This document shows positions 1 to 64,000 of a stretch of DNA of 64,000 nt, piece by piece. The notes under the pieces were generated by a model, which saw only the letters and a program-made list of their open reading frames with translations, was not told the origin of the DNA and searched no databases. Within the stretch, counting starts at the first letter, position 1; every line of letters starts with the position of its first letter. A program made the position numbers and the translations under genes. Source of the stretch: Streptomyces puniciscabiei (GTDB lineage: Bacteria > Actinomycetota > Actinomycetes > Streptomycetales > Streptomycetaceae); NCBI RefSeq assembly GCF_006715785.1, contig NZ_VFNX01000001.1, positions 1,378,501 through 1,442,500 on the forward strand, given 5' to 3'.

Positions 1-140
1 TCGTGGCGCAACCATCGCCGGGCGATCCCCGCGGTGACGCAGGCCGGCCGCGGGCGGGCCTCCGATGACCTGGCGTGGGGGAGCCGAGTCGGGCAGTTCG
101 GGAGGACCGGCCGCGGCCGGGGCACGGGGAGCCGGGTGTG
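1..140. other. Gap before nsdA, no gene seen
   Basis: The first 140 bases hold no coding region I can support. They lie downstream of the minus-strand gene that ends at 141. In other Streptomyces an ammonium-transport/PII cluster lies beyond this point, but nothing of it is visible here. Confidence 0.5.
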
Positions 141-1619
141 TCAGACCGCCTCGGCGGTCTCCGGCAGGTCGACGGCGAGCTGATCGGTGAGGTCGACCAC
201 GGCGGCGAGGTCGCCGTAGTCCCGTACGGCCGTGTCGACCGTCTTTCGAATACGCGTGTTCACACGCTCGGAGCGGACCTTCCTGGCGATTTCCATGGCC
301 TGGGAGGCGTAGTTGGTGCTCTGCTCGGGCTCGCGCTGGAGCAGGTACACGGTGGCCATGCCGATCAGGTTCAGCGCGTACGACCGCTGGTGCTCGCTGT
401 CCTCGGAGAACTTCTCCACCGCCTTGCGCATCAGCGGCTCCGCGAGGGAGGCGTAGGTGGGGCTGCGGCCGGCGACATAGGCGAGGTCGCGGAAGGAGTG
501 GGAGTTCTCGCCGTACAGCTCGGCCTCGGAGAAGAAGCGGATCCAGTCGGGGTCCGGCTCGTCCCACTCGTCGGCCTCGGCGAAGGTGTCCTCGGCCATG
601 CGGACCGCGCGCTTGGTCTTGCCGGGCTGGCCCATGTTGGCGTATGCGCGGGCCTCCATCGCATACAGCATGGACTGGGTGCGCGGGCTCGCGCAGTCAC
701 GGCTGCCGTACTGGGCGAGGTGGATCAGCTCCAGGGCGTCGTCGGGCCGGCCGAGGTGGATCATCTGGCGGCTCATGCTGGAGAGGATGTAGGAGCCGAG
801 CGGCTTGTCGCCAGCCTCCTTGGCCGCGTGCAGGGCGAGGACGAAGTACTTCTGCGCGGTGGGCTGCAGGCCCACGTCGTACGACATCCAGCCCGCCAGC
901 TCCGCCAGTTCCGCGGCGACCTTGAAGAGCCTGCGGGTGGTGGCCTCGGGCTGGGGTTCCTGGAGCAGGTCGGTGACCTCGTGCAGCTGGCCGACGACCG
1001 CCTTGCGGCGCAGGCCGCCGCCGCACTGGGCGTCCCACTGGCGGAACATGCGCGTGGTGGACTCCAGCAGGTCCAGCTCCGGCTTGGACAGCCGGCCGGG
1101 CCTGCGGAGGTCGAGGACGGGCTCGGGCGCGGCGGGGACCGGCGAGGCGGGGCTCGGGACCAGCCAGCGCTGCATGGGCTCGATGAGGGAGGGGCCGGCG
1201 GACAGCGCGAGGGAGGTGCCGAGGAAGCCGCGCCGGGCGAGCATCAGGTCGCTGCGCGAGAACTCGCTGAGCAGGGCGACCGTCTGCGGGGCCGTCCACG
1301 GCAGGTCGACACCGGACGCGGAGGGTGACTGGCGGGCGGCGCGCAGGCCCAGGTCCTCGATGGAGACCACGCAGCCGAAGCGCTCGGAGAACAGCTCCGA
1401 GAGGATGCGCGGGATCGGCTCGCGCGGGTTCTCCCCGTCCAGCCACCGGCGCACGCGCGAGGTGTCGGTGGAGATGTGGTTGGCGCCCAGCTGGCGGGCC
1501 CGGCGGTTCACCTGGCGGGCCAGCTCGCCCTTGGACCAGCCGCTGCGCACGAACCACGAGCCGAGCAGCTCATTGGGGCGCTTGTCAGCGTTCGCCCCGC
1601 TACCGCCGTTGCCGCTCAC
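141..1619 (-). CDS. nsdA: NsdA-like TPR regulator of differentiation and antibiotic production
   Basis: A 492-residue protein read from GTG at 1619, which has a purine-rich AGGGATGGGGG about 8 bases upstream; an upstream ATG at 1697 adds 26 residues of low-quality Arg/Gly sequence. Residues about 18-90 resemble an HTH-type DNA-binding region (SWFVRSGWSKGELARQVNRR, then RRWLDGENPREP). A short hydrophobic stretch follows an RR pair (RRGFLGTSLALSAG, about 129-142). The C-terminal half consists of TPR-like helices. NsdA of S. coelicolor (SCO5582) is a known negative regulator of sporulation and antibiotic production, and its position beside ftsY fits. Function is inferred from family and synteny; no DNA target is visible. 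Confidence 0.85.
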   Translation of the reverse strand: MSGNGGSGANADKRPNELLGSWFVRSGWSKGELARQVNRRARQLGANHISTDTSRVRRWLDGENPREPIPRILSELFSERFGCVVSIEDLGLRAARQSPSASGVDLPWTAPQTVALLSEFSRSDLMLARRGFLGTSLALSAGPSLIEPMQRWLVPSPASPVPAAPEPVLDLRRPGRLSKPELDLLESTTRMFRQWDAQCGGGLRRKAVVGQLHEVTDLLQEPQPEATTRRLFKVAAELAELAGWMSYDVGLQPTAQKYFVLALHAAKEAGDKPLGSYILSSMSRQMIHLGRPDDALELIHLAQYGSRDCASPRTQSMLYAMEARAYANMGQPGKTKRAVRMAEDTFAEADEWDEPDPDWIRFFSEAELYGENSHSFRDLAYVAGRSPTYASLAEPLMRKAVEKFSEDSEHQRSYALNLIGMATVYLLQREPEQSTNYASQAMEIARKVRSERVNTRIRKTVDTAVRDYGDLAAVVDLTDQLAVDLPETAEAV

Positions 1620-2109
1620 TGGAACGCCCCCATCCCTGAGACCACGTGTCGCCCTTGCGACCCCCGGTCGCCCCGGAGGGAGACCGCCACGCGCCAAGCC
1701 TTATCAGAATGCCGGTAAATACGGCCTCTTGTCCGCCGGTTCTCACCCTTCGAACGAGCTGACGACTCGCCTCCGGCATACCCAACCGTGCATATGCCGT
1801 TCTGACTCGCACACTCACAGTAATCCTACGATCACCCGCTCAGCCACGGGGATCCCGGAAACGCCACCATTCGCCACCCCTTCGAATGAACTCACGGTGG
1901 GTCGTACGCGATTCACTTGACATAGGACAGCCGGAAGTGGGCGGAGTGATGCACCTGGGGGCGTGAATACCCCGATGCGCCACCCGCTGCACCTCAACGC
2001 GCCACCTTGGCCTCGGGTCGAGCAGGGAAGGCGGAGCCGTAGCGTTACGTTCCGCTTCCGTCTCGTTCCGTGTCGTAACCACCGGCGCGCAGGACCCGTT
2101 GGAGGGGGC
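1620..2109. other. Divergent intergenic region nsdA / prim-pol-like gene
   Basis: About 490 bases with no supported gene, lower in GC than the flanks, especially 1700-1960. It must hold the outward promoters of both neighbours. A TTGACA hexamer lies at 1917-1922 on the plus strand but no good -10 follows at the right spacing, so I do not call a promoter. Confidence 0.5.
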
Positions 2110-2772
2110 ATGGGCTTCACGATCGGCGGCATTCGCGAGATCCGCTCCGGCACGCGCCGGCGCGGCCGTTCGTCGGAGTGCACCGCCGTCGCCGAGTTCA
2201 CCGGGCTGTGGGGCTGGGACGTGGTGCCGGGAGCGCGGGCCGCGGCGGGCGTCTGCAGCTGCGGACACGCCGACTGCCCGGCGCCGGGCGCGCATCCGCT
2301 GGACTTCGCGCCCGTGGTGCCGGCCGGGGCCACCCTGGACGAGGCGAGCAAGGCCTGGTCGGAGTTCCCGGGCGCCGCGGTGCTGCTGCCGGTGGGCCAG
2401 GCGTTCGACGTGGTCGAGGTGTCGGAGGCCGCCGGCCGCCGCGCCCTGGTCCGCCTGGAGCGGATGGGACTCCCCCTCGGCCCGGTGACCGCGACCCCCG
2501 ACGGCCGCGCCCACTTCTTCGTCGCGCCCGGCGCCGCCGCCGAGCTGCCCCGGCTGCTCTACCGCATGGGCTGGGACGACCCCTCGGCCCTGGACCTGCG
2601 CGGCCTCGGCCCCGGTACGCACATCACCGCGCCGCCCTCCGACCGCGGCGGCCTGGGCCCGGTGCGCTGGCTGCGCCCACCCGCGCTGGACGCGGCGACC
2701 CGGCCCCCGGCGGCACGTCTGCTGCTGGGGACGCTGGCGTACGTCGCGCATCGATCGCGGGCGCGGGCGTGA
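2110..2772 (+). CDS. Bifunctional primase/polymerase N-terminal-like protein
   Basis: A 220-residue protein starting at ATG 2110 behind a strong GGAGGGGG (2101-2108). It matches the N-terminal prim-pol fold found in plasmid and phage replication proteins and in many stand-alone Streptomyces proteins: a WGWDVVPG segment, then a Cys/His cluster (C49, C51, H53, C56, H62 in CSCGHADCPAPGAHPL), then GRAHFFV and a LDLRGLGPGTHITAPPS segment near the C-terminus. There is no helicase domain, so it is probably not a full replication primase. The gene is single and ends at a bidirectional terminator facing ftsY. Its cellular role is unknown. Confidence 0.75.
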   Translation: MGFTIGGIREIRSGTRRRGRSSECTAVAEFTGLWGWDVVPGARAAAGVCSCGHADCPAPGAHPLDFAPVVPAGATLDEASKAWSEFPGAAVLLPVGQAFDVVEVSEAAGRRALVRLERMGLPLGPVTATPDGRAHFFVAPGAAAELPRLLYRMGWDDPSALDLRGLGPGTHITAPPSDRGGLGPVRWLRPPALDAATRPPAARLLLGTLAYVAHRSRARA

Positions 2773-2799
2773 TCAGTCGCACGCGCGCCGAGTAGGACG

Positions 2800-2838
2800 A
2801 AGCGCCCGTCCCCAACTGCACCTTGGGAGCGGGCGCTT
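2800..2838. terminator. Bidirectional hairpin between prim-pol-like gene and ftsY
   Basis: Arms AAGCGCCCG (2800-2808) and CGGGCGCTT (2830-2838) pair perfectly, with an inner CCCAA/TTGGG pairing around a short loop. It lies between two convergent genes. Confidence 0.8.
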
Positions 2839-2863
2839 CTCGCAGACCCGGTGAGTACTGCCC

Positions 2864-4078
2864 TCAGTCACCGATCAAGGCATCCACGAACGCCTCCGGC
2901 TCGAACGGCGCCAGATCATCCGCACCCTCGCCCAGTCCGACCAGCTTCACCGGCACGCCCAGCTCGCGCTGGACCGCGACGACGATGCCGCCCTTGGCCG
3001 TGCCGTCCAGCTTGGTCAGCACGATGCCGGTGATGTCCACGACCTCCGCGAAGACGCGGGCCTGCACCAGGCCGTTCTGGCCGGTGGTGGCGTCCAGGAC
3101 CAGCAGCACCTCGTCGAGCGGCGCGTGCTTCTCCACGACCCGCTTGACCTTGCCGAGCTCGTCCATGAGCCCGGTCTTGGTGTGCAGGCGGCCGGCGGTG
3201 TCGATGAGGACGACGTCGACCCCCATCTCCTTGCCTTCCTTGACCGCGTCGAAGGCGACGGAAGCGGGGTCGCCGGCCTCCGGGCCGCGCACGGTGTAGG
3301 CGCCGACCCGCTCGCCCCAGGTCTGCAGCTGGTCGGCGGCGGCGGCGCGGAAGGTGTCGGCGGCGCCCAGGACGACGGTGCGGCCGTCGGCCACGAGCAC
3401 GCGCGCGAGCTTGCCGGTGGTGGTGGTCTTGCCGGTGCCGTTGACGCCGACGACCATCACGATGCCGGGCTTGCGGTCCTCCGGCTCGGTCTTGACCGTG
3501 CGGTCGAAGTCCGTACCGACGACCTTGAGCAGTTCCTCGCGCAGCAGGCCGCGCAGCTCCTGCGGGGTGCGGGTGCCGAGCACCTTCACGCGCTCGCGCA
3601 GGCTCTCGACCAGCTCCTGGGTGGGCTGTACGCCGACGTCGGCGGTGAGCAGCGTGTCCTCGATCTCCTCCCAGGTCTCGTCGTCCAGGTGCTCGCGCGA
3701 GAGCAGCGTGAGCAGGCCCTTGCCGAGGGCGTTCTGGGAGCGGGACAGGCGGGCGCGCAGGCGGACCAGCCGGCCTGCGGTGGGCTCCGGGATCTCGAGC
3801 TCGGGCGCCTTTTCAAGGGTGGGGACGGCAGGGGGCTCCTCCACCGCGACCGGTGCGGGGCCGCCGGGGAGGTCCACCTCCTCGATGGTCCGGCGCGGTT
3901 CTTCGCGCGGTGTCTCGGCCTCTTCGCCGATGTGCGGCTCGGCCGGGGGCGCGGTGATGTCGGGCGCCTTCGGGGGCGGCGGAGGCAGCGGCTTCTTGCG
4001 CCGGGTGCCCACCACCAGCCCGCCGAGCGCCGCGAGCACGACGACGGCGATGACTACAGCAAGGATGACGGTTTCCAT
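2864..4078 (-). CDS. ftsY: Signal recognition particle receptor FtsY
   Basis: A 404-residue SRP receptor that docks the SRP-ribosome complex at the membrane. The start is ATG 4078 (METVILAVV). The N-terminus has one membrane segment (about 4-24), then an acidic/proline linker to about 105, the helical N domain, and the G domain. G motifs are clear: GVNGTGKTT (211-219), DTAGRLHT (293-300), TKLDGTAKGG (355-364). The membrane anchor at the N-terminus is typical of Actinobacteria, unlike the soluble E. coli A domain. The gene converges on the terminator at 2800-2838 and diverges from the permease at 4248. Confidence 0.97.
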   Translation of the reverse strand: METVILAVVIAVVVLAALGGLVVGTRRKKPLPPPPPKAPDITAPPAEPHIGEEAETPREEPRRTIEEVDLPGGPAPVAVEEPPAVPTLEKAPELEIPEPTAGRLVRLRARLSRSQNALGKGLLTLLSREHLDDETWEEIEDTLLTADVGVQPTQELVESLRERVKVLGTRTPQELRGLLREELLKVVGTDFDRTVKTEPEDRKPGIVMVVGVNGTGKTTTTGKLARVLVADGRTVVLGAADTFRAAAADQLQTWGERVGAYTVRGPEAGDPASVAFDAVKEGKEMGVDVVLIDTAGRLHTKTGLMDELGKVKRVVEKHAPLDEVLLVLDATTGQNGLVQARVFAEVVDITGIVLTKLDGTAKGGIVVAVQRELGVPVKLVGLGEGADDLAPFEPEAFVDALIGD

Positions 4079-4247
4079 AACGGGTCCAGTATCAGCCATG
4101 GGGTACAGCGGGAGCCTGTTTGTGGCTTCCTCCGAGAGACAAACGCCACTTATTACTAGGACTCGGAGCAAAGTACGATGGTGGCGGCCCTGTCGACGCG
4201 CGTAGAGTCCGACAGTCCCCGTCCCCCCACGTCTGGTGCCCTTTTTC

Positions 4248-5717
4248 ATGAGCAAAACCGTCGAGACCGAAGGCGCTCTCGAGACCCGAGGTATCGAGCA
4301 GGTCCCGGATCACGAACGCACCGCGAAGACCCGTGAGCTGTTCCCCACCTGGGTCGGCGCCAACATCAGCGTGCTGCTGCTGACCATGGGCGCGAGCCTC
4401 GTCGTGGCGTACCACCTGGACATCTGGCAGGCCCTCGTCGTCGCGGTGGCGGCGCCGGTCGTGTCGTACGGCCTGGTCGGTCTGATCGGCATCGCGGGCA
4501 AGCGCGGTGGCGCGCCGGGCATGGCGCTCTCTCGCGCGGTCTTCGGCCAGCGCGGCAACCTGCTGCCCGGCTCGCTGATCTGGGTCGCCCGCTGGGGCTG
4601 GGAGACGATCAACGCGGTCACCGGCGCCTACGCGATGCTCACCATCCTGGACATCCTGTTCGGCATCAGGGCGAACAGCGTGCTGGACATGGTGACGCTG
4701 CTGGTGTTCGTCGTGGCGACCTTCGCGATCTCCGGGCTCGGGATCAACGCCGTGCAGAAGTGCAACAAGTACGCGACCTATTTCTTCGGCGTCTTCTCGG
4801 TGCTGGTCCTGGTCTACCTGGTCGCGAACACGAACTGGTCGAAGGTGCTGCACCACGGCGGCGGCTCCACGGCCGCGGTGATCACCGGTGTCGGCATGAT
4901 CGCGGCGGGCGGTGTCAGCTGGATCCCGACGGCACCGGACTTCACCCGCTACCTGCCGCGCACGGCGTCCTCGAAGGCGATCGTGGGGACGGCGGTGGGC
5001 GGCGCCGGCATCGTCGTGCTGCCCATGGTCCTCATGGGCGCGGTGATGGCGGTCTCCACGCCGGACCTGGCCTCGGCGACCGACCCGGTGTCCTTCCTCG
5101 GCGAGATCCTGCCGACGTGGATCGCGGTGCCGTACCTGTTCATCGCGCTGATCGGCATGCTGCTGATCAACTCGATGTCGATGTACTCGGCGGGCTTCAC
5201 CGCGCAGACCCTCGGCTTCAAGGTGCCGCGGCACTGGGCGGTCTCGGTGAACGCCGTGATCTCGCTGGTCTTCGGCGGTGTGCTGATGCTGGTGGCGACG
5301 AGCTTCATGGGCTCCTTCATCGCCTTCCTGTCGCTGCTGGCGGTCGCCTTCTCCGCCTGGGTCGGCGTCTTCGGCGCGGACATGCTGCGCCGCACCGAGT
5401 ACGACGGCCGCGCCATGACGGACACGACCCGCACCAGCGCCTACTGGTACAAGGGCGGCTTCTCCCCCGCGGCCGTGGCCGCCTGGGCGATCGGCCTGGG
5501 GTCGGGCCTGATGTTCACGACCTCGGACTGGTTCACCGGCCCGCTCGCGAAGAACAACGTCATCGGCGAGTACGGCCTCGGCTGGGTCGCCACGATCGTG
5601 ATCTCGGGCCTGCTGTACCTGGCGCTGCCGAAGCCGGCGGTGACCGGGCCGGCGGAGGCCACCGAGGCGGCGCAGGTCACCGAGCCGGCCGAGGAGCGCG
5701 CGACCGCCGACGCCTGA
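4248..5717 (+). CDS. NCS1-family cytosine/purine permease (CodB-like)
   Basis: A 489-residue polytopic membrane protein with about 12 hydrophobic segments, consistent with nucleobase:cation symporter-1 transporters. Typical features are the N-terminal ELFPTWVGANIS segment, GKRGGAPGMALSRAVFG and the PTAPDFTRYLPR motif. The start is either ATG 4248 (MSKTVETEG) or ATG 4236; no strong ribosome-binding site precedes either, so translation may be leaderless or weak. Substrate cannot be fixed from sequence: cytosine, purines, allantoin and thiamine precursors are all used in the family. No deaminase gene lies alongside. Confidence 0.85.
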   Translation: MSKTVETEGALETRGIEQVPDHERTAKTRELFPTWVGANISVLLLTMGASLVVAYHLDIWQALVVAVAAPVVSYGLVGLIGIAGKRGGAPGMALSRAVFGQRGNLLPGSLIWVARWGWETINAVTGAYAMLTILDILFGIRANSVLDMVTLLVFVVATFAISGLGINAVQKCNKYATYFFGVFSVLVLVYLVANTNWSKVLHHGGGSTAAVITGVGMIAAGGVSWIPTAPDFTRYLPRTASSKAIVGTAVGGAGIVVLPMVLMGAVMAVSTPDLASATDPVSFLGEILPTWIAVPYLFIALIGMLLINSMSMYSAGFTAQTLGFKVPRHWAVSVNAVISLVFGGVLMLVATSFMGSFIAFLSLLAVAFSAWVGVFGADMLRRTEYDGRAMTDTTRTSAYWYKGGFSPAAVAAWAIGLGSGLMFTTSDWFTGPLAKNNVIGEYGLGWVATIVISGLLYLALPKPAVTGPAEATEAAQVTEPAEERATADA

Positions 5718-5723
5718 CGCGCG

Positions 5724-5924
5724 TCAGCCCGAGCGACCGCTCTTGTGCAGGGCGGCGCTCGCCCGGAAACGGAGGCGGGAGCAGCGGTCCCGGGTCTCCC
5801 GGTCGGCGTCGTCGGGGCAGCAGCAGTGGCCGGCCAGCCACCGCAGGTCGTCCGGGTCGAGCCACAGCGCGACCCGGCCGCGCTCCGCCTCGGCCCCCGG
5901 ATCCGTGGGTACGGCTTCGCTCAT
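5724..5924 (-). CDS. Small conserved hypothetical protein, 66 aa
   Basis: The protein runs from ATG 5924 (MSEAVPTDPG) to 5724, only 7 bases from the convergent permease stop. It has a central WLDPDDLRWLAGHCCCPDDADRE segment with three adjacent cysteines and a basic C-terminus. Third-position GC supports this frame rather than the overlapping alternatives. I do not recognise a domain; the Cys triplet could bind metal, but that is a guess. Confidence 0.65.
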   Translation of the reverse strand: MSEAVPTDPGAEAERGRVALWLDPDDLRWLAGHCCCPDDADRETRDRCSRLRFRASAALHKSGRSG

Positions 5925-6016
5925 CCCGCGACCCTACCCTCCTCCTCACCATGGCCATCTGACGCTGCGTCAGCTACCGTCCCCCTCCACCGCATCGCAC
6001 CGGAGGGGGACTTCCC

Positions 6017-6988
6017 ATGCCCGTCACGGTCGTCCGTTTCAACCTCGTCGCGCCCGGCGCCGCCCCCGCCGCCCTCGCCGCCCGTTACCGGGCCGCCCTG
6101 GAGATGGCCGCGTACGCGGACGAGCACGGGATCAGCACCGTGCAGACCGAGGAGCACCACGGCGCCGACAACAACTGGCTGCCGTCGCCGTTCGCCTTCG
6201 CGGGCGCGGTGTTCGGGGCGACCCGCCGGATCGCGGTGACCGTCTCGGCGGTGATCGGCCCGCTGCACGACCCGCTGCGGCTGGCCGAGGAGATCGCCGT
6301 ACTGGACCTGCTGAGCGGCGGACGGCTGGTGACGGTGGCCGGGATCGGCTACCGGCCCGAGGAGTACGCCCTGTTCGGCGTCGACTACACACGCCGGGGC
6401 CGGCTCCAGGACGAGGTGCTGGAGACGCTCCTGAAGGCGTGGTCCGGCGAGGCGTTCGCGTACCGGGGCCGGACGGTACGGCTCACCCCGCGCCCGTACA
6501 CCGACCCGCATCCCCTCCTGCTGGTCGGGGGCTCCTCCAGGGCCGCCGCCCGCCGGGCCGCCCGCCTCGGCCTGCCGTTCTTCCCGAGCGCGCACCTGCC
6601 GGAGCTGGAGTCCTACTACAAGGAGAAGCTCACCGAGTACGGCACCGAGGGCTGGGTCATGATGCCCGCGGCCGAGACGCCCCTGCTGCACCTCGCCGAG
6701 GACCCGGACCGGGCTTGGGCCCGGTACGGCGAGCACTTCCTGCACGAGGCGCGGACCTACGCCTCCTGGCAGTCGGGCGAGATCAGCTCGGCGGTGAAGT
6801 CGGCGGCCACGACGGTGGAGCAGCTGCGCGCGGAGGGCGTGTACCGCGTCCTCACGCCGGAGGAGTGCGTGGCACTGGGTGCCGACAGTCTCGTACTGCA
6901 CCCGCTGGTGGGAGGTATGCCGCTGGAGGAGGGGTGGCGGAGCCTGCGGCTGTTCGCGGAGCGGGTGATTCCGGCACTGGGCGACTGA
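6017..6988 (+). CDS. Luciferase-like (LLM class) flavin-dependent oxidoreductase
   Basis: A 323-residue TIM-barrel flavoprotein of the bacterial luciferase-like monooxygenase superfamily. ATG 6017 follows GGAGGGGGAC. Visible family features are the N-terminal EMAAYADEHGISTVQTEEHHG segment (residues about 34-54, with the EHH pair near the active site), LAEEIAVLDLLSGGRLV, and LLVGGSSRAAARRAARLGL. It may use FMN/NADH or F420; the sequence does not decide. Streptomyces has many paralogues and neighbours give no pathway clue. A cofC gene for F420 synthesis is present at 42966 but is not linked. Confidence 0.85.
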   Translation: MPVTVVRFNLVAPGAAPAALAARYRAALEMAAYADEHGISTVQTEEHHGADNNWLPSPFAFAGAVFGATRRIAVTVSAVIGPLHDPLRLAEEIAVLDLLSGGRLVTVAGIGYRPEEYALFGVDYTRRGRLQDEVLETLLKAWSGEAFAYRGRTVRLTPRPYTDPHPLLLVGGSSRAAARRAARLGLPFFPSAHLPELESYYKEKLTEYGTEGWVMMPAAETPLLHLAEDPDRAWARYGEHFLHEARTYASWQSGEISSAVKSAATTVEQLRAEGVYRVLTPEECVALGADSLVLHPLVGGMPLEEGWRSLRLFAERVIPALGD

Positions 6989-7042
6989 GTTGCGGCGCCT
7001 GTCCGGTGGCCCGGGCGGGTCCGGCGGTGCTGCACTGGGACC

Positions 7043-7402
7043 GTGAGTCTGAGTGTGGATGTGGTCGTCCGCGGGCCGAACGGCGAGTTCGATGTGCTCG
7101 ACGTGCCCGAGGGGTGCAATGACTCGGCAGGGTTCGAGTCCTGGCGGTGGAAGGTGTGGGGATCGGAGGTGGTGCGCTCGCTGGGCGCCCGCTACCTTCC
7201 CCTGCTCGACGGCGACTGGATGGAGGTCCCGACCGAGGAGCTCCCCCGGTTCCTGGAGGAGATCGCCCTGTTGCGCACCCACCTGGACATGATCTGCGCG
7301 GCGCTCGGGGAGCATCCGTACGGGATCGAGAGCCGCCTGGACAACATCGAGGCGGCGACGCTACGGGCCCAGCGGCTCGGAGCCCGCGTTCTCGTCTGGT
7401 GA
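7043..7402 (+). CDS. Hypothetical protein, 119 aa
   Basis: GTG start at 7043, 54 bases after the oxidoreductase stop, possibly co-transcribed. The sequence contains SWRWKVWGSEVVRSLG, then LLDGDWMEVPTEELPRFLEEI, with no signal peptide or membrane segment. I do not recognise a family. It resembles small single-domain proteins found near nucleic-acid or immunity genes, but nothing here supports that. A strong terminator follows 18 bases after the stop. Confidence 0.65.
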   Translation: MSLSVDVVVRGPNGEFDVLDVPEGCNDSAGFESWRWKVWGSEVVRSLGARYLPLLDGDWMEVPTEELPRFLEEIALLRTHLDMICAALGEHPYGIESRLDNIEAATLRAQRLGARVLVW

Positions 7403-7420
7403 CCGTCGCGTACGACACCG

Positions 7421-7457
7421 CCGCCCCCGCACCGGGCAGTGGCCGGTGCGGGGGCGG
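7421..7457. terminator. Strong 15-bp hairpin terminator
   Basis: Perfect arms CCGCCCCCGCACCGG (7421-7435) and CCGGTGCGGGGGCGG (7443-7457) with a 7-base loop, between the plus-strand hypothetical (ends 7402) and the minus-strand glcP (ends 7520). Confidence 0.9.
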
Positions 7458-7519
7458 CGGAAGGTACGAGGAGAGGGGCAGCGGGGACTTGGCCCTTCTC
7501 CCCGAGTTCACGGGGCTGG

Positions 7520-8938
7520 TCAGCCCATTTCCTCCAGCGTCTTGCCCTTCGTCTCCTTGACGAACTTCAGGACGAACGGGATGGAGAGCGCGGCGAAGAC
7601 CGTGTAGATCACGTAGGTGCCGGACAGGTTCCAGTCGGCCAGCGACGGGAAGCTCGCGGTGATGGCCCAGTTGGCGATCCACTGCGCGGAGGCGGCCACG
7701 CCCAGCGCGGCGGCGCGGATCTTGTTCGGGAACATCTCGCCGAGGAAGACCCAGACCACCACGCCCCAGGACAGGGCGAAGAAGAGGACGAAGATGTGCG
7801 CGGCGATCAGGGCGGTCCAGCCCTGGGTGCTCGGGAGCTTGCCGTCGACGAGGTGGTACGAGAACGCCCAGGCCTCCAGCGCCAGGCCGACGGCCATGCC
7901 GACCGAGCCGATGAGCGCGAGCGGCTTGCGGCCGACGCGGTCCACGAAGATCATCGCGATCACGGTGCCGATGATGTTGATGATCGACGTCGTGAAGGAG
8001 TAGAAGAACGAGTCCGTCGGGTCGACACCGACCGACTGCCACAGCGTCGAGGAGTAGTAGAACGCGACGTTGATGCCGACGAACTGCTGGAAGACCGACA
8101 GGCCGATACCGATCCAGACGATCGGCTTGAAGAAGAAGCCGCCGCCGAGCAGGTCCTTGAAGGTGGACTTGTGCTCGCTCTTCATCGCGTGCTCGATCTC
8201 GGCGACGCGGGCGTCCATGTCGACGTCCTTGCCCTCGACCTCAGCGAGGATCTCCTTGGCACGCTCGCGCTTGCCGACGGAGAGCAGGAAGCGCGGGGAC
8301 TCCGGGATCGCGAAGGACAGCATGCCGTAGAGGACGGCCGGGACGACCATGACGCCGAGCATGACCTGCCAGGCCTCCAGGCCCATCAGGTGACCGCGCT
8401 GGTTGCCGCCGGCGGCGTTGAGCAGGCCCCAGTTGACCAGCTGGGAGACGGCGATACCGACGACGATCGCGGCCTGCTGGAAGGAGCCGAGCCGGCCGCG
8501 GTAGGCGGGCGGGGCGACCTCGGCGATGTAGGCGGGGCCGATGACGGAGGCCATGCCGATGGCGAAGCCGCCGACGATGCGCCAGAAGGCGAGGTCCCAC
8601 AGGGCGAACGGGAGCGCGGAGCCGACGGCGCTGATCGTGAAGAGGACCGCGGCGATCTGCATGCAGCGGATACGGCCGATGCGGTCGGCTATGCGGCCGG
8701 CCGTCGCGGCGCCGACGGCGCAGCCGATCAGGGCGACGGCGATGACCTGGGCGAGGGCCGCGGAGCCGATGTCGTACTTGGTACGGATGGCCTCGACCGC
8801 GCCGTTGATCACGGAGCTGTCGTAACCGAAGAGGAAACCGCCCATGGCGGCAGCCGCCGCGATGAAGATGACGTGCCCGAGGTGCTCGGGTTGAGCCGTC
8901 CTGGCTCCTGACTGAGGTGCCTGCGTTGTGCTGGTCAC
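7520..8938 (-). CDS. glcP: Major glucose permease GlcP (MFS sugar porter)
   Basis: A 472-residue sugar:H+ symporter with 12 predicted membrane segments. Sugar-porter motifs are clear: GGFLFGYDSSVI in helix 1, GRIADRIGR, PESPRFLLSVGK before the central loop, DRVGRKPLALIG, and the C-terminal VKETKGKTLEEMG. GTG 8938 is the start, with GAGGAG a few bases upstream. From memory the sequence is very close to S. coelicolor GlcP (SCO5578), which supplies glucose to the Glk kinase for carbon repression. A promoter and palindromic operator lie just upstream (9009-9049), consistent with glucose-responsive control. Confidence 0.93.
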   Translation of the reverse strand: MTSTTQAPQSGARTAQPEHLGHVIFIAAAAAMGGFLFGYDSSVINGAVEAIRTKYDIGSAALAQVIAVALIGCAVGAATAGRIADRIGRIRCMQIAAVLFTISAVGSALPFALWDLAFWRIVGGFAIGMASVIGPAYIAEVAPPAYRGRLGSFQQAAIVVGIAVSQLVNWGLLNAAGGNQRGHLMGLEAWQVMLGVMVVPAVLYGMLSFAIPESPRFLLSVGKRERAKEILAEVEGKDVDMDARVAEIEHAMKSEHKSTFKDLLGGGFFFKPIVWIGIGLSVFQQFVGINVAFYYSSTLWQSVGVDPTDSFFYSFTTSIINIIGTVIAMIFVDRVGRKPLALIGSVGMAVGLALEAWAFSYHLVDGKLPSTQGWTALIAAHIFVLFFALSWGVVVWVFLGEMFPNKIRAAALGVAASAQWIANWAITASFPSLADWNLSGTYVIYTVFAALSIPFVLKFVKETKGKTLEEMG

Positions 8939-9008
8939 GTAAATCTCCTCGGGCCACGGCAACGCTGCCGGTGGGGGTGAGCCCTTACAGGTGAGACCTG
9001 AAGGTAAA

Positions 9009-9049
9009 TGCAACGTTGCAGAGACTATGCCTTCAAGTTTCGAAGTCAA
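9009..9049 (-). promoter_or_regulatory. glcP promoter with palindromic operator
   Basis: On the minus strand a TTGACT -35 (9049-9044) is followed after 16 bases by TAGTCT (9027-9022). The perfect 12-base palindrome TGCAACGTTGCA (9009-9020) lies where transcription should start. The central CG with flanking TGCAA resembles LacI-family operators, so a LacI-type repressor blocking initiation is the simplest reading. CTTCAAG repeats at 9031-9037 and 9052-9058, 21 bases apart, flank the -35. The regulator is not in the window. Confidence 0.65.
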
Positions 9050-9136
9050 TACTTCAAGGGCTGTGAGTTTTTCGATATGCCCGAGTGCTCTGTGTTCAGT
9101 TCTTGAACGCAGAGTCAGTTGATCTTGAACGGTTCG

Positions 9137-12100
9137 CTAACGAAGGCGCTGGGAGATGACCTTGGAGACGCCGTCTCCCTGCATCGACACGCCGTAGAGC
9201 GCGTCGGCGACCTCCATCGTGCGCTTCTGGTGCGTGATCACGATCAGCTGCGAGGCCTCCTGCAGCTCCTGCATGATCCGGATCAGCCGCTGGAGGTTGG
9301 TGTCGTCCAGGGCCGCCTCGACCTCGTCCATGACGTAGAAGGGGCTGGGGCGCGCCTTGAAGATCGACACCAGCAGAGCCACGGCCGTCAGCGAGCGCTC
9401 GCCGCCCGACAGCAGGGAGAGCCGCTTGACCTTCTTGCCCGGCGGGCGCGCCTCGACGTCCACACCGGTGGTGAGCATGTTGTCAGGGTCGGTGAGGACG
9501 AGCCGCCCCTCGCCGCCCGGGAAGAGCCGGCTGAAGACGCCCTCGAACTCGCGGGCGGTGTCCCGGTAGGCCTCGGTGAAGACCTGCTCGACGCGCTCGT
9601 CGACCTCCTTCACCACCTGCAGCAGGTCGGCGCGGGTCTTCTTCAGGTCCTCCAGCTGCTCGCTGAGGAACTTGTGCCGCTCCTCCAGCGCCGCGAACTC
9701 CTCCAGAGCCAGCGGGTTGACCTTGCCGAGCTGCTGGTACGCCCGCTCGGCGGCCTTGAGCCGCCGCTCCTGTTCCGCCCGGTGGAAGGGCCTGGGCTGG
9801 TTGCGCGGGTGCTCGGGGTCGTCCGGCAGCACCTCGCCCTCGGCGGGGGGCGAGGGCGGCACGAGCTGGTGCGGGCCGTACTCGGCCACCAGTCCCTCCG
9901 GCTCGACCCCCAGCTCCTCCAGCGCCTTGGTCTCCAGCTGCTCTATGCGCAGCCGCTTCTCGGCGCCGAGTACCTCGCCACGGTGAACGGAGTCGGTGAG
10001 CTTGTCGAGTTCGGCCTTGAGGTCGCGTCCGGCGGTGCGCGCCGCGGTCAGCTCCTGCTCGCGCCGCGCCTTGGCCGCCTCGGCGGCGGCGCGTTCCTGC
10101 TCGGCGCGGGCGAGGGACACCTCGATGTGCGCGAGCAGCTGCCGGGCGCCGGAGGCGACGGCCTGAGCCACGGCCGCCTCGTGCCGCAGCCGGGCACGGC
10201 GCTGCTCGGCACGCGCGCGTGCCTCGCGTTCCGCGCGGGCGGCCCGGTCGAGCGAGTCGGCGCGCCCGGCGAGCCCCTTCACCCGCTCCTCGTGGGTACG
10301 GACCTGGAGCCGGGCCTCCATCTCTGTCTGCCGGGCGTTGGCGCCGTCGGCGGCGAGCCGGTCCCGCACGGAGGTGTCCGGCTCGTCCTCGGCCGGCATC
10401 TCCTCGGCGACCGCCAGGCGCTCGGCCAGCTCCTCGGCCTCCTGTACGGCCTTCTCCAGCGCCTCCTGCGCGCGTGCGGCGGCCGCGGCCGACCGCTCGG
10501 CCTCGCCCGCGGCGCCCCGCGCCTGTCCGGCGAGCCGGCCGAGCTGCTGGGCGACGGCCGACTTCTCCCGGTCAGCCGCCCGGCGGCGCTCTCCGATCTC
10601 CTCCACGACGGCGGCCGCCTCGGTACGCCGCTGCGCCGCCGCCCGCTGTGCCTCGGCCAGCTCCTCGCAGCGCACCGCCAGCTCGGCCAGTTCGGCCGCG
10701 GCCTCGTCGACGGAGGCCTGCACCTCCAGCAGGCTCGGCGCGCCGGCGGAGCCGCCCTGTGCGAAGTGGGCGCCCAGGAGGTCGCCTTCGGCGGTGGCGG
10801 CGGTGAGTTCCGGATGCGCGCGGACGAGGTCCTCGGCCTCCTCCAAGGTGCCTACGACGACGATTCCTTGCAGGAGGCGGCGGACGGCGGGCATCAGTTC
10901 GGCGGGGCCGCGGACCAGATCTGCGGCGAAGAGGTGGGTGCCGGGCCGCCGGTCGGCCGCGGGTTCGCCCTGGCCGGTGGCGCCGTCCCCCGCCAGCAGC
11001 AGTGCCGCCCGGCCGCCGTCCTGCTTGCGCAGCAGGCGGATCGCCTCCACCGCCGAGGACGGGGTCGACACGGCGATCGCGTCCGCCGCAGCGCCGAAGG
11101 CCGCGGCCAGGGGGATCTCGTAGCCCGGGGTGACCGTCAGGAGTTCCGCCGCCGGGCCGAGGACGCCGGTGAGGCGGTCGCGGGCGCCGAGGAGTATGCC
11201 GGTGCCGTCCTTGCGGCGCAGGCCCAGCGCCAGCGCCTCGCGGCGGGCCCGGGTCGCGGCGCGGTCCCGCTCGGCGGCGGTGAGGGCGTCGCGGGCCGCG
11301 GTCAGGGCGGCTTCGGCCTCGGTGAGCCGGCGCTTGGCGGCCTCGTGCCGTTCGGCCAGGTCCGCGTCGTCGGCGTCGAGCCCGTCGACCTCGGCCTTCA
11401 GGGCCTCGTACTCCTCCTGGGCGCGCACCGCGCGTTCCTGTGCCTCGTCACGCGCCGTGGCCAGGCGGTCGATCTCGGCCTGCGCCGAGGCCGCACGGGA
11501 GCGGGCCGCGTTGACCTGGCCGGACAGGCGGGCCAGACCCTCGCGGCGGTCGGCGATGGCGCGGGCGACGTCCTTCAGCCGGCGTTCCTCGGCGGCCAGC
11601 TCCCGCTCCAGCTCGGCGCGGTGGGCGACCGTGTCGTCGAGGGCGCGCTGGGCCGCCTCCAGGGCCGCCTCCAGCTCGGCCTCCTGCTCACGGATCCGGG
11701 CCGCCTCCCGCTCCATGTCCTCGGGGTCGCGGCCGCGCCGCTCCTCGGGGGGCGCCGACGTCGCGCTCTTCACTCGTGCGTCGGCCAGCGAGATCGTGCC
11801 GCGGACCCGCTCGGCCAGCTGGGAGAGCTCGTACCAGGTCTGCTGGGCGCGCTGCAGGCGCGGGGTGAGCTGCCGTACCTCGTCCTCCAGGAGGGCCTCG
11901 CGGTGCAGGGCCTTCTTCAGCTCCTGCTCGGCAGCCTCCTTGCGCTCCTTCAGGGCCGCCTCGTCCGCGATCTCTGCCTTGAGCCCCTCGCGCAGGCGCA
12001 CCAGGTCGTCGGCGAGCAGGCGCAGGCGGGCGTCGCGGAGGTCGGCCTGGATGACGGCGGCCCGGCGGGCGACGGCGGCCTGGCGGCCCAGCGGCTTGAG

Positions 12101-12703
12101 CTGGCGGCGCAGTTCGTCGGTCAGGTCCTGCACGCGCGCGAGGTTGGCCTGCATCGCGTCCAGCTTGCGCAGCGCCTTCTCCTTGCGCTTGCGGTGCTTG
12201 AGGACGCCGGCCGCCTCCTCGATGAAGGCGCGGCGGCCCATGGGGTCGGCGTGCAGGACGGAGTCGAGCTGGCCCTGGCCGACGATGACGTGCATCTCGC
12301 GGCCGATGCCGGAGTCGGAGAGGAGTTCCTGGATGTCGAGGAGGCGGCAGGTGTCGCCGTTGATCTGGTACTCGCTGCCGCCGTTGCGGAACATGATCCG
12401 CGTGATGGTGACCTCGGCGTACTCGATGGGCAGGGCGCCGTCGGAGTTGTCGATGGTCAGGGACACCTCGGCCCGGCCCAGCGGCGGGCGGCCGGTGGTG
12501 CCGGCGAAGATGACGTCCTCCATCTTGCCGCCGCGCAGCGACTTGGCGCCCTGTTCGCCCATGACCCAGCTGAGCGCGTCCACGACATTGGACTTGCCCG
12601 AGCCGTTCGGGCCGACGACACACGTGATACCGGGCTCGAACCGGAGCGTGGTCGCGGAGGCGAACGACTTGAACCCGCGCAGGGTCAGGGCCTTGAGGTG
12701 CAC
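9137..12703 (-). CDS. smc: Chromosome segregation ATPase Smc
   Basis: An 1188-residue structural-maintenance-of-chromosomes ATPase that compacts and segregates the chromosome with ScpA/ScpB. Domains in order: N-terminal ATPase half with Walker A GPNGSGKSN (31-39) and QGQLDSVLHADP; a long Ala/Glu/Arg-rich coiled coil (about 170-500); the hinge (about 500-660, beginning GTGILLGARDRLTGVLG); a second coiled coil; and the C-terminal half with signature LLSGGERSLTA (about 1090-1105) and Walker B YVMDEVEAALDD (about 1120). Length is typical. Long open frames occur on the opposite strand, but they are products of codon bias. Confidence 0.98.
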   Translation of the reverse strand: MHLKALTLRGFKSFASATTLRFEPGITCVVGPNGSGKSNVVDALSWVMGEQGAKSLRGGKMEDVIFAGTTGRPPLGRAEVSLTIDNSDGALPIEYAEVTITRIMFRNGGSEYQINGDTCRLLDIQELLSDSGIGREMHVIVGQGQLDSVLHADPMGRRAFIEEAAGVLKHRKRKEKALRKLDAMQANLARVQDLTDELRRQLKPLGRQAAVARRAAVIQADLRDARLRLLADDLVRLREGLKAEIADEAALKERKEAAEQELKKALHREALLEDEVRQLTPRLQRAQQTWYELSQLAERVRGTISLADARVKSATSAPPEERRGRDPEDMEREAARIREQEAELEAALEAAQRALDDTVAHRAELERELAAEERRLKDVARAIADRREGLARLSGQVNAARSRAASAQAEIDRLATARDEAQERAVRAQEEYEALKAEVDGLDADDADLAERHEAAKRRLTEAEAALTAARDALTAAERDRAATRARREALALGLRRKDGTGILLGARDRLTGVLGPAAELLTVTPGYEIPLAAAFGAAADAIAVSTPSSAVEAIRLLRKQDGGRAALLLAGDGATGQGEPAADRRPGTHLFAADLVRGPAELMPAVRRLLQGIVVVGTLEEAEDLVRAHPELTAATAEGDLLGAHFAQGGSAGAPSLLEVQASVDEAAAELAELAVRCEELAEAQRAAAQRRTEAAAVVEEIGERRRAADREKSAVAQQLGRLAGQARGAAGEAERSAAAAARAQEALEKAVQEAEELAERLAVAEEMPAEDEPDTSVRDRLAADGANARQTEMEARLQVRTHEERVKGLAGRADSLDRAARAEREARARAEQRRARLRHEAAVAQAVASGARQLLAHIEVSLARAEQERAAAEAAKARREQELTAARTAGRDLKAELDKLTDSVHRGEVLGAEKRLRIEQLETKALEELGVEPEGLVAEYGPHQLVPPSPPAEGEVLPDDPEHPRNQPRPFHRAEQERRLKAAERAYQQLGKVNPLALEEFAALEERHKFLSEQLEDLKKTRADLLQVVKEVDERVEQVFTEAYRDTAREFEGVFSRLFPGGEGRLVLTDPDNMLTTGVDVEARPPGKKVKRLSLLSGGERSLTAVALLVSIFKARPSPFYVMDEVEAALDDTNLQRLIRIMQELQEASQLIVITHQKRTMEVADALYGVSMQGDGVSKVISQRLR

Positions 12704-12827
12704 GCCGCTGGACTCTACCGGGCGCCGCTATCTCACTCCATGAACCCTCGCAACCCCGCGGTTTCGCCCATGAACAGGCAGGGCACACCGTACGTTAAAG
12801 AACGTGAAAGGATGCGGGGCAAGAAAG

Positions 12828-12849
12828 AAGGGACGCCGAAGCGTCCCTT
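12828..12849 (-). terminator. Rho-independent terminator of the small coiled-coil gene
   Basis: Arms AAGGGACGC and GCGTCCCTT with a 4-base loop; read on the minus strand the stem is followed by the T-rich run CTTCTTTCTT. It lies about 100 bases past the stop at 12948 and upstream of smc, so smc probably has its own promoter. Confidence 0.85.
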
Positions 12850-12947
12850 GCAACTCTGACGGCCGGGTTGCGGTCGTCCGATCAACTGAGCGGTTGATTA
12901 CGGGCAGCCCAACCACTGCGACTGCTGTCGTGGAGCTGATGCAGTGA

Positions 12948-13151
12948 TCAGGTGAGCGCAGGCTCCGCCTGGTGTGCGTCGATGCTCTCCATGATCCTGT
13001 CCTGAGAGGCGGCAGCCGACAGTGCTTCGTTCTCCGCCTGGATCCGTACGAGCTCGGACTCCAGGTCCTGAACGCGCTGCTGCAGCCGTCGCATCTCGGC
13101 GAGGAGTCGAGGGTCGGAGCCGCCGACGTAACCGAGAAGCGCCTTTGCCAT
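12948..13151 (-). CDS. Small conserved coiled-coil protein, 67 aa
   Basis: ATG 13151 (MAKALLGYVGG) follows TGGAGGAC at a good distance. After the short N-terminus a single heptad-like helix (about residues 13-50: LLAEMRRLQQRVQDLESELVRIQAENEAL) ends in a short acidic tail. The ribosome-binding site, terminator and Streptomyces codon use make it a real, separately transcribed gene. I know it only as a conserved Streptomyces hypothetical; a dimeric coiled coil is likely, function unknown. Position next to smc may be coincidental. Confidence 0.82.
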   Translation of the reverse strand: MAKALLGYVGGSDPRLLAEMRRLQQRVQDLESELVRIQAENEALSAAASQDRIMESIDAHQAEPALT

Positions 13152-13533
13152 GATGGATGGTCCTCCACAATGAGTGACCGACCGATGCGGTGTGGGTCGT
13201 GAGGGATTCGCACCCGCGGTGCTTGGCACATCCGGGTCTTGCTTTGCTGTTGCTCCATGCCAAACAGCTAAGGTGCGCGGGGCTTTCAGCGTCTCACCAA
13301 AAAGTTTGACGGTCAACACGATCACGCCCTGTATTGGCGGGCAAACCGGGGCGCGCGGCCGAAAAAGTGGCGGCGCTGCAAGTCGTCCGGGGCCCTCGGG
13401 GCGTGGCGATCAGCTGTTCCTGCGGAGCCTGCCATGCCGGGCCGTTCTTGGCAACCACCAGGTCGTTTCTGCTGAGCGCATGTGCCCCCGGCAGCTCCCC
13501 GTGCGCCGGCCTGTGCGCCTTTACAGAAACGAC
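13152..13533. other. Gap without gene between coiled-coil gene and acyP
   Basis: About 380 bases. Short open frames exist on both strands but none has a ribosome-binding site or a recognisable product. The part nearest 13151 is less GC-rich (CAAAAAGTTTGACGGTCAAC around 13298-13317) and probably holds the coiled-coil gene's promoter. Confidence 0.5.
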
Positions 13534-13815
13534 TCAGCGGATGGCGAAGCCGTCGTAGCCGCCGCGGGGTGTGTCCCAGATCTCGGTGACTCCGTCCACG
13601 TGTCCGGGCGTGTCGTCGCCCTGGAGCCAGTCCAGCAGCCCCTCGCAGCCCTCGCGCGACCCCTCCGCGACGACCTGGACGCGGCCGTCGGCCAAATTGA
13701 GAGCAAAACCACTCAGGCCGCCGATCTCCAGCGCCTTGGCCCGGGTGAACCAGCGGAAACCCACACCTTGGACGTGTCCACGCACCCAGGCGACCAGCCG
13801 TACATCCTCGCTCAT
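13534..13815 (-). CDS. acyP: Acylphosphatase
   Basis: A 93-residue enzyme hydrolysing carboxyl-phosphate bonds in acyl phosphates. The family signature [11 protein letters not shown] holds catalytic Arg21, and Asn40 in [12 protein letters not shown] is the second catalytic residue. Length is normal. In Mycobacterium the acylphosphatase gene is also beside smc, so the location is ancestral. Start ATG 13815. Confidence 0.93.
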
Positions 13816-13996
13816 GGGTGCAACCTAACCGGCCGATGTCGCTCGGTTCACATCGCCCGCCGACGGCATGCGGTAGCGTCCCGACCCCATGCATCTCATA
13901 TGAAACTCACTCGATCGGGTGAGTTTGGTGGGCCATGGGGAGTCACCGGCCGCGCAGGCACCGGCCGACCGCGAGGACGAGGAAGAGGGCAAGGAC

Positions 13997-15361
13997 ATGG
14001 GACGCCACCGACGCTCCGCCGCCGGCCGCGCCGCCCCGGGCCGCGCCACGGGGGTCACCCACACGCAGCGCTCCCGCACCGAGAGCGGCCCCCCGCAGGA
14101 CTCGTACGCGGCCGAGGCCTGGCAGGACTCGTACCAGGGTGGCGCCCGGCAGGACTCGTACCAGGGTGGCGCCCGGCAGGACTCGTACCAGGGTGGCGCC
14201 CGCCAGGACTCGTACGCCACCGAGGCTCGGCGGGAGCCGTACCCGGGTGAGGTCGTCCGGCGCGGGCGGACGGAGATCGTCCGGCGCGCACAGGCGCCGC
14301 GGGGCATCGCGCCCTATCTGAACCCGGAGTTCTACACCCCGGCGACCGGTCTGCAGCCGATGGCCTATGCCGAGGCGACCGCCAAGGCGCACGCCTATCT
14401 GTTCGCGGCGGAGCACGACGGCCCCGGCGGCTCCGGGGGCGGTGGCTTCACCCCGGCCGACGGCCCCTCCCCCGGCCACCGGCGCCGCAGGAAGGGCGCG
14501 CGGCCGGTGCGCACGGGCCTGCTCGGGGTGTCCGCGGCCGTGGCCCTCGGTACGGCCGCGGTGGCCACCGGCGTGGTGCCGGGTCTGCAGAACTACCGGC
14601 TCGGCGGTGACACGCACACCACCGGCGGTGCGCGGGTGCAGGCGGTGCCCGCGCCGAGCAACACGGCCGCCGAGCAGGGTGGCACCTCGGGCAGCGCCGA
14701 CGACCCCAAGGGCGGCGCCGGTCAGGCTTCCGGATCCTCCCAGTCCCCGGACCCGTCCGCGCCGAGCGCATCCGCCCCCGGCACATCCGCCTCGAGCCCG
14801 TCCGCCTCCGCATCCCAGCCGGCGTCCCCGTCGGCCTCCCCCACGCCCACCCCGTCGAAGACGGCGACCGGGACGCCGACGCCGCGGGCGACCGCGTCCG
14901 CCCCGTCGAAGGCGGCCCCGTCGGATACGGCGTCCAAGGCCGCGCAGGCGGGTTCCGCCCCGGCGGCGGTGGCGGGGGCGGACACGGCGGCGGCGGAGGC
15001 AGAGGTGCTCAGGCTCGTCAACGAGGAGCGGGCGAAGGTCGGGTGCAGCCCGCTGGCCGCGAACTCCGCGCTGACCGACCTGGCCGAGTCGTTCAGCAAC
15101 GACATGGCGGCGCGGGACTTCTTCGACCACACCGACCCGGACGGCAAGTCGCCGTGGGACCGGGCCGCGGCGGCCGGGATCACCGACCTCGGCGGCGAGA
15201 ACATCGCCCGCGGCCAGGCCGACGCGGCGGCCGTGATGCAGGCCTGGATGGACAGCCCCGGCCACCGCGCCAACATCCTCAACTGCGACTTCAAGACCCT
15301 GGGCGTCGGCGTCCACTTCGGCCCGGGCGGGCCTTGGTGGACGCAGGACTTCGGTTATTGA
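13997..15361 (+). CDS. Membrane-anchored CAP/SCP-domain protein with N-terminal repeats
   Basis: 454 residues from ATG 13997, preceded by GGAAGAGGG. Layout: basic start (MGRHRRS), three tandem QDSYQGGAR repeats at about 43-69, a cytoplasmic region, one hydrophobic segment (about 172-195, TGLLGVSAAVALGTAAVATG), a Ser/Pro/Thr/Ala-rich extracellular stalk (about 220-325), and a C-terminal CAP domain (about 332-454). CAP hallmarks are visible: FFDHTDPDGKSPWDR, GENIARG, SPGHRANIL, and two Cys. The topology is type II (N in, C out), typical of actinobacterial YkwD-like proteins. The role is probably in cell-envelope or secreted functions; the ligand is unknown. Confidence 0.88.
   Translation: MGRHRRSAAGRAAPGRATGVTHTQRSRTESGPPQDSYAAEAWQDSYQGGARQDSYQGGARQDSYQGGARQDSYATEARREPYPGEVVRRGRTEIVRRAQAPRGIAPYLNPEFYTPATGLQPMAYAEATAKAHAYLFAAEHDGPGGSGGGGFTPADGPSPGHRRRRKGARPVRTGLLGVSAAVALGTAAVATGVVPGLQNYRLGGDTHTTGGARVQAVPAPSNTAAEQGGTSGSADDPKGGAGQASGSSQSPDPSAPSASAPGTSASSPSASASQPASPSASPTPTPSKTATGTPTPRATASAPSKAAPSDTASKAAQAGSAPAAVAGADTAAAEAEVLRLVNEERAKVGCSPLAANSALTDLAESFSNDMAARDFFDHTDPDGKSPWDRAAAAGITDLGGENIARGQADAAAVMQAWMDSPGHRANILNCDFKTLGVGVHFGPGGPWWTQDFGY
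14123..14215 (+). repeat. 27-bp tandem repeat encoding QDSYQGGAR
   Basis: Three nearly identical in-frame 27-base units (14123-14149, 14150-14176, 14177-14203) plus a partial fourth (QDSY). They lie in the predicted cytoplasmic N-terminal part of the CAP protein. High identity suggests recent slippage expansion. Confidence 0.95.
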
Positions 15362-15381
15362 GATAACCGCAGGTCAGACGG

Positions 15382-16080
15382 CTAAGCACCCTCCTGGGCC
15401 GTATCCGGGCCGTCAACCGTGGGTTCGTCGTCGGCGAAGACGCGATCCACGGCGGCCCGGGTCCGGGACCCACTCGACGGCATCAGGTGCGTGTACGTCC
15501 GCAGCGTGAAGCCGGGGTCGTGGTGACCCAGGTACTCACTGAGAGCCTTGATGCTCTCCCCCGCGTCCAGCAGCACCGAGGCGTAGAAGTGCCGCAGCGC
15601 GTGCATACCGTTGTCTCGCCCGGTCTCGACGCCCGCCGCCCGGAGTGCCGGCCGCCATACCCGATCGTTGAAGCGGTTCCGGTCCAGCGGCAACCCCATT
15701 GGGCCGGTGAAAATCAGCGATGCCGTGACGGGCGGCCCGTCGAGGGTCTTCCACGGCAGCGTGATCCTCGCGGCCGGGTGCCGCTTGAGGTGACCAGCCA
15801 GCGCGAAGGCGACCGACTCAGGCAGAGGAACCTCACGCTCCTTGCCGCCCTTCGGCGGGGCGAACACCGGCCGGGACAGCCGCAGCAGCTTGACCTGCCG
15901 TACGACGTGCACCACTCCCCCGAGGAAGTCCACGTCTTCCACGGCCAGGCCGAAGGCCTCCCCCTGACGCAGACCGAACCCGGCCGCGACATTGACGAGG
16001 GCCTGATAGCGGTTCGGCAGTGCCAAGCGCACGGCCATGATTCGTTCGACAGGCCACGGCTTGACCTTGCGAGGCTCCAT
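15382..16080 (-). pseudogene. Truncated tyrosine integrase, C-terminal catalytic domain only
   Basis: 232 residues forming the catalytic domain of a phage/ICE-type tyrosine recombinase: Arg in GLRQGEAFGL, HALRHFYAS (H-x-x-R), GHHDPGF and nucleophile Tyr in LRTYTHLMP. The N-terminal arm-binding and SAM-like core-binding domains expected in a roughly 380-400 residue pSAM2-type enzyme are missing. In the reading frame, the homologous LPK just before MEPRK is still present, but a stop follows about 13 codons upstream, close to the inverted repeat at 16094-16202. The catalytic residues are intact, but the fragment is unlikely to act alone. A GTG/ATG restart making a short protein cannot be excluded. 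Confidence 0.85.
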
Positions 16081-16093
16081 TTTAGGCAGCCAC

Positions 16094-16202
16094 TTTGGCG
16101 CGAGCCTCGAAGATCATGGCCCCAACGTCGTGCTTTACCGGGCAGGTCCACAGACTGCCCGACGCGCCGGAAGCTTACGGGGCCATGATCGCTCGCGCCA
16201 AA
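16094..16202. repeat. Large inverted repeat next to truncated integrase
   Basis: The left arm reads TTTGGCGCGAGC, six extra bases, then GATCATGGCCCC (16094-16123). The right arm (16179-16202) is the exact reverse complement of the two 12-base blocks joined. About 55 bases lie between, including a smaller GGGCAG/CTGCCC hairpin (16140-16160). It sits where the integrase frame loses its N-terminus and could be a miniature transposable element or a recombination junction. No target duplication is obvious. Confidence 0.7.
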
Positions 16203-16441
16203 AGCAGCTCCAGCCCAAAATCGCTCCGCCGACCTGGAGGGGTCCATGGGCATTGACCGCCGCGGCACCGCCCTCACCTAGCGCCGAGAACCACAGCGAT
16301 CCTGAGCTTGATCGGGTGATTTCGGGCCTGCCGCCCTTTGAGGCCGGCTATCCGCCGTGTCGAAGGTTCATGCAGTGGACGCCCATCCACTTTCGATGCA
16401 GAGTGCCACAAGCGCACAAACCGTTGATTGGACCATCAAAG
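16203..16441. other. Non-coding stretch inside the island
   Basis: No supported gene. Short open frames are present but show no ribosome-binding site or Streptomyces codon pattern. Base composition is lower in GC than core DNA. Confidence 0.45.
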
Positions 16442-16915
16442 TCACGGATGAGACCCAGGGTCGATGGAAATTCGTTGAGGAATCTTGGCTACCGGCCAGT
16501 GCACTGTCACTTGGTAAGCCAGCCTACGCACAGATCCCCCGTTGACCGCAAGTGCGGCATCGAGAACCAGGACTGACTGACTGCCTCCCAGCCCCGGAAA
16601 CTGGAATTGCTTTACGTGGACAGCGGCTCTGTCCACTGCCGCAGTGTCCGGGTCATCCAAGAAGCTCGTCAATGAGGCAGTGACGATTGCGTCAGTCATG
16701 TCCTCAGGAAGTATGTCGAGGGTTCCATCCTGGTTCGGAACGAACGAAGCCACGTCGTTGGTACCGAAGCTGCTCGATTGATGGTTGAAGGGCAGCCACC
16801 CTGTGTAGAAGATCAGGTGATTAACCTGGGGTTGGCCACTTGCAGAAGGGGCGACGTAGGGTAGGTGAAGGTCCTGTGCATTCACCACGTCCTTCAATGC
16901 CACGAACAGTCCCAT
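16442..16915 (-). CDS. Hypothetical island protein, 157 aa
   Basis: Starts at ATG 16915 (MGLFVALKDVV) with GAGGAAG a few bases upstream and ends at 16442. No signal peptide or membrane span; segments include NHLIFYTGWLPFNHQ, NQDGTLDILPEDMTDAIVTASL and VHVKQFQFPGLGGSQSVLVLDAALAV, suggesting a mainly beta soluble protein. Codon use includes TTG, CTA, CTT, AAT and CAA, unlike neighbouring core genes, so horizontal origin is likely. I do not recognise the family. Confidence 0.7.
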   Translation of the reverse strand: MGLFVALKDVVNAQDLHLPYVAPSASGQPQVNHLIFYTGWLPFNHQSSSFGTNDVASFVPNQDGTLDILPEDMTDAIVTASLTSFLDDPDTAAVDRAAVHVKQFQFPGLGGSQSVLVLDAALAVNGGSVRRLAYQVTVHWPVAKIPQRISIDPGSHP

Positions 16916-17635
16916 TGCACTTCCTCTTTCTTTCTTCGATGAGTAGAAATGTGCCGGCCCTGCTCCCTGTTCAGCAAGGCTCGCACCACCAGTACGCCCC
17001 AACCCCCATCCCGCTGTCAGCGCACGGAAAATCGTGACTTGACAAAGCATGGAAAAACGACTAATGGAAGTTCCTTTACGCTTCGGCCGCCGTCGAGCCT
17101 CACAGGAGATCATTTTCTTCACATACGCGCCTGTACTGGCTGAAGAACACAGACTTAGTGAGGTGATGCGACCAGACTTGGATTAGGCGTGAGCGGGCCT
17201 CCGGATCCTGAAGTTGGGCACTACCGAGGACCGAACCCGGTTCCGTGTTGCGGTACAGCAGGGAAGTACAGCAACCCCAACAATCGACAGCGCCCAACAC
17301 CGCCCCCCACAGGCCTCCCGGCAGCCTCTATGACCTCCAATGACCCATCTCTGTAGAGCTACGGATCAGAAGGTTGCAGCAGGTGAAGGCGGTCTGGCCC
17401 TGTGCCAGGCCGTCTCAGTCTCCGTCTCATTTTTAGCGAGGTTCACCGCCGTTCAGGCAGGACCATCCGCAGGGGTCGTCCAAGCACTCACCCGCCCATG
17501 AACGCAGGTGAACGGCCCAGTACTCCGCCCAGCAAGGCACCAACAGACTTGGAAAGCGTGTGGGTCGACGGCGGACAGGATGGGAGCTGGGGGGTGGGGT
17601 TGAGGTGAGTGGGTGAGTGAAGCCAGGAGCGGGGG
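16916..17635. other. Long non-coding stretch in the island
   Basis: About 720 bases with reduced GC and no supported gene. It contains the attachment-like site at 17359-17429. Open frames of 60-70 codons occur on both strands but lack ribosome-binding sites and recognisable products. Confidence 0.5.
17359..17429 (+). other. Candidate attachment site: tRNA-Arg(ACG)-like core with repeat arms
   Basis: A 21-base stretch (17359-17379) beginning CTACGGATCAG and ending GGTTGCAG matches, from memory, the anticodon loop, 3' anticodon stem and variable loop of Streptomyces tRNA-Arg with anticodon ACG, a common target of actinobacterial integrases. The rest of the tRNA is absent. Downstream are two direct CCGTCTCA repeats (17410-17417 and 17422-17429), like arm-type integrase sites. 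This looks like an attP/attL remnant; no second copy lies in the window. Confidence 0.45.
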
Positions 17636-17995
17636 TCAGCGCCCTCGGCTCAAGTCGGAGATCCCTTGGATGAACGCGCCGACGGCGATGAACGTGCCTA
17701 GGACCAGGAACCCCCAACCCACGATCTTCTGAATGACCCGGTTGACGCGGTCGTTGAACTCGCGTCGCTGTCCCTTGCGCCCCTCGGACAGGCGCCGCAG
17801 CCACAACGGCACACTCGCGTCAGCTCGTCGGCGGTGCCAAGTCGCGAAGCCCCGATAGTCGCGAACGATGACCAGTCCCACAGCCGCGAAGAGCACGCCC
17901 ATGAAGAACGGCCCAAGTAGGCCCCACCCGGTGACCGGTGTACCACGGCCGACAAACACTGCGGCCTTGACCACAAGGCCACCATGAGGCGTCAT
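17636..17995 (-). CDS. Small membrane protein with two membrane segments, 119 aa
   Basis: From ATG 17995 (MTPHGGLVVKAA) to 17636. Hydrophobic segments lie at about 24-44 (GLLGPFFMGVLFAAVGLVIV) and about 91-111 (GWGFLVLGTFIAVGAFIQG), separated by a basic loop (WHRRRADASVPLWLRRLSEGRKGQRR). The only ribosome-binding candidate is an AGGTG directly abutting the ATG, so the start is uncertain. Part of the 5' end is duplicated about 370 bases upstream (see the repeat entry). No family recognised. Confidence 0.6.
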   Translation of the reverse strand: MTPHGGLVVKAAVFVGRGTPVTGWGLLGPFFMGVLFAAVGLVIVRDYRGFATWHRRRADASVPLWLRRLSEGRKGQRREFNDRVNRVIQKIVGWGFLVLGTFIAVGAFIQGISDLSRGR

Positions 17996-18012
17996 CACCT
18001 GGTGATCGTATG
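17963..18012. repeat. Direct repeat copy 1 (5' end of small membrane protein gene)
   Basis: About 47-50 bases that recur imperfectly at 18336-18381. A 24-base block (17989-18012 versus 18358-18381) differs at one base and contains the interrupted palindrome ATCACC-T-GGTGAT; CACAAGGCC is also shared. This copy spans the start codon region of the gene at 17636-17995. Confidence 0.8.
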
Positions 18013-18313
18013 TACCCCAGGCGGGAGAGGGCAGGCCCCTGTCAAGACCGCGTGCGGCGCCTGACACCAGTAGCTGACACCAACAAGCACGGACAGCGGC
18101 GGCCGACGCTGAACCTCGGTGGACGATCGACCGAGGCGCAAGGGCGGTTGGTCGACGTGGGCAGTCCCCGTGATCGACCTGATAAGGATGAGGCCAGACC
18201 TCAAAGCCTTGGCCGGCCACACCATCGGTCGGCGCCCGTCGCCTTGGCTCGACTCGGCCGTTGAGAGCCTGCCGACCTCAGGTTCGCCGAACACGCACGC
18301 ACAGCCCCAACAG

Positions 18314-18381
18314 TCAGGCAAGATCGGACACCGACGCCTCGATCACAAGGCCGCTACGCGTCATCACCTGGTGATCATATG
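18314..18381 (-). pseudogene. Duplicated gene-start remnant (direct repeat copy 2)
   Basis: Reading from ATG 18364 on the minus strand gives MTRSGLVIEASVSDLA then a stop. It aligns with MTPHGGLVVKAAVFVG, the start of the intact gene at 17995. The upstream palindrome ATCACC-T-GGTGAT is also shared. The simplest explanation is a partial tandem duplication that has since decayed. The 345 bases between the copies hold no supported gene. Confidence 0.6.
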
Positions 18382-18404
18382 AATGCAAGGCCACGGCGGG
18401 CACA

Positions 18405-18440
18405 AGCCCCCGACCAGTTGTTTCCCGTTGGTCGGGGGCT
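18405..18440. terminator. 12-bp hairpin terminator of the secreted repeat protein gene
   Basis: Perfect arms AGCCCCCGACCA (18405-18416) and TGGTCGGGGGCT (18429-18440) with a 12-base loop, 15 bases past the stop of the minus-strand gene ending at 18455. Confidence 0.88.
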
Positions 18441-18454
18441 GCTGCCTGCCGCGA

Positions 18455-18898
18455 TTACGAGGAAGGCGCCGTCGGAGCAGTCGGCGACGGCAACAGAGTC
18501 TTCGTCACACTCGGCGACGGCGACAGAGTCTTCGTCACACTCGGCGACGGCGACAGAGTCTTCGTCACACTCGGCGACGGCGACGGAGTCTTCGTCACAC
18601 TCGGCGACGGCTTGTTCGGCTTGGTCACCGAAACGGTCGGCGAGGGCTCCTTTGTCGGCTTGGTCGTTCCTGTCGAGGTGCAGACCTTGTGGCCTTGAAC
18701 CCAGACGTGCTTTTTGTGCTGGCCCTTCCCCTTGTCTTCCCAGTGCCCCTTCACCCAGCGGCACTTAGGTTTGGCTGGAGTGGCGTGCGTGCTCACACCA
18801 GCGGAGTGTTGCGCGGTAGCGATTCCAGCTGCTCCGCTGAGCGCCAGAACGGGCACTGCTACCGCCGCGACTACAGCCCCTCTCGCATGAGTTCGCAT
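18455..18898 (-). CDS. Secreted protein with SPSPSVTKTL repeats, 147 aa
   Basis: Start ATG 18898. The N-terminus is a signal peptide (MRTHARGAVVAAVAVPVLAL... with cleavage likely after ATAQ or nearby). The mature part has a short basic Trp/Cys-containing domain (CRWVKGHWEDKGKG ... HVWVQGHKVC, two Cys that may pair), followed by a Ser/Pro/Thr/Lys tail containing four 10-residue TKT(L/P)SPSPSV-type repeats. The tail resembles an extended, possibly O-glycosylated spacer. No sortase signal or membrane segment follows, so it is probably released. No family recognised. Confidence 0.75.
   Translation of the reverse strand: MRTHARGAVVAAVAVPVLALSGAAGIATAQHSAGVSTHATPAKPKCRWVKGHWEDKGKGQHKKHVWVQGHKVCTSTGTTKPTKEPSPTVSVTKPNKPSPSVTKTPSPSPSVTKTLSPSPSVTKTLSPSPSVTKTLLPSPTAPTAPSS
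18481..18600. repeat. 30-bp tandem repeat, four units, within the secreted protein gene
   Basis: Contiguous 30-base units at 18481-18510, 18511-18540, 18541-18570 and 18571-18600, differing at one or two bases, plus part of a fifth. They keep the reading frame and encode the SPSPSVTKTL-type repeats. There are no spacers, so this is not a CRISPR array. Confidence 0.95.
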
Positions 18899-19394
18899 GG
18901 CGCCTCCTTCGCGCTATCGGACTTTCCAGTCCATGCCCCACCCCTCGTTTCAAGGCTGACATGGCGCTACATGACTCGCAAATTCGCACAAAAGCAACCG
19001 AGTTCCAAAGTGTCAACGAGTTGAGTCCTCCCCGCGTGAGCCGGGACAGCGTCACGCCCCTGGGCCGACGCTCCGTGTGAGCCCCGAACGCCTGCCCAAC
19101 CCGTGCAGACGCCCCGCCAACCAGCGCCAACCGCCTTCGGCTCCAGTCAGGTGCCCTGCCAGCCCAAGAAACCTCAGCGACCACCACGCCCATAGTTCCC
19201 ATCGCGGTACCCACTGGTCCGGATGAAGACTGACTCGGCGTCGATCACGTGGGCCAGCTCGGGCCGTCTGTGGGCCGTAGAAGGGTGCTCAACGACGACC
19301 AACCCTGACAGCCACCGACGGCTAAGTCACAGGTCGCAGCGTTGATCGATTAAACGGCCGCAGGTCAGAGATGCGGCCCTTCACTTCTTCGGTT
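18899..19394. other. Gap upstream of the secreted gene, right end of island
   Basis: About 500 bases without a supported gene. It must contain the promoter of the minus-strand gene at 18898 and includes the right copies of the direct repeats (19317-19326 and 19358-19369). A minus-strand open frame at 18765-19214 overlaps the secreted gene in another frame and lacks coding character. Confidence 0.5.
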
Positions 19395-19401
19395 ACTGAG
19401 C

Positions 19402-19424
19402 GGGGCGGACCTCAGGTCCGCCCC
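19402..19424. terminator. Hairpin terminator after the beta-helix protein gene
   Basis: Arms GGGGCGGACCT (19402-19412) and AGGTCCGCCCC (19414-19424) around a very short loop, 3 bases past the stop at 19428 of the minus-strand gene. Confidence 0.8.
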
Positions 19425-19427
19425 GGA

Positions 19428-20348
19428 TCAGCCGACGCAGCCGGGGACGGGGGTAGGGCTGGTGGCGCAGTTGTTCGGGGTGTTGGCGGCGACCCGGGTG
19501 CCGATCAGGGTCACGGTGCCCATGTTGTTGTAGATGCCGCCGGGCTGGTTGTCACCCGCGTGATTGTTGCTGACGTTGCTGCCGGTCAGCGTGGAGGTTC
19601 CACCGGGCGCGGCGGGTACGCCGTTGGCGAGGCCGCCGCCGCCGCCGTTCGTGCCGGTGTTGTTGAGCACGTTGGTGAAATTGACGGTCAGTTTGCCGAT
19701 GCTGGCGATGCCGCCACCGACGTTGTCGGCCGTGTTCCCGCTGATCTGTGAGAAGCCCACGGTCACCGTGCCGTCGTTGACGATGGCTCCGCCGTTCACG
19801 GCCGCGGTGTTGCCCGTGAAGGTGGACACGCTCACGGTCGTCGTGGAGCCGCTGAAGTTGCTGATACCACCGCCGAAGTTGGCGTGGTTGTTCCGGAGCA
19901 CGGAGGCGCTGAGGTTCAGGGTGGCACTCGGGCCGGTGACGACGATGGCGCCGCCGGCGCCGGTCTGGACGTTGCCGCCGGTGGCGTCGCCGTTCGTGAG
20001 CTGCACCGCTCGCAGGGTCAGCTGGCCGCCGTCGACAGTGAGGATACGGAACGGCCCTGAGCCCAGGTCGCGGGTGATGGTGGCGCCGTTGCCGTTGATG
20101 GTGACCTGTGAGCTGATGGACGGCAGCTGGGCGTGCAGCGTGTAGACACAGCCGGGCGCGAGGTTGAGCGTGTCGGGCCCGGGGTTGCTGTTGGCGGCGT
20201 TGATGGCACTGACCAGCGCGCCCTCGTCGCACGCCACGGCATACGTGGCGGCCGAGGCGCCGGGAGCGAGCGCGACGGCGGCGAGCGTGGCGGCAGTGCC
20301 CATCGAGAGCACCTGGGCGATCCGGACAAGGGGCTTACGCGTGAGCAT
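19428..20348 (-). CDS. Secreted right-handed beta-helix repeat protein
   Basis: 306 residues from ATG 20348 (MLTRKPLVRIAQ), preceded by AAGGAG five bases upstream. A signal peptide (to about ALAPGASA, residue 32) is followed by repeated strand turns rich in Gly, Asn and Thr: NLSASVLRNNHANFGGGISNFSG, VSVSTFTGNTAAVNGGAIVNDG, VGFSQISGNTADNVGGGIASIG. This is the pattern of parallel beta-helix proteins of the polymorphic-outer-membrane/pectate-lyase-like type. Two Cys pairs (CDEG/GCVY and CATS/GCVG) may be disulphides. No catalytic residues are evident, so an adhesin or structural role is as likely as an enzyme. Confidence 0.8.
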   Translation of the reverse strand: MLTRKPLVRIAQVLSMGTAATLAAVALAPGASAATYAVACDEGALVSAINAANSNPGPDTLNLAPGCVYTLHAQLPSISSQVTINGNGATITRDLGSGPFRILTVDGGQLTLRAVQLTNGDATGGNVQTGAGGAIVVTGPSATLNLSASVLRNNHANFGGGISNFSGSTTTVSVSTFTGNTAAVNGGAIVNDGTVTVGFSQISGNTADNVGGGIASIGKLTVNFTNVLNNTGTNGGGGGLANGVPAAPGGTSTLTGSNVSNNHAGDNQPGGIYNNMGTVTLIGTRVAANTPNNCATSPTPVPGCVG

Positions 20349-20535
20349 GTCACTCCTTTGAGGTCGCGACCGCCGCGAACGTCGGGCCGGGGAAGGAGTC
20401 GTGCGGCGTCGCAGGCAGATGTGTCGAGCGAGGTGTGCCCCAGCACGCCGTCCGATGCCACCGATCAATCGGATATACGCCTTATAGCCCTCTACGGCTC
20501 GTCCAATGGTCCAAACGGCCCCGCAGAATGACGAC

Positions 20536-20586
20536 GGCCGACGCCTTCCACCACCGACAGCCGAGTCGGAGGTGGCGGCGTCGGCC
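20536..20586. terminator. Hairpin terminator after the flavodoxin-like gene
   Basis: Arms GGCCGACGCC (20536-20545) and GGCGTCGGCC (20577-20586), with additional inner CCACC/GGTGG pairing, 15 bases past the stop at 20601. Confidence 0.85.
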
Positions 20587-20600
20587 GGTCCGGGGCCCGG

Positions 20601-21185
20601 CTACGCGGCGATCCGCCCGCGGGTGAACGCCTTCGCCGTCTCCGTCACCCGGCGGCCCAGGTGCTCGGCCGTGGCGATGTCGGCCTTGTGGACGCCCTCG
20701 GGACCCTGGTCGTTGTTGCTCTGGGCGGCGGCGCCGGTGAAGAAGCCGAGGCGGTTGAGGTCGTTCTCGGAGGCAGTGCTGGCGTTCCAGCCGGGGAGCA
20801 GGCCGAGGTTGACCCAGTGCATGCCGTGCTGGGCGGCGAGCGTCTGGAAGAACTGCAGGGTGTGCAGCTTGTCGCCGCTCTTGGAGGCCGAGTTGGTGAA
20901 GCCGGCGGCCAGCTTGTCCTTCCAGTCCTGGCCGAACCAGCGCCTGGAGGTGGCCTCGGCGAAGACGTGGAAGGCGCCGGAGGCCGTGCCCATGTAGGTG
21001 GGCGAGCCGAAGACGATCGCGTCGGAGCGGTCGAGCGTCTCCCACTGCTCGTCGGTGATCTCGTCGACCTTGATCAGGTGCACCTCGGCACCCGCGTCGG
21101 CGGCACCGGCGCGGACGGCCTCGGCGAGGACGGCGGTGTGGCCGAAGCCGGAGTGGTAGGCGATGGAAACGACAGGGGTGGTCAC
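20601..21185 (-). CDS. Flavodoxin-fold NAD(P)H-dependent oxidoreductase (WrbA-like)
   Basis: A 194-residue flavodoxin-like quinone/FMN reductase. The phosphate-binding loop is SIAYHSGFGHTAVLAEAV (about 7-24), followed by DAIVFGSPTYMGTASGAFHVF, the conserved second FMN-contact region, and AAGFTNSASKSGDKLHTLQFF. Length and motifs match the WrbA/NQO group. It diverges from an HxlR regulator with an inverted repeat in between, the usual arrangement for redox- or aldehyde-responsive quinone reductases. Likely role: two-electron reduction of quinones or similar electrophiles in the cytoplasm. Confidence 0.88.
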   Translation of the reverse strand: MTTPVVSIAYHSGFGHTAVLAEAVRAGAADAGAEVHLIKVDEITDEQWETLDRSDAIVFGSPTYMGTASGAFHVFAEATSRRWFGQDWKDKLAAGFTNSASKSGDKLHTLQFFQTLAAQHGMHWVNLGLLPGWNASTASENDLNRLGFFTGAAAQSNNDQGPEGVHKADIATAEHLGRRVTETAKAFTRGRIAA

Positions 21186-21247
21186 AGAGACTCCTCGAAG
21201 AGGCGACTGGGCTGCTGGGCAGCTCGGGAGCGGTAACCCCAGGAAAG

Positions 21248-21266
21248 CACTAACCTATAGTTAGTG
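21248..21266. promoter_or_regulatory. Inverted-repeat operator between flavodoxin gene and HxlR gene
   Basis: CACTAAC-CTATA-GTTAGTG, perfect 7-base arms around 5 bases, in the 121-base divergent interval. An AT-rich centre surrounded by high-GC DNA is typical of an HxlR dimer site; the TATAGT could also serve as part of a -10. It lies about 40 bases from the HxlR start and about 60 from the reductase start. Confidence 0.8.
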
Positions 21267-21306
21267 CAAGCTGGTGGTTAGCGCTGCGTGGAAGTACCCT
21301 TGTGAC

Positions 21307-21711
21307 ATGACCGCCGGTATGAGTGCCACCGCCCAGGGCCACGACGACCTCGCCTACGACGTCTTCGCCAAGGCCTGCCCGTCCCGCGGCACGCTGGAGC
21401 ACGTCACCGGCCGCTGGGGCGGTCTCACGCTCGGCGCGCTGTACGAGGGCTCGCTGCGCTTCAACGAGCTGCGCCGCCGCGTGGACGGGGTGAGCGAGAA
21501 GATGCTGTCCCAGACGCTGCACGCGCTGGAGCGCGACGGCCTGGTGCACCGCGAGGCCCAGCCGACCAACCCGCCACGCGTGGACTACGAACTGACGCCC
21601 CTGGGCCGTCAGGTCGCCGAGCGCCTGCTGGCGCTCATCCACTGCGTGGAGGGCGCCATGGACGAGGTACTGGCGGCACGCGAGGCGTACGACGGCCGGG
21701 GGCCGGCGTAG
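21307..21711 (+). CDS. HxlR-family winged-helix transcriptional regulator
   Basis: A 134-residue regulator from ATG 21307 (MTAGMSATAQG). The HxlR signature is plain: ACPSRGTLEHVTGRWGGLTLGAL (here Cys at about residue 24), LRFNELRRRVDGVSEKMLSQTLHALERDGLVHRE, and DYELTPLGRQVAERL. The single N-terminal Cys in ACPSRG is the redox or electrophile sensor in several family members. Probably represses the divergent reductase through the palindrome at 21248-21266. Confidence 0.9.
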   Translation: MTAGMSATAQGHDDLAYDVFAKACPSRGTLEHVTGRWGGLTLGALYEGSLRFNELRRRVDGVSEKMLSQTLHALERDGLVHREAQPTNPPRVDYELTPLGRQVAERLLALIHCVEGAMDEVLAAREAYDGRGPA

Positions 21712-21724
21712 CGGAACGGCGGGC

Positions 21725-21752
21725 GGGCCGGCCTGGGCGGAGCGGCCGGCCC
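21725..21752. terminator. Bidirectional hairpin terminator
   Basis: GGGCCGGCC (21725-21733) and GGCCGGCCC (21744-21752), a 10-base loop, between the convergent HxlR gene (ends 21711) and the DUF6924-like gene (ends 21767). Confidence 0.8.
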
Positions 21753-21766
21753 CGGCAGGGCGGCGA

Positions 21767-22186
21767 TCAGCCGTCGCCGCAGCCCCGGTAGGTCCCCGAG
21801 CCGTCGACACAGTCCGCGAACTCGGCGAAGTCCATGTTCGCGATCCCCAGGTTGACGGAGATGTCGGAGAACCACGCGGGCGGCACCCGGAGGGTGCGGC
21901 CGGGTTCGTCGGCGAGGTCGACGGCCAGCAGGCGGTGCTCCGCGTCCGCCATGGTGAACGCGTCCGCGAGGAACACGTGGAAGACCTTCTCGTCGTCGCC
22001 GGCGGCGGCCTCCTCCTCGACCAGCGCCTGCACGCCCACCCCGGCGAACCGGGGGTCGCCGACGAAGACGGCCGTCGAGAACTCCTCCGCCGCGTCGATC
22101 TCCGCGCACACCGCCTCCCAGGCCGCGTCGTCGGAGAAGTCGGTGCGCAGGACGAGCGAGAACTCGTCGTGCCCGGGCAGAGCCAT
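21767..22186 (-). CDS. Hypothetical DUF6924-like protein, 139 aa
   Basis: From ATG 22186 (MALPGHDEFSLVLRTDFSDD) to 21767, starting 14 bases after the mutM stop and therefore probably co-transcribed with it. The protein is acidic and soluble, with LVLRTDFSDDAAWEAVCAEI at the N-terminus and FHVFLADAFTMADAEHRLLAVDL in the middle. It ends VDGSGTYRGCGDG. The N-terminal D-F-S-D-D-x-x-W pattern recurs in many Streptomyces proteins that I know only as a domain of unknown function; the DUF number is from memory. Confidence 0.72.
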   Translation of the reverse strand: MALPGHDEFSLVLRTDFSDDAAWEAVCAEIDAAEEFSTAVFVGDPRFAGVGVQALVEEEAAAGDDEKVFHVFLADAFTMADAEHRLLAVDLADEPGRTLRVPPAWFSDISVNLGIANMDFAEFADCVDGSGTYRGCGDG

Positions 22187-22200
22187 ACGGCTGTTCCCCC

Positions 22201-23082
22201 TCAGCTCCGTCCGGCCGGCACCGCCGCCCGGATCCTCGGCGGACGCTGGCACTTCGGGCAGAAGTAGCTGGAGCGGTTCATCCAGGGGCGGCGGCGGATC
22301 GGGGTGCCGCACCGGCCGCAGGGCTCGCCCTCGCGGCCGTACGCGTCCAGGGACCGGTCGAAGTAGCCCGACTCGCCGTTGACGTTGACGTACAGGCTGT
22401 CGAAGCTGGTGCCGCCGACGGCGAGGGCGGCGTTCATCACGTCCCGGACGTGGCCGAGGAGCTCGGTCGTGACCGGGCGGGTGAAGTTCGCCGTCGGGCG
22501 CTCGTAGTGGATGCGGGCGCGCCACAGCGCCTCGTCGGCGTAGATGTTGCCGACGCCGCTGATCAGCGACTGGTCCAGCAGGGCCCGCTTGACGGTGGTC
22601 CGCTTGCGGCGCAGCGCCAGGTGGAAGGCCTCGTCGTCGAACAGCGGATCGAGGGGGTCGCGGGCGATGTGCGCGATGACGTCGGGCAGGCCGTCGGGGG
22701 TGTTGTCGTGCAACGACAGCCCGCCGAAAGTGCGTTGGTCCACGAAACGGAGCTCGGTGCCGAGGGAGTCGGCGAACCGTATCCGGATGCGCAGATGCTT
22801 CTCGTCCGGCGCCTCGTACGGCTGCACCAGCAGCTGGCCGCTCATGCCGAGGTGGGCGAGGACGGACTGGTTGGTCTCCTCCAGCGGCAGCCACAGGTAC
22901 TTGCCGCGGCGGCTCGGGGTGCCGATGTGGTGGCCCTTCAGCCGGTGTGCGAAGTCGTCGGCGCCCGCGATGTGCCGACGCACGGCGCGCGGGTGCAGCA
23001 CCTCGACCTCGGCGACGGTGCGGTGGGCGACCCAGCGCGCGAGACCGCGCCGGACGACCTCGACCTCGGGCAACTCGGGCAT
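22201..23082 (-). CDS. mutM: Formamidopyrimidine-DNA glycosylase (Fpg/MutM)
   Basis: A 293-residue bifunctional glycosylase/AP lyase that removes 8-oxoguanine and FapyG. Catalytic Pro2 and Glu3 are present ([14 protein letters not shown]), Lys61 lies in the beta-hairpin [10 protein letters not shown], and the C-terminal zinc finger has the canonical spacing CGRC-16-CPKC. A helix-two-turn-helix segment [20 protein letters not shown] precedes the finger. It sits in the conserved smc-mutM-rnc neighbourhood, upstream of the DUF6924-like gene. Confidence 0.97.
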
Positions 23083-23115
23083 CGGGACCCCCGTAGGAAG
23101 CGGTGGATGAGCGCA

Positions 23116-23145
23116 GCCCGCCCCGTCGGCAACGGCGGGGCGGGC
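23116..23145. terminator. Hairpin between rnc and mutM
   Basis: GCCCGCCCCG (23116-23125) and CGGGGCGGGC (23136-23145) form a 10-bp stem in the 81-base gap between rnc (ends 23164) and mutM (starts 23082). No U-tract, so it may attenuate rather than stop transcription, or act in RNase III autoregulation. Confidence 0.6.
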
Positions 23146-23163
23146 GCTCGGTACTGCTGTGGG

Positions 23164-24042
23164 TCAGGCGGGAGCGGAGGACGGGTCGCCGCCCTGGACG
23201 GCTTCCGTGGTCTCCTCGGCGGCCTCCTTGGCCGCCCTGACCGCCTCCGCGTCCGCGGCGGCCGCCTCCCTGGCCGCCTTGGCGCGCTCGTCCGCGGCGG
23301 CCTTGATGGCCCGCCAGGCGGACTCGGCGGCCTGCTGCTCCGCCTCCTTCTTGCTGCGGCCGGTGCCGGTGCCGTACGAGACGCCTCCGACGCGGGCGGC
23401 AGCAGTGAAGGTCTTCTCGTGGTCGGGGCCGGTCTCCGTGACCAGGTACTCGGGCACGCCGAGTCCTTCGGTCGCGGTCAGCTCCTGGAGACTGGTCTTC
23501 CAGTCCAGGCCGGCACCGAGGTTCGAGGACTTCTCGATCAGGGGGTCGAAGAGCCGGTGCACCAGCTCGGACGCCGAGTCGAGGCCCTGGTCGAGATAGA
23601 CCGCGCCGATCACCGCTTCCAGGGTGTCGGCGAGGATGGACGCCTTGTCCCGGCCGCCCGTGCCCTCTTCACCGCGGCCCAGCCGGATGAAGGAGCCCAG
23701 GTCGAGGCCACGCCCGACCTCCGCCAGCGCACGCGAGTTGACCACCGCGGCCCGCAGCTTGGCCAGCTGGCCCTCGGGCAGGTCGGGGTGGGTGCGGTAC
23801 AGCGTGTCCGTGACGACGAGGCCGAGGACGGAGTCCCCGAGGAACTCCAGCCGCTCGTTCGTCGGCAGACCGCCGTTCTCGTACGCGTAGGAACGGTGGG
23901 TCAGCGCGCGCACCAGAAGGGCGGACTCGACCTTGTAGCCGAGCCGCCCTTCCAGAAGCGTGTGGGACGAGGCCTGGTTGTCCGCCTTCTTCTTGGCGGG
24001 TGCGTCCGCCTTGGCGTCTTCCGCCTTCTTGGGACTGGACAC
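23164..24042 (-). CDS. rnc: Ribonuclease III (AbsB)
   Basis: A 292-residue double-strand-specific endoribonuclease. Start GTG 24042 (VSSPKKAED) is preceded by AGAGG; GTG 24054 is an alternative. The catalytic domain has [16 protein letters not shown] and [15 protein letters not shown] with the acidic metal ligands; the dsRNA-binding domain begins near [15 protein letters not shown] longer-than-usual charged Ala/Glu/Lys tail follows. In S. coelicolor this gene is absB, a global regulator of antibiotic production. It follows rpmF by 20 bases. Confidence 0.96.
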
Positions 24043-24062
24043 AGTGCCTCTCACCAGCCCGC

Positions 24063-24236
24063 TCAGACTTCGAGGACCTGGCGCTTGTTGTAGGTGCCGC
24101 AAGACGGGCACGCGATGTGCTGCTGCTTGGGCTCGTGGCAGCGCTCGCACGCAACCAGGGTGGGGACCGCAGCCTTCCACTGCGACCGGCGGTGGCGCGT
24201 GTTGCTGCGCGACATCTTCCGCTTCGGAACAGCCAC
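24063..24236 (-). CDS. rpmF: 50S ribosomal protein L32
   Basis: 57 residues from GTG 24236 ([18 protein letters not shown]), with AGGAGAAG upstream. The zinc-ribbon pairs CERC and CPSC are both present, so this is the zinc-containing form. The DUF177 gene ends 2 bases upstream, the usual yceD-rpmF pairing in bacteria. Confidence 0.97.
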
Positions 24237-24238
24237 GG

Positions 24239-24883
24239 CTACTTCTCCTGCTTCTCGTCGACGCCCGCTTCGGCGCCGCTCATCTCGTCCTTCTCGCCGT
24301 CTTCGAGTGAACCGGCGAGTCCCTGCAATGCCGCCCAACGGATGTCGACGGCGTCGTGGTGGTGGTCCGGGTCGTCCGCGAGCCGCGCTCCGCACTCGGA
24401 GCACAGGCCCGGGCAGTCTTCCTGGCACACCGGCTGCATCGGCAGTGCGAGCACCACCGCATCGCGCAGCAGAGGTTCGAGGTCGAACAGTCCGTCCTCG
24501 AGGAAGTACCTGTCCTCGTCGTCCTCGGCGTCGTCGCCCGGTTCCGCGATCACGCGGCCCCGGTCGTCGGCGTCAGGGTACGAGAACAGTTCCTGGAAGT
24601 CCGCTTCGAGCTCCAGCCCGACCGGCTCCAGACACCTTACGCACTCCCCCTCGGCCCGTGCACGGGCGGTGCCTGTGACGAGCACCCCTTCCATGACCGA
24701 CTCGAGCCGGAGTTCGAGCTCCACCGGGGTGCCTTCCGGCACTCCGATGACCCCCTGGATGCCGAGATCGGCGGGAGCGTCGATCGTGCGGGTCAGGCGC
24801 TGGAGCGCGCCAGGCCGCCGGCCCAGCTCGTGCGTGTCGAACACGAGGGGGTTGCGGTGGTCGAGGCGGGCGTTGGAGGCCAT
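24239..24883 (-). CDS. DUF177 (YceD) family protein
   Basis: A 214-residue protein from ATG 24883 ([25 protein letters not shown]). Typical DUF177 features are the acidic middle region with [22 protein letters not shown] and the C-terminal [16 protein letters not shown]ys cluster. YceD is almost always upstream of rpmF and in plants is linked to 23S rRNA accumulation; a role in large-subunit assembly is inferred. The 13 acidic residues around [14 protein letters not shown] are unusual only in density. Confidence 0.9.
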
Positions 24884-25015
24884 TCCTGCTTTCGATCTTC
24901 GAGCTCGGAGGGCCGCCGCCCGTCGGTGTCTTCGGGCAGCGGTGATCGCGGACGTACGCGCGACCGAAGAGCCAGGATACTGGACCTTTCGCTCAGGGCC
25001 CAATCCGGCCCGTGG

Positions 25016-26098
25016 CTACAGGCCCCGGCCCTGTTCGTACGCGCGCAGCTGCTCCGCGCTGATCATGCTCGTGTCGAAGAGGCTGGTCTCGTCGAGAGCG
25101 TAGCCCTGCTGCGGCTGCTGCTGGGGCTGCTGTTGCTGGTGGGCCTGCTGGGGGTCGTAGGCGGCCTGCTGCGGGTCGTAGCCCTGGTAGGCGTAGGGGT
25201 CGGCCTGCTGGTAGCCGTACGGGTCCTGCTGGCCGTAGGCGGGCTGCTGCGGGAAGCCTCCGTAGGGGTCCTGCTGGTCGTACGACGCGTACGCCGGCTG
25301 CGGCTCGTACGACGGCTGCTGCTGCGGCTGCGGCTGTTGCTGCGCGGACCGGTCCGGGCGCTCGGCGGCGGTGTCCTGCTCGGCCAGGGCGGCGAGGTCG
25401 GCGAGGTAGTCGGCGTCGCTGGAGTGCTGGAAGGTCGTGGTGTCGTCGGCGAGGGCGCCGAGGTCGTCCGTGGCGATCCGGCCGTGCAGCTTCTGCCGGC
25501 CGCGGCCGACGGCCTCCAGGGTCTTGGCGAGGACCGCCTCGAAGGCGCCCAGCTTGGCGTCGACGTACTGGTCGGCGTTGTGGCGCAGGGTCTCCGGGTC
25601 GTGGCTGCGCTCGGGGGCGTCCTCGTCCTCGTAGCCGTTCTCGTCCAGGCCGGGGCCGGTGCCGAGCAGCTTCTCCCGGCCGCGGCCGACCGAGCCGAGG
25701 GTCTTGGTGAGGACGACCTCGAAGTTGGCGAGCTTGGAGTCGACGTAGTCGTCGGCCTCGGCGCGGATCTCCTCGGCCTCCTTGCGGGCCTCGGCGAGGA
25801 TCCGGTCGGCCTCGGCCTGGGCGCGGCGGGCGATCTCGGTGTCGGAGATCAGCGAGCCGCGCTCGGCGTGCGCGTGCGAGATGATCCGCTCGGCTTCCTG
25901 ACGGGCCTGCTCGACCATCTGCTCACGGTCGCCGATCAGCTCCTGCGCCTGCGCGAGGGAACCGGGCAGGGCCTGGCGCACCTCTTCGAGCATCGCGAGC
26001 AGCTCGGCGCGGTTGACCACGCACGACGCCGACATGGGCATGGACCGGGCGCCGGAGACCGTGGAGACGATCTCGTCGAGCTTCTTCTGCACGTCCAC
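25016..26098 (-). CDS. DivIVA/SepIVA-like coiled-coil cell-division protein
   Basis: 360 residues, often annotated vaguely as an ATP-synthase-B-like or division-initiation protein. The N-terminus (MDVQKKLDEIVSTVSGARSMPMSASCVVNRAELLAMLEEVR) leads into a long Ala/Glu/Arg coiled coil (about 45-115). An internal duplication follows: YVDSKLANFEVVLTKTL...GRGREKLLG (about 116-145) and YVDAKLGAFEAVLAKTL...GRGRQKLHG (about 177-205). The tail (about 250-335) is Gln/Tyr/Pro-rich and probably disordered. Its place between coaD and DUF177/rpmF/rnc/mutM is that of mycobacterial SepIVA (Rv2927c), a DivIVA-domain septum factor. Start GTG 26098; GTG two codons later is possible. Confidence 0.82.
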   Translation of the reverse strand: MDVQKKLDEIVSTVSGARSMPMSASCVVNRAELLAMLEEVRQALPGSLAQAQELIGDREQMVEQARQEAERIISHAHAERGSLISDTEIARRAQAEADRILAEARKEAEEIRAEADDYVDSKLANFEVVLTKTLGSVGRGREKLLGTGPGLDENGYEDEDAPERSHDPETLRHNADQYVDAKLGAFEAVLAKTLEAVGRGRQKLHGRIATDDLGALADDTTTFQHSSDADYLADLAALAEQDTAAERPDRSAQQQPQPQQQPSYEPQPAYASYDQQDPYGGFPQQPAYGQQDPYGYQQADPYAYQGYDPQQAAYDPQQAHQQQQPQQQPQQGYALDETSLFDTSMISAEQLRAYEQGRGL

Positions 26099-26164
26099 CT
26101 GTGCTCGCCACTCTCTACAGCCGGGTTGGAGACGGACGGGACGACTGTAGTCCCCCCGGCCTCA

Positions 26165-27258
<1,094 letters not shown>

Positions 27259-27299
27259 GTGGGGTCCTTCTTCGTGGCTGGCTTTACGTTCATTGTGGC

Positions 27300-29516
27300 T
27301 CACCCCTTTTCCAGGTACTGCTCCCTTTCCTCGTCCACAAGAGCGTCCAGGGCTGTGCGCAGGCCGGGAAGCCGCCGTAGCTCCGGATCCGCCGCCACCA
27401 CCGCCGTCGCCTCCTCTCTCGCCTCGGCGATGACCTCCTCGTCCTCGATGACCGCCAGGACGCGCAAGGAGGAACGGGCACCGGACTGGGCCTGGCCGAG
27501 GACATCGCCCTCGCGGCGCTGTTCGAGGTCGATGCGGGAGAGTTCGAAGCCGTCGAGGGTGGAGGCGACCGCGTTCAGGCGCTGGCGGGCCGCACTCGCC
27601 TCGGGCATCTCGGTGACCAGGAGGCACAGACCGGGGGCCGAGCCCCGGCCGACGCGGCCGCGGAGCTGGTGGAGCTGGGAGACACCGAAGCGGTCGGCGT
27701 CCATGATGACCATCACCGTGGCATTGGGGACGTTCACGCCGACCTCGATGACCGTGGTGGCGACCAGGACGTCGGTCTCGCCCGCGGCGAAGCGGCGCAT
27801 CACCGCGTCCTTGTCGTCGGGGTGCATTCGGCCGTGCAGGACCTCCACCCTCAGGCCCTGCAGGGGGCCGCGGCCCAGCTGGTCGGCGACGTCCAGGACC
27901 GCGAGCGGCGGGCGCTTCTCCGCCTCGTCCTCGGGCGACTTCTGCCTGGCCTTCCCGGGATCGTCCTCCTCGTCCCCGATCCGGGGGCAGACGACGTACG
28001 CCTGGTGGCCGCCTCCCACCTCCTCGCGGACCCGCTCCCAGGCCCGAGCGAGGAAGTGCGGCTTGTCGGCGGCGGGGACGACGTGGCTGGCGATCGGGGA
28101 GCGGCCGGCCGGGAGCTGGTCGAGGACGGAGGTCTCCAGGTCGCCGAAGACGGTCATGGCGACCGTGCGCGGGATCGGGGTGGCCGTCATGACCAGCAGG
28201 TGAGGAGGCTGCTTGCCCTTGCCGCGCAGGGCGTCGCGCTGCTCCACGCCGAAGCGGTGCTGCTCGTCGACCACGACCAGGCCGAGGTCGTGGAACTGGA
28301 CCTTGTCCTCGATCAGCGCGTGGGTGCCGATGACGATGCCGGCCTCGCCGGTGACCAGGTCCAGCAGCGCCTGGCGGCGGGCGGCGGCGCCCATGGAGCC
28401 GGTGAGCAGGACGACCTTGGTGGCGTGCTCGGCGCCGCCCAGCATGCCGCCCTCGGCCAGTTCGCCCATCATCTCGGTCACCGAGCGGTGGTGCTGCTGG
28501 GCGAGCACCTCGGTGGGCGCGAGCATGGCGGCCTGCCCGCCCGCGTCGACCACGGCGAGCATGGCGCGCAGGGCCACCATGGTCTTGCCCGAACCCACCT
28601 CGCCCTGCAGCAGGCGGTGCATCGGGTGCTCGGTCGCGAGGTCGTCGAAGATCTCCTTGGAGACCTTCTGCTGGCCCTCGGTGAGGGTGAAGGGCAGGCG
28701 GTCGTCGAAGGCGGCGAGGAGGCCGTCGGGTTTCGGGGTGCGGGGGACGGCCGGCAGCTGGGTGTCCGCGTAGCGGCGGCGGGCCAGGGCGACCTGGAGG
28801 ACGAAGGCCTCGTCCCACTTCAGCCGGGCGCGGGCGTCGGCGATGTCGGCCTTGGTGTGCGGGCGGTGGATCTTGAGGAGGGCCTCGGGGAGCGGGATCA
28901 GGCCGCGGCCCTCGCGCAGGGAGGGCGGCAGGGGGTCCAGGGCCTCCTGGGCGGTGGGCAGCACCGTCTGGACCGCCTTGCCGATCTTCCAGGACTCCAG
29001 CTTCGCGGTGGCCGGATAGATGGGGATCAGGGCGCCGGCCCAGCTCTCCACCGTTTCGTCACTGTCGCCGCGCAGCAACTCGTAGGCGGGGTGGGCGAGT
29101 TGGAGGCGGCGGTTGAAGACCGAGACCTTTCCGGCGAACATCGCGCGTGTGCCGGGCAGCAGCTCCTTGTGCGGCTTGTGGACGCCGTTGCCGAAGAAGA
29201 CCAGCTGGAGCCGGCCGCTGCCGTCGGTGATCGTGACCTCCAGGCGCTGGCCCTTGCCGCGCGGGGCCTTGGCGGAGGCGAAGGTGTGCAGGCGGGCGTC
29301 GGCCACCTGGGCGACCACCGTGACGTGTTCGTCCATGGGCAGCTCGGCGAGCTGGGTGAGCTGGCCGCGCTCCTCGTATCTGCGCGGGTAGTGGTGGAGG
29401 AGGTCGCCGACGGTGTGCAGGCCGAGGTGCTCGGCCATCACCTTCGCGGTGGCGGGGCCGAGCACCGACTTCAGTGGCTGCTTCAGTGGTTCGTCCAGTC
29501 CGTGCACGAGATCCAT
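27300..29516 (-). CDS. recG: ATP-dependent DNA helicase RecG
   Basis: 738 residues, remodelling stalled forks and Holliday junctions. An N-terminal wedge/OB domain is followed by two RecA-like lobes. Motifs: Walker A GEVGSGKT (about 300), DEQHRFG (about 415), TATPIPRT, and QLRGRVGRG. Start ATG 29516 (MDLVHGLDEPLK); ATG 29537 is possible and neither has a good ribosome-binding site. It heads the recG-rsmD-coaD block and diverges from the Hsp90 gene at 29683. Confidence 0.96.
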   Translation of the reverse strand: MDLVHGLDEPLKQPLKSVLGPATAKVMAEHLGLHTVGDLLHHYPRRYEERGQLTQLAELPMDEHVTVVAQVADARLHTFASAKAPRGKGQRLEVTITDGSGRLQLVFFGNGVHKPHKELLPGTRAMFAGKVSVFNRRLQLAHPAYELLRGDSDETVESWAGALIPIYPATAKLESWKIGKAVQTVLPTAQEALDPLPPSLREGRGLIPLPEALLKIHRPHTKADIADARARLKWDEAFVLQVALARRRYADTQLPAVPRTPKPDGLLAAFDDRLPFTLTEGQQKVSKEIFDDLATEHPMHRLLQGEVGSGKTMVALRAMLAVVDAGGQAAMLAPTEVLAQQHHRSVTEMMGELAEGGMLGGAEHATKVVLLTGSMGAAARRQALLDLVTGEAGIVIGTHALIEDKVQFHDLGLVVVDEQHRFGVEQRDALRGKGKQPPHLLVMTATPIPRTVAMTVFGDLETSVLDQLPAGRSPIASHVVPAADKPHFLARAWERVREEVGGGHQAYVVCPRIGDEEDDPGKARQKSPEDEAEKRPPLAVLDVADQLGRGPLQGLRVEVLHGRMHPDDKDAVMRRFAAGETDVLVATTVIEVGVNVPNATVMVIMDADRFGVSQLHQLRGRVGRGSAPGLCLLVTEMPEASAARQRLNAVASTLDGFELSRIDLEQRREGDVLGQAQSGARSSLRVLAVIEDEEVIAEAREEATAVVAADPELRRLPGLRTALDALVDEEREQYLEKG

Positions 29517-29682
29517 TGCACACCACGGCACCGACAATGCCGTATACGTCGTGGGAAAGTCCTGGTCGGGCGGGCTGTCCGGGCTCTAGGATGGCGCGCT
29601 CCGGCCATCCTTCGCGGTCACCGCCCCACCTGGGACCGCCCGACCCCGCGCCGATGCTCCTCCCCCCTCCGGCGCTGCGACG

Positions 29683-31515
29683 ATGGACTACCAGAGCTCA
29701 CAGACATCCCAGAGTCCCCACTCACCTCATACGTTCCAGGTCGACCTGCGCGGCCTGGTGGATCTGCTCTCCCATCACCTCTACTCCAGCCCCAAGGTCT
29801 ATCTGCGCGAGCTGCTGCAGAACGCCGTCGACGCCATCACGGCACGGCGGGGCGAGGAGCCCGGCGCCCCGGCCCGGGTGCGGCTGTACGCCGACGGCGG
29901 CGGTCTGCGCGTGGAGGACAGCGGGATCGGGCTCACCGAGGCGGACGTGCACGAACTGCTGGCCACCATCGGGCGCAGCTCCAAGCGGGCCGAGGGCGTG
30001 CAGGAGGCCCGTTCGGGCTTCCTCGGCCAGTTCGGCATCGGCCTGCTGGCCTGCTTCCTCGTCGCCGAGCGGATCCGGGTGGTCAGCCGCAGCGCCCGTA
30101 CGCCCGGCGCACCACCGGTGGAGTGGACGGCCCGCGACGACGGCTCGTACACCGTGCGGACCCTGCCCGGCTCCGCGCGGCCCGAGCCCGGTACGACCGT
30201 GCACCTGACCGCGCGGCCCGGGGCGGCCGAGTGGCTGGCACCGGAGCGGGTCCTGAGCCTGGCCCGCGACTTCGGCGCGCTGCTGCCGTACGACGTCCGG
30301 GTGGGCGAGGAGCCGGTCACCGATCTGCCCGCGCCCTGGGACCGGCCGTATCCGAGCCCTTCGAGCAGAAGGGTGGCGCTGGCCCGGCACTGTCACGAGC
30401 TGTTCGGGTTCACGCCGCTGGACTCGATCGACCTGGCCGTGCCGCTGGCCGGGATCCGCGGGGTGGCGTACGTGCTGCCGGCGGCCGTGAGTCCGGCCCA
30501 GCGGGCGACCCACCGGGTGCATCTGAAGGGCATGCTGCTGACCGAGCGGGCCGAACAGCTGCTGCCCGACTGGGCGTTCTTCGTGCGCTGCGTCCTGGAC
30601 ACCGACAGTCTGCGGCCGACCGCCTCGCGCGAGTCGCTGTACGAGGACGAGACGCTGGCCGCGGTGCGGGAGGCGCTCGGCGAAAGGATCCGCTCGTGGC
30701 TCACGGGGCTCGCCGCCGGTGATCCGGAGCGGCTGACGGCGTTCCTCGCCGTGCACCACCTGGGCGTGAAGTCCCTCGCCCGGCACGACCGCGACATGCT
30801 GCGCACGATGCTGCCCTGGCTGCCGTTCGAGACGACCGACGGGCAGCTGTCCCTGGAGGAGTTCGCGCAGCGGCACCCGGTGGTGCACTTCACCCGGACC
30901 GTCGAGGAGTACCGGCAGGTGGCGCCGATCGCCGCCGCTCAGGGCGTCGGCGTGGTCAACGGCGGCTACACGTACGACGGCGACCTGGTCGAGGCGCTGC
31001 CGTCGGTGCGGCCGGGGACGGTGGTCGCCGAGCTGGACGCGGACACCGTGACCGCGCACCTGGACGCGGTCGACCCGGGCGAGGAACTGGCCCTGTCCGG
31101 CTTCCTGGCGGCGGCGCGGGCGAGACTCGACCCGCTGGGCTGTGACGTCGTACTCCGGGCCTTCCATCCGCTGTCCGTGCCCGCGCTGCACCTGGACGAC
31201 CGGGCCGCGCGGCACGAGCAGGCCCGCGCGGCGGCCGAGGAGCAGGCCGACGACCTGTGGGCGGGCATCCTCGGCTCGCTGCGCGGCAGCGCCCCACGCG
31301 CGCGTCTGGTGCTCAACCACCTCAACCCGCTGGTGCGCAGGATCAGTTCGCTCAAGGACACGGAGCTGATCGGCACGGCCACCGAGTCGCTGTACGGGCA
31401 GGCCCTGCTGATGGCGCAGCGCCCGCTCAGGCCGGCGGACTCGGCGCTGCTGAACCGGGCGTTCATCGGCCTGCTGGAGTGGGCGACCCATGGGGAGACG
31501 ACGGGCGATGAGTGA
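29683..31515 (+). CDS. Hsp90-family chaperone homologue (HtpG-like)
   Basis: A 610-residue GHKL ATPase of the Hsp90 type, diverged from classical HtpG. N-domain nucleotide motifs are intact: ELLQNAVDAI (43-52, Asn47), EDSGIGLTEADVHELL (78-93), GFLGQFGIGLLACFLVAE (112-129). In the middle domain, LRPTASRESLYED (about 310) keeps the SRE catalytic-arginine segment. The N-terminal lid is shorter and the C-terminal dimerisation domain is divergent. ATG 29683. The stop overlaps the start of the TPR gene by 8 bases, so the two are translationally coupled and probably act together. The sequence does not reveal the client. Confidence 0.9.
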   Translation: MDYQSSQTSQSPHSPHTFQVDLRGLVDLLSHHLYSSPKVYLRELLQNAVDAITARRGEEPGAPARVRLYADGGGLRVEDSGIGLTEADVHELLATIGRSSKRAEGVQEARSGFLGQFGIGLLACFLVAERIRVVSRSARTPGAPPVEWTARDDGSYTVRTLPGSARPEPGTTVHLTARPGAAEWLAPERVLSLARDFGALLPYDVRVGEEPVTDLPAPWDRPYPSPSSRRVALARHCHELFGFTPLDSIDLAVPLAGIRGVAYVLPAAVSPAQRATHRVHLKGMLLTERAEQLLPDWAFFVRCVLDTDSLRPTASRESLYEDETLAAVREALGERIRSWLTGLAAGDPERLTAFLAVHHLGVKSLARHDRDMLRTMLPWLPFETTDGQLSLEEFAQRHPVVHFTRTVEEYRQVAPIAAAQGVGVVNGGYTYDGDLVEALPSVRPGTVVAELDADTVTAHLDAVDPGEELALSGFLAAARARLDPLGCDVVLRAFHPLSVPALHLDDRAARHEQARAAAEEQADDLWAGILGSLRGSAPRARLVLNHLNPLVRRISSLKDTELIGTATESLYGQALLMAQRPLRPADSALLNRAFIGLLEWATHGETTGDE

Positions 31516-34500
31516 GATCACGGACTTCGACGCGCTGCGCCGGGCGATGGCGGAGAACTCCGAGCAGCCCGAGGGCCCGGCCCGCAACGCGCGCGCGGAG
31601 CAGCTGCTGGCCGCGGCCGAGGGCCTCGGCATCCCGCCGGCCGTCATCGAGGCGCTCGGGCACCAGCTGAAGGTCTACAACTACAGCTCCGAGAAGGACA
31701 AGATGTTCGTCCCCTTCGCGCGGCTGCTGCGCATGTGGGACGAACGGCCCGAGGACTTCGACGCGTACGAGGCGCACTCGCTGCACTGGGTCTTCAAGTG
31801 GATGTCGGCGGGCATGCTGGACCAGCCGCACGTCCCGCTCGCCTCGATCGAGAAGTGGCTCGGCGAGATGGCGCACCGCTACCGGCTCGCCGGGTACTCC
31901 GAACGCGCCGTGCGCGGCGCCGAGTTCAGCGTGGCCGCGCACGTGGGGGACCTGGCGCGCGCGCAGCGGGCCTACGCGGCGTGGCTCGCCGCGGACCGTG
32001 ACGAGATGGCCGACTGTCACGCCTGCGAGCTGCACGGGCAGGGCTTCTGGCAGGCCGAGCTCGGGCGGGACGAGGAAGCGCTGGAGTTGTGGCGGCCGGT
32101 GCTGGAGGGCGAGTTCGCCTGCGCGCACGAACCGCACACCGTGCTGGCCTCCTCGCTCGCCCCGCTGCTGCGCCTGGGCCGCTTGGACGAGGCCCGCGCG
32201 CACCACCTGCGGGGCTTCCGCCTCGTCCGCCCGATGGAGTCGATGCGCAGCGCGTACGCGGACCATGTGGAGTTCTGCGCGCTGACCGGGAACGAGGCAC
32301 GCGCTCTGGAACTGCTCGCCGAACGGCCCGCGTACTTCACGGACACCGGGCACCCGCGCAGCCGGCTGGAGTTCATGGCCGTGGTGACGCTGCTGATGGA
32401 CCGGCTGAACGGGCTGGGCCTCGGCGGGCAGCGGGTGCCGGGGCCGGCCGGGCGGACCTGGACGGCGGGCGAACTCGCCGCCCACGCGCGCGAGGAGACG
32501 CTGGAACTGGCCGAGCGGTTCGACCGGCGCAACGGCACGTCGCACGTCGGCGACCGGGCACGCGCGCGTATGGACCAGCGGCCGCTGGTGGAGCGCCTGC
32601 CGCTGGGCGTGCGGACGGTGCGCCCGGCGCCCGTCCCGGTCGCCGCGCCCCCGCCGCCCCAGGCGCACGGCGAGCCCGGCCTGGCGGCCCTGCTCGCCGA
32701 GGCCCGGCGGTTGTCGGAGACCCTGCAGCCGCACGCCTTGGAGGCGTGGGCCGCCGTCGCGCGGGCCGCGCGCGGTGCGGAGCTGGGGCCGCGTGACCGC
32801 GCGGAGCTCGCCGACCACGAGGCGATGAGCCGCGGCCCCGCGGGCATCGAGCTGTTCGAGCAGGCGGCGGCCCTGTACGCGGAGGCGGGCGACCCCGGCG
32901 AGGCCCTGGCGGCACGCGCGCGTGGAGCGTACGTCCGCGCGCTGACGGGCGAGGTGGACCCGGCGCTGGCGACGGTCACCGGCCTGTACGACGAGGCGCT
33001 CGCCCTGTACGCCGAGGAGGCCACCGGCGTACGCCAGACGGCGTCGGTGCTGATCAGCCGGGCCCGGATCCTGATGCGGTGCGTGCACGCGGGGGCGCCC
33101 GTCCTGCGGGACCCGGCACCGGGCACACCGGACCCGGGCTTTCCCGCGCCCCCGGCACCGGCCGTGCCGGACGCGGGTGATTCCGCTGCCGAAGCCCTGG
33201 TGACGGACACAACGGCCACGGACGGTCGCGCACCCTCGGGCCGCGTGCCGGACGCCCCGGTCACCGACGCGACGGCCTCGGACGGACCGGGGTGCGAGGG
33301 CCTGTTGCCAGGCGGTGCGGTCTCCGGCGAGGCAGCCGCCCCGAGGCCGGGGGTCGAGGACGGCGTGCCAGGCGGGGAGGTGCCGGAGCCGGCTGCGGAT
33401 GTGCTCGCGCGGGCCGAGCAGGCCGTGCGGGAGGTGCTGGCGCTGGTCGACGGGCGGGCCGGGGACGATGTGCGGCTGGCCGCCCGGGCCGCGGAGGCGC
33501 GGGCGATGCTCGCCGAGCTGGCGGAGCTGCGCGGGGACGCCGGACGGGCCGCGGAGCTGTTCCGGCGGGCGGCCGACGCTTATGTGAGCGCCGGGCTGCC
33601 CTGGTTCGCCGTGGAGTACGAGGTGCGGGTCGCCGCGCTGGCCCATCAGGCGGGCGACGCGGCCGGGGCCGAGCGGGCGCTGCGGGCCGCGCTGGAGCAC
33701 GGCGGGCCGTACGTGGAGCCGGTCGGGCGGGCCCAGCTGCATCTGCAGCTCGCCGAGGTCCTCGGCGCCCGGGGTGAGGTGGCCGAGGCCGCCGAGCACG
33801 CGCTGGAGGCCGCGCACTGGGCCGACGAGGCGGGCGAGAGCGGCACGCTGGGCGCCTGGGCGCGGCAGCAGCTGGGCGGGTGCCTGCTGCGGCAGGGCCG
33901 GTACGCCGAGGCCGCCGAGGTGCTGGAGTCGGCGCTGGCCGACCTGTCCGACGAGACGCACGGGGACGGGGCCGTCGTACAGGCGCGGTGGTGGCTCGGC
34001 GACTGCCTGAGCGAGCTGGGCGACCACCGCGCGGCCGCCGAGCACAGGCTGCGGGCGGCCGAGACCGCCCGGCACTGGCCCGAGCAGCAGGACCACGCCA
34101 CGCTCGCCCACCTCGCCGCCGAGTCACTGAGCAAGGCCGGTCTGCTGCAGGAGGCGGACCGGGCTTACGTCCGGGCCGGTGAGCTCTGGCGCGGACTGGG
34201 CAACCACGCCTTCCTCGTGCGCTCGCTGCGCGCCCGCGGCTGGCTGGCGCTGCGCGGGGACGGCGGGGCGCAGGGCGCACGGGAGCTGATGACGGAGGCG
34301 GTGCGCGCGTGCGAGCGGGCGCGGGGGGACGCGGCCGACCCGGTGTCCCGGGAACAGCTCACGGAGGAACTCGCCCACACCCACCGCCAGTTCGGCGATC
34401 TGCTGGCCCGCGCGGCGATCGAGCAGGACGGGGATGACGAGGAGGACGAGGAGCGGGCGCAGGGCGAAGACGGCGTGATCCAGGACCTGTTCGAGGCGGC

Positions 34501-34738
34501 GCTGGTCCAGATGGACCGGGCGGCCGCGCTGTTCGGCGCGCTGGGCGCGGACGGGCTGCACGACCGTACCGGTGCCGAACTGGCCGCCGGGCGGCTGGAG
34601 GCCGGCCTCGGCCGGCCCGCCGAGGCGGCGGCACGTGCGCGTGCCGTGCTCACGGCCTACGAAGGTGCCGGCGACGAGGACGAGACCGTGCGGGCGCGGC
34701 GGGCGGAGGCCAACGGGATGCTCGGGCCCGGACAGTGA
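31508..34738 (+). CDS. Large TPR-repeat protein coupled to Hsp90 homologue
   Basis: 1076 residues from ATG 31508 (MSEITDFDALRRAM), overlapping the Hsp90 stop. It is almost entirely alpha-helical tetratricopeptide repeats. The N-terminal block (about 1-520) includes KVYNYSSEKDKMFVPFARLLRMWDE, a linker of low complexity rich in Pro/Ala/Gly/Asp lies at about 528-630, and a second TPR block (about 630-1076) holds the repeats RAAELFRRAADAYVSAGLP, HALEAAHWADEAGE and ADRAYVRAGELWR. There is no transmembrane segment or enzymatic motif. TPR proteins commonly bind Hsp90 C-termini, so a dedicated co-chaperone or scaffold is the natural inference. Confidence 0.85.
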   Translation: MSEITDFDALRRAMAENSEQPEGPARNARAEQLLAAAEGLGIPPAVIEALGHQLKVYNYSSEKDKMFVPFARLLRMWDERPEDFDAYEAHSLHWVFKWMSAGMLDQPHVPLASIEKWLGEMAHRYRLAGYSERAVRGAEFSVAAHVGDLARAQRAYAAWLAADRDEMADCHACELHGQGFWQAELGRDEEALELWRPVLEGEFACAHEPHTVLASSLAPLLRLGRLDEARAHHLRGFRLVRPMESMRSAYADHVEFCALTGNEARALELLAERPAYFTDTGHPRSRLEFMAVVTLLMDRLNGLGLGGQRVPGPAGRTWTAGELAAHAREETLELAERFDRRNGTSHVGDRARARMDQRPLVERLPLGVRTVRPAPVPVAAPPPPQAHGEPGLAALLAEARRLSETLQPHALEAWAAVARAARGAELGPRDRAELADHEAMSRGPAGIELFEQAAALYAEAGDPGEALAARARGAYVRALTGEVDPALATVTGLYDEALALYAEEATGVRQTASVLISRARILMRCVHAGAPVLRDPAPGTPDPGFPAPPAPAVPDAGDSAAEALVTDTTATDGRAPSGRVPDAPVTDATASDGPGCEGLLPGGAVSGEAAAPRPGVEDGVPGGEVPEPAADVLARAEQAVREVLALVDGRAGDDVRLAARAAEARAMLAELAELRGDAGRAAELFRRAADAYVSAGLPWFAVEYEVRVAALAHQAGDAAGAERALRAALEHGGPYVEPVGRAQLHLQLAEVLGARGEVAEAAEHALEAAHWADEAGESGTLGAWARQQLGGCLLRQGRYAEAAEVLESALADLSDETHGDGAVVQARWWLGDCLSELGDHRAAAEHRLRAAETARHWPEQQDHATLAHLAAESLSKAGLLQEADRAYVRAGELWRGLGNHAFLVRSLRARGWLALRGDGGAQGARELMTEAVRACERARGDAADPVSREQLTEELAHTHRQFGDLLARAAIEQDGDDEEDEERAQGEDGVIQDLFEAALVQMDRAAALFGALGADGLHDRTGAELAAGRLEAGLGRPAEAAARARAVLTAYEGAGDEDETVRARRAEANGMLGPGQ

Positions 34739-34747
34739 GGCGCGGGG

Positions 34748-36460
34748 TCACTCCACGCCGATGAGCAGCAGGGTCCCCTGCCGGCCGCCCCGGTACACGA
34801 CCGTGTCCACGGCGAGGTAGGACTCCCGTACGCGGCCCTGAAGGTGCTCGGCGACGGCCTCGGGGGCCTCGTCGCCGACGACGAGGGTGACCAGCTCGCC
34901 GCCGGCCTGGAGCATGCGGTCCAGGACGGTCGCGGCGGTGGCGGTCACCTCCTCGCCGATCACCGCCACGTCGCCGTCGATCAGCCCGAGGACGTCACCG
35001 GCCTGGCAGATGCCGGCCGTCGTCCACGACTGGCGTTCGGCGACGACGACCTCGGCGTACCGGGTGGCGCCTGCCGCCGCCGTCATCTGGACGACGTCCT
35101 CGTCGAACCGGCGCCCCGGCTCGTGCACGGCGAGCGCGGCGATGCCCTGGACCGCCGACCGGGTCGGGATCAGGGCCACCCGGATGCCCTCGGTGCGGGC
35201 CTGCTCGGCGGCCGCAGCGGCCGTGTGGCGCAGCTCGGCGTCGTTGGGCAGCAGGACCACCTCGCGCGCGTGGGCCCGCCGTACGGCCTGCACCAGTTCC
35301 CCGCTGGCGGGCGGCTCCCCCGGGCGCGCGAGGACGGTCGTGGCGCCCGCTTCGGTGTACAGCCCGGCCAGGCCCTCGCCCGGTACGACGGCGACGACGG
35401 CCCGCTGGGCGCGCTCGCGCGGGGGCCGCTCGCCGCCGGTGTGCACGTCCCCGAGCCCGAAGTGGGTGATCCGGATCCGGTACGGCCGCCCGGCCTCCAC
35501 GCCCGCCTCCACGGCGGCGCCCGCGTCGTCGACGTGCACATGGACGTTCCACAGCCCGTCGCCGCCGACCACGACCAGGGACTCGCCGAGCGCGTCGAGG
35601 CGCTCCCGCAGCCGGGCCACGGCCGCGTCGCCGGCCTCCAGGAGATAGATCACCTCGTAGGCGGGCCCACCGTCCTCGGCGCCCCCGGCGCACAGTCCGG
35701 CGTCCGTGGCGGCCACGCACGCGTGCCCCCCGGAAACCGCCTCGGGGCCCTGCTCGCCCTCCCCCGCCGCCGCACGGCTCTCCCGTGCTCCCGGAGCCTC
35801 CCGCACCGCCTCACCCGTGAACGCCTCCACCAGCGCCCCCAGCACCGCCACGAGCCCGCGGCCGCCCGCGTCGACCACCCCGGCCCGGCCGAGTACGGGC
35901 AGCTGTCCCGGAGTGGCCGCCAGGGCCGTCCGGGCGCCCTCGTAGGCGGCGCGCGCGACCGTGCCGCAGTCGCCCTCGGCCGCCTCGGCGGCCTCGGCGG
36001 CGGCCGAGGCGACGGTCAGCACGGTGCCCTCGACGGGGTGGGCCACGGCCTGCCGGGCGGAGTCGGCGGCCCGCCGCAGCGCCAGCCGCAGCGCCGCGCC
36101 GTCGCCGTGGGACGCCGCGCCGCCCTCCGCGAGCACCTGCGCCATGCCGCGCAGCAGCTGCGCCAGGATCGTCCCGGAGTTGCCGCGGGCCCCGATGAGC
36201 GCCCCGTGGGCCATCGCGTGCACGGTGTCCGCCAGGGAGGGCTCCCCGGCACCCGTCTCGTACCCGGCGAACACCGCCTCCACGGCCGTGGCCGCCGATT
36301 CCAGGGTGAGGTAGAGGTTCGTCCCGGTGTCGCCGTCGGCCACCGGATAGACGTTGATCGCGTCGATCTCCTCGCGCGCGCGTCCGAGCGCTCCGAGCGC
36401 CAGACCGCACCAGGTGCGCACCGCGAGAGCATCGAGCAACGTCTGCGGCACCTGCGCCAC
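34748..36460 (-). CDS. DAK2-domain phosphotransfer protein (FakA/YloV-like)
   Basis: 570 residues from GTG 36460 (VAQVPQTLLDALAV), with GGGAGG five bases upstream. The N-terminal DhaL-type domain holds the phosphate/Mg-binding loop NVYPVADGDTGTNLYLT (about 33-49) and HGALIGARGNSGTILAQLLRG. The C-terminal region (about 300-570) resembles the YloV/FakA family, with FGLGDVHTGG and an acidic D/E-rich tail. In Firmicutes FakA phosphorylates fatty acids with DegV-type FakB; no degV gene is adjacent, so a Streptomyces role is inferred only. The gene precedes rpmB divergently, as in Bacillus and mycobacteria. Confidence 0.85.
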   Translation of the reverse strand: MAQVPQTLLDALAVRTWCGLALGALGRAREEIDAINVYPVADGDTGTNLYLTLESAATAVEAVFAGYETGAGEPSLADTVHAMAHGALIGARGNSGTILAQLLRGMAQVLAEGGAASHGDGAALRLALRRAADSARQAVAHPVEGTVLTVASAAAEAAEAAEGDCGTVARAAYEGARTALAATPGQLPVLGRAGVVDAGGRGLVAVLGALVEAFTGEAVREAPGARESRAAAGEGEQGPEAVSGGHACVAATDAGLCAGGAEDGGPAYEVIYLLEAGDAAVARLRERLDALGESLVVVGGDGLWNVHVHVDDAGAAVEAGVEAGRPYRIRITHFGLGDVHTGGERPPRERAQRAVVAVVPGEGLAGLYTEAGATTVLARPGEPPASGELVQAVRRAHAREVVLLPNDAELRHTAAAAAEQARTEGIRVALIPTRSAVQGIAALAVHEPGRRFDEDVVQMTAAAGATRYAEVVVAERQSWTTAGICQAGDVLGLIDGDVAVIGEEVTATAATVLDRMLQAGGELVTLVVGDEAPEAVAEHLQGRVRESYLAVDTVVYRGGRQGTLLLIGVE

Positions 36461-36720
36461 CTGCGCCTCCCTGACCTGCTGGCTGGACGTGGACGCAGCG
36501 TAGACCCCGAAGTGGTGTCCACCGGAAGAGGGCCGGGAGCGGTGCCCTGAGCTGCCATGGTAGTTTCGTTCTACGGGCGCAGCCGTTGTATGCTGCTCCG
36601 GTTGCCCGATCCGATCGGGCCGTTCCCCTGGCAACGCCACTCAAGATCTCAGGTCTTAGGATCTCGATCCCGGCATGCCGGGATTAACCGTAAGTGCATC
36701 TGAAGTCTTTGGAGTGACCC

Positions 36721-36906
36721 GTGGCTGCCAACTGCGACGTCTGCGGCAAGGGGCCGGGCTTCGGCAACAACATCTCGTTTTCGCACCGCCGTACGTCCCG
36801 CCGCTGGAACCCGAACATCCAGCGTGTGCGTACCGTGGTCGGCGGGACGCCGAAGCGCGTGAACGCTTGCACCTCGTGCATCAAGGCCGGCAAGGTCTCG
36901 CGCTGA
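36721..36906 (+). CDS. rpmB: 50S ribosomal protein L28
   Basis: 61 residues from GTG 36721 ([20 protein letters not shown]), with GGAG about 7 bases upstream. The CDVCGKGP and CTSCIKAG Cys pairs indicate the zinc-binding form. The gene diverges from the DAK2 gene and is followed by a classic terminator. Confidence 0.97.
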
Positions 36907-36950
36907 CGCTACAGCTGAGCGCGCGGCCACTGCCTGGTTCGCTGCACTGA

Positions 36951-36981
36951 GCCGGTCCACCGAAGGGTGGGCCGGCTTTTT
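36951..36981 (+). terminator. Rho-independent terminator of rpmB
   Basis: Arms GCCGGTCCACC (36951-36961) and GGTGGGCCGGC (36966-36976) pair with one G-U and a GAAG loop, followed by TTTTT (36977-36981). Confidence 0.93.
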
Positions 36982-37020
36982 GCCGTACCCGTGCGCGTGC
37001 GCCCGCACCCTCGCGCCGGG

Positions 37021-37806
37021 TCAGCCCCGGAACCGCCACCCGTGATCCACCGGCCCGATCCCCGCCCCCAGCGCGAATCCTCCGGCGATCGCGCCCGTGA
37101 CGTACTCCTTGGCCTGCGTGACCGCCTCCGGCACGCTCAGGCCCTTCGCCAGCCCCGCGGCGATCGCGGAGGCCAGTGTGCAGCCCGTGCCGTGCGTGTG
37201 CCGGTTGTCGTGGCGCGGCGCCCGCAGCCAGTGTTCCGCCGAACCGTCGGTCAGCAGATCGAGCGCGTCCCCGGCAAGGTGCCCGCCCTTGATCAGCACC
37301 CACCGCGGCCCGTACGCCAGCACGGCCGCGGCCGCCCGCCGCAGATCGTCCTCCGACTCGACCCGCACCCCGGTGAGTTGCGCCACCTCGTCGAGGTTCG
37401 GGGTCGCCACGGTGGCCGCCGGGAGCAGCTTGGTCCGTACGGAGTCCAGCGCGGAGGCGGCCAGCAGCGGATCACCGTGCTTGGAGACGCCCACCGGGTC
37501 CACCACGGCCGGTGCGTCCGTGCCGGAGATCAACTCGGCGACCGCCTCGACCAGTTCCGCCGAGGCCAGCATGCCGGTCTTCACGGCCTGGACGCCGATG
37601 TCGTCCACGACGCTGCGGTACTGGGCCCGCACAGCCTGAACGGGCAGCTCCCAGGCGCCCTGGACGCCCAGCGAGTTCTGCGCGGTCACCGCCGTGATCA
37701 CGCTCATCCCGTGCACGCCGAGCGCCAGCATCGTCTTCAGGTCGGCCTGGATGCCGGCGCCGCCCCCGGAGTCGGAGCCGGCCACCGTCAGTACGCGCGG
37801 GATCAC
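37021..37806 (-). CDS. thiD: Hydroxymethylpyrimidine/phosphomethylpyrimidine kinase
   Basis: 261 residues from GTG 37806, overlapping the thiL stop by GTGA. A ribokinase-fold kinase that phosphorylates HMP and HMP-P in thiamine synthesis. Motifs: [17 protein letters not shown] (9-25), [23 protein letters not shown], and [20 protein letters not shown] (204-222). Forms a two-gene unit with thiL. No TPP riboswitch is visible here. Confidence 0.95.
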
Positions 37807-38768
37807 GACTCGATGTCCCCGAAGTGGTCCCAGCCGCCCTTGCTGGTCCAGGGCGCCCCGTCGACGGTCACCTGGGGCAGCGCGGAGGGGTTGAGGACCT
37901 CGCCGATGACCTTCCAGCGGGCCGGCAGCTTGGTGTCCGGCGGGAAGGTCGCGACGATCGCGTGGTCCTCTCCCCCGGTCAGCACCCACTGCAGCGGGTC
38001 GACGCCGACGGCCTGCCCGATGTCGTTCATCTGGGTCGGGATGTCGATCGCGCCGGAGCGGATGTCGATGCGGACCTTGCTGGCCTCGGCGATGTGCCCG
38101 AGGTCGGCGATCAGCCCGTCGCTCACGTCGCACATTGCGGTCGCGCCGAGCGCGGCGGCGGCCGGGCCCGCGTGGTACGGCGGCTCCGGGCGGCGGTGGG
38201 CCTCCACGAAGGCGCGCGGGGAGCGGAAACCGCGGGAGAGGACGGCGTAACCGGCCGCGGACCAGCCCAGCCAGCCCGTGACGGCCACCAGGTCGCCGGG
38301 CTGGGCGCCGGCGCGCGTGACGGGCTCCTGGTTGCGCAGATCGCCGAGCGCGGTGATCGACACCATGATCGTGTCGCCGCGTACGACGTCACCGCCGACC
38401 ACGGAGGCGCCCGCGACCTGGCACTCGTCGCGCAGGCCGTCCATCAGCTCGCTGGGCCAGGTCACCGGGAGTTCGGCCGGGACGACCAGGCCGAGCAGCA
38501 GGGCGGTCGGTACGGCGCCCATCGCGGCGATGTCGGCGAGGTTCTGCGCCGCCGCCTTGCGGCCGACGTCGTAGGCCGTGGACCAGTCGCGGCGGAAGTG
38601 CCGCCCCTCCAGCAGGATGTCGGTGCTCGCCACCACCCGCCGGTCGGGCGCGGCGACCACCGCGGCGTCGTCGCCGGGGCCGATCCGGACCGCCGGGGTG
38701 GTGGTGAGACGGGAGGTGAGCTCCCTGATGAGCCCGAACTCCCCGAGCTCACCAACAGTGCCCTTCAT
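37803..38768 (-). CDS. thiL: Thiamine-monophosphate kinase
   Basis: 321 residues, the last step to thiamine diphosphate. The PurM-like fold shows [68 protein letters not shown] and [19 protein letters not shown] with the expected metal/ATP ligands. Start ATG 38768 ([14 protein letters not shown]). Divergent from the RAM protein gene. Confidence 0.95.
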
Positions 38769-39014
38769 TGCCCTTGCTCCCCTTCTCTGCCATGCCGTGC
38801 CCAGTCGCGCGTCATCAGTGTCCCCGATACGGTCGAGGTGACTGTCGATACGGTCCGGATGACCGTCGCAGCGGTCTTGCGACCGTCAACTTCCGTCGTG
38901 CCTGCACCCTGGCGCGCAAGCCCGGTTCCCGCAGGTCTCCCCGCGGGGAGCGGCGACGCGATACCGTGGCGTTCCTTTTCCCCACATGATCCTCGTGGCC
39001 GCCCTGGAGGTTCC
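38769..39014. promoter_or_regulatory. Divergent region thiL / RAM protein gene
   Basis: 246 bases. It contains two CGATACGGTC copies at 38825-38834 and 38846-38855, exactly 21 bases apart (two helical turns), plus further GACCGTC variants. They could be a regulator site, but no regulator is identified. Confidence 0.4.
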
Positions 39015-39248
39015 GTGGTACAGGCGTACATCCTGATCCAGACGGAGGTCGGCAAGGCGTCGACCGTCGCCGAGACGATCAGCAAGATCCCTGGAGTGAT
39101 CCAGGCCGAGGACGTGACGGGACCGTACGACGTCATCGTGCGCGCTCAGGCCGACACGGTCGACGACCTCGGTCGCATGGTGGTCGCCAAGGTCCAGCAA
39201 GTGGACGGCATCACCCGCACCCTGACCTGTCCGGTCGTGCATCTGTAG
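39015..39248 (+). CDS. Stand-alone Lrp/AsnC ligand-binding (RAM) protein
   Basis: 77 residues from GTG 39015 (VVQAYILIQTEVGKASTVAETISKIPG), with GGAGG just upstream. This is the beta-alpha-beta RAM domain of Lrp/AsnC proteins without the N-terminal HTH. Such SARD/RAM-only proteins form multimers that bind amino acids and may modulate full-length Lrp proteins. It cannot bind DNA itself. Confidence 0.9.
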   Translation: MVQAYILIQTEVGKASTVAETISKIPGVIQAEDVTGPYDVIVRAQADTVDDLGRMVVAKVQQVDGITRTLTCPVVHL

Positions 39249-39268
39249 CCCCCGTCTACCCTTGGCCG

Positions 39269-39790
39269 GTGAACATCTTCCGTCACCGGCCCCTCGGCCT
39301 GCTCGCGCCCGCGCTGCTGATGGCGGTCGCGGGCTGCTCCTCGGCAGACGACAGCGCCACCGTGGCGGTTCCCAGCCCCGACGCGAAGACGGCGCCGGTG
39401 TGCCGGGAACTGCACCGGGCGCTGCCGCGCAAGCTCGACGGACGAAGCCGCAACGACCCCGAGCCCCGGTCCGCCTACACGGCGGGCTGGGGAAACCCGG
39501 CGATCATACTGCGCTGCGGTGTCGTACGGCCGCCGAAGATGATCGACCCGAAGGTGGCCGAGGGCGGTGACCCCGACGCCATCGCGGGCGGGGTGAACGG
39601 CGTCGACTGGCTGATGGAGAAGCAGGGCGATGGCACCTGGCGCTTCACCACCGCGGGTCGCGTGGCCTATGTGCAGATCGGCCTGCCCAAGGGGATGTCC
39701 GCGCAGGAGGAGGGCACGGCGGTCCTCACGGACCTCGCCCCGGCCGTGAAGAAGGCGATCCCCAAGGGGATCGCCTCCATGCGCGGGTGA
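39269..39790 (+). CDS. DUF3515-like lipoprotein
   Basis: 173 residues from GTG 39269 (MNIFRHRPLGLLAPALLMAVAGCSS). The signal peptide ends in the lipobox AVAG-C (about residue 23), so the protein is lipid-anchored on the outer face of the membrane. The rest includes LHRALPRKLDGRSRNDPEP, WGNPAIILRCGV and VNGVDWLMEKQGDGTWRFTTAGR, the pattern I know as DUF3515 in actinobacteria, where the gene is commonly next to ddl or thiL. Function unknown; one pair of Cys remains in the mature protein. Confidence 0.85.
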   Translation: MNIFRHRPLGLLAPALLMAVAGCSSADDSATVAVPSPDAKTAPVCRELHRALPRKLDGRSRNDPEPRSAYTAGWGNPAIILRCGVVRPPKMIDPKVAEGGDPDAIAGGVNGVDWLMEKQGDGTWRFTTAGRVAYVQIGLPKGMSAQEEGTAVLTDLAPAVKKAIPKGIASMRG

Positions 39791-39802
39791 CCGGCCGGCC
39801 GC

Positions 39803-40960
39803 TCAGCGAAGCCCGGTCGAGCGGCGCAGCGCCGCCTGCACCAGGCGGTCGATCAGCTCCGGGTAGCTGACGCCGCTGGCCTGCCACATCTGCGGGTACA
39901 TCGAGATCGGGGTGAAGCCGGGCAGGGTGTTGATCTCGTTGATCACGAACTCGCCGTCCTCGGTGAGGAAGAAGTCCGCGCGGACCAGGCCCTCGCAGGA
40001 GACCGCCTCGAACGCCTCGACCGCGAGCCGCCGCACCTCGGCGGTCTGCTCCTCGGTGAGCGGCGCCGGGACGATGCCGGGCGTGGAGTCGATGTACTTG
40101 GCCTCGAAGTCGTAGTACGCGTGCGCGTCCGGCGGCGGGATCTCGGCCGGCACGGAGGCGCGCGGGCCGTCCTCGAACTCCAGGACGCCGCACTCGATCT
40201 CACGGCCGCGTACGGCGGCCTCGATCAGGATCTTCGGGTCGTGGGCCTGCGCGGTGGCGATCGCCTCGTCCAGGCCGGAGAGGTCGTCGACCTTGGTGAT
40301 GCCGATGGAGGAACCCGCGCGCGCGGGCTTCACGAACAGCGGCCAGCCGTGCTCGCCGGCGAAGTCGACGATCTTCTTGCGGGCGGCGGACTCGTCCTGC
40401 TCCCACTCGCGGGGCCGGATCACCACGTACGGGCCGACCTTGAGCCCGTAGGAGGTGAAGATCCGCTTCATGTACTCCTTGTCCTGGCCGACGGCCGAGG
40501 CGAGCACGCCGGCGCCCACGTACGGCACCCCGGACAGCTCCAGGAGGCCCTGCAGGGTGCCGTCCTCGCCGTACGGGCCGTGCAGCACGGGGAAGACCAC
40601 GTCGACCTCGCCGAGCGCCTTGGGCACCGAGCCGGGCTCGCTGTAGACGACCTCGCGGCTCGCGGGGTCGACGGGGAGCACCACGCCGCCCTCGTGCGAC
40701 TCCGCCAGCTCCTCGACGGCGGGCAGACGGCGGTCGGCGATGGCCATCCGCTCCGGCTCGTCGGCCGTCAGCGCCCAGCGGCCGTCCCGGGTGATGCCGA
40801 TCGGCAGGACGTCGTACTTGGTCCGGTCGATGGCCTTGAGGACGGCGCCCGCGGTGACCACGGAGATCCCGTGTTCGGAGCTGCGCCCGCCGAACACGAC
40901 GGCCACGCGCGGCTTGCGGGGCGGCTGCTCAGGGCTCTGGGGGAGGTTCTCGGTGCTCAT
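39803..40960 (-). CDS. ddl: D-alanine--D-alanine ligase
   Basis: A 385-residue ATP-grasp enzyme making D-Ala-D-Ala for peptidoglycan. Motifs: VAVVFGGRSSEHGISVVTAG near the N-terminus, PVLHGPYGEDGTLQGLLEL, PLFVKPARAGSSIGITKV, GLVRADFFLTEDGEFVINEINTLPGFT. It is a normal vancomycin-sensitive type with no VanA-like features. ATG 40960; it converges on the DUF3515-like gene at 39790 with a 12-base gap. Confidence 0.96.
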   Translation of the reverse strand: MSTENLPQSPEQPPRKPRVAVVFGGRSSEHGISVVTAGAVLKAIDRTKYDVLPIGITRDGRWALTADEPERMAIADRRLPAVEELAESHEGGVVLPVDPASREVVYSEPGSVPKALGEVDVVFPVLHGPYGEDGTLQGLLELSGVPYVGAGVLASAVGQDKEYMKRIFTSYGLKVGPYVVIRPREWEQDESAARKKIVDFAGEHGWPLFVKPARAGSSIGITKVDDLSGLDEAIATAQAHDPKILIEAAVRGREIECGVLEFEDGPRASVPAEIPPPDAHAYYDFEAKYIDSTPGIVPAPLTEEQTAEVRRLAVEAFEAVSCEGLVRADFFLTEDGEFVINEINTLPGFTPISMYPQMWQASGVSYPELIDRLVQAALRRSTGLR

Positions 40961-41019
40961 ATCGCGTTGAGAGTACCCGTTGGTAGAGCCCGGATACAGC
41001 GTCGACTCAGGGGGTTCGC

Positions 41020-42030
41020 TCAGCGTCGTTCCGGCTTCGCGCTGCGCGACATCAGCTCCTTGACGGCGACCACCGGGGACTTGCCCTCGTGGACGATGGC
41101 GACGACCGTCTCGGTGATGGGCATGTCGACTCCGTGCCGGCGGGCCAGATCCAGCACGGACTCACAGGACTTGACGCCCTCGGCGGTCTGTTTGGTGACC
41201 GCGATGGTCTCCTGCAGGGTCATGCCCTTGCCGAGGTTGGTGCCGAAGGTGTGGTTGCGGGACAGCGGCGAGGAGCAGGTCGCCACCAGGTCGCCGAGCC
41301 CGGCGAGTCCGGAGAAGGTCAGCGGGTCGGCGCCGAGCACCACACCCAGCCGCGCGGTCTCGGCCAGACCCCGGGTGATGAGGGAGCCCTTGGCGTTGTC
41401 GCCGAGCCCCATGCCGTCCGCGATGCCGACGGCGAGCCCGATGACGTTCTTCACGGCGCCGCCCAGCTCGCAGCCCACCACGTCGGTTTCCGTGTACGGC
41501 CGGAAGTACGGCGTGTGGCAGGCGGCCTGGAGGCGCTGGGCGACGGTCGCGTCGGCGCAGGCGACGACGGCGGCGGCCGGCATGCGGGCGGCGATCTCAC
41601 GGGCCAGGTTGGGCCCGGTGACCACGGCGATGCGGTCGGCGCCGACCTTGGCGACGTCGTCGATGACCTCGCTCATCCGCATGGCCGAGCCGAGTTCGAC
41701 GCCCTTCATCAGGGAGACGAGCACGGTGTGCGGGGCGAGCAGCGGGGTCCACTCGGCGAGGTTGGCGCGCAGGGTCTGGGAGGGGACGGCGAGGACGGTG
41801 AAGTCCGCGTCGCGCAGCGCCTGGGCCGGGTCCGAGGTCGCTCTCAGGTTCTCCGGCAGCTCGACACCGGGCAGGTAGTCGGGGTTGGTCCGGGTGGAGT
41901 TGACCGCCTCGGCCAGCTCGGGACGGCGCGCCCACAGGGTCACTTCGCAGCCCGCGTCGGCGAGGACCATACCGAAGGCGGTGCCCCACGAGCCGGTGCC
42001 CATGACCGCCGCCTTGACCGCCTTGCTCAC
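41020..42030 (-). CDS. gpsA: NAD(P)-dependent glycerol-3-phosphate dehydrogenase
   Basis: 336 residues from GTG 42030, overlapping the plsC stop by GTGA. Rossmann motif MGTGSWGTAFG (10-20), GAVKNVIGLAVG with catalytic Lys194, and GLAGLGDLVATCSS. It supplies sn-glycerol-3-phosphate for phospholipids, matching the adjacent acyltransferase. Confidence 0.96.
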   Translation of the reverse strand: MSKAVKAAVMGTGSWGTAFGMVLADAGCEVTLWARRPELAEAVNSTRTNPDYLPGVELPENLRATSDPAQALRDADFTVLAVPSQTLRANLAEWTPLLAPHTVLVSLMKGVELGSAMRMSEVIDDVAKVGADRIAVVTGPNLAREIAARMPAAAVVACADATVAQRLQAACHTPYFRPYTETDVVGCELGGAVKNVIGLAVGIADGMGLGDNAKGSLITRGLAETARLGVVLGADPLTFSGLAGLGDLVATCSSPLSRNHTFGTNLGKGMTLQETIAVTKQTAEGVKSCESVLDLARRHGVDMPITETVVAIVHEGKSPVVAVKELMSRSAKPERR

Positions 42031-42812
42031 TTGCCCTGCCCCTCCGGTTCCTTGCTGTGCGTCTGGGCGCTCTGCGTCTGGGCCTGGGTGCGGCGCCGCT
42101 GTTCGATCCGCTCGCGGCGCGGGTCGTAGGGCGTCTCGGGCGCCTTCTCGCCGCGGATCTCCTCCAGCCCGCGGGTGATGGCCGCCATGATGACCTCGGT
42201 GGCCTCCTTGAGCAGGTCCGGGGTCATCTCCTTGTCGTAGAAGCGCGAGAGGTCCACCGGCGGGCCCGCGAGCACGTGATGCGTCTTGCGCGGGAAGAGG
42301 TTCGGCTTCTTGGCGTACGGCGGCAGCAGTTCGTTGGCGCCCCACTGGGCGATCGGGATGACCGGGCACTTGGTCTGCAGGGCGACGCGGGCGGCACCGG
42401 TCTTGCCGGTCATGGGCCAGCCGTTCGGGTCGCGGGTGAGGGTGCCCTCGGGGTAGAAGGCGACGCACTCGCCGCGCTCCACGGCGTCGATCGCGGCCCG
42501 GAAGGCGCTGAGCGCGTCCGTGGACTCGCGGTAGACGGGGATCTGCCCGGTGCCGCGCATGGCGGCGCCGACGAATCCCTTCTTGAAAAGCCCGCTCTTC
42601 GCCAGGAATCGCGGAACCCGTCCGGTGTTGTACTGATAGTGCGCGTACGCGAAGGGGTCCACGTGGGAATTGTGGTTCACCACGGTGATAAATCCGCCCT
42701 CGGCCGGAATGTGCTCCATTCCACGCCAGTCCCGCTTGATCAGAACCACCAGCGGCGGTTTGCAGATCACCGCGGCGAAGCGGTACCAGAAGCCGATTCT
42801 GCGGCGGGGCAC
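42027..42812 (-). CDS. plsC: 1-acyl-sn-glycerol-3-phosphate acyltransferase
   Basis: 261 residues from GTG 42812, with GAGGAAGG 7 bases upstream. The acyltransferase H-x4-D motif is NHNSHVD (His47, Asp52); FYPEGTLTRD (119-128) and KCPVIPIAQWGANELLPP are motifs III and IV. Coupled with gpsA, it forms phosphatidate. The charged Gln/Arg/Thr tail past residue 230 is probably disordered. Divergent from cofC. Confidence 0.92.
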   Translation of the reverse strand: MPRRRIGFWYRFAAVICKPPLVVLIKRDWRGMEHIPAEGGFITVVNHNSHVDPFAYAHYQYNTGRVPRFLAKSGLFKKGFVGAAMRGTGQIPVYRESTDALSAFRAAIDAVERGECVAFYPEGTLTRDPNGWPMTGKTGAARVALQTKCPVIPIAQWGANELLPPYAKKPNLFPRKTHHVLAGPPVDLSRFYDKEMTPDLLKEATEVIMAAITRGLEEIRGEKAPETPYDPRRERIEQRRRTQAQTQSAQTHSKEPEGQGK

Positions 42813-42965
42813 AAGGACACCTTCCTCTAGGGGCTGCCACCCCGGCGGGGGCCGCACGATTGTCGCCCCGTGCCGCCGGTCTGTCGAGAACACCGTACGC
42901 CCCGCCACCGACGGCGCCAGATGGCGCGGGGACAATGATCGTGACAAGAGAGGGACGGTACGCCG

Positions 42966-43604
42966 GTGCAGTGGACCTTGGTCATCCCCCTGAAGCCCCT
43001 GTCGCGGGCCAAGAGCAGGCTCTCGGACACTGCCGGCGACGGGGTGCGCCCGGGGCTGGCGCTCGCGTTCGCGCAGGACACGGTGGCCGCGGCGCTGTCC
43101 TGTACGGCCGTGGCGGATGTGGCGGTCGTCACGGACGACGAGCGGGCGGCGCGCGAGCTGGCCGCACTGGGCGCGCGGATCGTCCCGGACACGCCGGCGG
43201 GCGGCCTGAACGCCGCTGTGGCGCACGGGGCGGCCGTCGTAAGGGAAATGCGCCCGCGTACCCCGCTCGCGGCCCTGAACGCCGATCTCCCGGCGCTGCG
43301 TCCCGCGGAACTCGCCATGGTCCTGGGCGCGGCCGCGGAGTTCTCCCGGGCCTTTCTGCCGGATGCGGCACAGCTCGGCACGACTTTGCTGGCCGCGGGG
43401 CCGGACGGGGAATTGCAGCCGGAGTTCGGTGTGCATTCCCGTTGCCGTCATCGGGCGTCCGGGGCCGAAGAACTCCAGCTTGCGGGCGTGGATTCGGTAC
43501 GGCAGGACGTGGACACCGGCGACGATCTGCGCGCGGCGCTGGCCCTGGGGGTCGGACCGTACACGGCGGCCGTTTCGGCGGGTTTGCTGATTCCGGGGTC
43601 CTGA
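42966..43604 (+). CDS. cofC: 2-phospho-L-lactate/phosphoenolpyruvate guanylyltransferase (CofC/FbiD)
   Basis: 212 residues from GTG 42966. Nucleotidyltransferase fold with LVIPLKPLSRAKSRLSD at the N-terminus, VVTDDERAARELAALGARIVPD, GLNAAVAHGA and LNADLPALRP holding the metal-binding Asp. The enzyme activates PEP or phospholactate with GTP for coenzyme F420 synthesis. The mycobacterial homologue fbiD (Rv2983) lies at the same locus between gpsA and hup. Confidence 0.93.
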   Translation: MQWTLVIPLKPLSRAKSRLSDTAGDGVRPGLALAFAQDTVAAALSCTAVADVAVVTDDERAARELAALGARIVPDTPAGGLNAAVAHGAAVVREMRPRTPLAALNADLPALRPAELAMVLGAAAEFSRAFLPDAAQLGTTLLAAGPDGELQPEFGVHSRCRHRASGAEELQLAGVDSVRQDVDTGDDLRAALALGVGPYTAAVSAGLLIPGS

Positions 43605-43648
43605 AGGGGCGCGGGCCGCGTCTCCGGAGCGACCACTACGCTGATGCC

Positions 43649-43852
43649 ATGCAAGCCACCGCGTACACCTACGACCCCGACACCCGAAGTGGGCAGGTAC
43701 TGCTCGACGACGGCACCCCCGTGCCCTTCGACGCGTCGGCGTTCGACAGGGGCGGCCTGCGACTGCTCCGCCCCGGGCAGCGGGTGCGGATCGAGACCGA
43801 GGGGACCGGCGACGCCCTGCGGATCACGCTCGTAACCCTTCAGACCCTGTAA
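43649..43852 (+). CDS. Small OB-fold-like (cold-shock-like) protein, 67 aa
   Basis: From ATG 43649 ([22 protein letters not shown]). The [40 protein letters not shown] pattern is similar to cold-shock/OB strands, but the RNP-type aromatic motifs are weak. It follows cofC by 44 bases without a good ribosome-binding site near the start, so it may be coupled. Conserved in Streptomyces; function unknown. Confidence 0.78.
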
Positions 43853-43871
43853 CCGCCCTTACACACGCCGC

Positions 43872-43900
43872 GGGCCGGGCTCCCGAGGGGAGTCCGGCCC
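43872..43900. terminator. Bidirectional hairpin terminator
   Basis: GGGCCGGGCTCCC (43872-43884) and GGGAGTCCGGCCC (43888-43900), 13 bp with one G-U, tri-base loop, between the converging small gene (43852) and hupS (43935). Confidence 0.85.
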
Positions 43901-43934
43901 GGCGCGTGAGTGCCCCGGCAGCGCCCTGGCGTCC

Positions 43935-44582
43935 TTACGACGTCGCCTTGCGGGCGGTGGCCTTCTTGGCGGTGGTCTTGCGGGCCGTCGACTTCTTGGC
44001 CGGGGCCTTCTTCGCGGTGACCTTCTTCGCCGGGGCCTTCTTGGCCGTCGCCTTCTTGGCGGTGGTCTTCTTCGCCGCGGTGGTCTTGGCGGTCGCCGTG
44101 GTCTTCTTGGCGGGCGCCTTCTTCGCCGTGGTCTTCTTCGCGGCGGCCGCCTTCTTCGTCGGCGCCGCCTTCTTGGCCGTGGTCTTCTTCGCGGCCGCCT
44201 TGGTGGTCTTCTTCGCGGCGGCCTTCTTGACCGTCGCCGCGGCGCCGCCGGTCAGGCTGCCCTTCGGCGCCTTCTTGACCGAGACCTCGCCGCCGCGCGG
44301 CAGCTTCTTCGAGCCGCTCACCAGGTCCTTGAAGCCCTGACCGGCACGGAAGCGCGGCACGGAGGTCTTCTTGACCCGAACCCGCTCGCCGGTCTGAGGG
44401 TTGCGGGCGTAACGGGCGGGGCGGTCCACCTTCTCGAAGGACCCGAAGCCGGTGACCGAGACCCGCTCGCCCGCGACGACCGCGCGGACAATGGCGTCCA
44501 GGACATGATCGACAGCGTCGGCGGCCTGCTGGCGGCCACCCACCTTGTCGGCAATCGCTTCTACGAGCTGCGCCTTGTTCAC
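43935..44582 (-). CDS. hupS: HU-family histone-like protein HupS with Lys-rich tail
   Basis: 215 residues from GTG 44582. Residues 1-92 form a complete HU fold ([44 protein letters not shown]). The C-terminal half (about 95-215) is made of [15 protein letters not shown] repeats similar to histone H1 tails. HupS (SCO5556) is a sporulation-associated nucleoid protein in Streptomyces; the tail binds DNA non-specifically. The mycobacterial hupB sits at the same locus, next to leuD. Confidence 0.96.
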
Positions 44583-44633
44583 GTCTTCCCCTTCGGAGAC
44601 ATCGCCAGAACGAAAGTGTTCAAGCTTTTTCGC

Positions 44634-44662
44634 ACGTTAGGCAGATATATACCGCAAATCAA
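44634..44662 (-). promoter_or_regulatory. Candidate hupS promoter
   Basis: On the minus strand TTGATT (44662-44657) and TAACGT (44639-44634) are 17 bases apart, in an unusually AT-rich stretch 52 bases upstream of the hupS start. Fits a vegetative sigma-70-type promoter. Confidence 0.5.
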
Positions 44663-44718
44663 ACACGAAACGGGCTTATCACCCTTGTGCCGCAACAGAC
44701 TCGGTGGTCCCGGGCTGT

Positions 44719-44949
44719 TCAGTCGTCCTCGTCAGGGATCCGACCCTCGTCGAGGTCCGCGTTGAACCGCTCGAGCCGCCTTGCCGCAGCGGCGAGATCG
44801 TGCTTGGCCGCGGCCGTAATGACCAGCAGCTTCCGGGTCAGCGCCATCCGTACGCCCTCCGGGACTTGCAGTGCGCGCACCCTTGCGTGCGCTTCCTTCA
44901 GTTGGCCCGCGACCGCCGTATAGAGCTGGAGTTGGCCGTCGTGTTCCAT
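44719..44949 (-). CDS. Small hypothetical protein, 76 aa
   Basis: From ATG 44949 ([28 protein letters not shown]) to 44719. Alpha-helical and charged, [40 protein letters not shown], with an acidic C-terminus. No ribosome-binding site precedes the ATG; leaderless translation is possible. It lies between hupS and leuD. I know it only as a conserved Streptomyces protein. Confidence 0.62.
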
Positions 44950-45212
44950 GCACAGATTGTGCCATCTGGGGCGAGTTGTCGCCTGCGCAGGGGGTAACTG
45001 CCGCCTCAAATGGCCTTCCAGGCACTTGCGGAGGGTGCGGTTCCAGCACTCACGTACCCAGGCAACGCCCTTCGTAACGTGGCGAGTTGAGCGTGAAGCA
45101 AGAAGCTCACGGGGCCGTTCGGGTGCAGACATGCCCGTACCCCCGATCGTGGCGATCGGGGGTACGGGCGGGGTGTTGGGTGGCCGAAACGCGACCCGCT
45201 GCGGGGTGCGGA

Positions 45213-45806
45213 TCAGGCCTGGAGCGTCCTCGGCTTGTACGACGGCCGCTTGGCCTCGTACGCGGCGATGTCGGCCTCGTTCTGCAGCGTGATGGAGATG
45301 TCGTCCAGGCCGTTCAGCAGCCGCCAGCGGGAGTTCTCGTCCAGCTCGAAGGAGGCGGTGATGCCCTCGGCGCGAACCTCACGAGCCTCAAGGTCCACAG
45401 TGACCTCAGCAGTGGGGTCCTGTTCCGTCAGTTCCCACAGGGCGTCCACGATCTTCTGCTCCAGGACCACCGTGAGCAGGCCGTTCTTCAGCGAGTTGCC
45501 CCGGAAGATGTCCGCGAAGCGGGAGGAGATCACGGCCTTGAAGCCGTAGTTCTGCAGCGCCCAGACGGCGTGCTCGCGGGAGGAGCCGGTGCCGAAGTCG
45601 GGGCCGGCGACCAGAACGGTCGCACCCTGCCGCTCGGGGCGGTTGAGGACGAACTCGGGGTCCTTGCGCCAGGCCTCGAACAGCCCGTCCTCGAAGCCGT
45701 CGCGCGTGACCTTCTTGAGCCAGTGAGCAGGGATGATCTGGTCGGTGTCGACGTTGCTGCGGCGCAGCGGGACGGCCCGGCCGGTGTGGGTGGTGAAGGC
45801 TTCCAT
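45213..45806 (-). CDS. leuD: 3-isopropylmalate dehydratase small subunit
   Basis: 197 residues from ATG 45806. Aconitase swivelling domain with [51 protein letters not shown]. Partner of LeuC, 6 bases downstream of its stop; together they isomerise isopropylmalate in leucine synthesis. Confidence 0.97.
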
Positions 45807-45812
45807 GATTTC

Positions 45813-47237
45813 TCAGACTCCAGCGGGCACGGGGGCGTCGGACAGGTCGGCGGGCGAGGCCAGGTGGCCCAGGACGGCGGTCGCGGCCGCGACCTGCGGC
45901 GACACCAGGTGCGTCCGGCCGCCCTTGCCCTGCCGGCCCTCGAAGTTGCGGTTGGAGGTGGAGGCGGAGCGCTCGCCCGGGGCCAGCTGGTCGGGGTTCA
46001 TGCCGAGGCACATCGAGCAGCCCGCGTGCCGCCATTCGGCGCCGGCCTCCTTGAAGACCACGTCCAGGCCCTCGGAGACGGCCTGCAGACCCACCCGCGC
46101 GGAGCCCGGGACGACCAGCATCCGTACGCCGTCGGCGACTTTGCGGCCCTTGAGGAGCTCGGCGGCGGCGCGCAGGTCCTCGATGCGGCCGTTGGTGCAG
46201 GAGCCTACGAAGACGGTGTCCACCTTGATGGAGCGCAGCGGCTGGCCGGCCTCCAACCCCATGTACTCCAGGGCCTTTTCGGCGGCGAGGCGCTCCGAAG
46301 CGTCTTCGTACGAAGCCGGGTCGGGGACGGACGCCGAAAGCGGCGCGCCCTGGCCGGGGTTGGTACCCCAGGTGACGAACGGCGACAGCTCGTCGGCGTT
46401 GATCACGACCTCGGCGTCGAACTCGGCGTCGTCGTCGGTGCGCAGCGTCTTCCAGTACTCGACCGCCGCGTCCCAGTCGGCGCCCTCGGGGGCGTGCGGG
46501 CGGCCCTTGAGGTAGGCGAAGGTGGTCTCGTCGGGGGCGATCATGCCCGCGCGGGCGCCGGCCTCGATCGACATGTTGCAGATGGTCATCCGGGCCTCCA
46601 TCGAGAGCTTCTCGATGGCGGAGCCGCGGTACTCCAGGACGTAGCCCTGGCCGCCACCCGTACCGATCTTCGCGATGATCGCCAGGATCAGGTCCTTGGC
46701 GGTGACGCCCTCGGGCAGCTCGCCCTCCACGGTGATCGCCATGGTCTTGGGGCGGGCCAGCGGCAGCGTCTGGGTGGCCAGCACGTGCTCGACCTGGGAG
46801 GTGCCGATGCCGAACGCCAGCGCGCCGAACGCGCCGTGCGTGGAGGTGTGGGAGTCACCGCAGACCACGGTCGTACCGGGCTGGGTCAGGCCCAGCTGGG
46901 GGCCGACGACGTGCACGACGCCCTGCTCGACGTCGCCCAGCGGGTGCAGCCGCACCCCGAACTCGGCGCAGTTCTTGCGCAGCGTCTCCAGCTGGGCGCG
47001 GGAGACCGGGTCGGCGATGGGCTTGTCGATGTCGAGGGTCGGGGTGTTGTGGTCCTCGGTGGCGATGGTGAGGTCGAGGCGGCGCACCTGGCGGCCGTTC
47101 TGGCGCAGCCCGTCGAAGGCCTGCGGGCTGGTCACCTCGTGCAGCAGGTGCAGATCGATGAAGAGGAGGTCGGGCTCGCCCTCGGCGCGCCGGACGACAT
47201 GGTCGTCCCAGACCTTCTCCGCGAGTGTCCTACCCAT
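45813..47237 (-). CDS. leuC: 3-isopropylmalate dehydratase large subunit
   Basis: 474 residues from ATG 47237 ([15 protein letters not shown]), GGAGGGAAAG upstream. Aconitase-type [4Fe-4S] enzyme with cluster Cys in [10 protein letters not shown] and [10 protein letters not shown], and [20 protein letters not shown]. Divergent from ndgR, whose product is known to activate leuCD in Streptomyces. Confidence 0.97.
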
Positions 47238-47411
47238 CGCTTTCCCTCCGGCCGGCAAACGTCCACCGGCCCAACTAGAGATCTTGAGGAAGCGGCGACT
47301 GCCCTGCTGAGGGGCCCCATGAAGTCGTGATTCCGGGCGTCCACCGCCGGGCCCGTTGGTCTGCGGGCCGCTGTGTGGTTCCAGAGTGGCGCGTTCCACG
47401 GAAAATTGAAC

Positions 47412-47436
47412 TTGCGTTTCACAGAGTGAGACGCAA
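47412..47436. promoter_or_regulatory. NdgR operator in the leuC-ndgR divergent region
   Basis: Inverted repeat TTGCGTTTCAC (47412-47422), AGA, GTGAGACGCAA (47426-47436), one mismatch. It starts 35 bases before the ndgR ATG, and known IclR-family autoregulation makes it the obvious NdgR box. Spacing allows repression of ndgR while activating leuC. Confidence 0.85.
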
Positions 47437-47446
47437 GTATCGTTGC

Positions 47447-48163
47447 ATGGACAACAGTAGCGGCGTCGGCGTTCTGGACAAGGCGGCCCTCGTCCTGAGC
47501 GCTCTGGAGTCCGGTCCGGCCACCCTCGCGGGTCTGGTCGGCGCGACCGGACTGGCTCGACCCACGGCCCACCGCCTGGCCGTGGCCCTGGAACACCACC
47601 GCATGGTGGCACGCGACATGCAGGGCCGGTTCATCCTCGGCCCGCGGCTCGCGGAACTGGCGGCGGCGGCCGGCGAGGACCGCCTGCTCGCGACGGCGGG
47701 CCCCGTGCTCACCCACCTCCGCGATGTCACCGGCGAGAGCGCACAGCTCTACCGCCGCCAGGGTGACATGCGGATCTGTGTGGCCGCGGCGGAGCGCCTG
47801 TCCGGCCTGCGGGACACGGTCCCGGTCGGCTCCACGCTCACGATGAAGGCCGGCTCCTCGGCGCAGATCCTGATGGCCTGGGAGGAGCCCGAGCGTCTGC
47901 ACCGCGGCCTGCAGGGCGCCCGCTTCACGGCGACGGCCCTGTCGGGCGTACGGCGGCGCGGCTGGGCGCAGTCCATCGGCGAGCGCGAGCCGGGCGTGGC
48001 GTCCGTCTCGGCGCCGGTGCGCGGCCCCTCCAACCGGGTGGTGGCCGCCGTCTCGGTGTCCGGGCCGATCGAGCGTCTGACCCGCCATCCGGGCCGTATG
48101 CACGCCCAGGCGGTCATCGACGCCGCCGCCCGCCTCTCCGAGGCCCTGCGCCGCTCGGGCTGA
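47447..48163 (+). CDS. ndgR: IclR-family regulator NdgR
   Basis: 238 residues from ATG 47447 ([15 protein letters not shown]). The N-terminal winged helix (about 8-65) includes [25 protein letters not shown]; the ligand-binding IclR domain follows with [22 protein letters not shown] and [27 protein letters not shown]. NdgR (SCO5552) controls leucine and methionine/cysteine genes, antibiotic production and thiol stress. It regulates the adjacent leuCD via 47412-47436. No ribosome-binding site precedes the ATG. Confidence 0.95.
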
Positions 48164-48190
48164 GGCCCGCTTCCGGGATGTCCGGGACGC

Positions 48191-48230
48191 CGAGGAGGGC
48201 CTGCCCCAACGCCGCGGCAGGCCCTCCTCG
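48191..48230. terminator. 15-bp hairpin terminator
   Basis: Perfect arms CGAGGAGGGCCTGCC (48191-48205) and GGCAGGCCCTCCTCG (48216-48230), 10-base loop, between convergent ndgR and the DUF4188-like gene. Confidence 0.9.
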
Positions 48231-48249
48231 CTCCCCCGGTCCCCCCGGT

Positions 48250-48759
48250 TCAGCCGGCCTTCTCGGCCACCGGCTGCTGCTCGGACCGGTGGGCGAACCG
48301 GTCCTTCGCGTACCGCCCCCGCCTCTCCAGCGGGATCTGCCCGTGCGCGGCGGCCAGCCCGAACGCCGGCATGTCCCCGTAGATCGCCTCGTACGACCCC
48401 TCCGGCACGACGTACGTCTCGTGCCAGATGCCCACCTGTCCGCGCTGCCTCCCGGTCCGCTCCTTGCGGTTGAGCGTCGCCCAGGCCTTGTGGTGGAAGG
48501 CGTCGGGCGCGGTCGCGTAGCGGTACAGCTTCTCCTTGGACTCCCAGTACTGCACGATGTAGTACGTCCGCGGCGACGCCGTCAGCATGACCCGGCCGAG
48601 CAGGCCCCGTGCGGGGTCCTTCTCGAGCTCCCGCAGCATGCGGAACATCGCGAGCATCACCGGCAGCCACAGATGGACGGTCCAGAAGCGGTTGATGCGC
48701 ATGCCGATCAGCAGGACGACGACCTCGCCCTTCGCGTCGGCGGTCGTACGGGACACCAT
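48250..48759 (-). CDS. DUF4188-like monooxygenase-related protein
   Basis: 169 residues from ATG 48759 (MVSRTTADAKGEVVVLLIGMRINR), with GGGGGAAG upstream. The ferredoxin-like WESKEKLYRYATAPDAFHHKAW and VGIWHETYVVPEGSYEAIYGDMPAFGLA segments are those of the DUF4188 family, which resembles heme-degrading monooxygenases or dimeric alpha-beta barrels. A hydrophobic NRFWTVHLWLPVMLAMF lies near the N-terminus. It diverges from a MerR gene. Confidence 0.82.
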   Translation of the reverse strand: MVSRTTADAKGEVVVLLIGMRINRFWTVHLWLPVMLAMFRMLRELEKDPARGLLGRVMLTASPRTYYIVQYWESKEKLYRYATAPDAFHHKAWATLNRKERTGRQRGQVGIWHETYVVPEGSYEAIYGDMPAFGLAAAHGQIPLERRGRYAKDRFAHRSEQQPVAEKAG

Positions 48760-48789
48760 GACCAACTTCCCCCTCATTAGAGAGCGGCG

Positions 48790-48816
48790 CTATCCAATTA
48801 CAGGATGATTGGATAG
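48790..48816. promoter_or_regulatory. MerR operator dyad
   Basis: CTATCCAAT (48790-48798) and ATTGGATAG (48808-48816) are perfect 9-base arms separated by 9 bases, in the 85-base gap between the divergent genes. Fits a MerR/PadR-type dimer site; the AT content stands out from the flanks. Confidence 0.82.
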
Positions 48817-48844
48817 TGGCACTTGCCAAGGAAAGGCGCAAGAG

Positions 48845-49489
48845 ATGCGGCTGGCGGAGCTGAGCGAGCGCAGCGGTGTGTCCACCGCGACGATCAAGTA
48901 CTACCTGCGCGAGGGGCTGTTGCCGCCGGGCCGCCAGATCAACGCCACGACGGCCGAGTACGACGAGGAGCATCTGCGCCGGCTGCGGCTGGTGCGGGCG
49001 ATGATCCAGGTGGGCCGGGTGCCGGTGGCGAAGGTGCGCGAGGTGCTCGGGCACGTGGACGACGACTCCCTGCCCCGCACGATCCGCCTGGGCGCGGCGC
49101 TGTGGGCGCTGCCGCAGGTGCCGGAGCCGGACGAGGACGACGAGTACGTCCAAGCCGCCCACCAGGAGATCGACACGCTCCTGGACCGGCTCGGCTGGCA
49201 CAACGCCAAGCAGCTCACGACCATCTCCCCCGCGTACCGCTCGCTGGTGGTGGCGGTGGCCGCGTTCCGCCGGCTCGGCTACGGCTTCGGGTCCGAACTG
49301 CTCGCGCCCTACGCCGAGTTGATGCACCGGACAGCCGTCCTCGACCTGGACAACATGGAGACGTACCCGTCGCAGGCGGAGCGGGTCGAGTTCGCGATCC
49401 TGGGGGCGATCCTCAACGAGCCAGTGCTGCAGGCACTGCACCGGCTGGCCCAGGAGGAGGAGACGGCGCGGCGGTACGGCTTCGACTAG
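48845..49489 (+). CDS. MerR-family transcriptional regulator
   Basis: 214 residues from ATG 48845 (MRLAELSERSGVSTATIKYYLREGLLPPGR). The winged helix plus wing and AEYDEEHLRRLRLVRAMIQVGRVPVAKVREVLGHVDD are MerR features. The helical C-terminus (about 90-214) has no Cys cluster, so it senses an organic or unknown signal rather than metal. Binds probably to the dyad at 48790-48816, controlling itself and the DUF4188-like gene. Confidence 0.92.
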   Translation: MRLAELSERSGVSTATIKYYLREGLLPPGRQINATTAEYDEEHLRRLRLVRAMIQVGRVPVAKVREVLGHVDDDSLPRTIRLGAALWALPQVPEPDEDDEYVQAAHQEIDTLLDRLGWHNAKQLTTISPAYRSLVVAVAAFRRLGYGFGSELLAPYAELMHRTAVLDLDNMETYPSQAERVEFAILGAILNEPVLQALHRLAQEEETARRYGFD

Positions 49490-49507
49490 CCGGTGCCGGG
49501 TACGACG

Positions 49508-49535
49508 AAGGCCCTCCGCCTAAGCGAAGGGCCTT
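49508..49535. terminator. Bidirectional terminator between MerR gene and tRNA cluster
   Basis: AAGGCCCT (49508-49515) and AGGGCCTT (49528-49535), then CCTTCTGT on the plus strand. It serves MerR and the minus-strand tRNA transcript. Confidence 0.8.
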
Positions 49536-49542
49536 CCTTCTG

Positions 49543-49615
49543 TACCCCCGACCGGATTCGAACCGGCGCTACCGCCTTGAGAGGGCGGCGTGCTAGGCCG
49601 CTACACAACGGGGGC
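49543..49615 (-). tRNA. tRNA-Glu (anticodon CTC)
   Basis: 73 bases. Acceptor GCCCCCG/CGGGGGT, anticodon stem CCGCC/GGCGG with loop CTCTCAA (anticodon CTC), T arm GGTTCGAATCC. First of five tRNAs in the cluster in plus-strand order, last transcribed. CCA is not encoded. Confidence 0.97.
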
Positions 49616-49643
49616 GTGGACGCTGCGTTTCCGCAGGTCCGAG

Positions 49644-49715
49644 CTGGTCTACCTGGACTCGAACCAAGACTAACTGAACCAGAATCAGTCGTGCTGCCAA
49701 TTACACCATAGACCA
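49644..49715 (-). tRNA. tRNA-Gln (anticodon CTG)
   Basis: 72 bases. Acceptor TGGTCTA/TAGACCA, anticodon stem ACTGA/TCAGT with loop TTCTGGT (anticodon CTG), T arm GGTTCGAGTCC. Not CCA-encoded. Confidence 0.97.
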
Positions 49716-49736
49716 ATGATGGTTTAGACCAGTCAG

Positions 49737-49809
49737 TACCCCCGACCGGATTCGAACCGGCGCTACCGCCTTGAGAGGGCGGCGTGCTAGGCCGCTACAC
49801 AACGGGGGC
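49737..49809 (-). tRNA. tRNA-Glu (anticodon CTC)
   Basis: Identical to the copy at 49543-49615 in the tRNA body, with loop CTCTCAA. Third of the five genes. Confidence 0.97.
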
Positions 49810-49838
49810 CCTAGCGATCCCGACGAGATCAGGATCAG

Positions 49839-49911
49839 TACCCCCGACCGGATTCGAACCGGCGCTACTGCCTTGAGAGGGCAGCGTGCTAGGCCGCTAC
49901 ACAACGGGGGC
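49839..49911 (-). tRNA. tRNA-Glu (anticodon CTC)
   Basis: Same tRNA except for one compensated change in the anticodon stem (CTGCC/GGCAG instead of CCGCC/GGCGG region). The anticodon remains CTC. Confidence 0.97.
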
Positions 49912-49932
49912 TTTGCAGATAAGCTCTGCGAG

Positions 49933-50004
49933 CTGGCCTACCTGGACTCGAACCAAGACTAACTGAACCAGAATCAGTCGTGCTGCCAATTACACCATAG
50001 GCCA
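49933..50004 (-). tRNA. tRNA-Gln (anticodon CTG)
   Basis: Same as the tRNA-Gln at 49644 except for one acceptor-stem base pair (TGGCCTA/TAGGCCA). It is the promoter-proximal gene of the cluster. Confidence 0.97.
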
Positions 50005-50094
50005 CTGGAACTCAAGCCCCTGCGGGGTTCTCGTTCTAGTTTGCTCCTCGGGGCTCCGGCCTTCCGGCCCGCTCCCCTCGGCGCAGGAAGAACA

Positions 50095-50826
50095 TTACCC
50101 GAAGGTGGACGGGGCTCCAAAACGGGTATCCGCGCGGACGAGCGCCGGGAGTTCGGCGAGGGTCGAGATCCGGCGGCAGACGGCCTCCCCGGCGGCCTGC
50201 GCGGAGCCCGTCCCGCGATCGATCCACACGGACAGCAGACCGGCCTCGGCGGCGCCCCGCCCGTCGATCTCCGGATGGTCGCCGACGTAGGCCACCTCGT
50301 GCGGAGGCAGCCGCAGCGCCTCGCAGACGGCCAGGAAGGCGCCGGCCTCCGGCTTGGAGACGCCCAGCTCGGCGGCGCACAGCACGACCTCGAAGCGGTC
50401 CAGGAGCCCGAGGGTGCGCAGCTTGTGCTCCTGGACCGTGAGGCTGGAGTTGGACAGCACCGCGTGCCGGTGGCTGGCGGAGAGGGCCTCCAGGGCGGGC
50501 AGGACGTCCGGGAAGAGGCTCCAGGCGGCCTCGTAGTGCCCTATGTACCGCTGGAACCAGGCGTCGCACTCGGCATCGGTCAGTTCCGTGTCGAGGAACA
50601 CACGCACGCGGTCGCGCCGCTGGTCCTGGAACGAGCACTCCCCCGCCGCGTACCGCGCCCACTGCCGGTCGGTGATCTCCCGCCACTGCAGGAGGGCCTG
50701 CTCTGGGCTGTCGTACCCGGCGAGCAGCCCTTCCACCGCCAGATGCGCCCGCATGCCCTCACGGTCGGCGGTCGTGTAGTCGAACAGCGTGTCGTCCACG
50801 TCCCAGACCACGGCTCTGATCGTCAT
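50095..50826 (-). CDS. HAD-family hydrolase
   Basis: 243 residues from ATG 50826 (MTIRAVVWDVDDTLFDYTTADREGM). HAD motifs: DVDDTLFD (motif I nucleophile Asp), LSNSSLTVQEHK (motif II), KPEAGAF (motif III Lys) and VGDHPEIDGRGAAEAG (motif IV). A helical cap follows motif I. Phosphatase or dehalogenase substrate unknown. It lies upstream of the tRNA-Gln and diverges from the RelE/ParE-like gene. Confidence 0.92.
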   Translation of the reverse strand: MTIRAVVWDVDDTLFDYTTADREGMRAHLAVEGLLAGYDSPEQALLQWREITDRQWARYAAGECSFQDQRRDRVRVFLDTELTDAECDAWFQRYIGHYEAAWSLFPDVLPALEALSASHRHAVLSNSSLTVQEHKLRTLGLLDRFEVVLCAAELGVSKPEAGAFLAVCEALRLPPHEVAYVGDHPEIDGRGAAEAGLLSVWIDRGTGSAQAAGEAVCRRISTLAELPALVRADTRFGAPSTFG

Positions 50827-50867
50827 GGCACCGACGGTACCGCCGAACGGCTGGCAGACTGGTCGGG

Positions 50868-51152
50868 ATGAGCGAGTACCGCGTCCAGTTCACCGTCGAG
50901 GCCCGTGCGACGTTCGACGCCCTGCCCGCGGAGCGCAGGACCCGGCTGGACCGTGCGCTGCGCATCCTGGCCCGCGATCCCTTCCGGAAGAACTCGACCG
51001 CGCCGCTCGGTCCGGACGAGCACCTGCGCAGGGCGTACGTGGGCCCCGGCCTGAAGGTGGAGTACGTGGTGGCCGGCCCGATCATGGTCGTCGTCGTGCT
51101 GGAGATCTTCGACGAGAGCGCCTACCTGATCGACGAAGCCGACGCGCAGTGA
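50868..51152 (+). CDS. RelE/ParE-superfamily-like protein (possible orphan toxin)
   Basis: 94 residues from ATG 50868 (MSEYRVQFTVEARATFDALPAERRTRLDRAL). N-terminal V-x-F-T-x-E-A-R segment and the ILARDPFRKNSTAPLGPDEHLRRAYVGPGLKVEYVVAGPIMVVVVLEI core fit the RelE/ParE fold of short mRNA interferases/gyrase toxins. No antitoxin gene is present on either side: the HAD gene is divergent and gltX convergent. It may be a chromosomally domesticated toxin or a benign homologue. Confidence 0.7.
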   Translation: MSEYRVQFTVEARATFDALPAERRTRLDRALRILARDPFRKNSTAPLGPDEHLRRAYVGPGLKVEYVVAGPIMVVVVLEIFDESAYLIDEADAQ

Positions 51153-51162
51153 CCAACGCAAC

Positions 51163-51198
51163 AGGGGCGGCACCCGGTACTCACCGGGTGCCGCCCCT
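51163..51198. terminator. 16-bp hairpin terminator
   Basis: AGGGGCGGCACCCGGT (51163-51178) and ACCGGGTGCCGCCCCT (51183-51198) with loop ACTC; serves the RelE/ParE-like gene and the convergent gltX. Confidence 0.93.
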
Positions 51199-51212
51199 GA
51201 CGCATGTGCCGG

Positions 51213-52697
51213 CTAGGCGCTCAGCTTCGCCAGCGCCGCGTCGATCCTGGCCAGCGCCTTCTCCTTGCCCAGGACCTCCAGGGACTCGAAGAGCGGCAGG
51301 CCGACGGTGCGGCCGGTGACGGCGACGCGGACCGGGGCCTGGGCCTTGCCGAGCTTGAGGCCGTGGGCCTCACCGGCGGCCAGGACGGCCTCCTTCAGGG
51401 CCTCGGGGGAGGTCCAGTCGGCCGACTCCAGCTTCTCGCGGGCGGTGCGCAGGAGGGCGTCGCTGCCCTCCTTCATCGCCTTCGTCCACGAAGCCTCGTC
51501 GTGGACCGGCTCGGCGAGGAAGAGGAAGTCCACGTTGTCGGTGATCTCCGACAGGACCTTGAGGCGGGTCTGGGCGTGCGGCGCGATCGCCTGCCACTTG
51601 GCCTCGTCGAAGTCCTCCGGCGCCCAGGGGGCGAACGGGGCCTTCAGCCACGGGCGGCAGCGCTCGGTGAACTCCTTCACATCCAGCATGCGGATGTGGT
51701 CGCCGTTGATCGCCTCGCACTTCTTCAGGTCGAAGCGGGCCGGGTTGGGATTCACGTCGGAGATGTCGAAGGCGGCGACCATCTCCTCGATCCCGAAGAC
51801 GTCCTGGTCCGCGGAGAGCGACCAGCCCAGCAGGGACAGGTAGTTGAGCAGGCCCTCGGGCAGGAAGCCCTGCTCGCGGTAGAGGTTCAGGGACGACTGC
51901 GGGTCGCGCTTGGAGAGCTTCTTGTTGCCCTCGCCCATCACGTACGGCAGGTGGCCGAAGGCCGGGACCTGCTTCGCGATGCCCAGCTCGATCAGCGCCT
52001 TGTACAGCGCGATCTGGCGCGGGGTGGAGGAGAGCAGGTCCTCGCCGCGCAGGACGTGGGTGATCTCCATCAGGGCGTCGTCGACCGGGTTGACCAGCGT
52101 GTACAGCGGGGCGCCGTTCGCGCGGACGATGCCGTAGTCCGGCACGTTCTCCGGGGTGAAGGTCAGCTCGCCGCGCACCAGGTCGGTGAAGGTGATCGTC
52201 TCGTCGGGCATCCGGAAGCGGACGATGGGCGTACGGCCCTGCGCCTGGTACTCCTCGACCTGCTCGGCGCTCAGGTCGCGGCAGTGGCCGTCGTAACCGG
52301 AGGGCTTGCCGGCGGCGCGCGCGGCCTCGCGGCGGGTGTCCAGCTCCTCCTGGGAGCAGTAGCAGTGGTAGGCGTGGCCGGCGTCCAGCAGCTTCCGGGC
52401 GACGTCGGCGTAGATGTCCATGCGCTGCGACTGACGGTACGGCGCGTGCGGCCCGCCGACCTCGGGGCCCTCGTCCCAGTCGAAGCCGAGCCAGCGCATC
52501 GCGTCGAGCAGCTGGTTGTACGACTCCTCCGAGTCGCGGGCGGCGTCGGTGTCCTCGATACGGAAGACCAGGGTGCCCTGGTGGTGCCGGGCGAACGCCC
52601 AGTTGAACAGGGCGGTGCGGACCAGGCCCACGTGGGGGTTACCGGTGGGCGAGGGACAGAAACGGACGCGTACGGGTGAGCCGGGTGCGCTAGCCAC
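51213..52697 (-). CDS. gltX: Glutamyl-tRNA synthetase
   Basis: 494 residues from GTG 52697, overlapping the FAA hydrolase stop by 8 bases, AAGG upstream. Class I synthetase with the HIGH-like [21 protein letters not shown] as the KMSKS equivalent, and the zinc-free catalytic core. Translational coupling to an FAA hydrolase is the same as in M. tuberculosis (Rv2992c/Rv2993c). The tRNA-Glu genes lie 1.2 kb away. Confidence 0.97.
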
Positions 52698-53475
52698 GCT
52701 TGACAACCTTGTTGGTGAGAGTGCCGATGCCTTCGATGGAGACGGCGACCTCGTCGCCGACGTTCAGGGGGCCGACCCCCGCGGGGGTGCCGGTGAGGAT
52801 GACGTCGCCGGGCAGCAGGGTCATGGCCTCGGAGATGTTGACGACCAGGTCCTCGATGGGATGGATCATCTCGCTCGTGCGGCCCAGCTGGCGCTGCTCG
52901 CCGTTGACCGTGAGCTGGATGGTGAGGTCGTTCGCCCGGTCGAGGTCGATATCGGTCTCCACCCAGGGGCCGAGCGGGCAGGAGGTGTCGAAGCCCTTGG
53001 CCCGGGCCCACTGCTTCTCGCGGCGCTGCACATCGCGGGCGGTGACGTCGTTGGCGCAGGTGTAGCCGAGGATGACGTCCTTGACGCGCTCACGCGGGAC
53101 CTCGCGGCACATGCGGCCGATGACGACGGCCAGCTCGGCCTCGTGGTGCAGTTCCTCTGAGAAGGAGGGGTACTGGATGTCGTCGCCGGGGCCGATCACC
53201 GAGGTGGACGGCTTGAAGAAGGCGAAGGGGGCGTCCGGCACCTCGTTGCCCAGCTCGCGCGCGTGCTCGCTGTAGTTGCGGCCGAAGGCCACGACCTTGT
53301 TGGGGAGGACCGGCGGGAGCAGCCTGACCTTGCTCAGCGGCACCTTCGTACCGGAGAGCTCGTAGTCCGAGAACGGGATGCCCTTGATGATGTCGAGGAC
53401 GAGTTCGTCCTGCTTGTCGCCCTCGACCGCGCCGAAGGCTACGTTCCCGTCGATGGAGAACCTGGCGATGCGCAC
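52690..53475 (-). CDS. Fumarylacetoacetate hydrolase-family protein
   Basis: 261 residues from GTG 53475 ([21 protein letters not shown]). FAH fold: [39 protein letters not shown] with metal-binding Glu, [27 protein letters not shown]. Substrates vary (acylpyruvates, 2-oxohept-3-ene-dioate); neighbours do not help. Co-transcribed with gltX. Confidence 0.92.
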
Positions 53476-53657
53476 GGGATCCTTGCGCCCCTTACTGAGA
53501 ACCGGCGTACTGACGCCCCAGGTTAACCGGTCGGACCGCGCATTTCCGCCGGGAAAGGGCCGTCATACGGGTGGGGCCGCCGGTGTGCGCCGGCAGCCCC
53601 GTATTCAGCACAAGGGGCGGCCCCTGGAGCTCGTCGGGGGCCGAGGTGGCCCGTCGG

Positions 53658-53849
53658 CTACTCTGCCGAGGCCGTCGCGCCGACCGGGACGTCCACCAGC
53701 ACCGTGCGGCGGGGGTTGGCCGTCTGGGCGGGGAGTTCGAGGGAGTGCTCCGGCAGCTCCGGCGTCTCCAGTTCGCCGGCGTCCTTCAGATGCGCCAGGG
53801 TGGTGCGTCGCGGGTTGGCGATCTTGTGGAACATCATCGTCGTCTTCAC
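53658..53849 (-). CDS. Small peptide with duplicated ANPRRT motif, 63 aa
   Basis: From GTG 53849 (VKTTMMFHKIANPRRTTLAHLKDAG), or ATG at 53837 or 53834. Two copies of ANPRRT, at about residues 11-16 (IANPRRTTLAHL) and about 44-49 (TANPRRTVLVDV), are separated by an acidic ELETPELPEHSLELPAQ linker. It ends VPVGATASAE. No signal peptide or membrane span. A leader/core arrangement as in ribosomally synthesised modified peptides is possible, but no modification enzyme is adjacent. Real expression is not proved. Confidence 0.6.
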   Translation of the reverse strand: MKTTMMFHKIANPRRTTLAHLKDAGELETPELPEHSLELPAQTANPRRTVLVDVPVGATASAE

Positions 53850-54422
53850 GGTTGTACGAGTCCTGGTTCTGTGTCGGCGGGCTTACAGAAGCATCCCTCT
53901 TGTAAAGCGTCAGGCTAAACATCCAATTCCCTGCCGATGGCGCCAACTGCCCACGAGGTGCGTGTGAGTTTGCTCACGACCTCGCGGACAATTCGGTCAA
54001 ACCGTACCGGCAACACGCCCTACCGAAACGGACATTGACCGCCTGAAGCCCTCATTCCGCTCCTGATCATGGCGACTCAGACACCTGACACCGGGCGACA
54101 ACTCGCAGTGATATGCCCGATATGGCCGGGATCAGCCTCCACGGCTGGTGACGTGACCCTCACAGCCCGTCACGTAGGTCACAGCTAGGGACACGGCCCT
54201 TGTTGGAGATCCGGCACTGTGCTGGAATTCCACGGACCGCCGCAGGGATCGAGCCGGCGCACAAGGGGCGCGAAGCAGCGCCGAGCGGCGGCCGAGACAG
54301 GGGGGAACCAGCGCCGGTCACTCAAGACCACCGGGGGGCGTATTCAGGGCGCTCTCCACAACGCCGACACCGTGTCCCTCCGTTCACGCGGAGGGGTGCC
54401 TGGTCCAGAGGTTGCGACGCTA
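53850..54422. other. Upstream region of first conservon
   Basis: About 570 bases with reduced GC at 53870-54200. No supported gene. Features include GTGAG/CTCAC (53964-53977) and a partly symmetrical GTGACGTGAC...GTCACGTAGGTCAC near 54149-54182; both are candidate regulator sites for cvnA. Confidence 0.45.
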
Positions 54423-57400
54423 GTGCAGGGACGTTTCAAGAGGGATGGCAGCGCTTCGGCGGAGCCGGAGTCGCACGACGGGACTGGCCCCATGAAGGGC
54501 AGCTCCTCGCCCCAGCACGCCCAGAACCCGGGCCCGGCTCCGTCCGCGGACGGCGGTGAGCGCGGCGGACGTCCTGGCGTGTCGGCCCCGACGGCCGCCA
54601 ACGGGACCGGCTCCTCCGGCGCCGCCCCCGCGCCGGCCATCAAGCCCGCCAAGGGCCCGAGCGGCCCCGGCTCGCGCCTGGCCCTGCGCAACTGGCGCAT
54701 CTCCACGCGCCTGGTGTCGCTGCTCGCGCTGCCCGTGGTCGCGGCGACCTCGCTGGGCGCGCTGCGCATCGACCAGAACATCACCGACATCCAGCAGCTC
54801 GACAACATGAAGCTGCTGACGGACATGACCAAGCAGGCCACCGAGCTGGCCGCCGCGCTCCAGGAGGAGCGCGACCAGTCCGCCGGTCCCCTGGCGCACG
54901 GTCTGAACGCGACCGACTACACGGTCAAGGGCTACCGGGACAAGACCGACCGCGCCCTGCAGAACTTCGAGAACTCCACCCAGGAGATCGACGACGCCAG
55001 CAAGAACGGCAACCTCCAGGGCGTCCGCGACAACCTCGTCGGGATCTTCAACCAGCTGGACCAGCTGGCCAAGATCCGCAAGGCGGCGTACGGGCAGCAC
55101 GACAACTCGACCCAGACGATCGAGTCGTACCACCGGCTGATCACCCAGCTGATCGATCTGTCCCAGGACATGGCCCAGGCGTCCAGCAACCCGGAGATGA
55201 TCTCGCGCACCCGCGCGCTCGCGGCCTTCTCCACCGCCAAGGAGTACGCCTCCGTACAGCGCGCCACGATCGCCGCCGCACTGCCCGCGACCACGTCCAC
55301 CAAGGGCGACCTCTCCGAGAACGACCGCCTCTACGGCCAGTCCGCGTACGACAGCGAGCTCTCGGAAATCGCGATCTTCCGGAAGATCTACGCGAGCCAC
55401 AACGCCGAGGAACTCCTCAAGCCGATCGACAACGGCAACCCGACGATCGAGTCCGCGGACACCTACGCCAAGCGCGTCTTCGACTCACGCGACGGCCTGC
55501 AGAGCCTGAACGCGCGCTCCTACCGCGACTGGGTGGACGACAGCTCGACCAAGATCGAGCAGATGAAGAAGATCGAGCACACGCTGCTCGAGGAGATGGA
55601 GCAGAAGGCCCGCGAGCTGAAGAGCGCCACCCAGCAGGACGCCATCATCTCCGGTGCGCTGATCCTGCTCGTGCTCGGTGTGTCGCTGGTCGGCGCGTTC
55701 ATCGTGGCCCGCTCCATGATCCGCTCGCTGCGCCGGCTGCAGGAGACCGCGACCAAGGTCGCCCAGGACCGCCTGCCCGAGCTGGTCAAGCAGCTGTCGG
55801 AGTCCGACCCGCAGGACGTCGACACCTCGGTGGAGTCGGTCGGTGTGCACTCCCGGGACGAGATCGGCCAGGTGGCCGCGGCCTTCGACGACGTGCACCG
55901 CGAGGCGGTCCGCCTCGCCGCCGAGCAGGCCCTGCTGCGGGGCAACGTCAACGCGATGTTCACCAACCTCTCGCGCCGCTCCCAGGGTCTGATCCAGCGC
56001 CAGCTGTCGCTGATCTCCGAACTGGAGTCCCGCGAGGCCGACCCGGACCAGCTGTCCTCGCTGTTCAAGCTCGACCACCTCGCCACGCGTATGCGCCGTA
56101 ACGGCGAGAACCTCCTCGTCCTCGCCGGTGAGGAGCCCGGCCGCCGCTGGACCCGCCCGGTCCCGCTGGTCGACGTGCTCCGCGCCGCCGCGTCCGAGGT
56201 GGAGCAGTACGAGCGCATCGAGCTGGCCGCCGTGCCGACCACCGAGGTCGCCGGCCGCGTGGTCAACGACCTCGTGCACCTGCTCGCCGAGCTGCTGGAG
56301 AACGCGACCTCGTTCTCCTCCCCGCAGACCAAGGTCAAGGTCACCGGTCACGCGCTGCCCGACGGCCGCGTGCTGATCGAGATCCACGACACGGGTATCG
56401 GTCTCTCCCCCGAGGACCTCGCGGCGATCAACGAGCGCCTCGCCTCGCCGCCCACCGTGGACGTCTCCGTCTCCCGCCGCATGGGCCTCTTCGTGGTCGG
56501 CCGTCTGTCGCAGCGGCACGGCATCCGCATCCAGCTGCGCCCGTCCGACTCCGGTGGCACGACCGCGCTGGTCATGCTGCCCGTGGACGTGGCCCAGGGC
56601 GGCAAGAAGCCCGCTCCGGGCAAGCCGGGCGCGCCGGTCGCGAGCGGTGGCCCGGCCGCCGCTCAGGCCGCCGCCGGTGCCGCCGCGGCCCGGCGCCAGG
56701 CCGCGGGCGCGGGCGGTGGAGCCCTCGGCGGCGCTCCCGCCGGTGGCGGTCTGCTCGGTGCGGGTCCCGCTCCGCGCGGCCAGGTCGGCGCCGGCCAGGG
56801 TCCCCGGGCCGCGCTGCCCGGCAACGGCCAGGGCGGCCGTCCCGGTGCGCCGGGCGGTGCGCGCGGCCCCCAGGGCGGTCCCGGTGGCTTCGGTGGCCCG
56901 CAGCAGGGCCGGCCGGTGCCCGCGGGTTCCGGTGCGGGCGGCTTCGGCGGTCAGGCGCCCGGCGCCCCGCAGGGCCTGCAGGCCGCGAACCCGGGCGGCC
57001 CGCAGCAGGACGCCTTCGGCGGCCGTGGCCCGCAGCGGCCCGGTGCCGGCTCCGACCAGGGCCGCCAGCCCCAGCTGCCGCCGCGTGGCGGCCCGCGGGC
57101 CGAGCTGCCCGGCGGTGACCAGCAGCAGCGCACCCCGGGCTGGGCCGACACCCAGGCCCCGCTGTCGCGTGCCTCGCTGGACACCCCGCGCGGCCACGAC
57201 GAGCAGGACCCGGCGCACACCGCGCGCATGCCGCGCGTCGACGACCGGCAGGGTCCGGGCTCGACCGCCGAGATGCCGGCGATCCCCCGGTACGACGCAC
57301 AGGGCCCGGCGGCCACGGGCGAGTTCCCGCGCCCGCAGAACCCGCAGCAGACCGGCCAGTTCGCGCGACCCGAGAACCCCCAGCAGACCGGCCAGTTCCC

Positions 57401-58241
57401 GCGGCCCGAGAACCCCCAGCAGACCGGCCAGTTCCCGCGACCCGAAAGCCCGCAGCAGACCGGCCAGTTCGAGCGTCCCGGTGTCGCGGAGGGCCCGGGT
57501 CAGTTCGTCCGCCCCGACGTCTTCGGCACGCCGGCGCCGCGGCAGGACGACAGCGCGCGGAACACGGGCCGGGACACCGGCCAGTTCCCGGCTCCGCAGG
57601 GCTTCGACGGCGGCTACGACGGCAGCTCCACCGGCCGGCACGCCCTGCCCGGGCGCCAGGACCCGGCCCACACCGGCCAGTTCGAGCGTCCGCAGCCGCC
57701 CGGCCGGGACGACTTCGGCGCCCCGCGTTCGCAGGCCCCGCAGCAGCGTCCGGCCCAGCGTGAGCCGGAGGCGCTGCCGCCGGCCAGCGGCCCGGGCGAC
57801 GGCCGTACCCCGCTGTACGACACGCTGGAGACCAACTGGTTCCACGGCGGCGGGCAGCAGGAGTCCGCGCCGCAGCAGCCGCAGGCACCCGCCCCGGCCC
57901 CGCAGCGCCCGGCGGCCGCCAACGGCTCCGCCAACAGCTCCACCACCGGCTCCTGGCGCACCTCGCCGAACGACGAGCTCGTCCGCCAGGCCGAGCGCGT
58001 CCGGCAGCCCGCGTCGGGCGGTGTCACCACCTCCGGCCTGCCGCGCCGGGTGCCCCGGGCGAACCTCGTCCCGGGCACGGCTCAGCAGCAACAGCACCAA
58101 GCCGGTCCGCAGGTCTCGCGTGCGCCTGACGACGTACGCGGACGGCTGACCAATCTCCGTCGGGGCATCGCTCAGGGCCGTCAGGCCGGCAGCGGCCAGA
58201 CCGGCAGCTTCCCGAGCCCCACTCACCAGCAGGAGCGTTAG
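54423..58241 (+). CDS. cvnA1: Conservon sensor histidine-kinase-like protein CvnA (first copy)
   Basis: 1272 residues if read from GTG 54423 (VQGRFKRDGSASAEPES); ATG 54492 is the other candidate. Topology: cytoplasmic Pro/Ser-rich N-terminus, TM1 (about 96-115), extracellular nitrate/nitrite-sensing-like helical domain (about 120-400), TM2 (about 406-436), HAMP, and a HATPase domain (about 612-723) with N-box HLLAELLENATSFSS and HDTGIGLSPEDLAAIN. No conserved phospho-accepting His is obvious. A long Gly/Pro/Gln-rich tail with four NPQQTGQF repeats follows and ends in GGVTTSGLPRRVPRANLVPG. CvnA is thought to regulate the CvnB-D GTPase module at the membrane. The name follows from order in S. 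coelicolor. Confidence 0.9.
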   Translation: MQGRFKRDGSASAEPESHDGTGPMKGSSSPQHAQNPGPAPSADGGERGGRPGVSAPTAANGTGSSGAAPAPAIKPAKGPSGPGSRLALRNWRISTRLVSLLALPVVAATSLGALRIDQNITDIQQLDNMKLLTDMTKQATELAAALQEERDQSAGPLAHGLNATDYTVKGYRDKTDRALQNFENSTQEIDDASKNGNLQGVRDNLVGIFNQLDQLAKIRKAAYGQHDNSTQTIESYHRLITQLIDLSQDMAQASSNPEMISRTRALAAFSTAKEYASVQRATIAAALPATTSTKGDLSENDRLYGQSAYDSELSEIAIFRKIYASHNAEELLKPIDNGNPTIESADTYAKRVFDSRDGLQSLNARSYRDWVDDSSTKIEQMKKIEHTLLEEMEQKARELKSATQQDAIISGALILLVLGVSLVGAFIVARSMIRSLRRLQETATKVAQDRLPELVKQLSESDPQDVDTSVESVGVHSRDEIGQVAAAFDDVHREAVRLAAEQALLRGNVNAMFTNLSRRSQGLIQRQLSLISELESREADPDQLSSLFKLDHLATRMRRNGENLLVLAGEEPGRRWTRPVPLVDVLRAAASEVEQYERIELAAVPTTEVAGRVVNDLVHLLAELLENATSFSSPQTKVKVTGHALPDGRVLIEIHDTGIGLSPEDLAAINERLASPPTVDVSVSRRMGLFVVGRLSQRHGIRIQLRPSDSGGTTALVMLPVDVAQGGKKPAPGKPGAPVASGGPAAAQAAAGAAAARRQAAGAGGGALGGAPAGGGLLGAGPAPRGQVGAGQGPRAALPGNGQGGRPGAPGGARGPQGGPGGFGGPQQGRPVPAGSGAGGFGGQAPGAPQGLQAANPGGPQQDAFGGRGPQRPGAGSDQGRQPQLPPRGGPRAELPGGDQQQRTPGWADTQAPLSRASLDTPRGHDEQDPAHTARMPRVDDRQGPGSTAEMPAIPRYDAQGPAATGEFPRPQNPQQTGQFARPENPQQTGQFPRPENPQQTGQFPRPESPQQTGQFERPGVAEGPGQFVRPDVFGTPAPRQDDSARNTGRDTGQFPAPQGFDGGYDGSSTGRHALPGRQDPAHTGQFERPQPPGRDDFGAPRSQAPQQRPAQREPEALPPASGPGDGRTPLYDTLETNWFHGGGQQESAPQQPQAPAPAPQRPAAANGSANSSTTGSWRTSPNDELVRQAERVRQPASGGVTTSGLPRRVPRANLVPGTAQQQQHQAGPQVSRAPDDVRGRLTNLRRGIAQGRQAGSGQTGSFPSPTHQQER
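57339..57482 (+). repeat. 36-bp tandem repeat encoding NPQQTGQFxRPE in cvnA1
   Basis: Four in-frame units of 36 bases (57339-57374, 57375-57410, 57411-57446, 57447-57482) in the tail of CvnA1; further degenerate TGQF motifs flank them. Likely slippage-prone. Confidence 0.93.
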
Positions 58242-58664
58242 TTGAGTCCGATGAGCCAGGCGGCACAGAACCTGAACTGGTTGATCACCAACTTCGTGGA
58301 CAACACCCCCGGGGTGTCGCACACGGTGGTGGTCTCCGCCGACGGCCTTCTGCTGGCGATGTCCGAAGGTTTCCCGCGGGACCGCGCCGACCAGCTGGCG
58401 GCCGTCGCGTCCGGGCTGACCTCCCTCACGGCCGGGGCCTCCCGGATCTTCGAGGGCGGCACCGTGGCGCAGACGGTCGTCGAGATGGAGCGCGGGTTCC
58501 TCTTCCTGATGTCCGTCTCGGACGGGTCGTCCCTCGCGGTCCTGGCCCACCCCGAGTGCGACATCGGTCTCGTCGGCTACGAGATGGCACTGCTCGTCGA
58601 CCGCGCAGGGGCGGTACTCACCCCGGACCTGCGCGCCGAACTCCAGGGAAGTCTGCTTCACTGA
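58242..58664 (+). CDS. cvnB1: Roadblock/LC7 protein CvnB (first copy)
   Basis: 140 residues. Start TTG 58242 (LSPMSQAAQ) is supported by AGGAG 6 bases upstream; ATG 58251 is less well spaced. Roadblock/LC7 fold: NWLITNFVDNTPGVSHTVVVSADGLLLAMS and LTAGASRIFEGG. These act as GTPase-regulator subunits partnering with CvnD (like MglB). The gene directly follows cvnA1 with no gap. See the second copy at 63401, which is about 94% identical. Confidence 0.95.
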   Translation: MSPMSQAAQNLNWLITNFVDNTPGVSHTVVVSADGLLLAMSEGFPRDRADQLAAVASGLTSLTAGASRIFEGGTVAQTVVEMERGFLFLMSVSDGSSLAVLAHPECDIGLVGYEMALLVDRAGAVLTPDLRAELQGSLLH

Positions 58665-58775
58665 CCTCCCCCGGCACCACCCACCTCACGAAAACACCGT
58701 CCGGCCGCCACAATCCCCCCACCGGCCCCGTCCGACGGCTTGACTGACCGACTTGCTGTCCCGCCCGGAGGATTC

Positions 58776-59174
58776 ATGACCCCGCCCACCGCCCATCACG
58801 ATCCGTACGCGGAGCCGTACGGGGACGAGGGCGACCAGCCGCTGGTACGTCCGTACGCGATGACCGGCGGCCGGACCCGGCCGCGCTACCAGCTCGCCAT
58901 CGAGGCACTGATCAGCACCACGGCCGACCCGGCAGCGCTCATGGGACTGCTCCCGGAGCACCAGCGGATCTGCCATCTGTGCCGTGAGGTCAAGTCGGTC
59001 GCGGAGGTCTCCGCGCTGCTGGCCATGCCGCTCGGAGTGGCCCGGATCCTGGTCGCCGACCTCGCCGAGGCCGGCCTGGTCGCCATCCACCAGCCGGGTG
59101 GCGACGAGAACAACGGTGGCGCACCCGACGTGACGCTGCTCGAAAGGGTGCTCAGTGGACTTCGCAAGCTCTGA
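58776..59174 (+). CDS. cvnC1: DUF742 protein CvnC (first copy)
   Basis: 132 residues from ATG 58776 (MTPPTAHHDPYAEP) with GGAGGATTC upstream. A winged-helix-like DUF742 domain: RYQLAIEALISTTADPAALMGLLPEHQRICHLCREVKSVAEVSALLAMPLGVARILVADLAEAGLVAIH. Part of the conservon complex, possibly linking CvnB to downstream partners. Confidence 0.93.
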   Translation: MTPPTAHHDPYAEPYGDEGDQPLVRPYAMTGGRTRPRYQLAIEALISTTADPAALMGLLPEHQRICHLCREVKSVAEVSALLAMPLGVARILVADLAEAGLVAIHQPGGDENNGGAPDVTLLERVLSGLRKL

Positions 59175-59733
59175 CGGGGGCCGGGCCGCCACCACCTCCG
59201 CGAAGATCGTGGTGGCGGGCGGCTTCGGCGTGGGCAAGACCACGTTCGTCGGCGCCGTCTCGGAGATCAACCCGCTGCGCACAGAGGCCGTCATGACGTC
59301 CGCTTCGGCCGGCATCGACGACCTCACCCACACCGGGGACAAGACCACCACCACGGTGGCCATGGACTTCGGCCGCATCACCCTCGACCAGGACCTGATC
59401 CTCTACCTCTTCGGTACACCGGGCCAGGACCGCTTCTGGTTCATGTGGGACGACCTGGTACGCGGCGCGATCGGCGCGGTGGTGCTCGTGGACACCCGGC
59501 GCCTCGCCGACTGCTTCCCCGCGGTGGACTACTTCGAGAACAGCGGCCTGCCCTTCGTCGTCGCCCTCAACGGCTTCGACGGCCAGCAGCCCTACGCTCC
59601 CGAGGAAGTGCGGGAGGCCCTGCAGATCGGCCCCGACACCCCGATCATCACGACGGACGCCCGGCACCGCGCGGACGCCAAGAGTGCGCTGATCACGCTG
59701 GTCGAGCACGCCCTGATGGCACGGCTCAAGTAG
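59155..59733 (+). CDS. cvnD1: Conservon small GTPase-like protein CvnD (first copy)
   Basis: 192 residues from GTG 59155, overlapping cvnC1 by 20 bases. P-loop GGFGVGKTTF (22-31), switch-II-like LFGTPGQDRFWFMWDD, and VVALNGFDGQQ as the NKxD-like guanine-specificity motif with Asn but no Lys. Ras/MglA-like. Ends the first conservon. Confidence 0.95.
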   Translation: MDFASSDGGRAATTSAKIVVAGGFGVGKTTFVGAVSEINPLRTEAVMTSASAGIDDLTHTGDKTTTTVAMDFGRITLDQDLILYLFGTPGQDRFWFMWDDLVRGAIGAVVLVDTRRLADCFPAVDYFENSGLPFVVALNGFDGQQPYAPEEVREALQIGPDTPIITTDARHRADAKSALITLVEHALMARLK

Positions 59734-59785
59734 CACACACGTACGCACTCAAGTGCGACGTCCTGTACGGCAGTTGTCGTAACGG

Positions 59786-59829
59786 ACGCCGGAGCCGGCT
59801 GTGGCCTTTGACACGGTCGGCTCCGGTGT
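59786..59829 (+). terminator. Terminator of the first conservon
   Basis: CCGGAGCCG (59789-59797) and CGGCTCCGG (59818-59826), extended to about 12 bp by G-U pairing, with a 20-base loop, 53 bases after the cvnD1 stop. Confidence 0.7.
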
Positions 59830-60123
59830 TCATAACAGTTCGGCAGAGGAAACCCCCGGCATCGCAACGCGACGCGGTCGCGCAGTACCGCTCTGCTCAC
59901 AATCGCCCCGCCTTTTGCCGGGGCTCGCTCTTTATGACCGTTTTATCTGGGCCTTGCAAGAGCAGCACTCGACGGTTTCCGCTGTTTGGAAGAGCACTGG
60001 TCCACGTGCTGGAATGCCTGAACTGCCCAATAGTCAACGACGTACTCAGTAGTCGATGACGAACGGGGCTCTGAGAGACTGCGGCACGACGTAGGTGCCG
60101 ACCGCCGAGAGGTTGTTGGTCGA
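59830..60123. promoter_or_regulatory. Intergenic region between the two conservons
   Basis: About 290 bases, AT-richer than the coding flanks at 59915-60060. No supported gene; it should hold the promoter of the second conservon, though I see no convincing -35/-10 pair. Confidence 0.45.
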
Positions 60124-63100
60124 GTGAGGCGAAGCAAGAACGGTCCCGAGCCGTCGGCACGGGGCAACTTCACCCCGCCGCCGCGCGCTGCGGCGCCCAC
60201 CCCTGTGACCGGTGCGGAGCCGGCGGCCGCTCCCGCGCCCAGCGGCGGCCGGTTCTCCCCGCGCAACTGGCGCGTGCCGACCAGGCTGAACGCGATCCTG
60301 CTGATACCCGTGGCGGTCGGTCTCGTCATGGGCGGCTTCCAGGTGAAGACCTCGATCGACACCTGGCAGCAGGCCCGTGACGCCGAGAACACCGCCCGCC
60401 TGGTACGCGCCTCGCTGTCGTACGCCGACGCCCTCTACAACGAGCGGGACATCACCACCGCTCCTCTGCTCAAGGGCAAGCTGGAGACCGCCCAGGACAA
60501 GGCGACCGTCGCGGCGGCCCGCAACACCACCGACCAGGCCGCCGACGCCTTCGACCAGGCCGCGCAGAACATGCCGCACAAGTCCGGCCTGGAGCGCCGG
60601 CTGAAGCTGTTCCGCGAGGCCGAACCCTTCCTGCAGACGCTGCGGGCCGGCGCGTACACCTCCAAGTTCACCGGCGTGCAGACCGAGGAGGGCTACGTCA
60701 AGGTCGCCCACCCGCTGATGGAGTTCGCCAACGAGCTCGGCCTGGGCACCGGCAACATCACCTCTTACGGCCGTACCGTCTACGCCATCTCGCTCACCAA
60801 GGCGGCGCTGTCGCTGGAGCGGTCGATCGGCATGCACATGCTGGTCAAGCCGGGTCCGGACGCCCCCAACCTGGCGAGCCAGCGCGTCGCCCTCTCCTCC
60901 TACGCCTACCTGGAGGGCATCGCCGTCGAGGAGTACATCGGCGGTGGCACCGAGGCCGACGCGGCGAGGCTGGACGCGGAGAAGAAGGAGATCCAGACCA
61001 AGGCCGCGGGGATGGTCCAGCAGGCCAAGGCCAAGGACCCGAACTACGTGGCGCCGCCGTCCAACCCGACGGTCATGGTCACGGACCTCGCCACGCTGGA
61101 CTCCACCAGCCCGCTCGCGCGTCAGCAGCTCGCCCTCAAGGGCGTCACCGCGGAGAACTGGTGGGCGGTCAACACTCTCAAGTTCGACGCCTACCGGCAG
61201 ATCGAGTCGGACATGGCCGACAAGGCGGTGAACGAGGCCTCCGACATCGCCGACAACGCCAAGACGTCCGCGTTCATCACCGGTGCCGTCGTCGTGGTCG
61301 CCCTGCTGCTCGCCTTCATCCTGGCCGGTGCCGTGGCCCGCCAGATGAGCCGCTCGATGCGCCAGCTGCGCAACGCCGCCTTCGGCATCGCCGAGCAGCG
61401 CCTGCCGATGCTGGTCGACCAGCTCTCCCGCACCGACCCCGGCCGGGTCGACACCCGGGTCGCCCCGATCCCGATCAACACGAAGGACGAGATCGGCGAG
61501 GTCGCCCGCGCCTTCGACCAGGTCCACCGCGAGGCGGTCCGGCTCGCCTCCGAGCAGGCCCTGCTGCGGGGCAACATCAACGCGATCTTCACCAACCTCT
61601 CGCGCCGCAACCAGTCGCTGATCGAGGGCCAGCTGACCCTGATCACCGACCTGGAGAACAACGAGGCCGACCCGGACCAGCTGGAGAACCTCTTCAAGCT
61701 GGACCACCTGGCCACCCGTATGCGCCGCAACGGCGAGAACCTCCTGGTCCTCGCGGGCGAGGAGCCCGGCCGCCGCTGGGACCAGCCGGTCCCCCTCGTC
61801 GACGTGCTGCGCGCCGCCTCCTCCGAGGTGGAGCAGTACGAGCGCATCGAGCTGTCCGGCGTCCCGGAGGCCGAGATCCACGGCCGCGCGGTCACCGACC
61901 TCGTGCACCTGCTGGCCGAGCTGCTGGAGAACGCCACCACGTTCTCCTCCCCGCAGACCAAGGTCCGCGTCACCGCGACCCGTCTGCCCGACGGCCGCAT
62001 CATGATCGAGATCCACGACAAGGGCATCGGCCTGACCGCCGAGGACTTCGCGGACATCAACCACAAGCTGGCCAACCCGCCGACCGTGGACGCCGCGATC
62101 TCCCAGCGCATGGGCCTGTTCGTGGTCGGCCGGCTGTCCGACCGGCACGGCATCCGCGTCCAGCTGCGCCCCTCGGGCGAGCAGGCCGGCACGACCTCCC
62201 TGGTCATGCTGCCGGACGCGATCACGCACGGCGGTGGCGGCGAGGCCCCGCTGGACCGCGAGGAGTTCACCGTCTCGCAGATCATCCCGGAGCAGCAGTT
62301 CCAGGGTGAGAACTTCAGCCAGGCGCAGCCCATGCGCACCGCCGCCGAACTGGGCTTCGACGACAGCCGGTACGTGGACGTCCCCGACGACATCCGCGAG
62401 CTGGACCCGGTCGGCCGCTCCCTGATGCGCGAGGAGCGCCGGGCGGCCCTGGAGGCGCAGACGCACGGCCAGCCGGGCGAGCCGCAGCAGGAGGGCGTCG
62501 AGCCCCCCGCGTACGAGGACCCGCTGCTCGGCGGCCAGCCGTCCTACCAGGAGCGGCAGCCCCGGTACGAGGAGCCCGCGTACGAGGAGCAGCAGGCCGC
62601 CTACCAGGAGCCATACCAGGAGAGCTACGCGGAGTCGCCCTCGGCGTCGCACGCGACCTCGTACGAGAAGCCGTACGACGAGCAGTTCTACCCGCCGAAC
62701 GGCGAGCTGTCGCAGGCCGACGCCTTCTCCGCGAACGGCGGTTACCCGGACCCGGCGTACCAGGAGCCGGCCGCCGGCCCGTCGTACCAGGAGCCGGCCG
62801 CCGGCCCGTCGTACCAGGACGACTGGCCGCAGCAGCCGCAGCAGGACGGCTACCGCAACGGCTATCCGGCCCATTACGCTCCGGAAACGGAATCGTCGCA
62901 GGCCGCTGACGCGAGTGACCGGAACCGCGTAGGCTTCGACCGTCCGGAACCGGCCTCACCCGCCGCCCACGAGCTGACCGACGCCGGGCTGCCCCGCCGC
63001 GGATCCGTCGCGAGCGGTTCCAACGGCTCGGGTCCCGCAGGCGGCACGGCGCGTGTGCAGCAGGGAACGCCGGCACCGGGCAACACCCCGGGGGCGAGCG

Positions 63101-63399
63101 GCGACAGCGGCTGGCGTTCGCAGAACGACGAGCGCTGGCAGCAGGCGGCGCAGCTCCGGAAGCCCAAGGCAGGCGGGGTCACCGCCTCGGGCCTGCCGCG
63201 GCGGGTGCCCAAGGCCAACCTGGTCTCGGGTTCCGCCGAAACCACCCCCCAGGGGGGCCCACAGGTCTCCCGCGCCCCGGAGGACGTCCGGGGCAGGCTG
63301 AGCAACCTGCGCAGGGGCGTCCAGCGCGGACGCAGCGCAGGCAGTGAAACGAACGGCCAGGGCTTCGGTCCTGACAGCACCTACAACCAGGAGCGTTAG
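60124..63399 (+). CDS. cvnA2: Conservon sensor histidine-kinase-like protein CvnA (second copy)
   Basis: 1091 residues from GTG 60124 (VRRSKNGPEPSARGNF). Layout like the first copy: TM1 (about 53-75), extracellular NIT-like helical domain (about 80-375), TM2 (about 380-405), HAMP, HATPase (about 589-699) with HLLAELLENATTFSS and HDKGIGLTAEDFADIN. The tail carries PxYQEP-type Tyr/Pro/Glu repeats instead of NPQQTGQF, then GGVTASGLPRRVPKANLVSG, QVSRAPEDVRGRLSNLRRG and QER as in copy 1. Sensor regions are divergent, so input signals probably differ. Confidence 0.92.
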   Translation: MRRSKNGPEPSARGNFTPPPRAAAPTPVTGAEPAAAPAPSGGRFSPRNWRVPTRLNAILLIPVAVGLVMGGFQVKTSIDTWQQARDAENTARLVRASLSYADALYNERDITTAPLLKGKLETAQDKATVAAARNTTDQAADAFDQAAQNMPHKSGLERRLKLFREAEPFLQTLRAGAYTSKFTGVQTEEGYVKVAHPLMEFANELGLGTGNITSYGRTVYAISLTKAALSLERSIGMHMLVKPGPDAPNLASQRVALSSYAYLEGIAVEEYIGGGTEADAARLDAEKKEIQTKAAGMVQQAKAKDPNYVAPPSNPTVMVTDLATLDSTSPLARQQLALKGVTAENWWAVNTLKFDAYRQIESDMADKAVNEASDIADNAKTSAFITGAVVVVALLLAFILAGAVARQMSRSMRQLRNAAFGIAEQRLPMLVDQLSRTDPGRVDTRVAPIPINTKDEIGEVARAFDQVHREAVRLASEQALLRGNINAIFTNLSRRNQSLIEGQLTLITDLENNEADPDQLENLFKLDHLATRMRRNGENLLVLAGEEPGRRWDQPVPLVDVLRAASSEVEQYERIELSGVPEAEIHGRAVTDLVHLLAELLENATTFSSPQTKVRVTATRLPDGRIMIEIHDKGIGLTAEDFADINHKLANPPTVDAAISQRMGLFVVGRLSDRHGIRVQLRPSGEQAGTTSLVMLPDAITHGGGGEAPLDREEFTVSQIIPEQQFQGENFSQAQPMRTAAELGFDDSRYVDVPDDIRELDPVGRSLMREERRAALEAQTHGQPGEPQQEGVEPPAYEDPLLGGQPSYQERQPRYEEPAYEEQQAAYQEPYQESYAESPSASHATSYEKPYDEQFYPPNGELSQADAFSANGGYPDPAYQEPAAGPSYQEPAAGPSYQDDWPQQPQQDGYRNGYPAHYAPETESSQAADASDRNRVGFDRPEPASPAAHELTDAGLPRRGSVASGSNGSGPAGGTARVQQGTPAPGNTPGASGDSGWRSQNDERWQQAAQLRKPKAGGVTASGLPRRVPKANLVSGSAETTPQGGPQVSRAPEDVRGRLSNLRRGVQRGRSAGSETNGQGFGPDSTYNQER

Positions 63400-63400
63400 T

Positions 63401-63823
63401 GTGAGCCCGATGAGCCAGGCGGCACAGAACCTGAACTGGTTGATCACCAACTTCGTGGACAACACCCCGGGGGTGTCCCACACGGTGGTGGTCTCCGCCG
63501 ACGGACTCCTTCTGGCGATGTCCGAAGGCTTCCCCCGCGACCGCGCCGACCAGCTCGCGGCCGTCGCCTCCGGTCTGACGTCTCTGACGGCAGGCGCCTC
63601 CCGGATCTTCGAGGGAGGCAACGTGAATCAGACGGTTGTGGAGATGGAGCGGGGATTCCTCTTCATCATGTCCATCTCCGACGGCTCGTCGCTGGCCGTG
63701 CTGGCCCACCCGGAAGCGGACATCGGTCTCATCGGGTACGAGATGGCCCTTCTGGTGGACCGCGCGGGCACGGTCCTCACCCCGGATCTCCGCGCGGAGC
63801 TCCAGGGAAGCCTTCTCAACTAA
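63401..63823 (+). CDS. cvnB2: Roadblock/LC7 protein CvnB (second copy)
   Basis: 140 residues from GTG 63401 (VSPMSQAAQNLNWL), same start architecture (AGGAGCGTTAG) as cvnB1. Differs at about nine residues: NVNQ for TVAQ, IMSI for LMSV, PEADIGLIG for PECDIGLVG, GTV for GAV, final N for H. The first 60 or so coding bases are almost identical to cvnB1. Confidence 0.95.
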   Translation: MSPMSQAAQNLNWLITNFVDNTPGVSHTVVVSADGLLLAMSEGFPRDRADQLAAVASGLTSLTAGASRIFEGGNVNQTVVEMERGFLFIMSISDGSSLAVLAHPEADIGLIGYEMALLVDRAGTVLTPDLRAELQGSLLN

Positions 63824-63827
63824 TTAA

Positions 63828-63872
63828 GGGACGATGCGTATTGGCGTCCCGTGGCCGTAAGGTTTCGGGACG
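63828..63872 (+). promoter_or_regulatory. Alternative hairpin region between cvnB2 and cvnC2
   Basis: One CGTCCC (63845-63850) can pair with GGGACG on either side (63828-63833 or 63867-63872), so two mutually exclusive hairpins are possible. May tune read-through to cvnC2 rather than terminate. Confidence 0.4.
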
Positions 63873-63920
63873 CGGCTCCACACGGATGGGTGCCCGGCGC
63901 AGTCGGAGGAGGAGAAGAGA

Positions 63921-64000
63921 GTGGCAACACCCCCAGGCGGTTCGTCTTCGGGCAACTGGTCGTACGGCCCTGCCCAGGGCCAGGGCGACGGTTCCGCGAA
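63921..64000 (+). CDS. cvnC2: DUF742 protein CvnC (second copy), 5' end only
   Basis: GTG 63921 after GGAGGAGAAGAGA begins MATPPGGSSSGNWSYGPAQG and runs off the end of the window. The position, ribosome-binding site and Gly/Ser/Pro-rich N-terminus fit cvnC of the second conservon. The DUF742 core is not visible. Confidence 0.8.
   Translation, partial: MATPPGGSSSGNWSYGPAQGQGDGSA

Follow-up and report, generated by a model that had tools for sequence, protein, structure and literature searches.

Gene pair at the locus

The stretch of DNA that was analyzed, here called the window, comprised 64,000 nucleotides of Streptomyces puniciscabiei and contained an Hsp90 gene followed by a gene for a TPR protein (Table 1). 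The coordinates bear out the claim of an earlier interpretation made from the letters alone, the sequence-only reading, that the two genes share 8 bases. An alternative in-frame ATG at 31490 would give a TPR protein of 1082 aa; read from the sequence, GGGGAGA at 31493-31499 has good spacing for the start at 31508. Translation of the two genes may be coupled at this overlap, and the two proteins may be made in a fixed ratio, as the sequence-only reading had proposed. Among relatives, the commonest gene arrangement was a 4-base overlap, which was found in 40 of 70 measurable cases in one set and in 21 of 51 in another. A second, diverged Hsp90-TPR pair was present in the window's own genome.

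Table 1. Positions of the gene pair, its parts, and the flanking genes in the window
Feature	Position	Strand	Description and basis
recG, flanking gene outside the unit	27300..29537	-	NCBIfam RecG, 1159 bits
Hsp90 of the NF010683 (PRK14083) family	29683..31515	+	610 aa, ATG start; intact ATPase residues; N-terminal, middle, and C-terminal regions
Overlap of the Hsp90 and TPR genes	31508..31515	+	8 bases; ORF coordinates
TPR partner protein	31508..34738	+	1076 aa with the start ATG at 31508; TPR_12 over the cut-off
Conserved core of the partner, residues 1-385	31508..32662	+	Predicted all-helical TPR-like domain; C170, C173, C205, and FDxRNGT motif; alignments and AlphaFold
Variable C-terminal extension of the partner with TPR repeats	32663..34738	+	Few conserved columns; TPR_12 at 742-811
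DAK2/YloV protein, flanking gene outside the unit	34748..36640	-	TIGR03599, 447.1 bits

The Hsp90 protein

The Hsp90 protein scored 858.5 bits against NF010683 (cut-off 455) and is a member of this family, whose model title, 'HSP90 family protein', gives homology only and names no partner. Against the canonical HtpG model NF003555 the score was 172.8 bits, below the equivalog cut-off of 371, whereas the canonical HtpG that is also encoded in the same genome scored 778.2. The pair had been put forward as an undescribed system; this holds for the function of the Hsp90 family, which is without description, but not for the family itself, which already has a name.

The nucleotide-binding motifs that had been picked out by eye, Asn47, DSGIG (79-83), and GQFGIG (115-120), were present, and so was the catalytic-Arg segment PTASRE, in which R316-E317 was invariant in 19 aligned rows including that of the window. 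E43, N47, D79, G81, G83, G115, G118, G120, and R316 were all invariant in these rows. The window Hsp90 has the residues of a GHKL-fold ATPase (Glu, Asn, DxGxG, and GxxGxG) together with the catalytic Arg, and we take the roles of these residues to be those known from yeast Hsp90.

The C-terminal half, which had been described as divergent, is indeed divergent, yet it is still that of an Hsp90. The NF010683 profile aligned with canonical HtpG over 574 columns with a probability of 100%, and when the region from residue 400 on was used alone, its final 76 columns matched the HtpG C-terminus with a probability of 72%. The profile alignment, with the helices and strands predicted in the C-terminal region, identified a middle domain and a C-terminal dimerization domain, and the protein probably forms dimers. 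The AlphaFold model of the Hsp90, calculated as a single chain, had a pLDDT of 85.9 and a pTM of 0.77. The protein ended in HGETTGDE, with no MEEVD, and the tails were not conserved across the 19 rows.

The TPR partner protein

The whole partner protein matched TPR_12 over the cut-off, with the best stretch in the C-terminal extension, and it is a TPR protein by this measure. Conservation among relatives was concentrated in the first ~350 residues, and few conserved columns were found after about residue 370. The window's own core gave no Pfam match, TPR_12 included; TPR_12 matches up to E 0.1 were obtained with 14 of 50 core rows. No Pfam family is dedicated to the core, and sequence comparison gave no convincing relative among solved structures. 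AlphaFold, also applied to a single chain, predicted an all-helical core (pLDDT 95.2, pTM 0.90), and the three cysteines listed in Table 1 were near-invariant. Partners consisting of the core only, 320-354 aa in length, were found behind Hsp90 in Paenibacillus and (twice) in Listeria, and the C-terminal extension was absent from these Bacillota partners.

Linkage of the Hsp90 and TPR genes

A comparison of neighborhoods across actinomycetes had been set beforehand as the test that could refute a dedicated pair, and it gave near-constant linkage. In a draw of 393 genomes from the class, 60 of 61 Hsp90 places lay beside the TPR partner; 51 genomes had both genes, 6 had the TPR core only, 1 had the Hsp90 only, and 335 had neither. 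In named actinomycetes, 80 of 80 loci had the partner in the same orientation and no more than 1500 bases away, and it stood beside the Hsp90 in 56 of 57 further relatives that were fetched. The class draw and the named genomes support a dedicated rather than an incidental pair. Canonical HtpG has a whole-length alignment and the ATPase residues in common with the window Hsp90, but the profile of the partner matched at 0 of 25 canonical HtpG loci. Next downstream of other HtpG genes no TPR protein was annotated (5 of 5), three of these neighbors being annotated just as hypothetical or uncharacterized.

The sole Hsp90 of the class draw that had no partner (locus L022) lay on a branch of 1.52, among the longest, in comparison with a median of 0.27. 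Branch length does not reliably indicate that a partner has been lost, because the Listeria Hsp90, which has partners, had a branch of 1.27. Long open frames in relatives (for example 1446, 1476, 1637, and 1667 aa) were considered as Hsp90-TPR fusions and rejected; the TPR gene was separate in the four that were fetched (L052, L057, L058, and L059), and the fusion-like frames were put down to high GC.

The flanking genes differed by lineage, whereas the pair was constant. No third gene was constant across lineages among the 22 largest neighbor clusters listed (133 loci). A 328-aa gene was seen upstream in 14 loci, and the one example that was scanned gave no Pfam match.

Phylogeny and distribution

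The distance matrices of the Hsp90 and TPR trees had a correlation of 0.82 over 121 pairs, while the largest value in 1000 permutations was 0.14. Five genomes carried two pairs, and the nearest Hsp90 and TPR relatives of all 10 members came from other genomes rather than from the sister pair. These data showed shared descent of the two genes, and part of the tree agreement reflects shared species history. The Hsp90 rows from Actinomycetota and Bacillota formed a clade apart from HtpG with 100/100 support.

Within the genus, 125 of 199 genomes were over the cut-off, and copies were found on Streptomyces plasmid records. A draw of 296 genomes from the phylum yielded 12 with the family; every one of these belonged to the class of the class draw, and the breadth beyond that class rests on a few records. 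A related Hsp90 type of Proteobacteria occurs in 245 of 5426 E. coli genomes; the gene behind it encodes a TPR-like protein of another kind. Homology of this protein to the actinobacterial core was not shown, with profile probabilities of only 5% and 12.6%, and it is therefore treated as a separate family.

Relation to known Hsp90 systems

Eukaryotic Hsp90 works with TPR co-chaperones such as Hop, FKBP51/52, and Unc45. The window pair is comparable in how it may work, as an Hsp90 with a TPR partner, but it differs in that the Hsp90 lacks the MEEVD tail and the core belongs to no Pfam family and resembles no solved structure convincingly by sequence.

In the available text of the two studies concerned, HTPG Group C (Chen et al. 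2006, PMC1525184), or hsp90C (Press et al. 2013, PMC3708813), is a lineage of bacterial Hsp90 that is distinct from Group A and occurs in Actinobacteria, Firmicutes, and gamma-proteobacteria, and S. coelicolor has two HTPG genes of different groups, the second of 615 aa. The window Hsp90 is likewise apart from Group A and from an actinobacterium, and by this published description it probably corresponds to Group C/hsp90C; the clade of Actinomycetota and Bacillota would fit Group C. The main texts of both papers mention TPR and operon 0 times. According to Press et al. (2013), in the parts available, obligate co-chaperones of Hsp90 have not been identified in bacteria, and the hsp90B and hsp90C paralogues were left out of their analysis. 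Among the matches listed from the open-access literature, the accessible text of which was partial, no bacterial Hsp90-TPR partnership was found; the available portion of PMC11687934 contained nothing on a bacterial partner, the sought terms were absent from the main text of CORGIAS (PMC12699329), and PA1068 in PMC9995270 proved to be a strain number and not the gene.

Interpretation of the pair

The reading that we favor, with a probability of roughly 0.6, is a two-gene chaperone unit in which an ATP-driven, non-HtpG Hsp90 works with a TPR protein that is its obligate and dedicated co-chaperone or client adaptor. The two proteins would form a physical complex. The ~350-residue core would serve a common need of these Hsp90s by binding the Hsp90 and/or setting its ATPase cycle, and in actinomycetes the variable C-terminal repeats would pick the client. 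Because the window Hsp90 lacks the MEEVD tail, the eukaryotic MEEVD route is impossible for the partner.

The TPR protein could instead be a dedicated client that the Hsp90 folds or activates and that itself performs the biological task, for instance by serving as a signaling scaffold. This is suggested by an asymmetry: nearly every Hsp90 place has the core, but 6 of 57 core-bearing genomes have the core without the Hsp90. Nine of 69 TPR-core places had no Hsp90 place within 500 bases; one of these nine was a second core behind a linked one and eight were orphans, and so the core can exist without an NF010683-type Hsp90. Some orphans adjoin YbjN or cyclic-nucleotide genes, other regulatory genes that would suit a client, as would a relative (L168) that retains the TPR gene at the recG locus after loss of the Hsp90. 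The three cysteines were kept in 8 of 8 orphan rows; they are therefore not Hsp90-specific and were ruled out as a docking mark. However, the Bacillota partner seen is a small single domain, unlikely to be hard to fold, and the predicted core is compact and confident, which leaves the client reading doubtful. The sequence-only reading had also offered a stress module. Membership of the Hsp90 family would agree with a second HtpG that serves as a module against heat or proteotoxic stress in general, but a search of the window for HAIR and CIRCE heat-shock operators, allowing up to 3 mismatches to the consensus, found none, and the genome also encodes a canonical HtpG, the loci of which lack the partner. 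PA1069 is presumably the P. aeruginosa partner of a related, not the same, Hsp90 type. At elevated temperature, according to the available part of PMC4957987, PA1069 fell (log2 -1.98) while htpG rose (+2.83). The stress proposal thus found no support, and we consider it improbable.

A conflict or anti-phage system with the Hsp90-type ATPase as a switch would account for the patchy spread in the genus and, for the related type, in E. coli, and for the Streptomyces plasmid copies. TIR, TPR, vWA, and AAA genes are found near a relative on a Pseudanabaena plasmid, and PADLOC gave weak matches, to the Hsp90 ATPase domain only, with TmtA and a type II restriction enzyme. The DefensePredictor figure legend, in the part of PMC13092281 available, has TPR and HATPase among the domains of predicted systems and does not say that both occur in one system. 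Against this, the partner matched 0 PADLOC families, so that the two proteins did not both match a known anti-phage system, and the site of the pair is characteristic of each lineage and adjoins housekeeping genes; in both E. coli records that were opened, the site lay between fdhD and yiiG. The scan of viral contigs, within its sensitivity, detected no carriage. In a phage collection, 12 of 50,697 records matched at E 1e-10: one unverified fecal contig (44% identity, 77% GC), two Listeria records (1.5-1.6 kb, 32-35%), one Salmonella genome contig, and eight weaker matches (22-30%), three of which were htpG-like by annotation or not annotated. Most of these are taken as bacterial DNA, viral carriage was rejected, and a role in defense appears highly improbable.

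On the co-chaperone or client-adaptor reading, actinomycetes would possess a dedicated helper protein for Hsp90, a type of protein familiar mainly from more complex cells. More tentatively, it is possible that the non-HtpG bacterial Hsp90 lineage depends on co-chaperones across Actinomycetota, Bacillota, and Proteobacteria (with the second TPR-like family in the last), each Hsp90 requiring a dedicated partner whose gene follows its own, and that the core cysteines form a metal or redox site controlling the partner's state. If this is true, the Hsp90-TPR partnership would be older than the MEEVD-based eukaryotic one or would have evolved independently of it. The constant TPR partner of a non-HtpG lineage offers a specific candidate co-chaperone for bacterial Hsp90; the host is genetically tractable and allows deletion of both genes, and how old the Hsp90-TPR partnership is and where it arose become testable questions.

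Features of the Hsp90-TPR gene pair and its neighbours
Feature	Position	Strand	Basis
Hsp90 ORF	29683-31515	+	window sequence
TPR partner ORF	31508-34738	+	window sequence
Flanking genes recG and YloV/DAK2		-	domain/family search

The window Hsp90 belongs to family NF010683

The Hsp90 and TPR ORFs overlapped by 8 bases, and their boundaries bore out the overlap proposed by the sequence-only reading. Both flanking genes are on the opposite strand, so the pair is isolated between two opposed neighbours. The best named plasmid match was Streptomyces sp. BHT-5-2 (80.5% identity).

The window Hsp90 scored 858.5 bits against NF010683 (cut-off 455) and is therefore a member of this already known family, which probably corresponds to the Group C described by Chen et al.; with the HtpG model it scored 172.8 bits, well under the cut-off of 371. 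Besides this gene, the genome encodes a canonical HtpG (778.2 bits; contig 4), and another NF010683 member, 62% identical, lies close to one end of contig 1. The ATPase residues and the catalytic Arg, read from the sequence alone as intact, were invariant in an alignment of 19 rows from three phyla. By sequence, the top solved relatives were TRAP1 and HtpG. The family profile could be aligned with HtpG over 574 columns; when its C-terminal end was taken alone, this matched HtpG with a probability of 72%. The AlphaFold model (pLDDT 85.9) had low-confidence stretches at residues 1-14, 100-110 (the nucleotide lid, judged by position), 311-320 (surrounding the catalytic Arg) and 606-610. Inspection of the protein sequence found no MEEVD tail. 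Elsewhere in this genome, an additional partial HtpG-like ATPase match lay in a 1066-aa open frame (G000:C1:3019646-3020233; loci L004 and L181).

Scores above the NF010683 cut-off were obtained in 125 of 199 genomes from the genus; the figure was 52 of 393 for the class and 12 of 296 for the phylum, all 12 within the same class. Of the 14 named genomes that served as controls, Corynebacterium glutamicum and Deinobacterium chartae exceeded the cut-off.

Hsp90 and the TPR core are linked

In the draw of 393 class genomes, Hsp90 was counted at E up to 1e-120 and the conserved N-terminal core of the partner at E up to 1e-8. Hsp90 was found in 52 genomes and the core in 57; both occurred in 51, the core only in 6 and Hsp90 only in 1 (Fisher 4e-56, uncorrected for relatedness of the genomes). 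The constant TPR linkage that the sequence-only reading had made its check was found, with a core place within 500 bases of 60 of the 61 Hsp90 places of this draw and a same-strand core within 1500 bases of Hsp90 at all 80 named-genome loci (the best 80 of 556 relatives). Conversely, 60 of 69 core places lay within 500 bases of an Hsp90 place, and one of the nine unlinked places held an extra core that follows a linked one. At canonical HtpG loci of the class, with the same flank size, the core was found in 0 of 25. A neighbourhood set overlapping the class draw (60 requested, 57 distinct after removal of 3 repeats) had the partner adjoining Hsp90 on the same strand in 56, detected by phmmer in 55 and by blastp in one (L035); at L022, Hsp90 had no partner beside it.

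The partner began -14 to +55 bases downstream in the 70 measured of the 80 loci (the gene finder missed the other 10), with one exception at +492 (L139). By gene calls, a 4-base overlap occurred in 40 of these 70, and in 21 of 51 in the neighbourhood set, which omits four missed Hsp90s plus L022 and L060 (no call). At L069 the gap was 1211 and the TPR frame was split.

The pair descended together

The window-type copy is flanked by recG and YloV, the Micromonospora-group pair by TetR-like and carboxylase-like genes, and the Actinomadura-group pair by malate dehydrogenase-, isocitrate dehydrogenase- and galactokinase-like genes (gene names read from the sequences). Hsp90 and partner thus move as one unit, with flanks varying by lineage. 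The Hsp90 and core trees correlated at 0.82 over 121 pairs (maximum among 1000 permutations, 0.14). Of the six genomes listed as having two pairs, five were scorable; all ten members had their nearest Hsp90 and TPR relatives in other genomes, never in the sister pair. The correlation is partly due to shared species history, but the sister-pair behaviour is not so explained, and together they indicate that the pairs descended together.

At L040 (11901-12887) and 13 other loci, a 328-aa gene immediately preceded the second (type B) pair; it is possibly a third component of this copy. One such protein was scanned and had no Pfam match.

The TPR core and its exceptions

The top Pfam TPR stretch of the partner was 742-811. 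Its first ~350 residues were the portion best conserved among relatives, and residues 1-385 alone gave zero Pfam matches up to E 0.1. In Paenibacillus cellulosilyticus (hhalign probability 99.95%) and Listeria monocytogenes (99.8% for the first copy), the gene immediately after Hsp90 encoded a stand-alone core; in the latter a second, also alignable copy followed. The AlphaFold core model consisted of helical hairpins (pLDDT 95.2, pTM 0.90). Of 121 linked rows, cysteines C170 and C173 were each conserved in 116 and C205 in 117; all three were also present in 3/3 Bacillota rows and in 8/8 rows of orphan cores. The top solved-structure match of the core profile was Heter-Zn2-HEHE-22A (E 0.00025), by its name a designed protein; all remaining matches had E > 0.09. 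A tandem core, two matches within one open frame, lay behind a diverged Hsp90 at G515:C1:3675469-3677646 (L035).

The partnerless Hsp90 of L022 had a branch of 1.52, among the longest (median 0.27); that of the Listeria Hsp90, with partners present, was 1.27. Orphan cores L161 and L162 had no Hsp90 in the vicinity. Those of L163-L165 each adjoined a YbjN-domain gene, and the one TPR protein scanned (L163) carried a YbjN domain at its own C-terminus; we read the YbjN-domain protein as an alternative partner there. Beside the L166 core lay a small gene for a cyclic-nucleotide-binding protein and, after it, a cyclase-domain gene; the L167 core was beside a small gene resembling, by eye, that of L166. 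At L168 (7986-10814) the TPR gene was at the recG site with Hsp90 gone, and this genome has another Hsp90 pair elsewhere. Since orphan cores stand alone or beside YbjN or cyclic-nucleotide genes, the core would be a more general adaptor, joined to Hsp90 at most, not all, places seen.

Related Hsp90 types in other phyla

A second Hsp90 type was present in Xanthomonas, Pseudomonas aeruginosa, Salmonella and E. coli (245 of 5426 E. coli genomes, all chromosomal). The three scanned scored 277-293 bits against NF010683, under the cut-off of 455 and above their own HtpG scores; the tree position of this type was uncertain (support 69/40). Directly behind it, in 5/5 records opened, was a 764-774 aa protein. 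Alignment of four of the five showed them to be mutually related; the Xanthomonas protein carries a TPR annotation, and TPR matches in the three scanned were all under Pfam cut-offs. Profile comparison gave no demonstrable kinship with the actinobacterial core, and a Nonomuraea relative had no adjoining Hsp90. PA1069 is presumably the P. aeruginosa partner of this type. A table of surface-adhering-cell proteins includes it (PMC5541441).

On a Pseudanabaena plasmid, an 877-aa Hsp90-like protein (L078, 6932-9565) lay amid TIR, TPR, vWA and AAA genes; close to its C-terminus it had a TIR-type match that was weak and under the cut-off. This protein may be an Hsp90 taken over by a conflict system.

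Function of the pair

Linkage is near-obligate on the Hsp90 side and freer on the TPR side, and therefore Hsp90 needs the TPR protein more than the TPR protein needs Hsp90. This asymmetry fits a TPR partner that would serve Hsp90 as an obligate co-chaperone or adaptor, a reading to which we give a probability of about 60%. It is also compatible with the TPR protein being a dedicated client of Hsp90, a less likely reading. The small stand-alone cores of Bacillota favour a co-chaperone or adaptor. The stress module suggested by the sequence-only reading found no backing, a heat module being unsupported by the evidence, and a defence system is weakly supported.

According to Press et al., obligate co-chaperones have not been identified in bacteria (PMC3708813), and a 2021 paper describes Hop, Aha1 and p23 as having no apparent bacterial orthologues (PMC8082187). 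Among the matches listed in the open-access literature, no paper dealt with a bacterial Hsp90-TPR pair. Although Hsp90-TPR partnership is itself of a known kind, the bacterial pair differs in its absent MEEVD link, and what is new is an Hsp90 that has a TPR partner in bacteria without this link.
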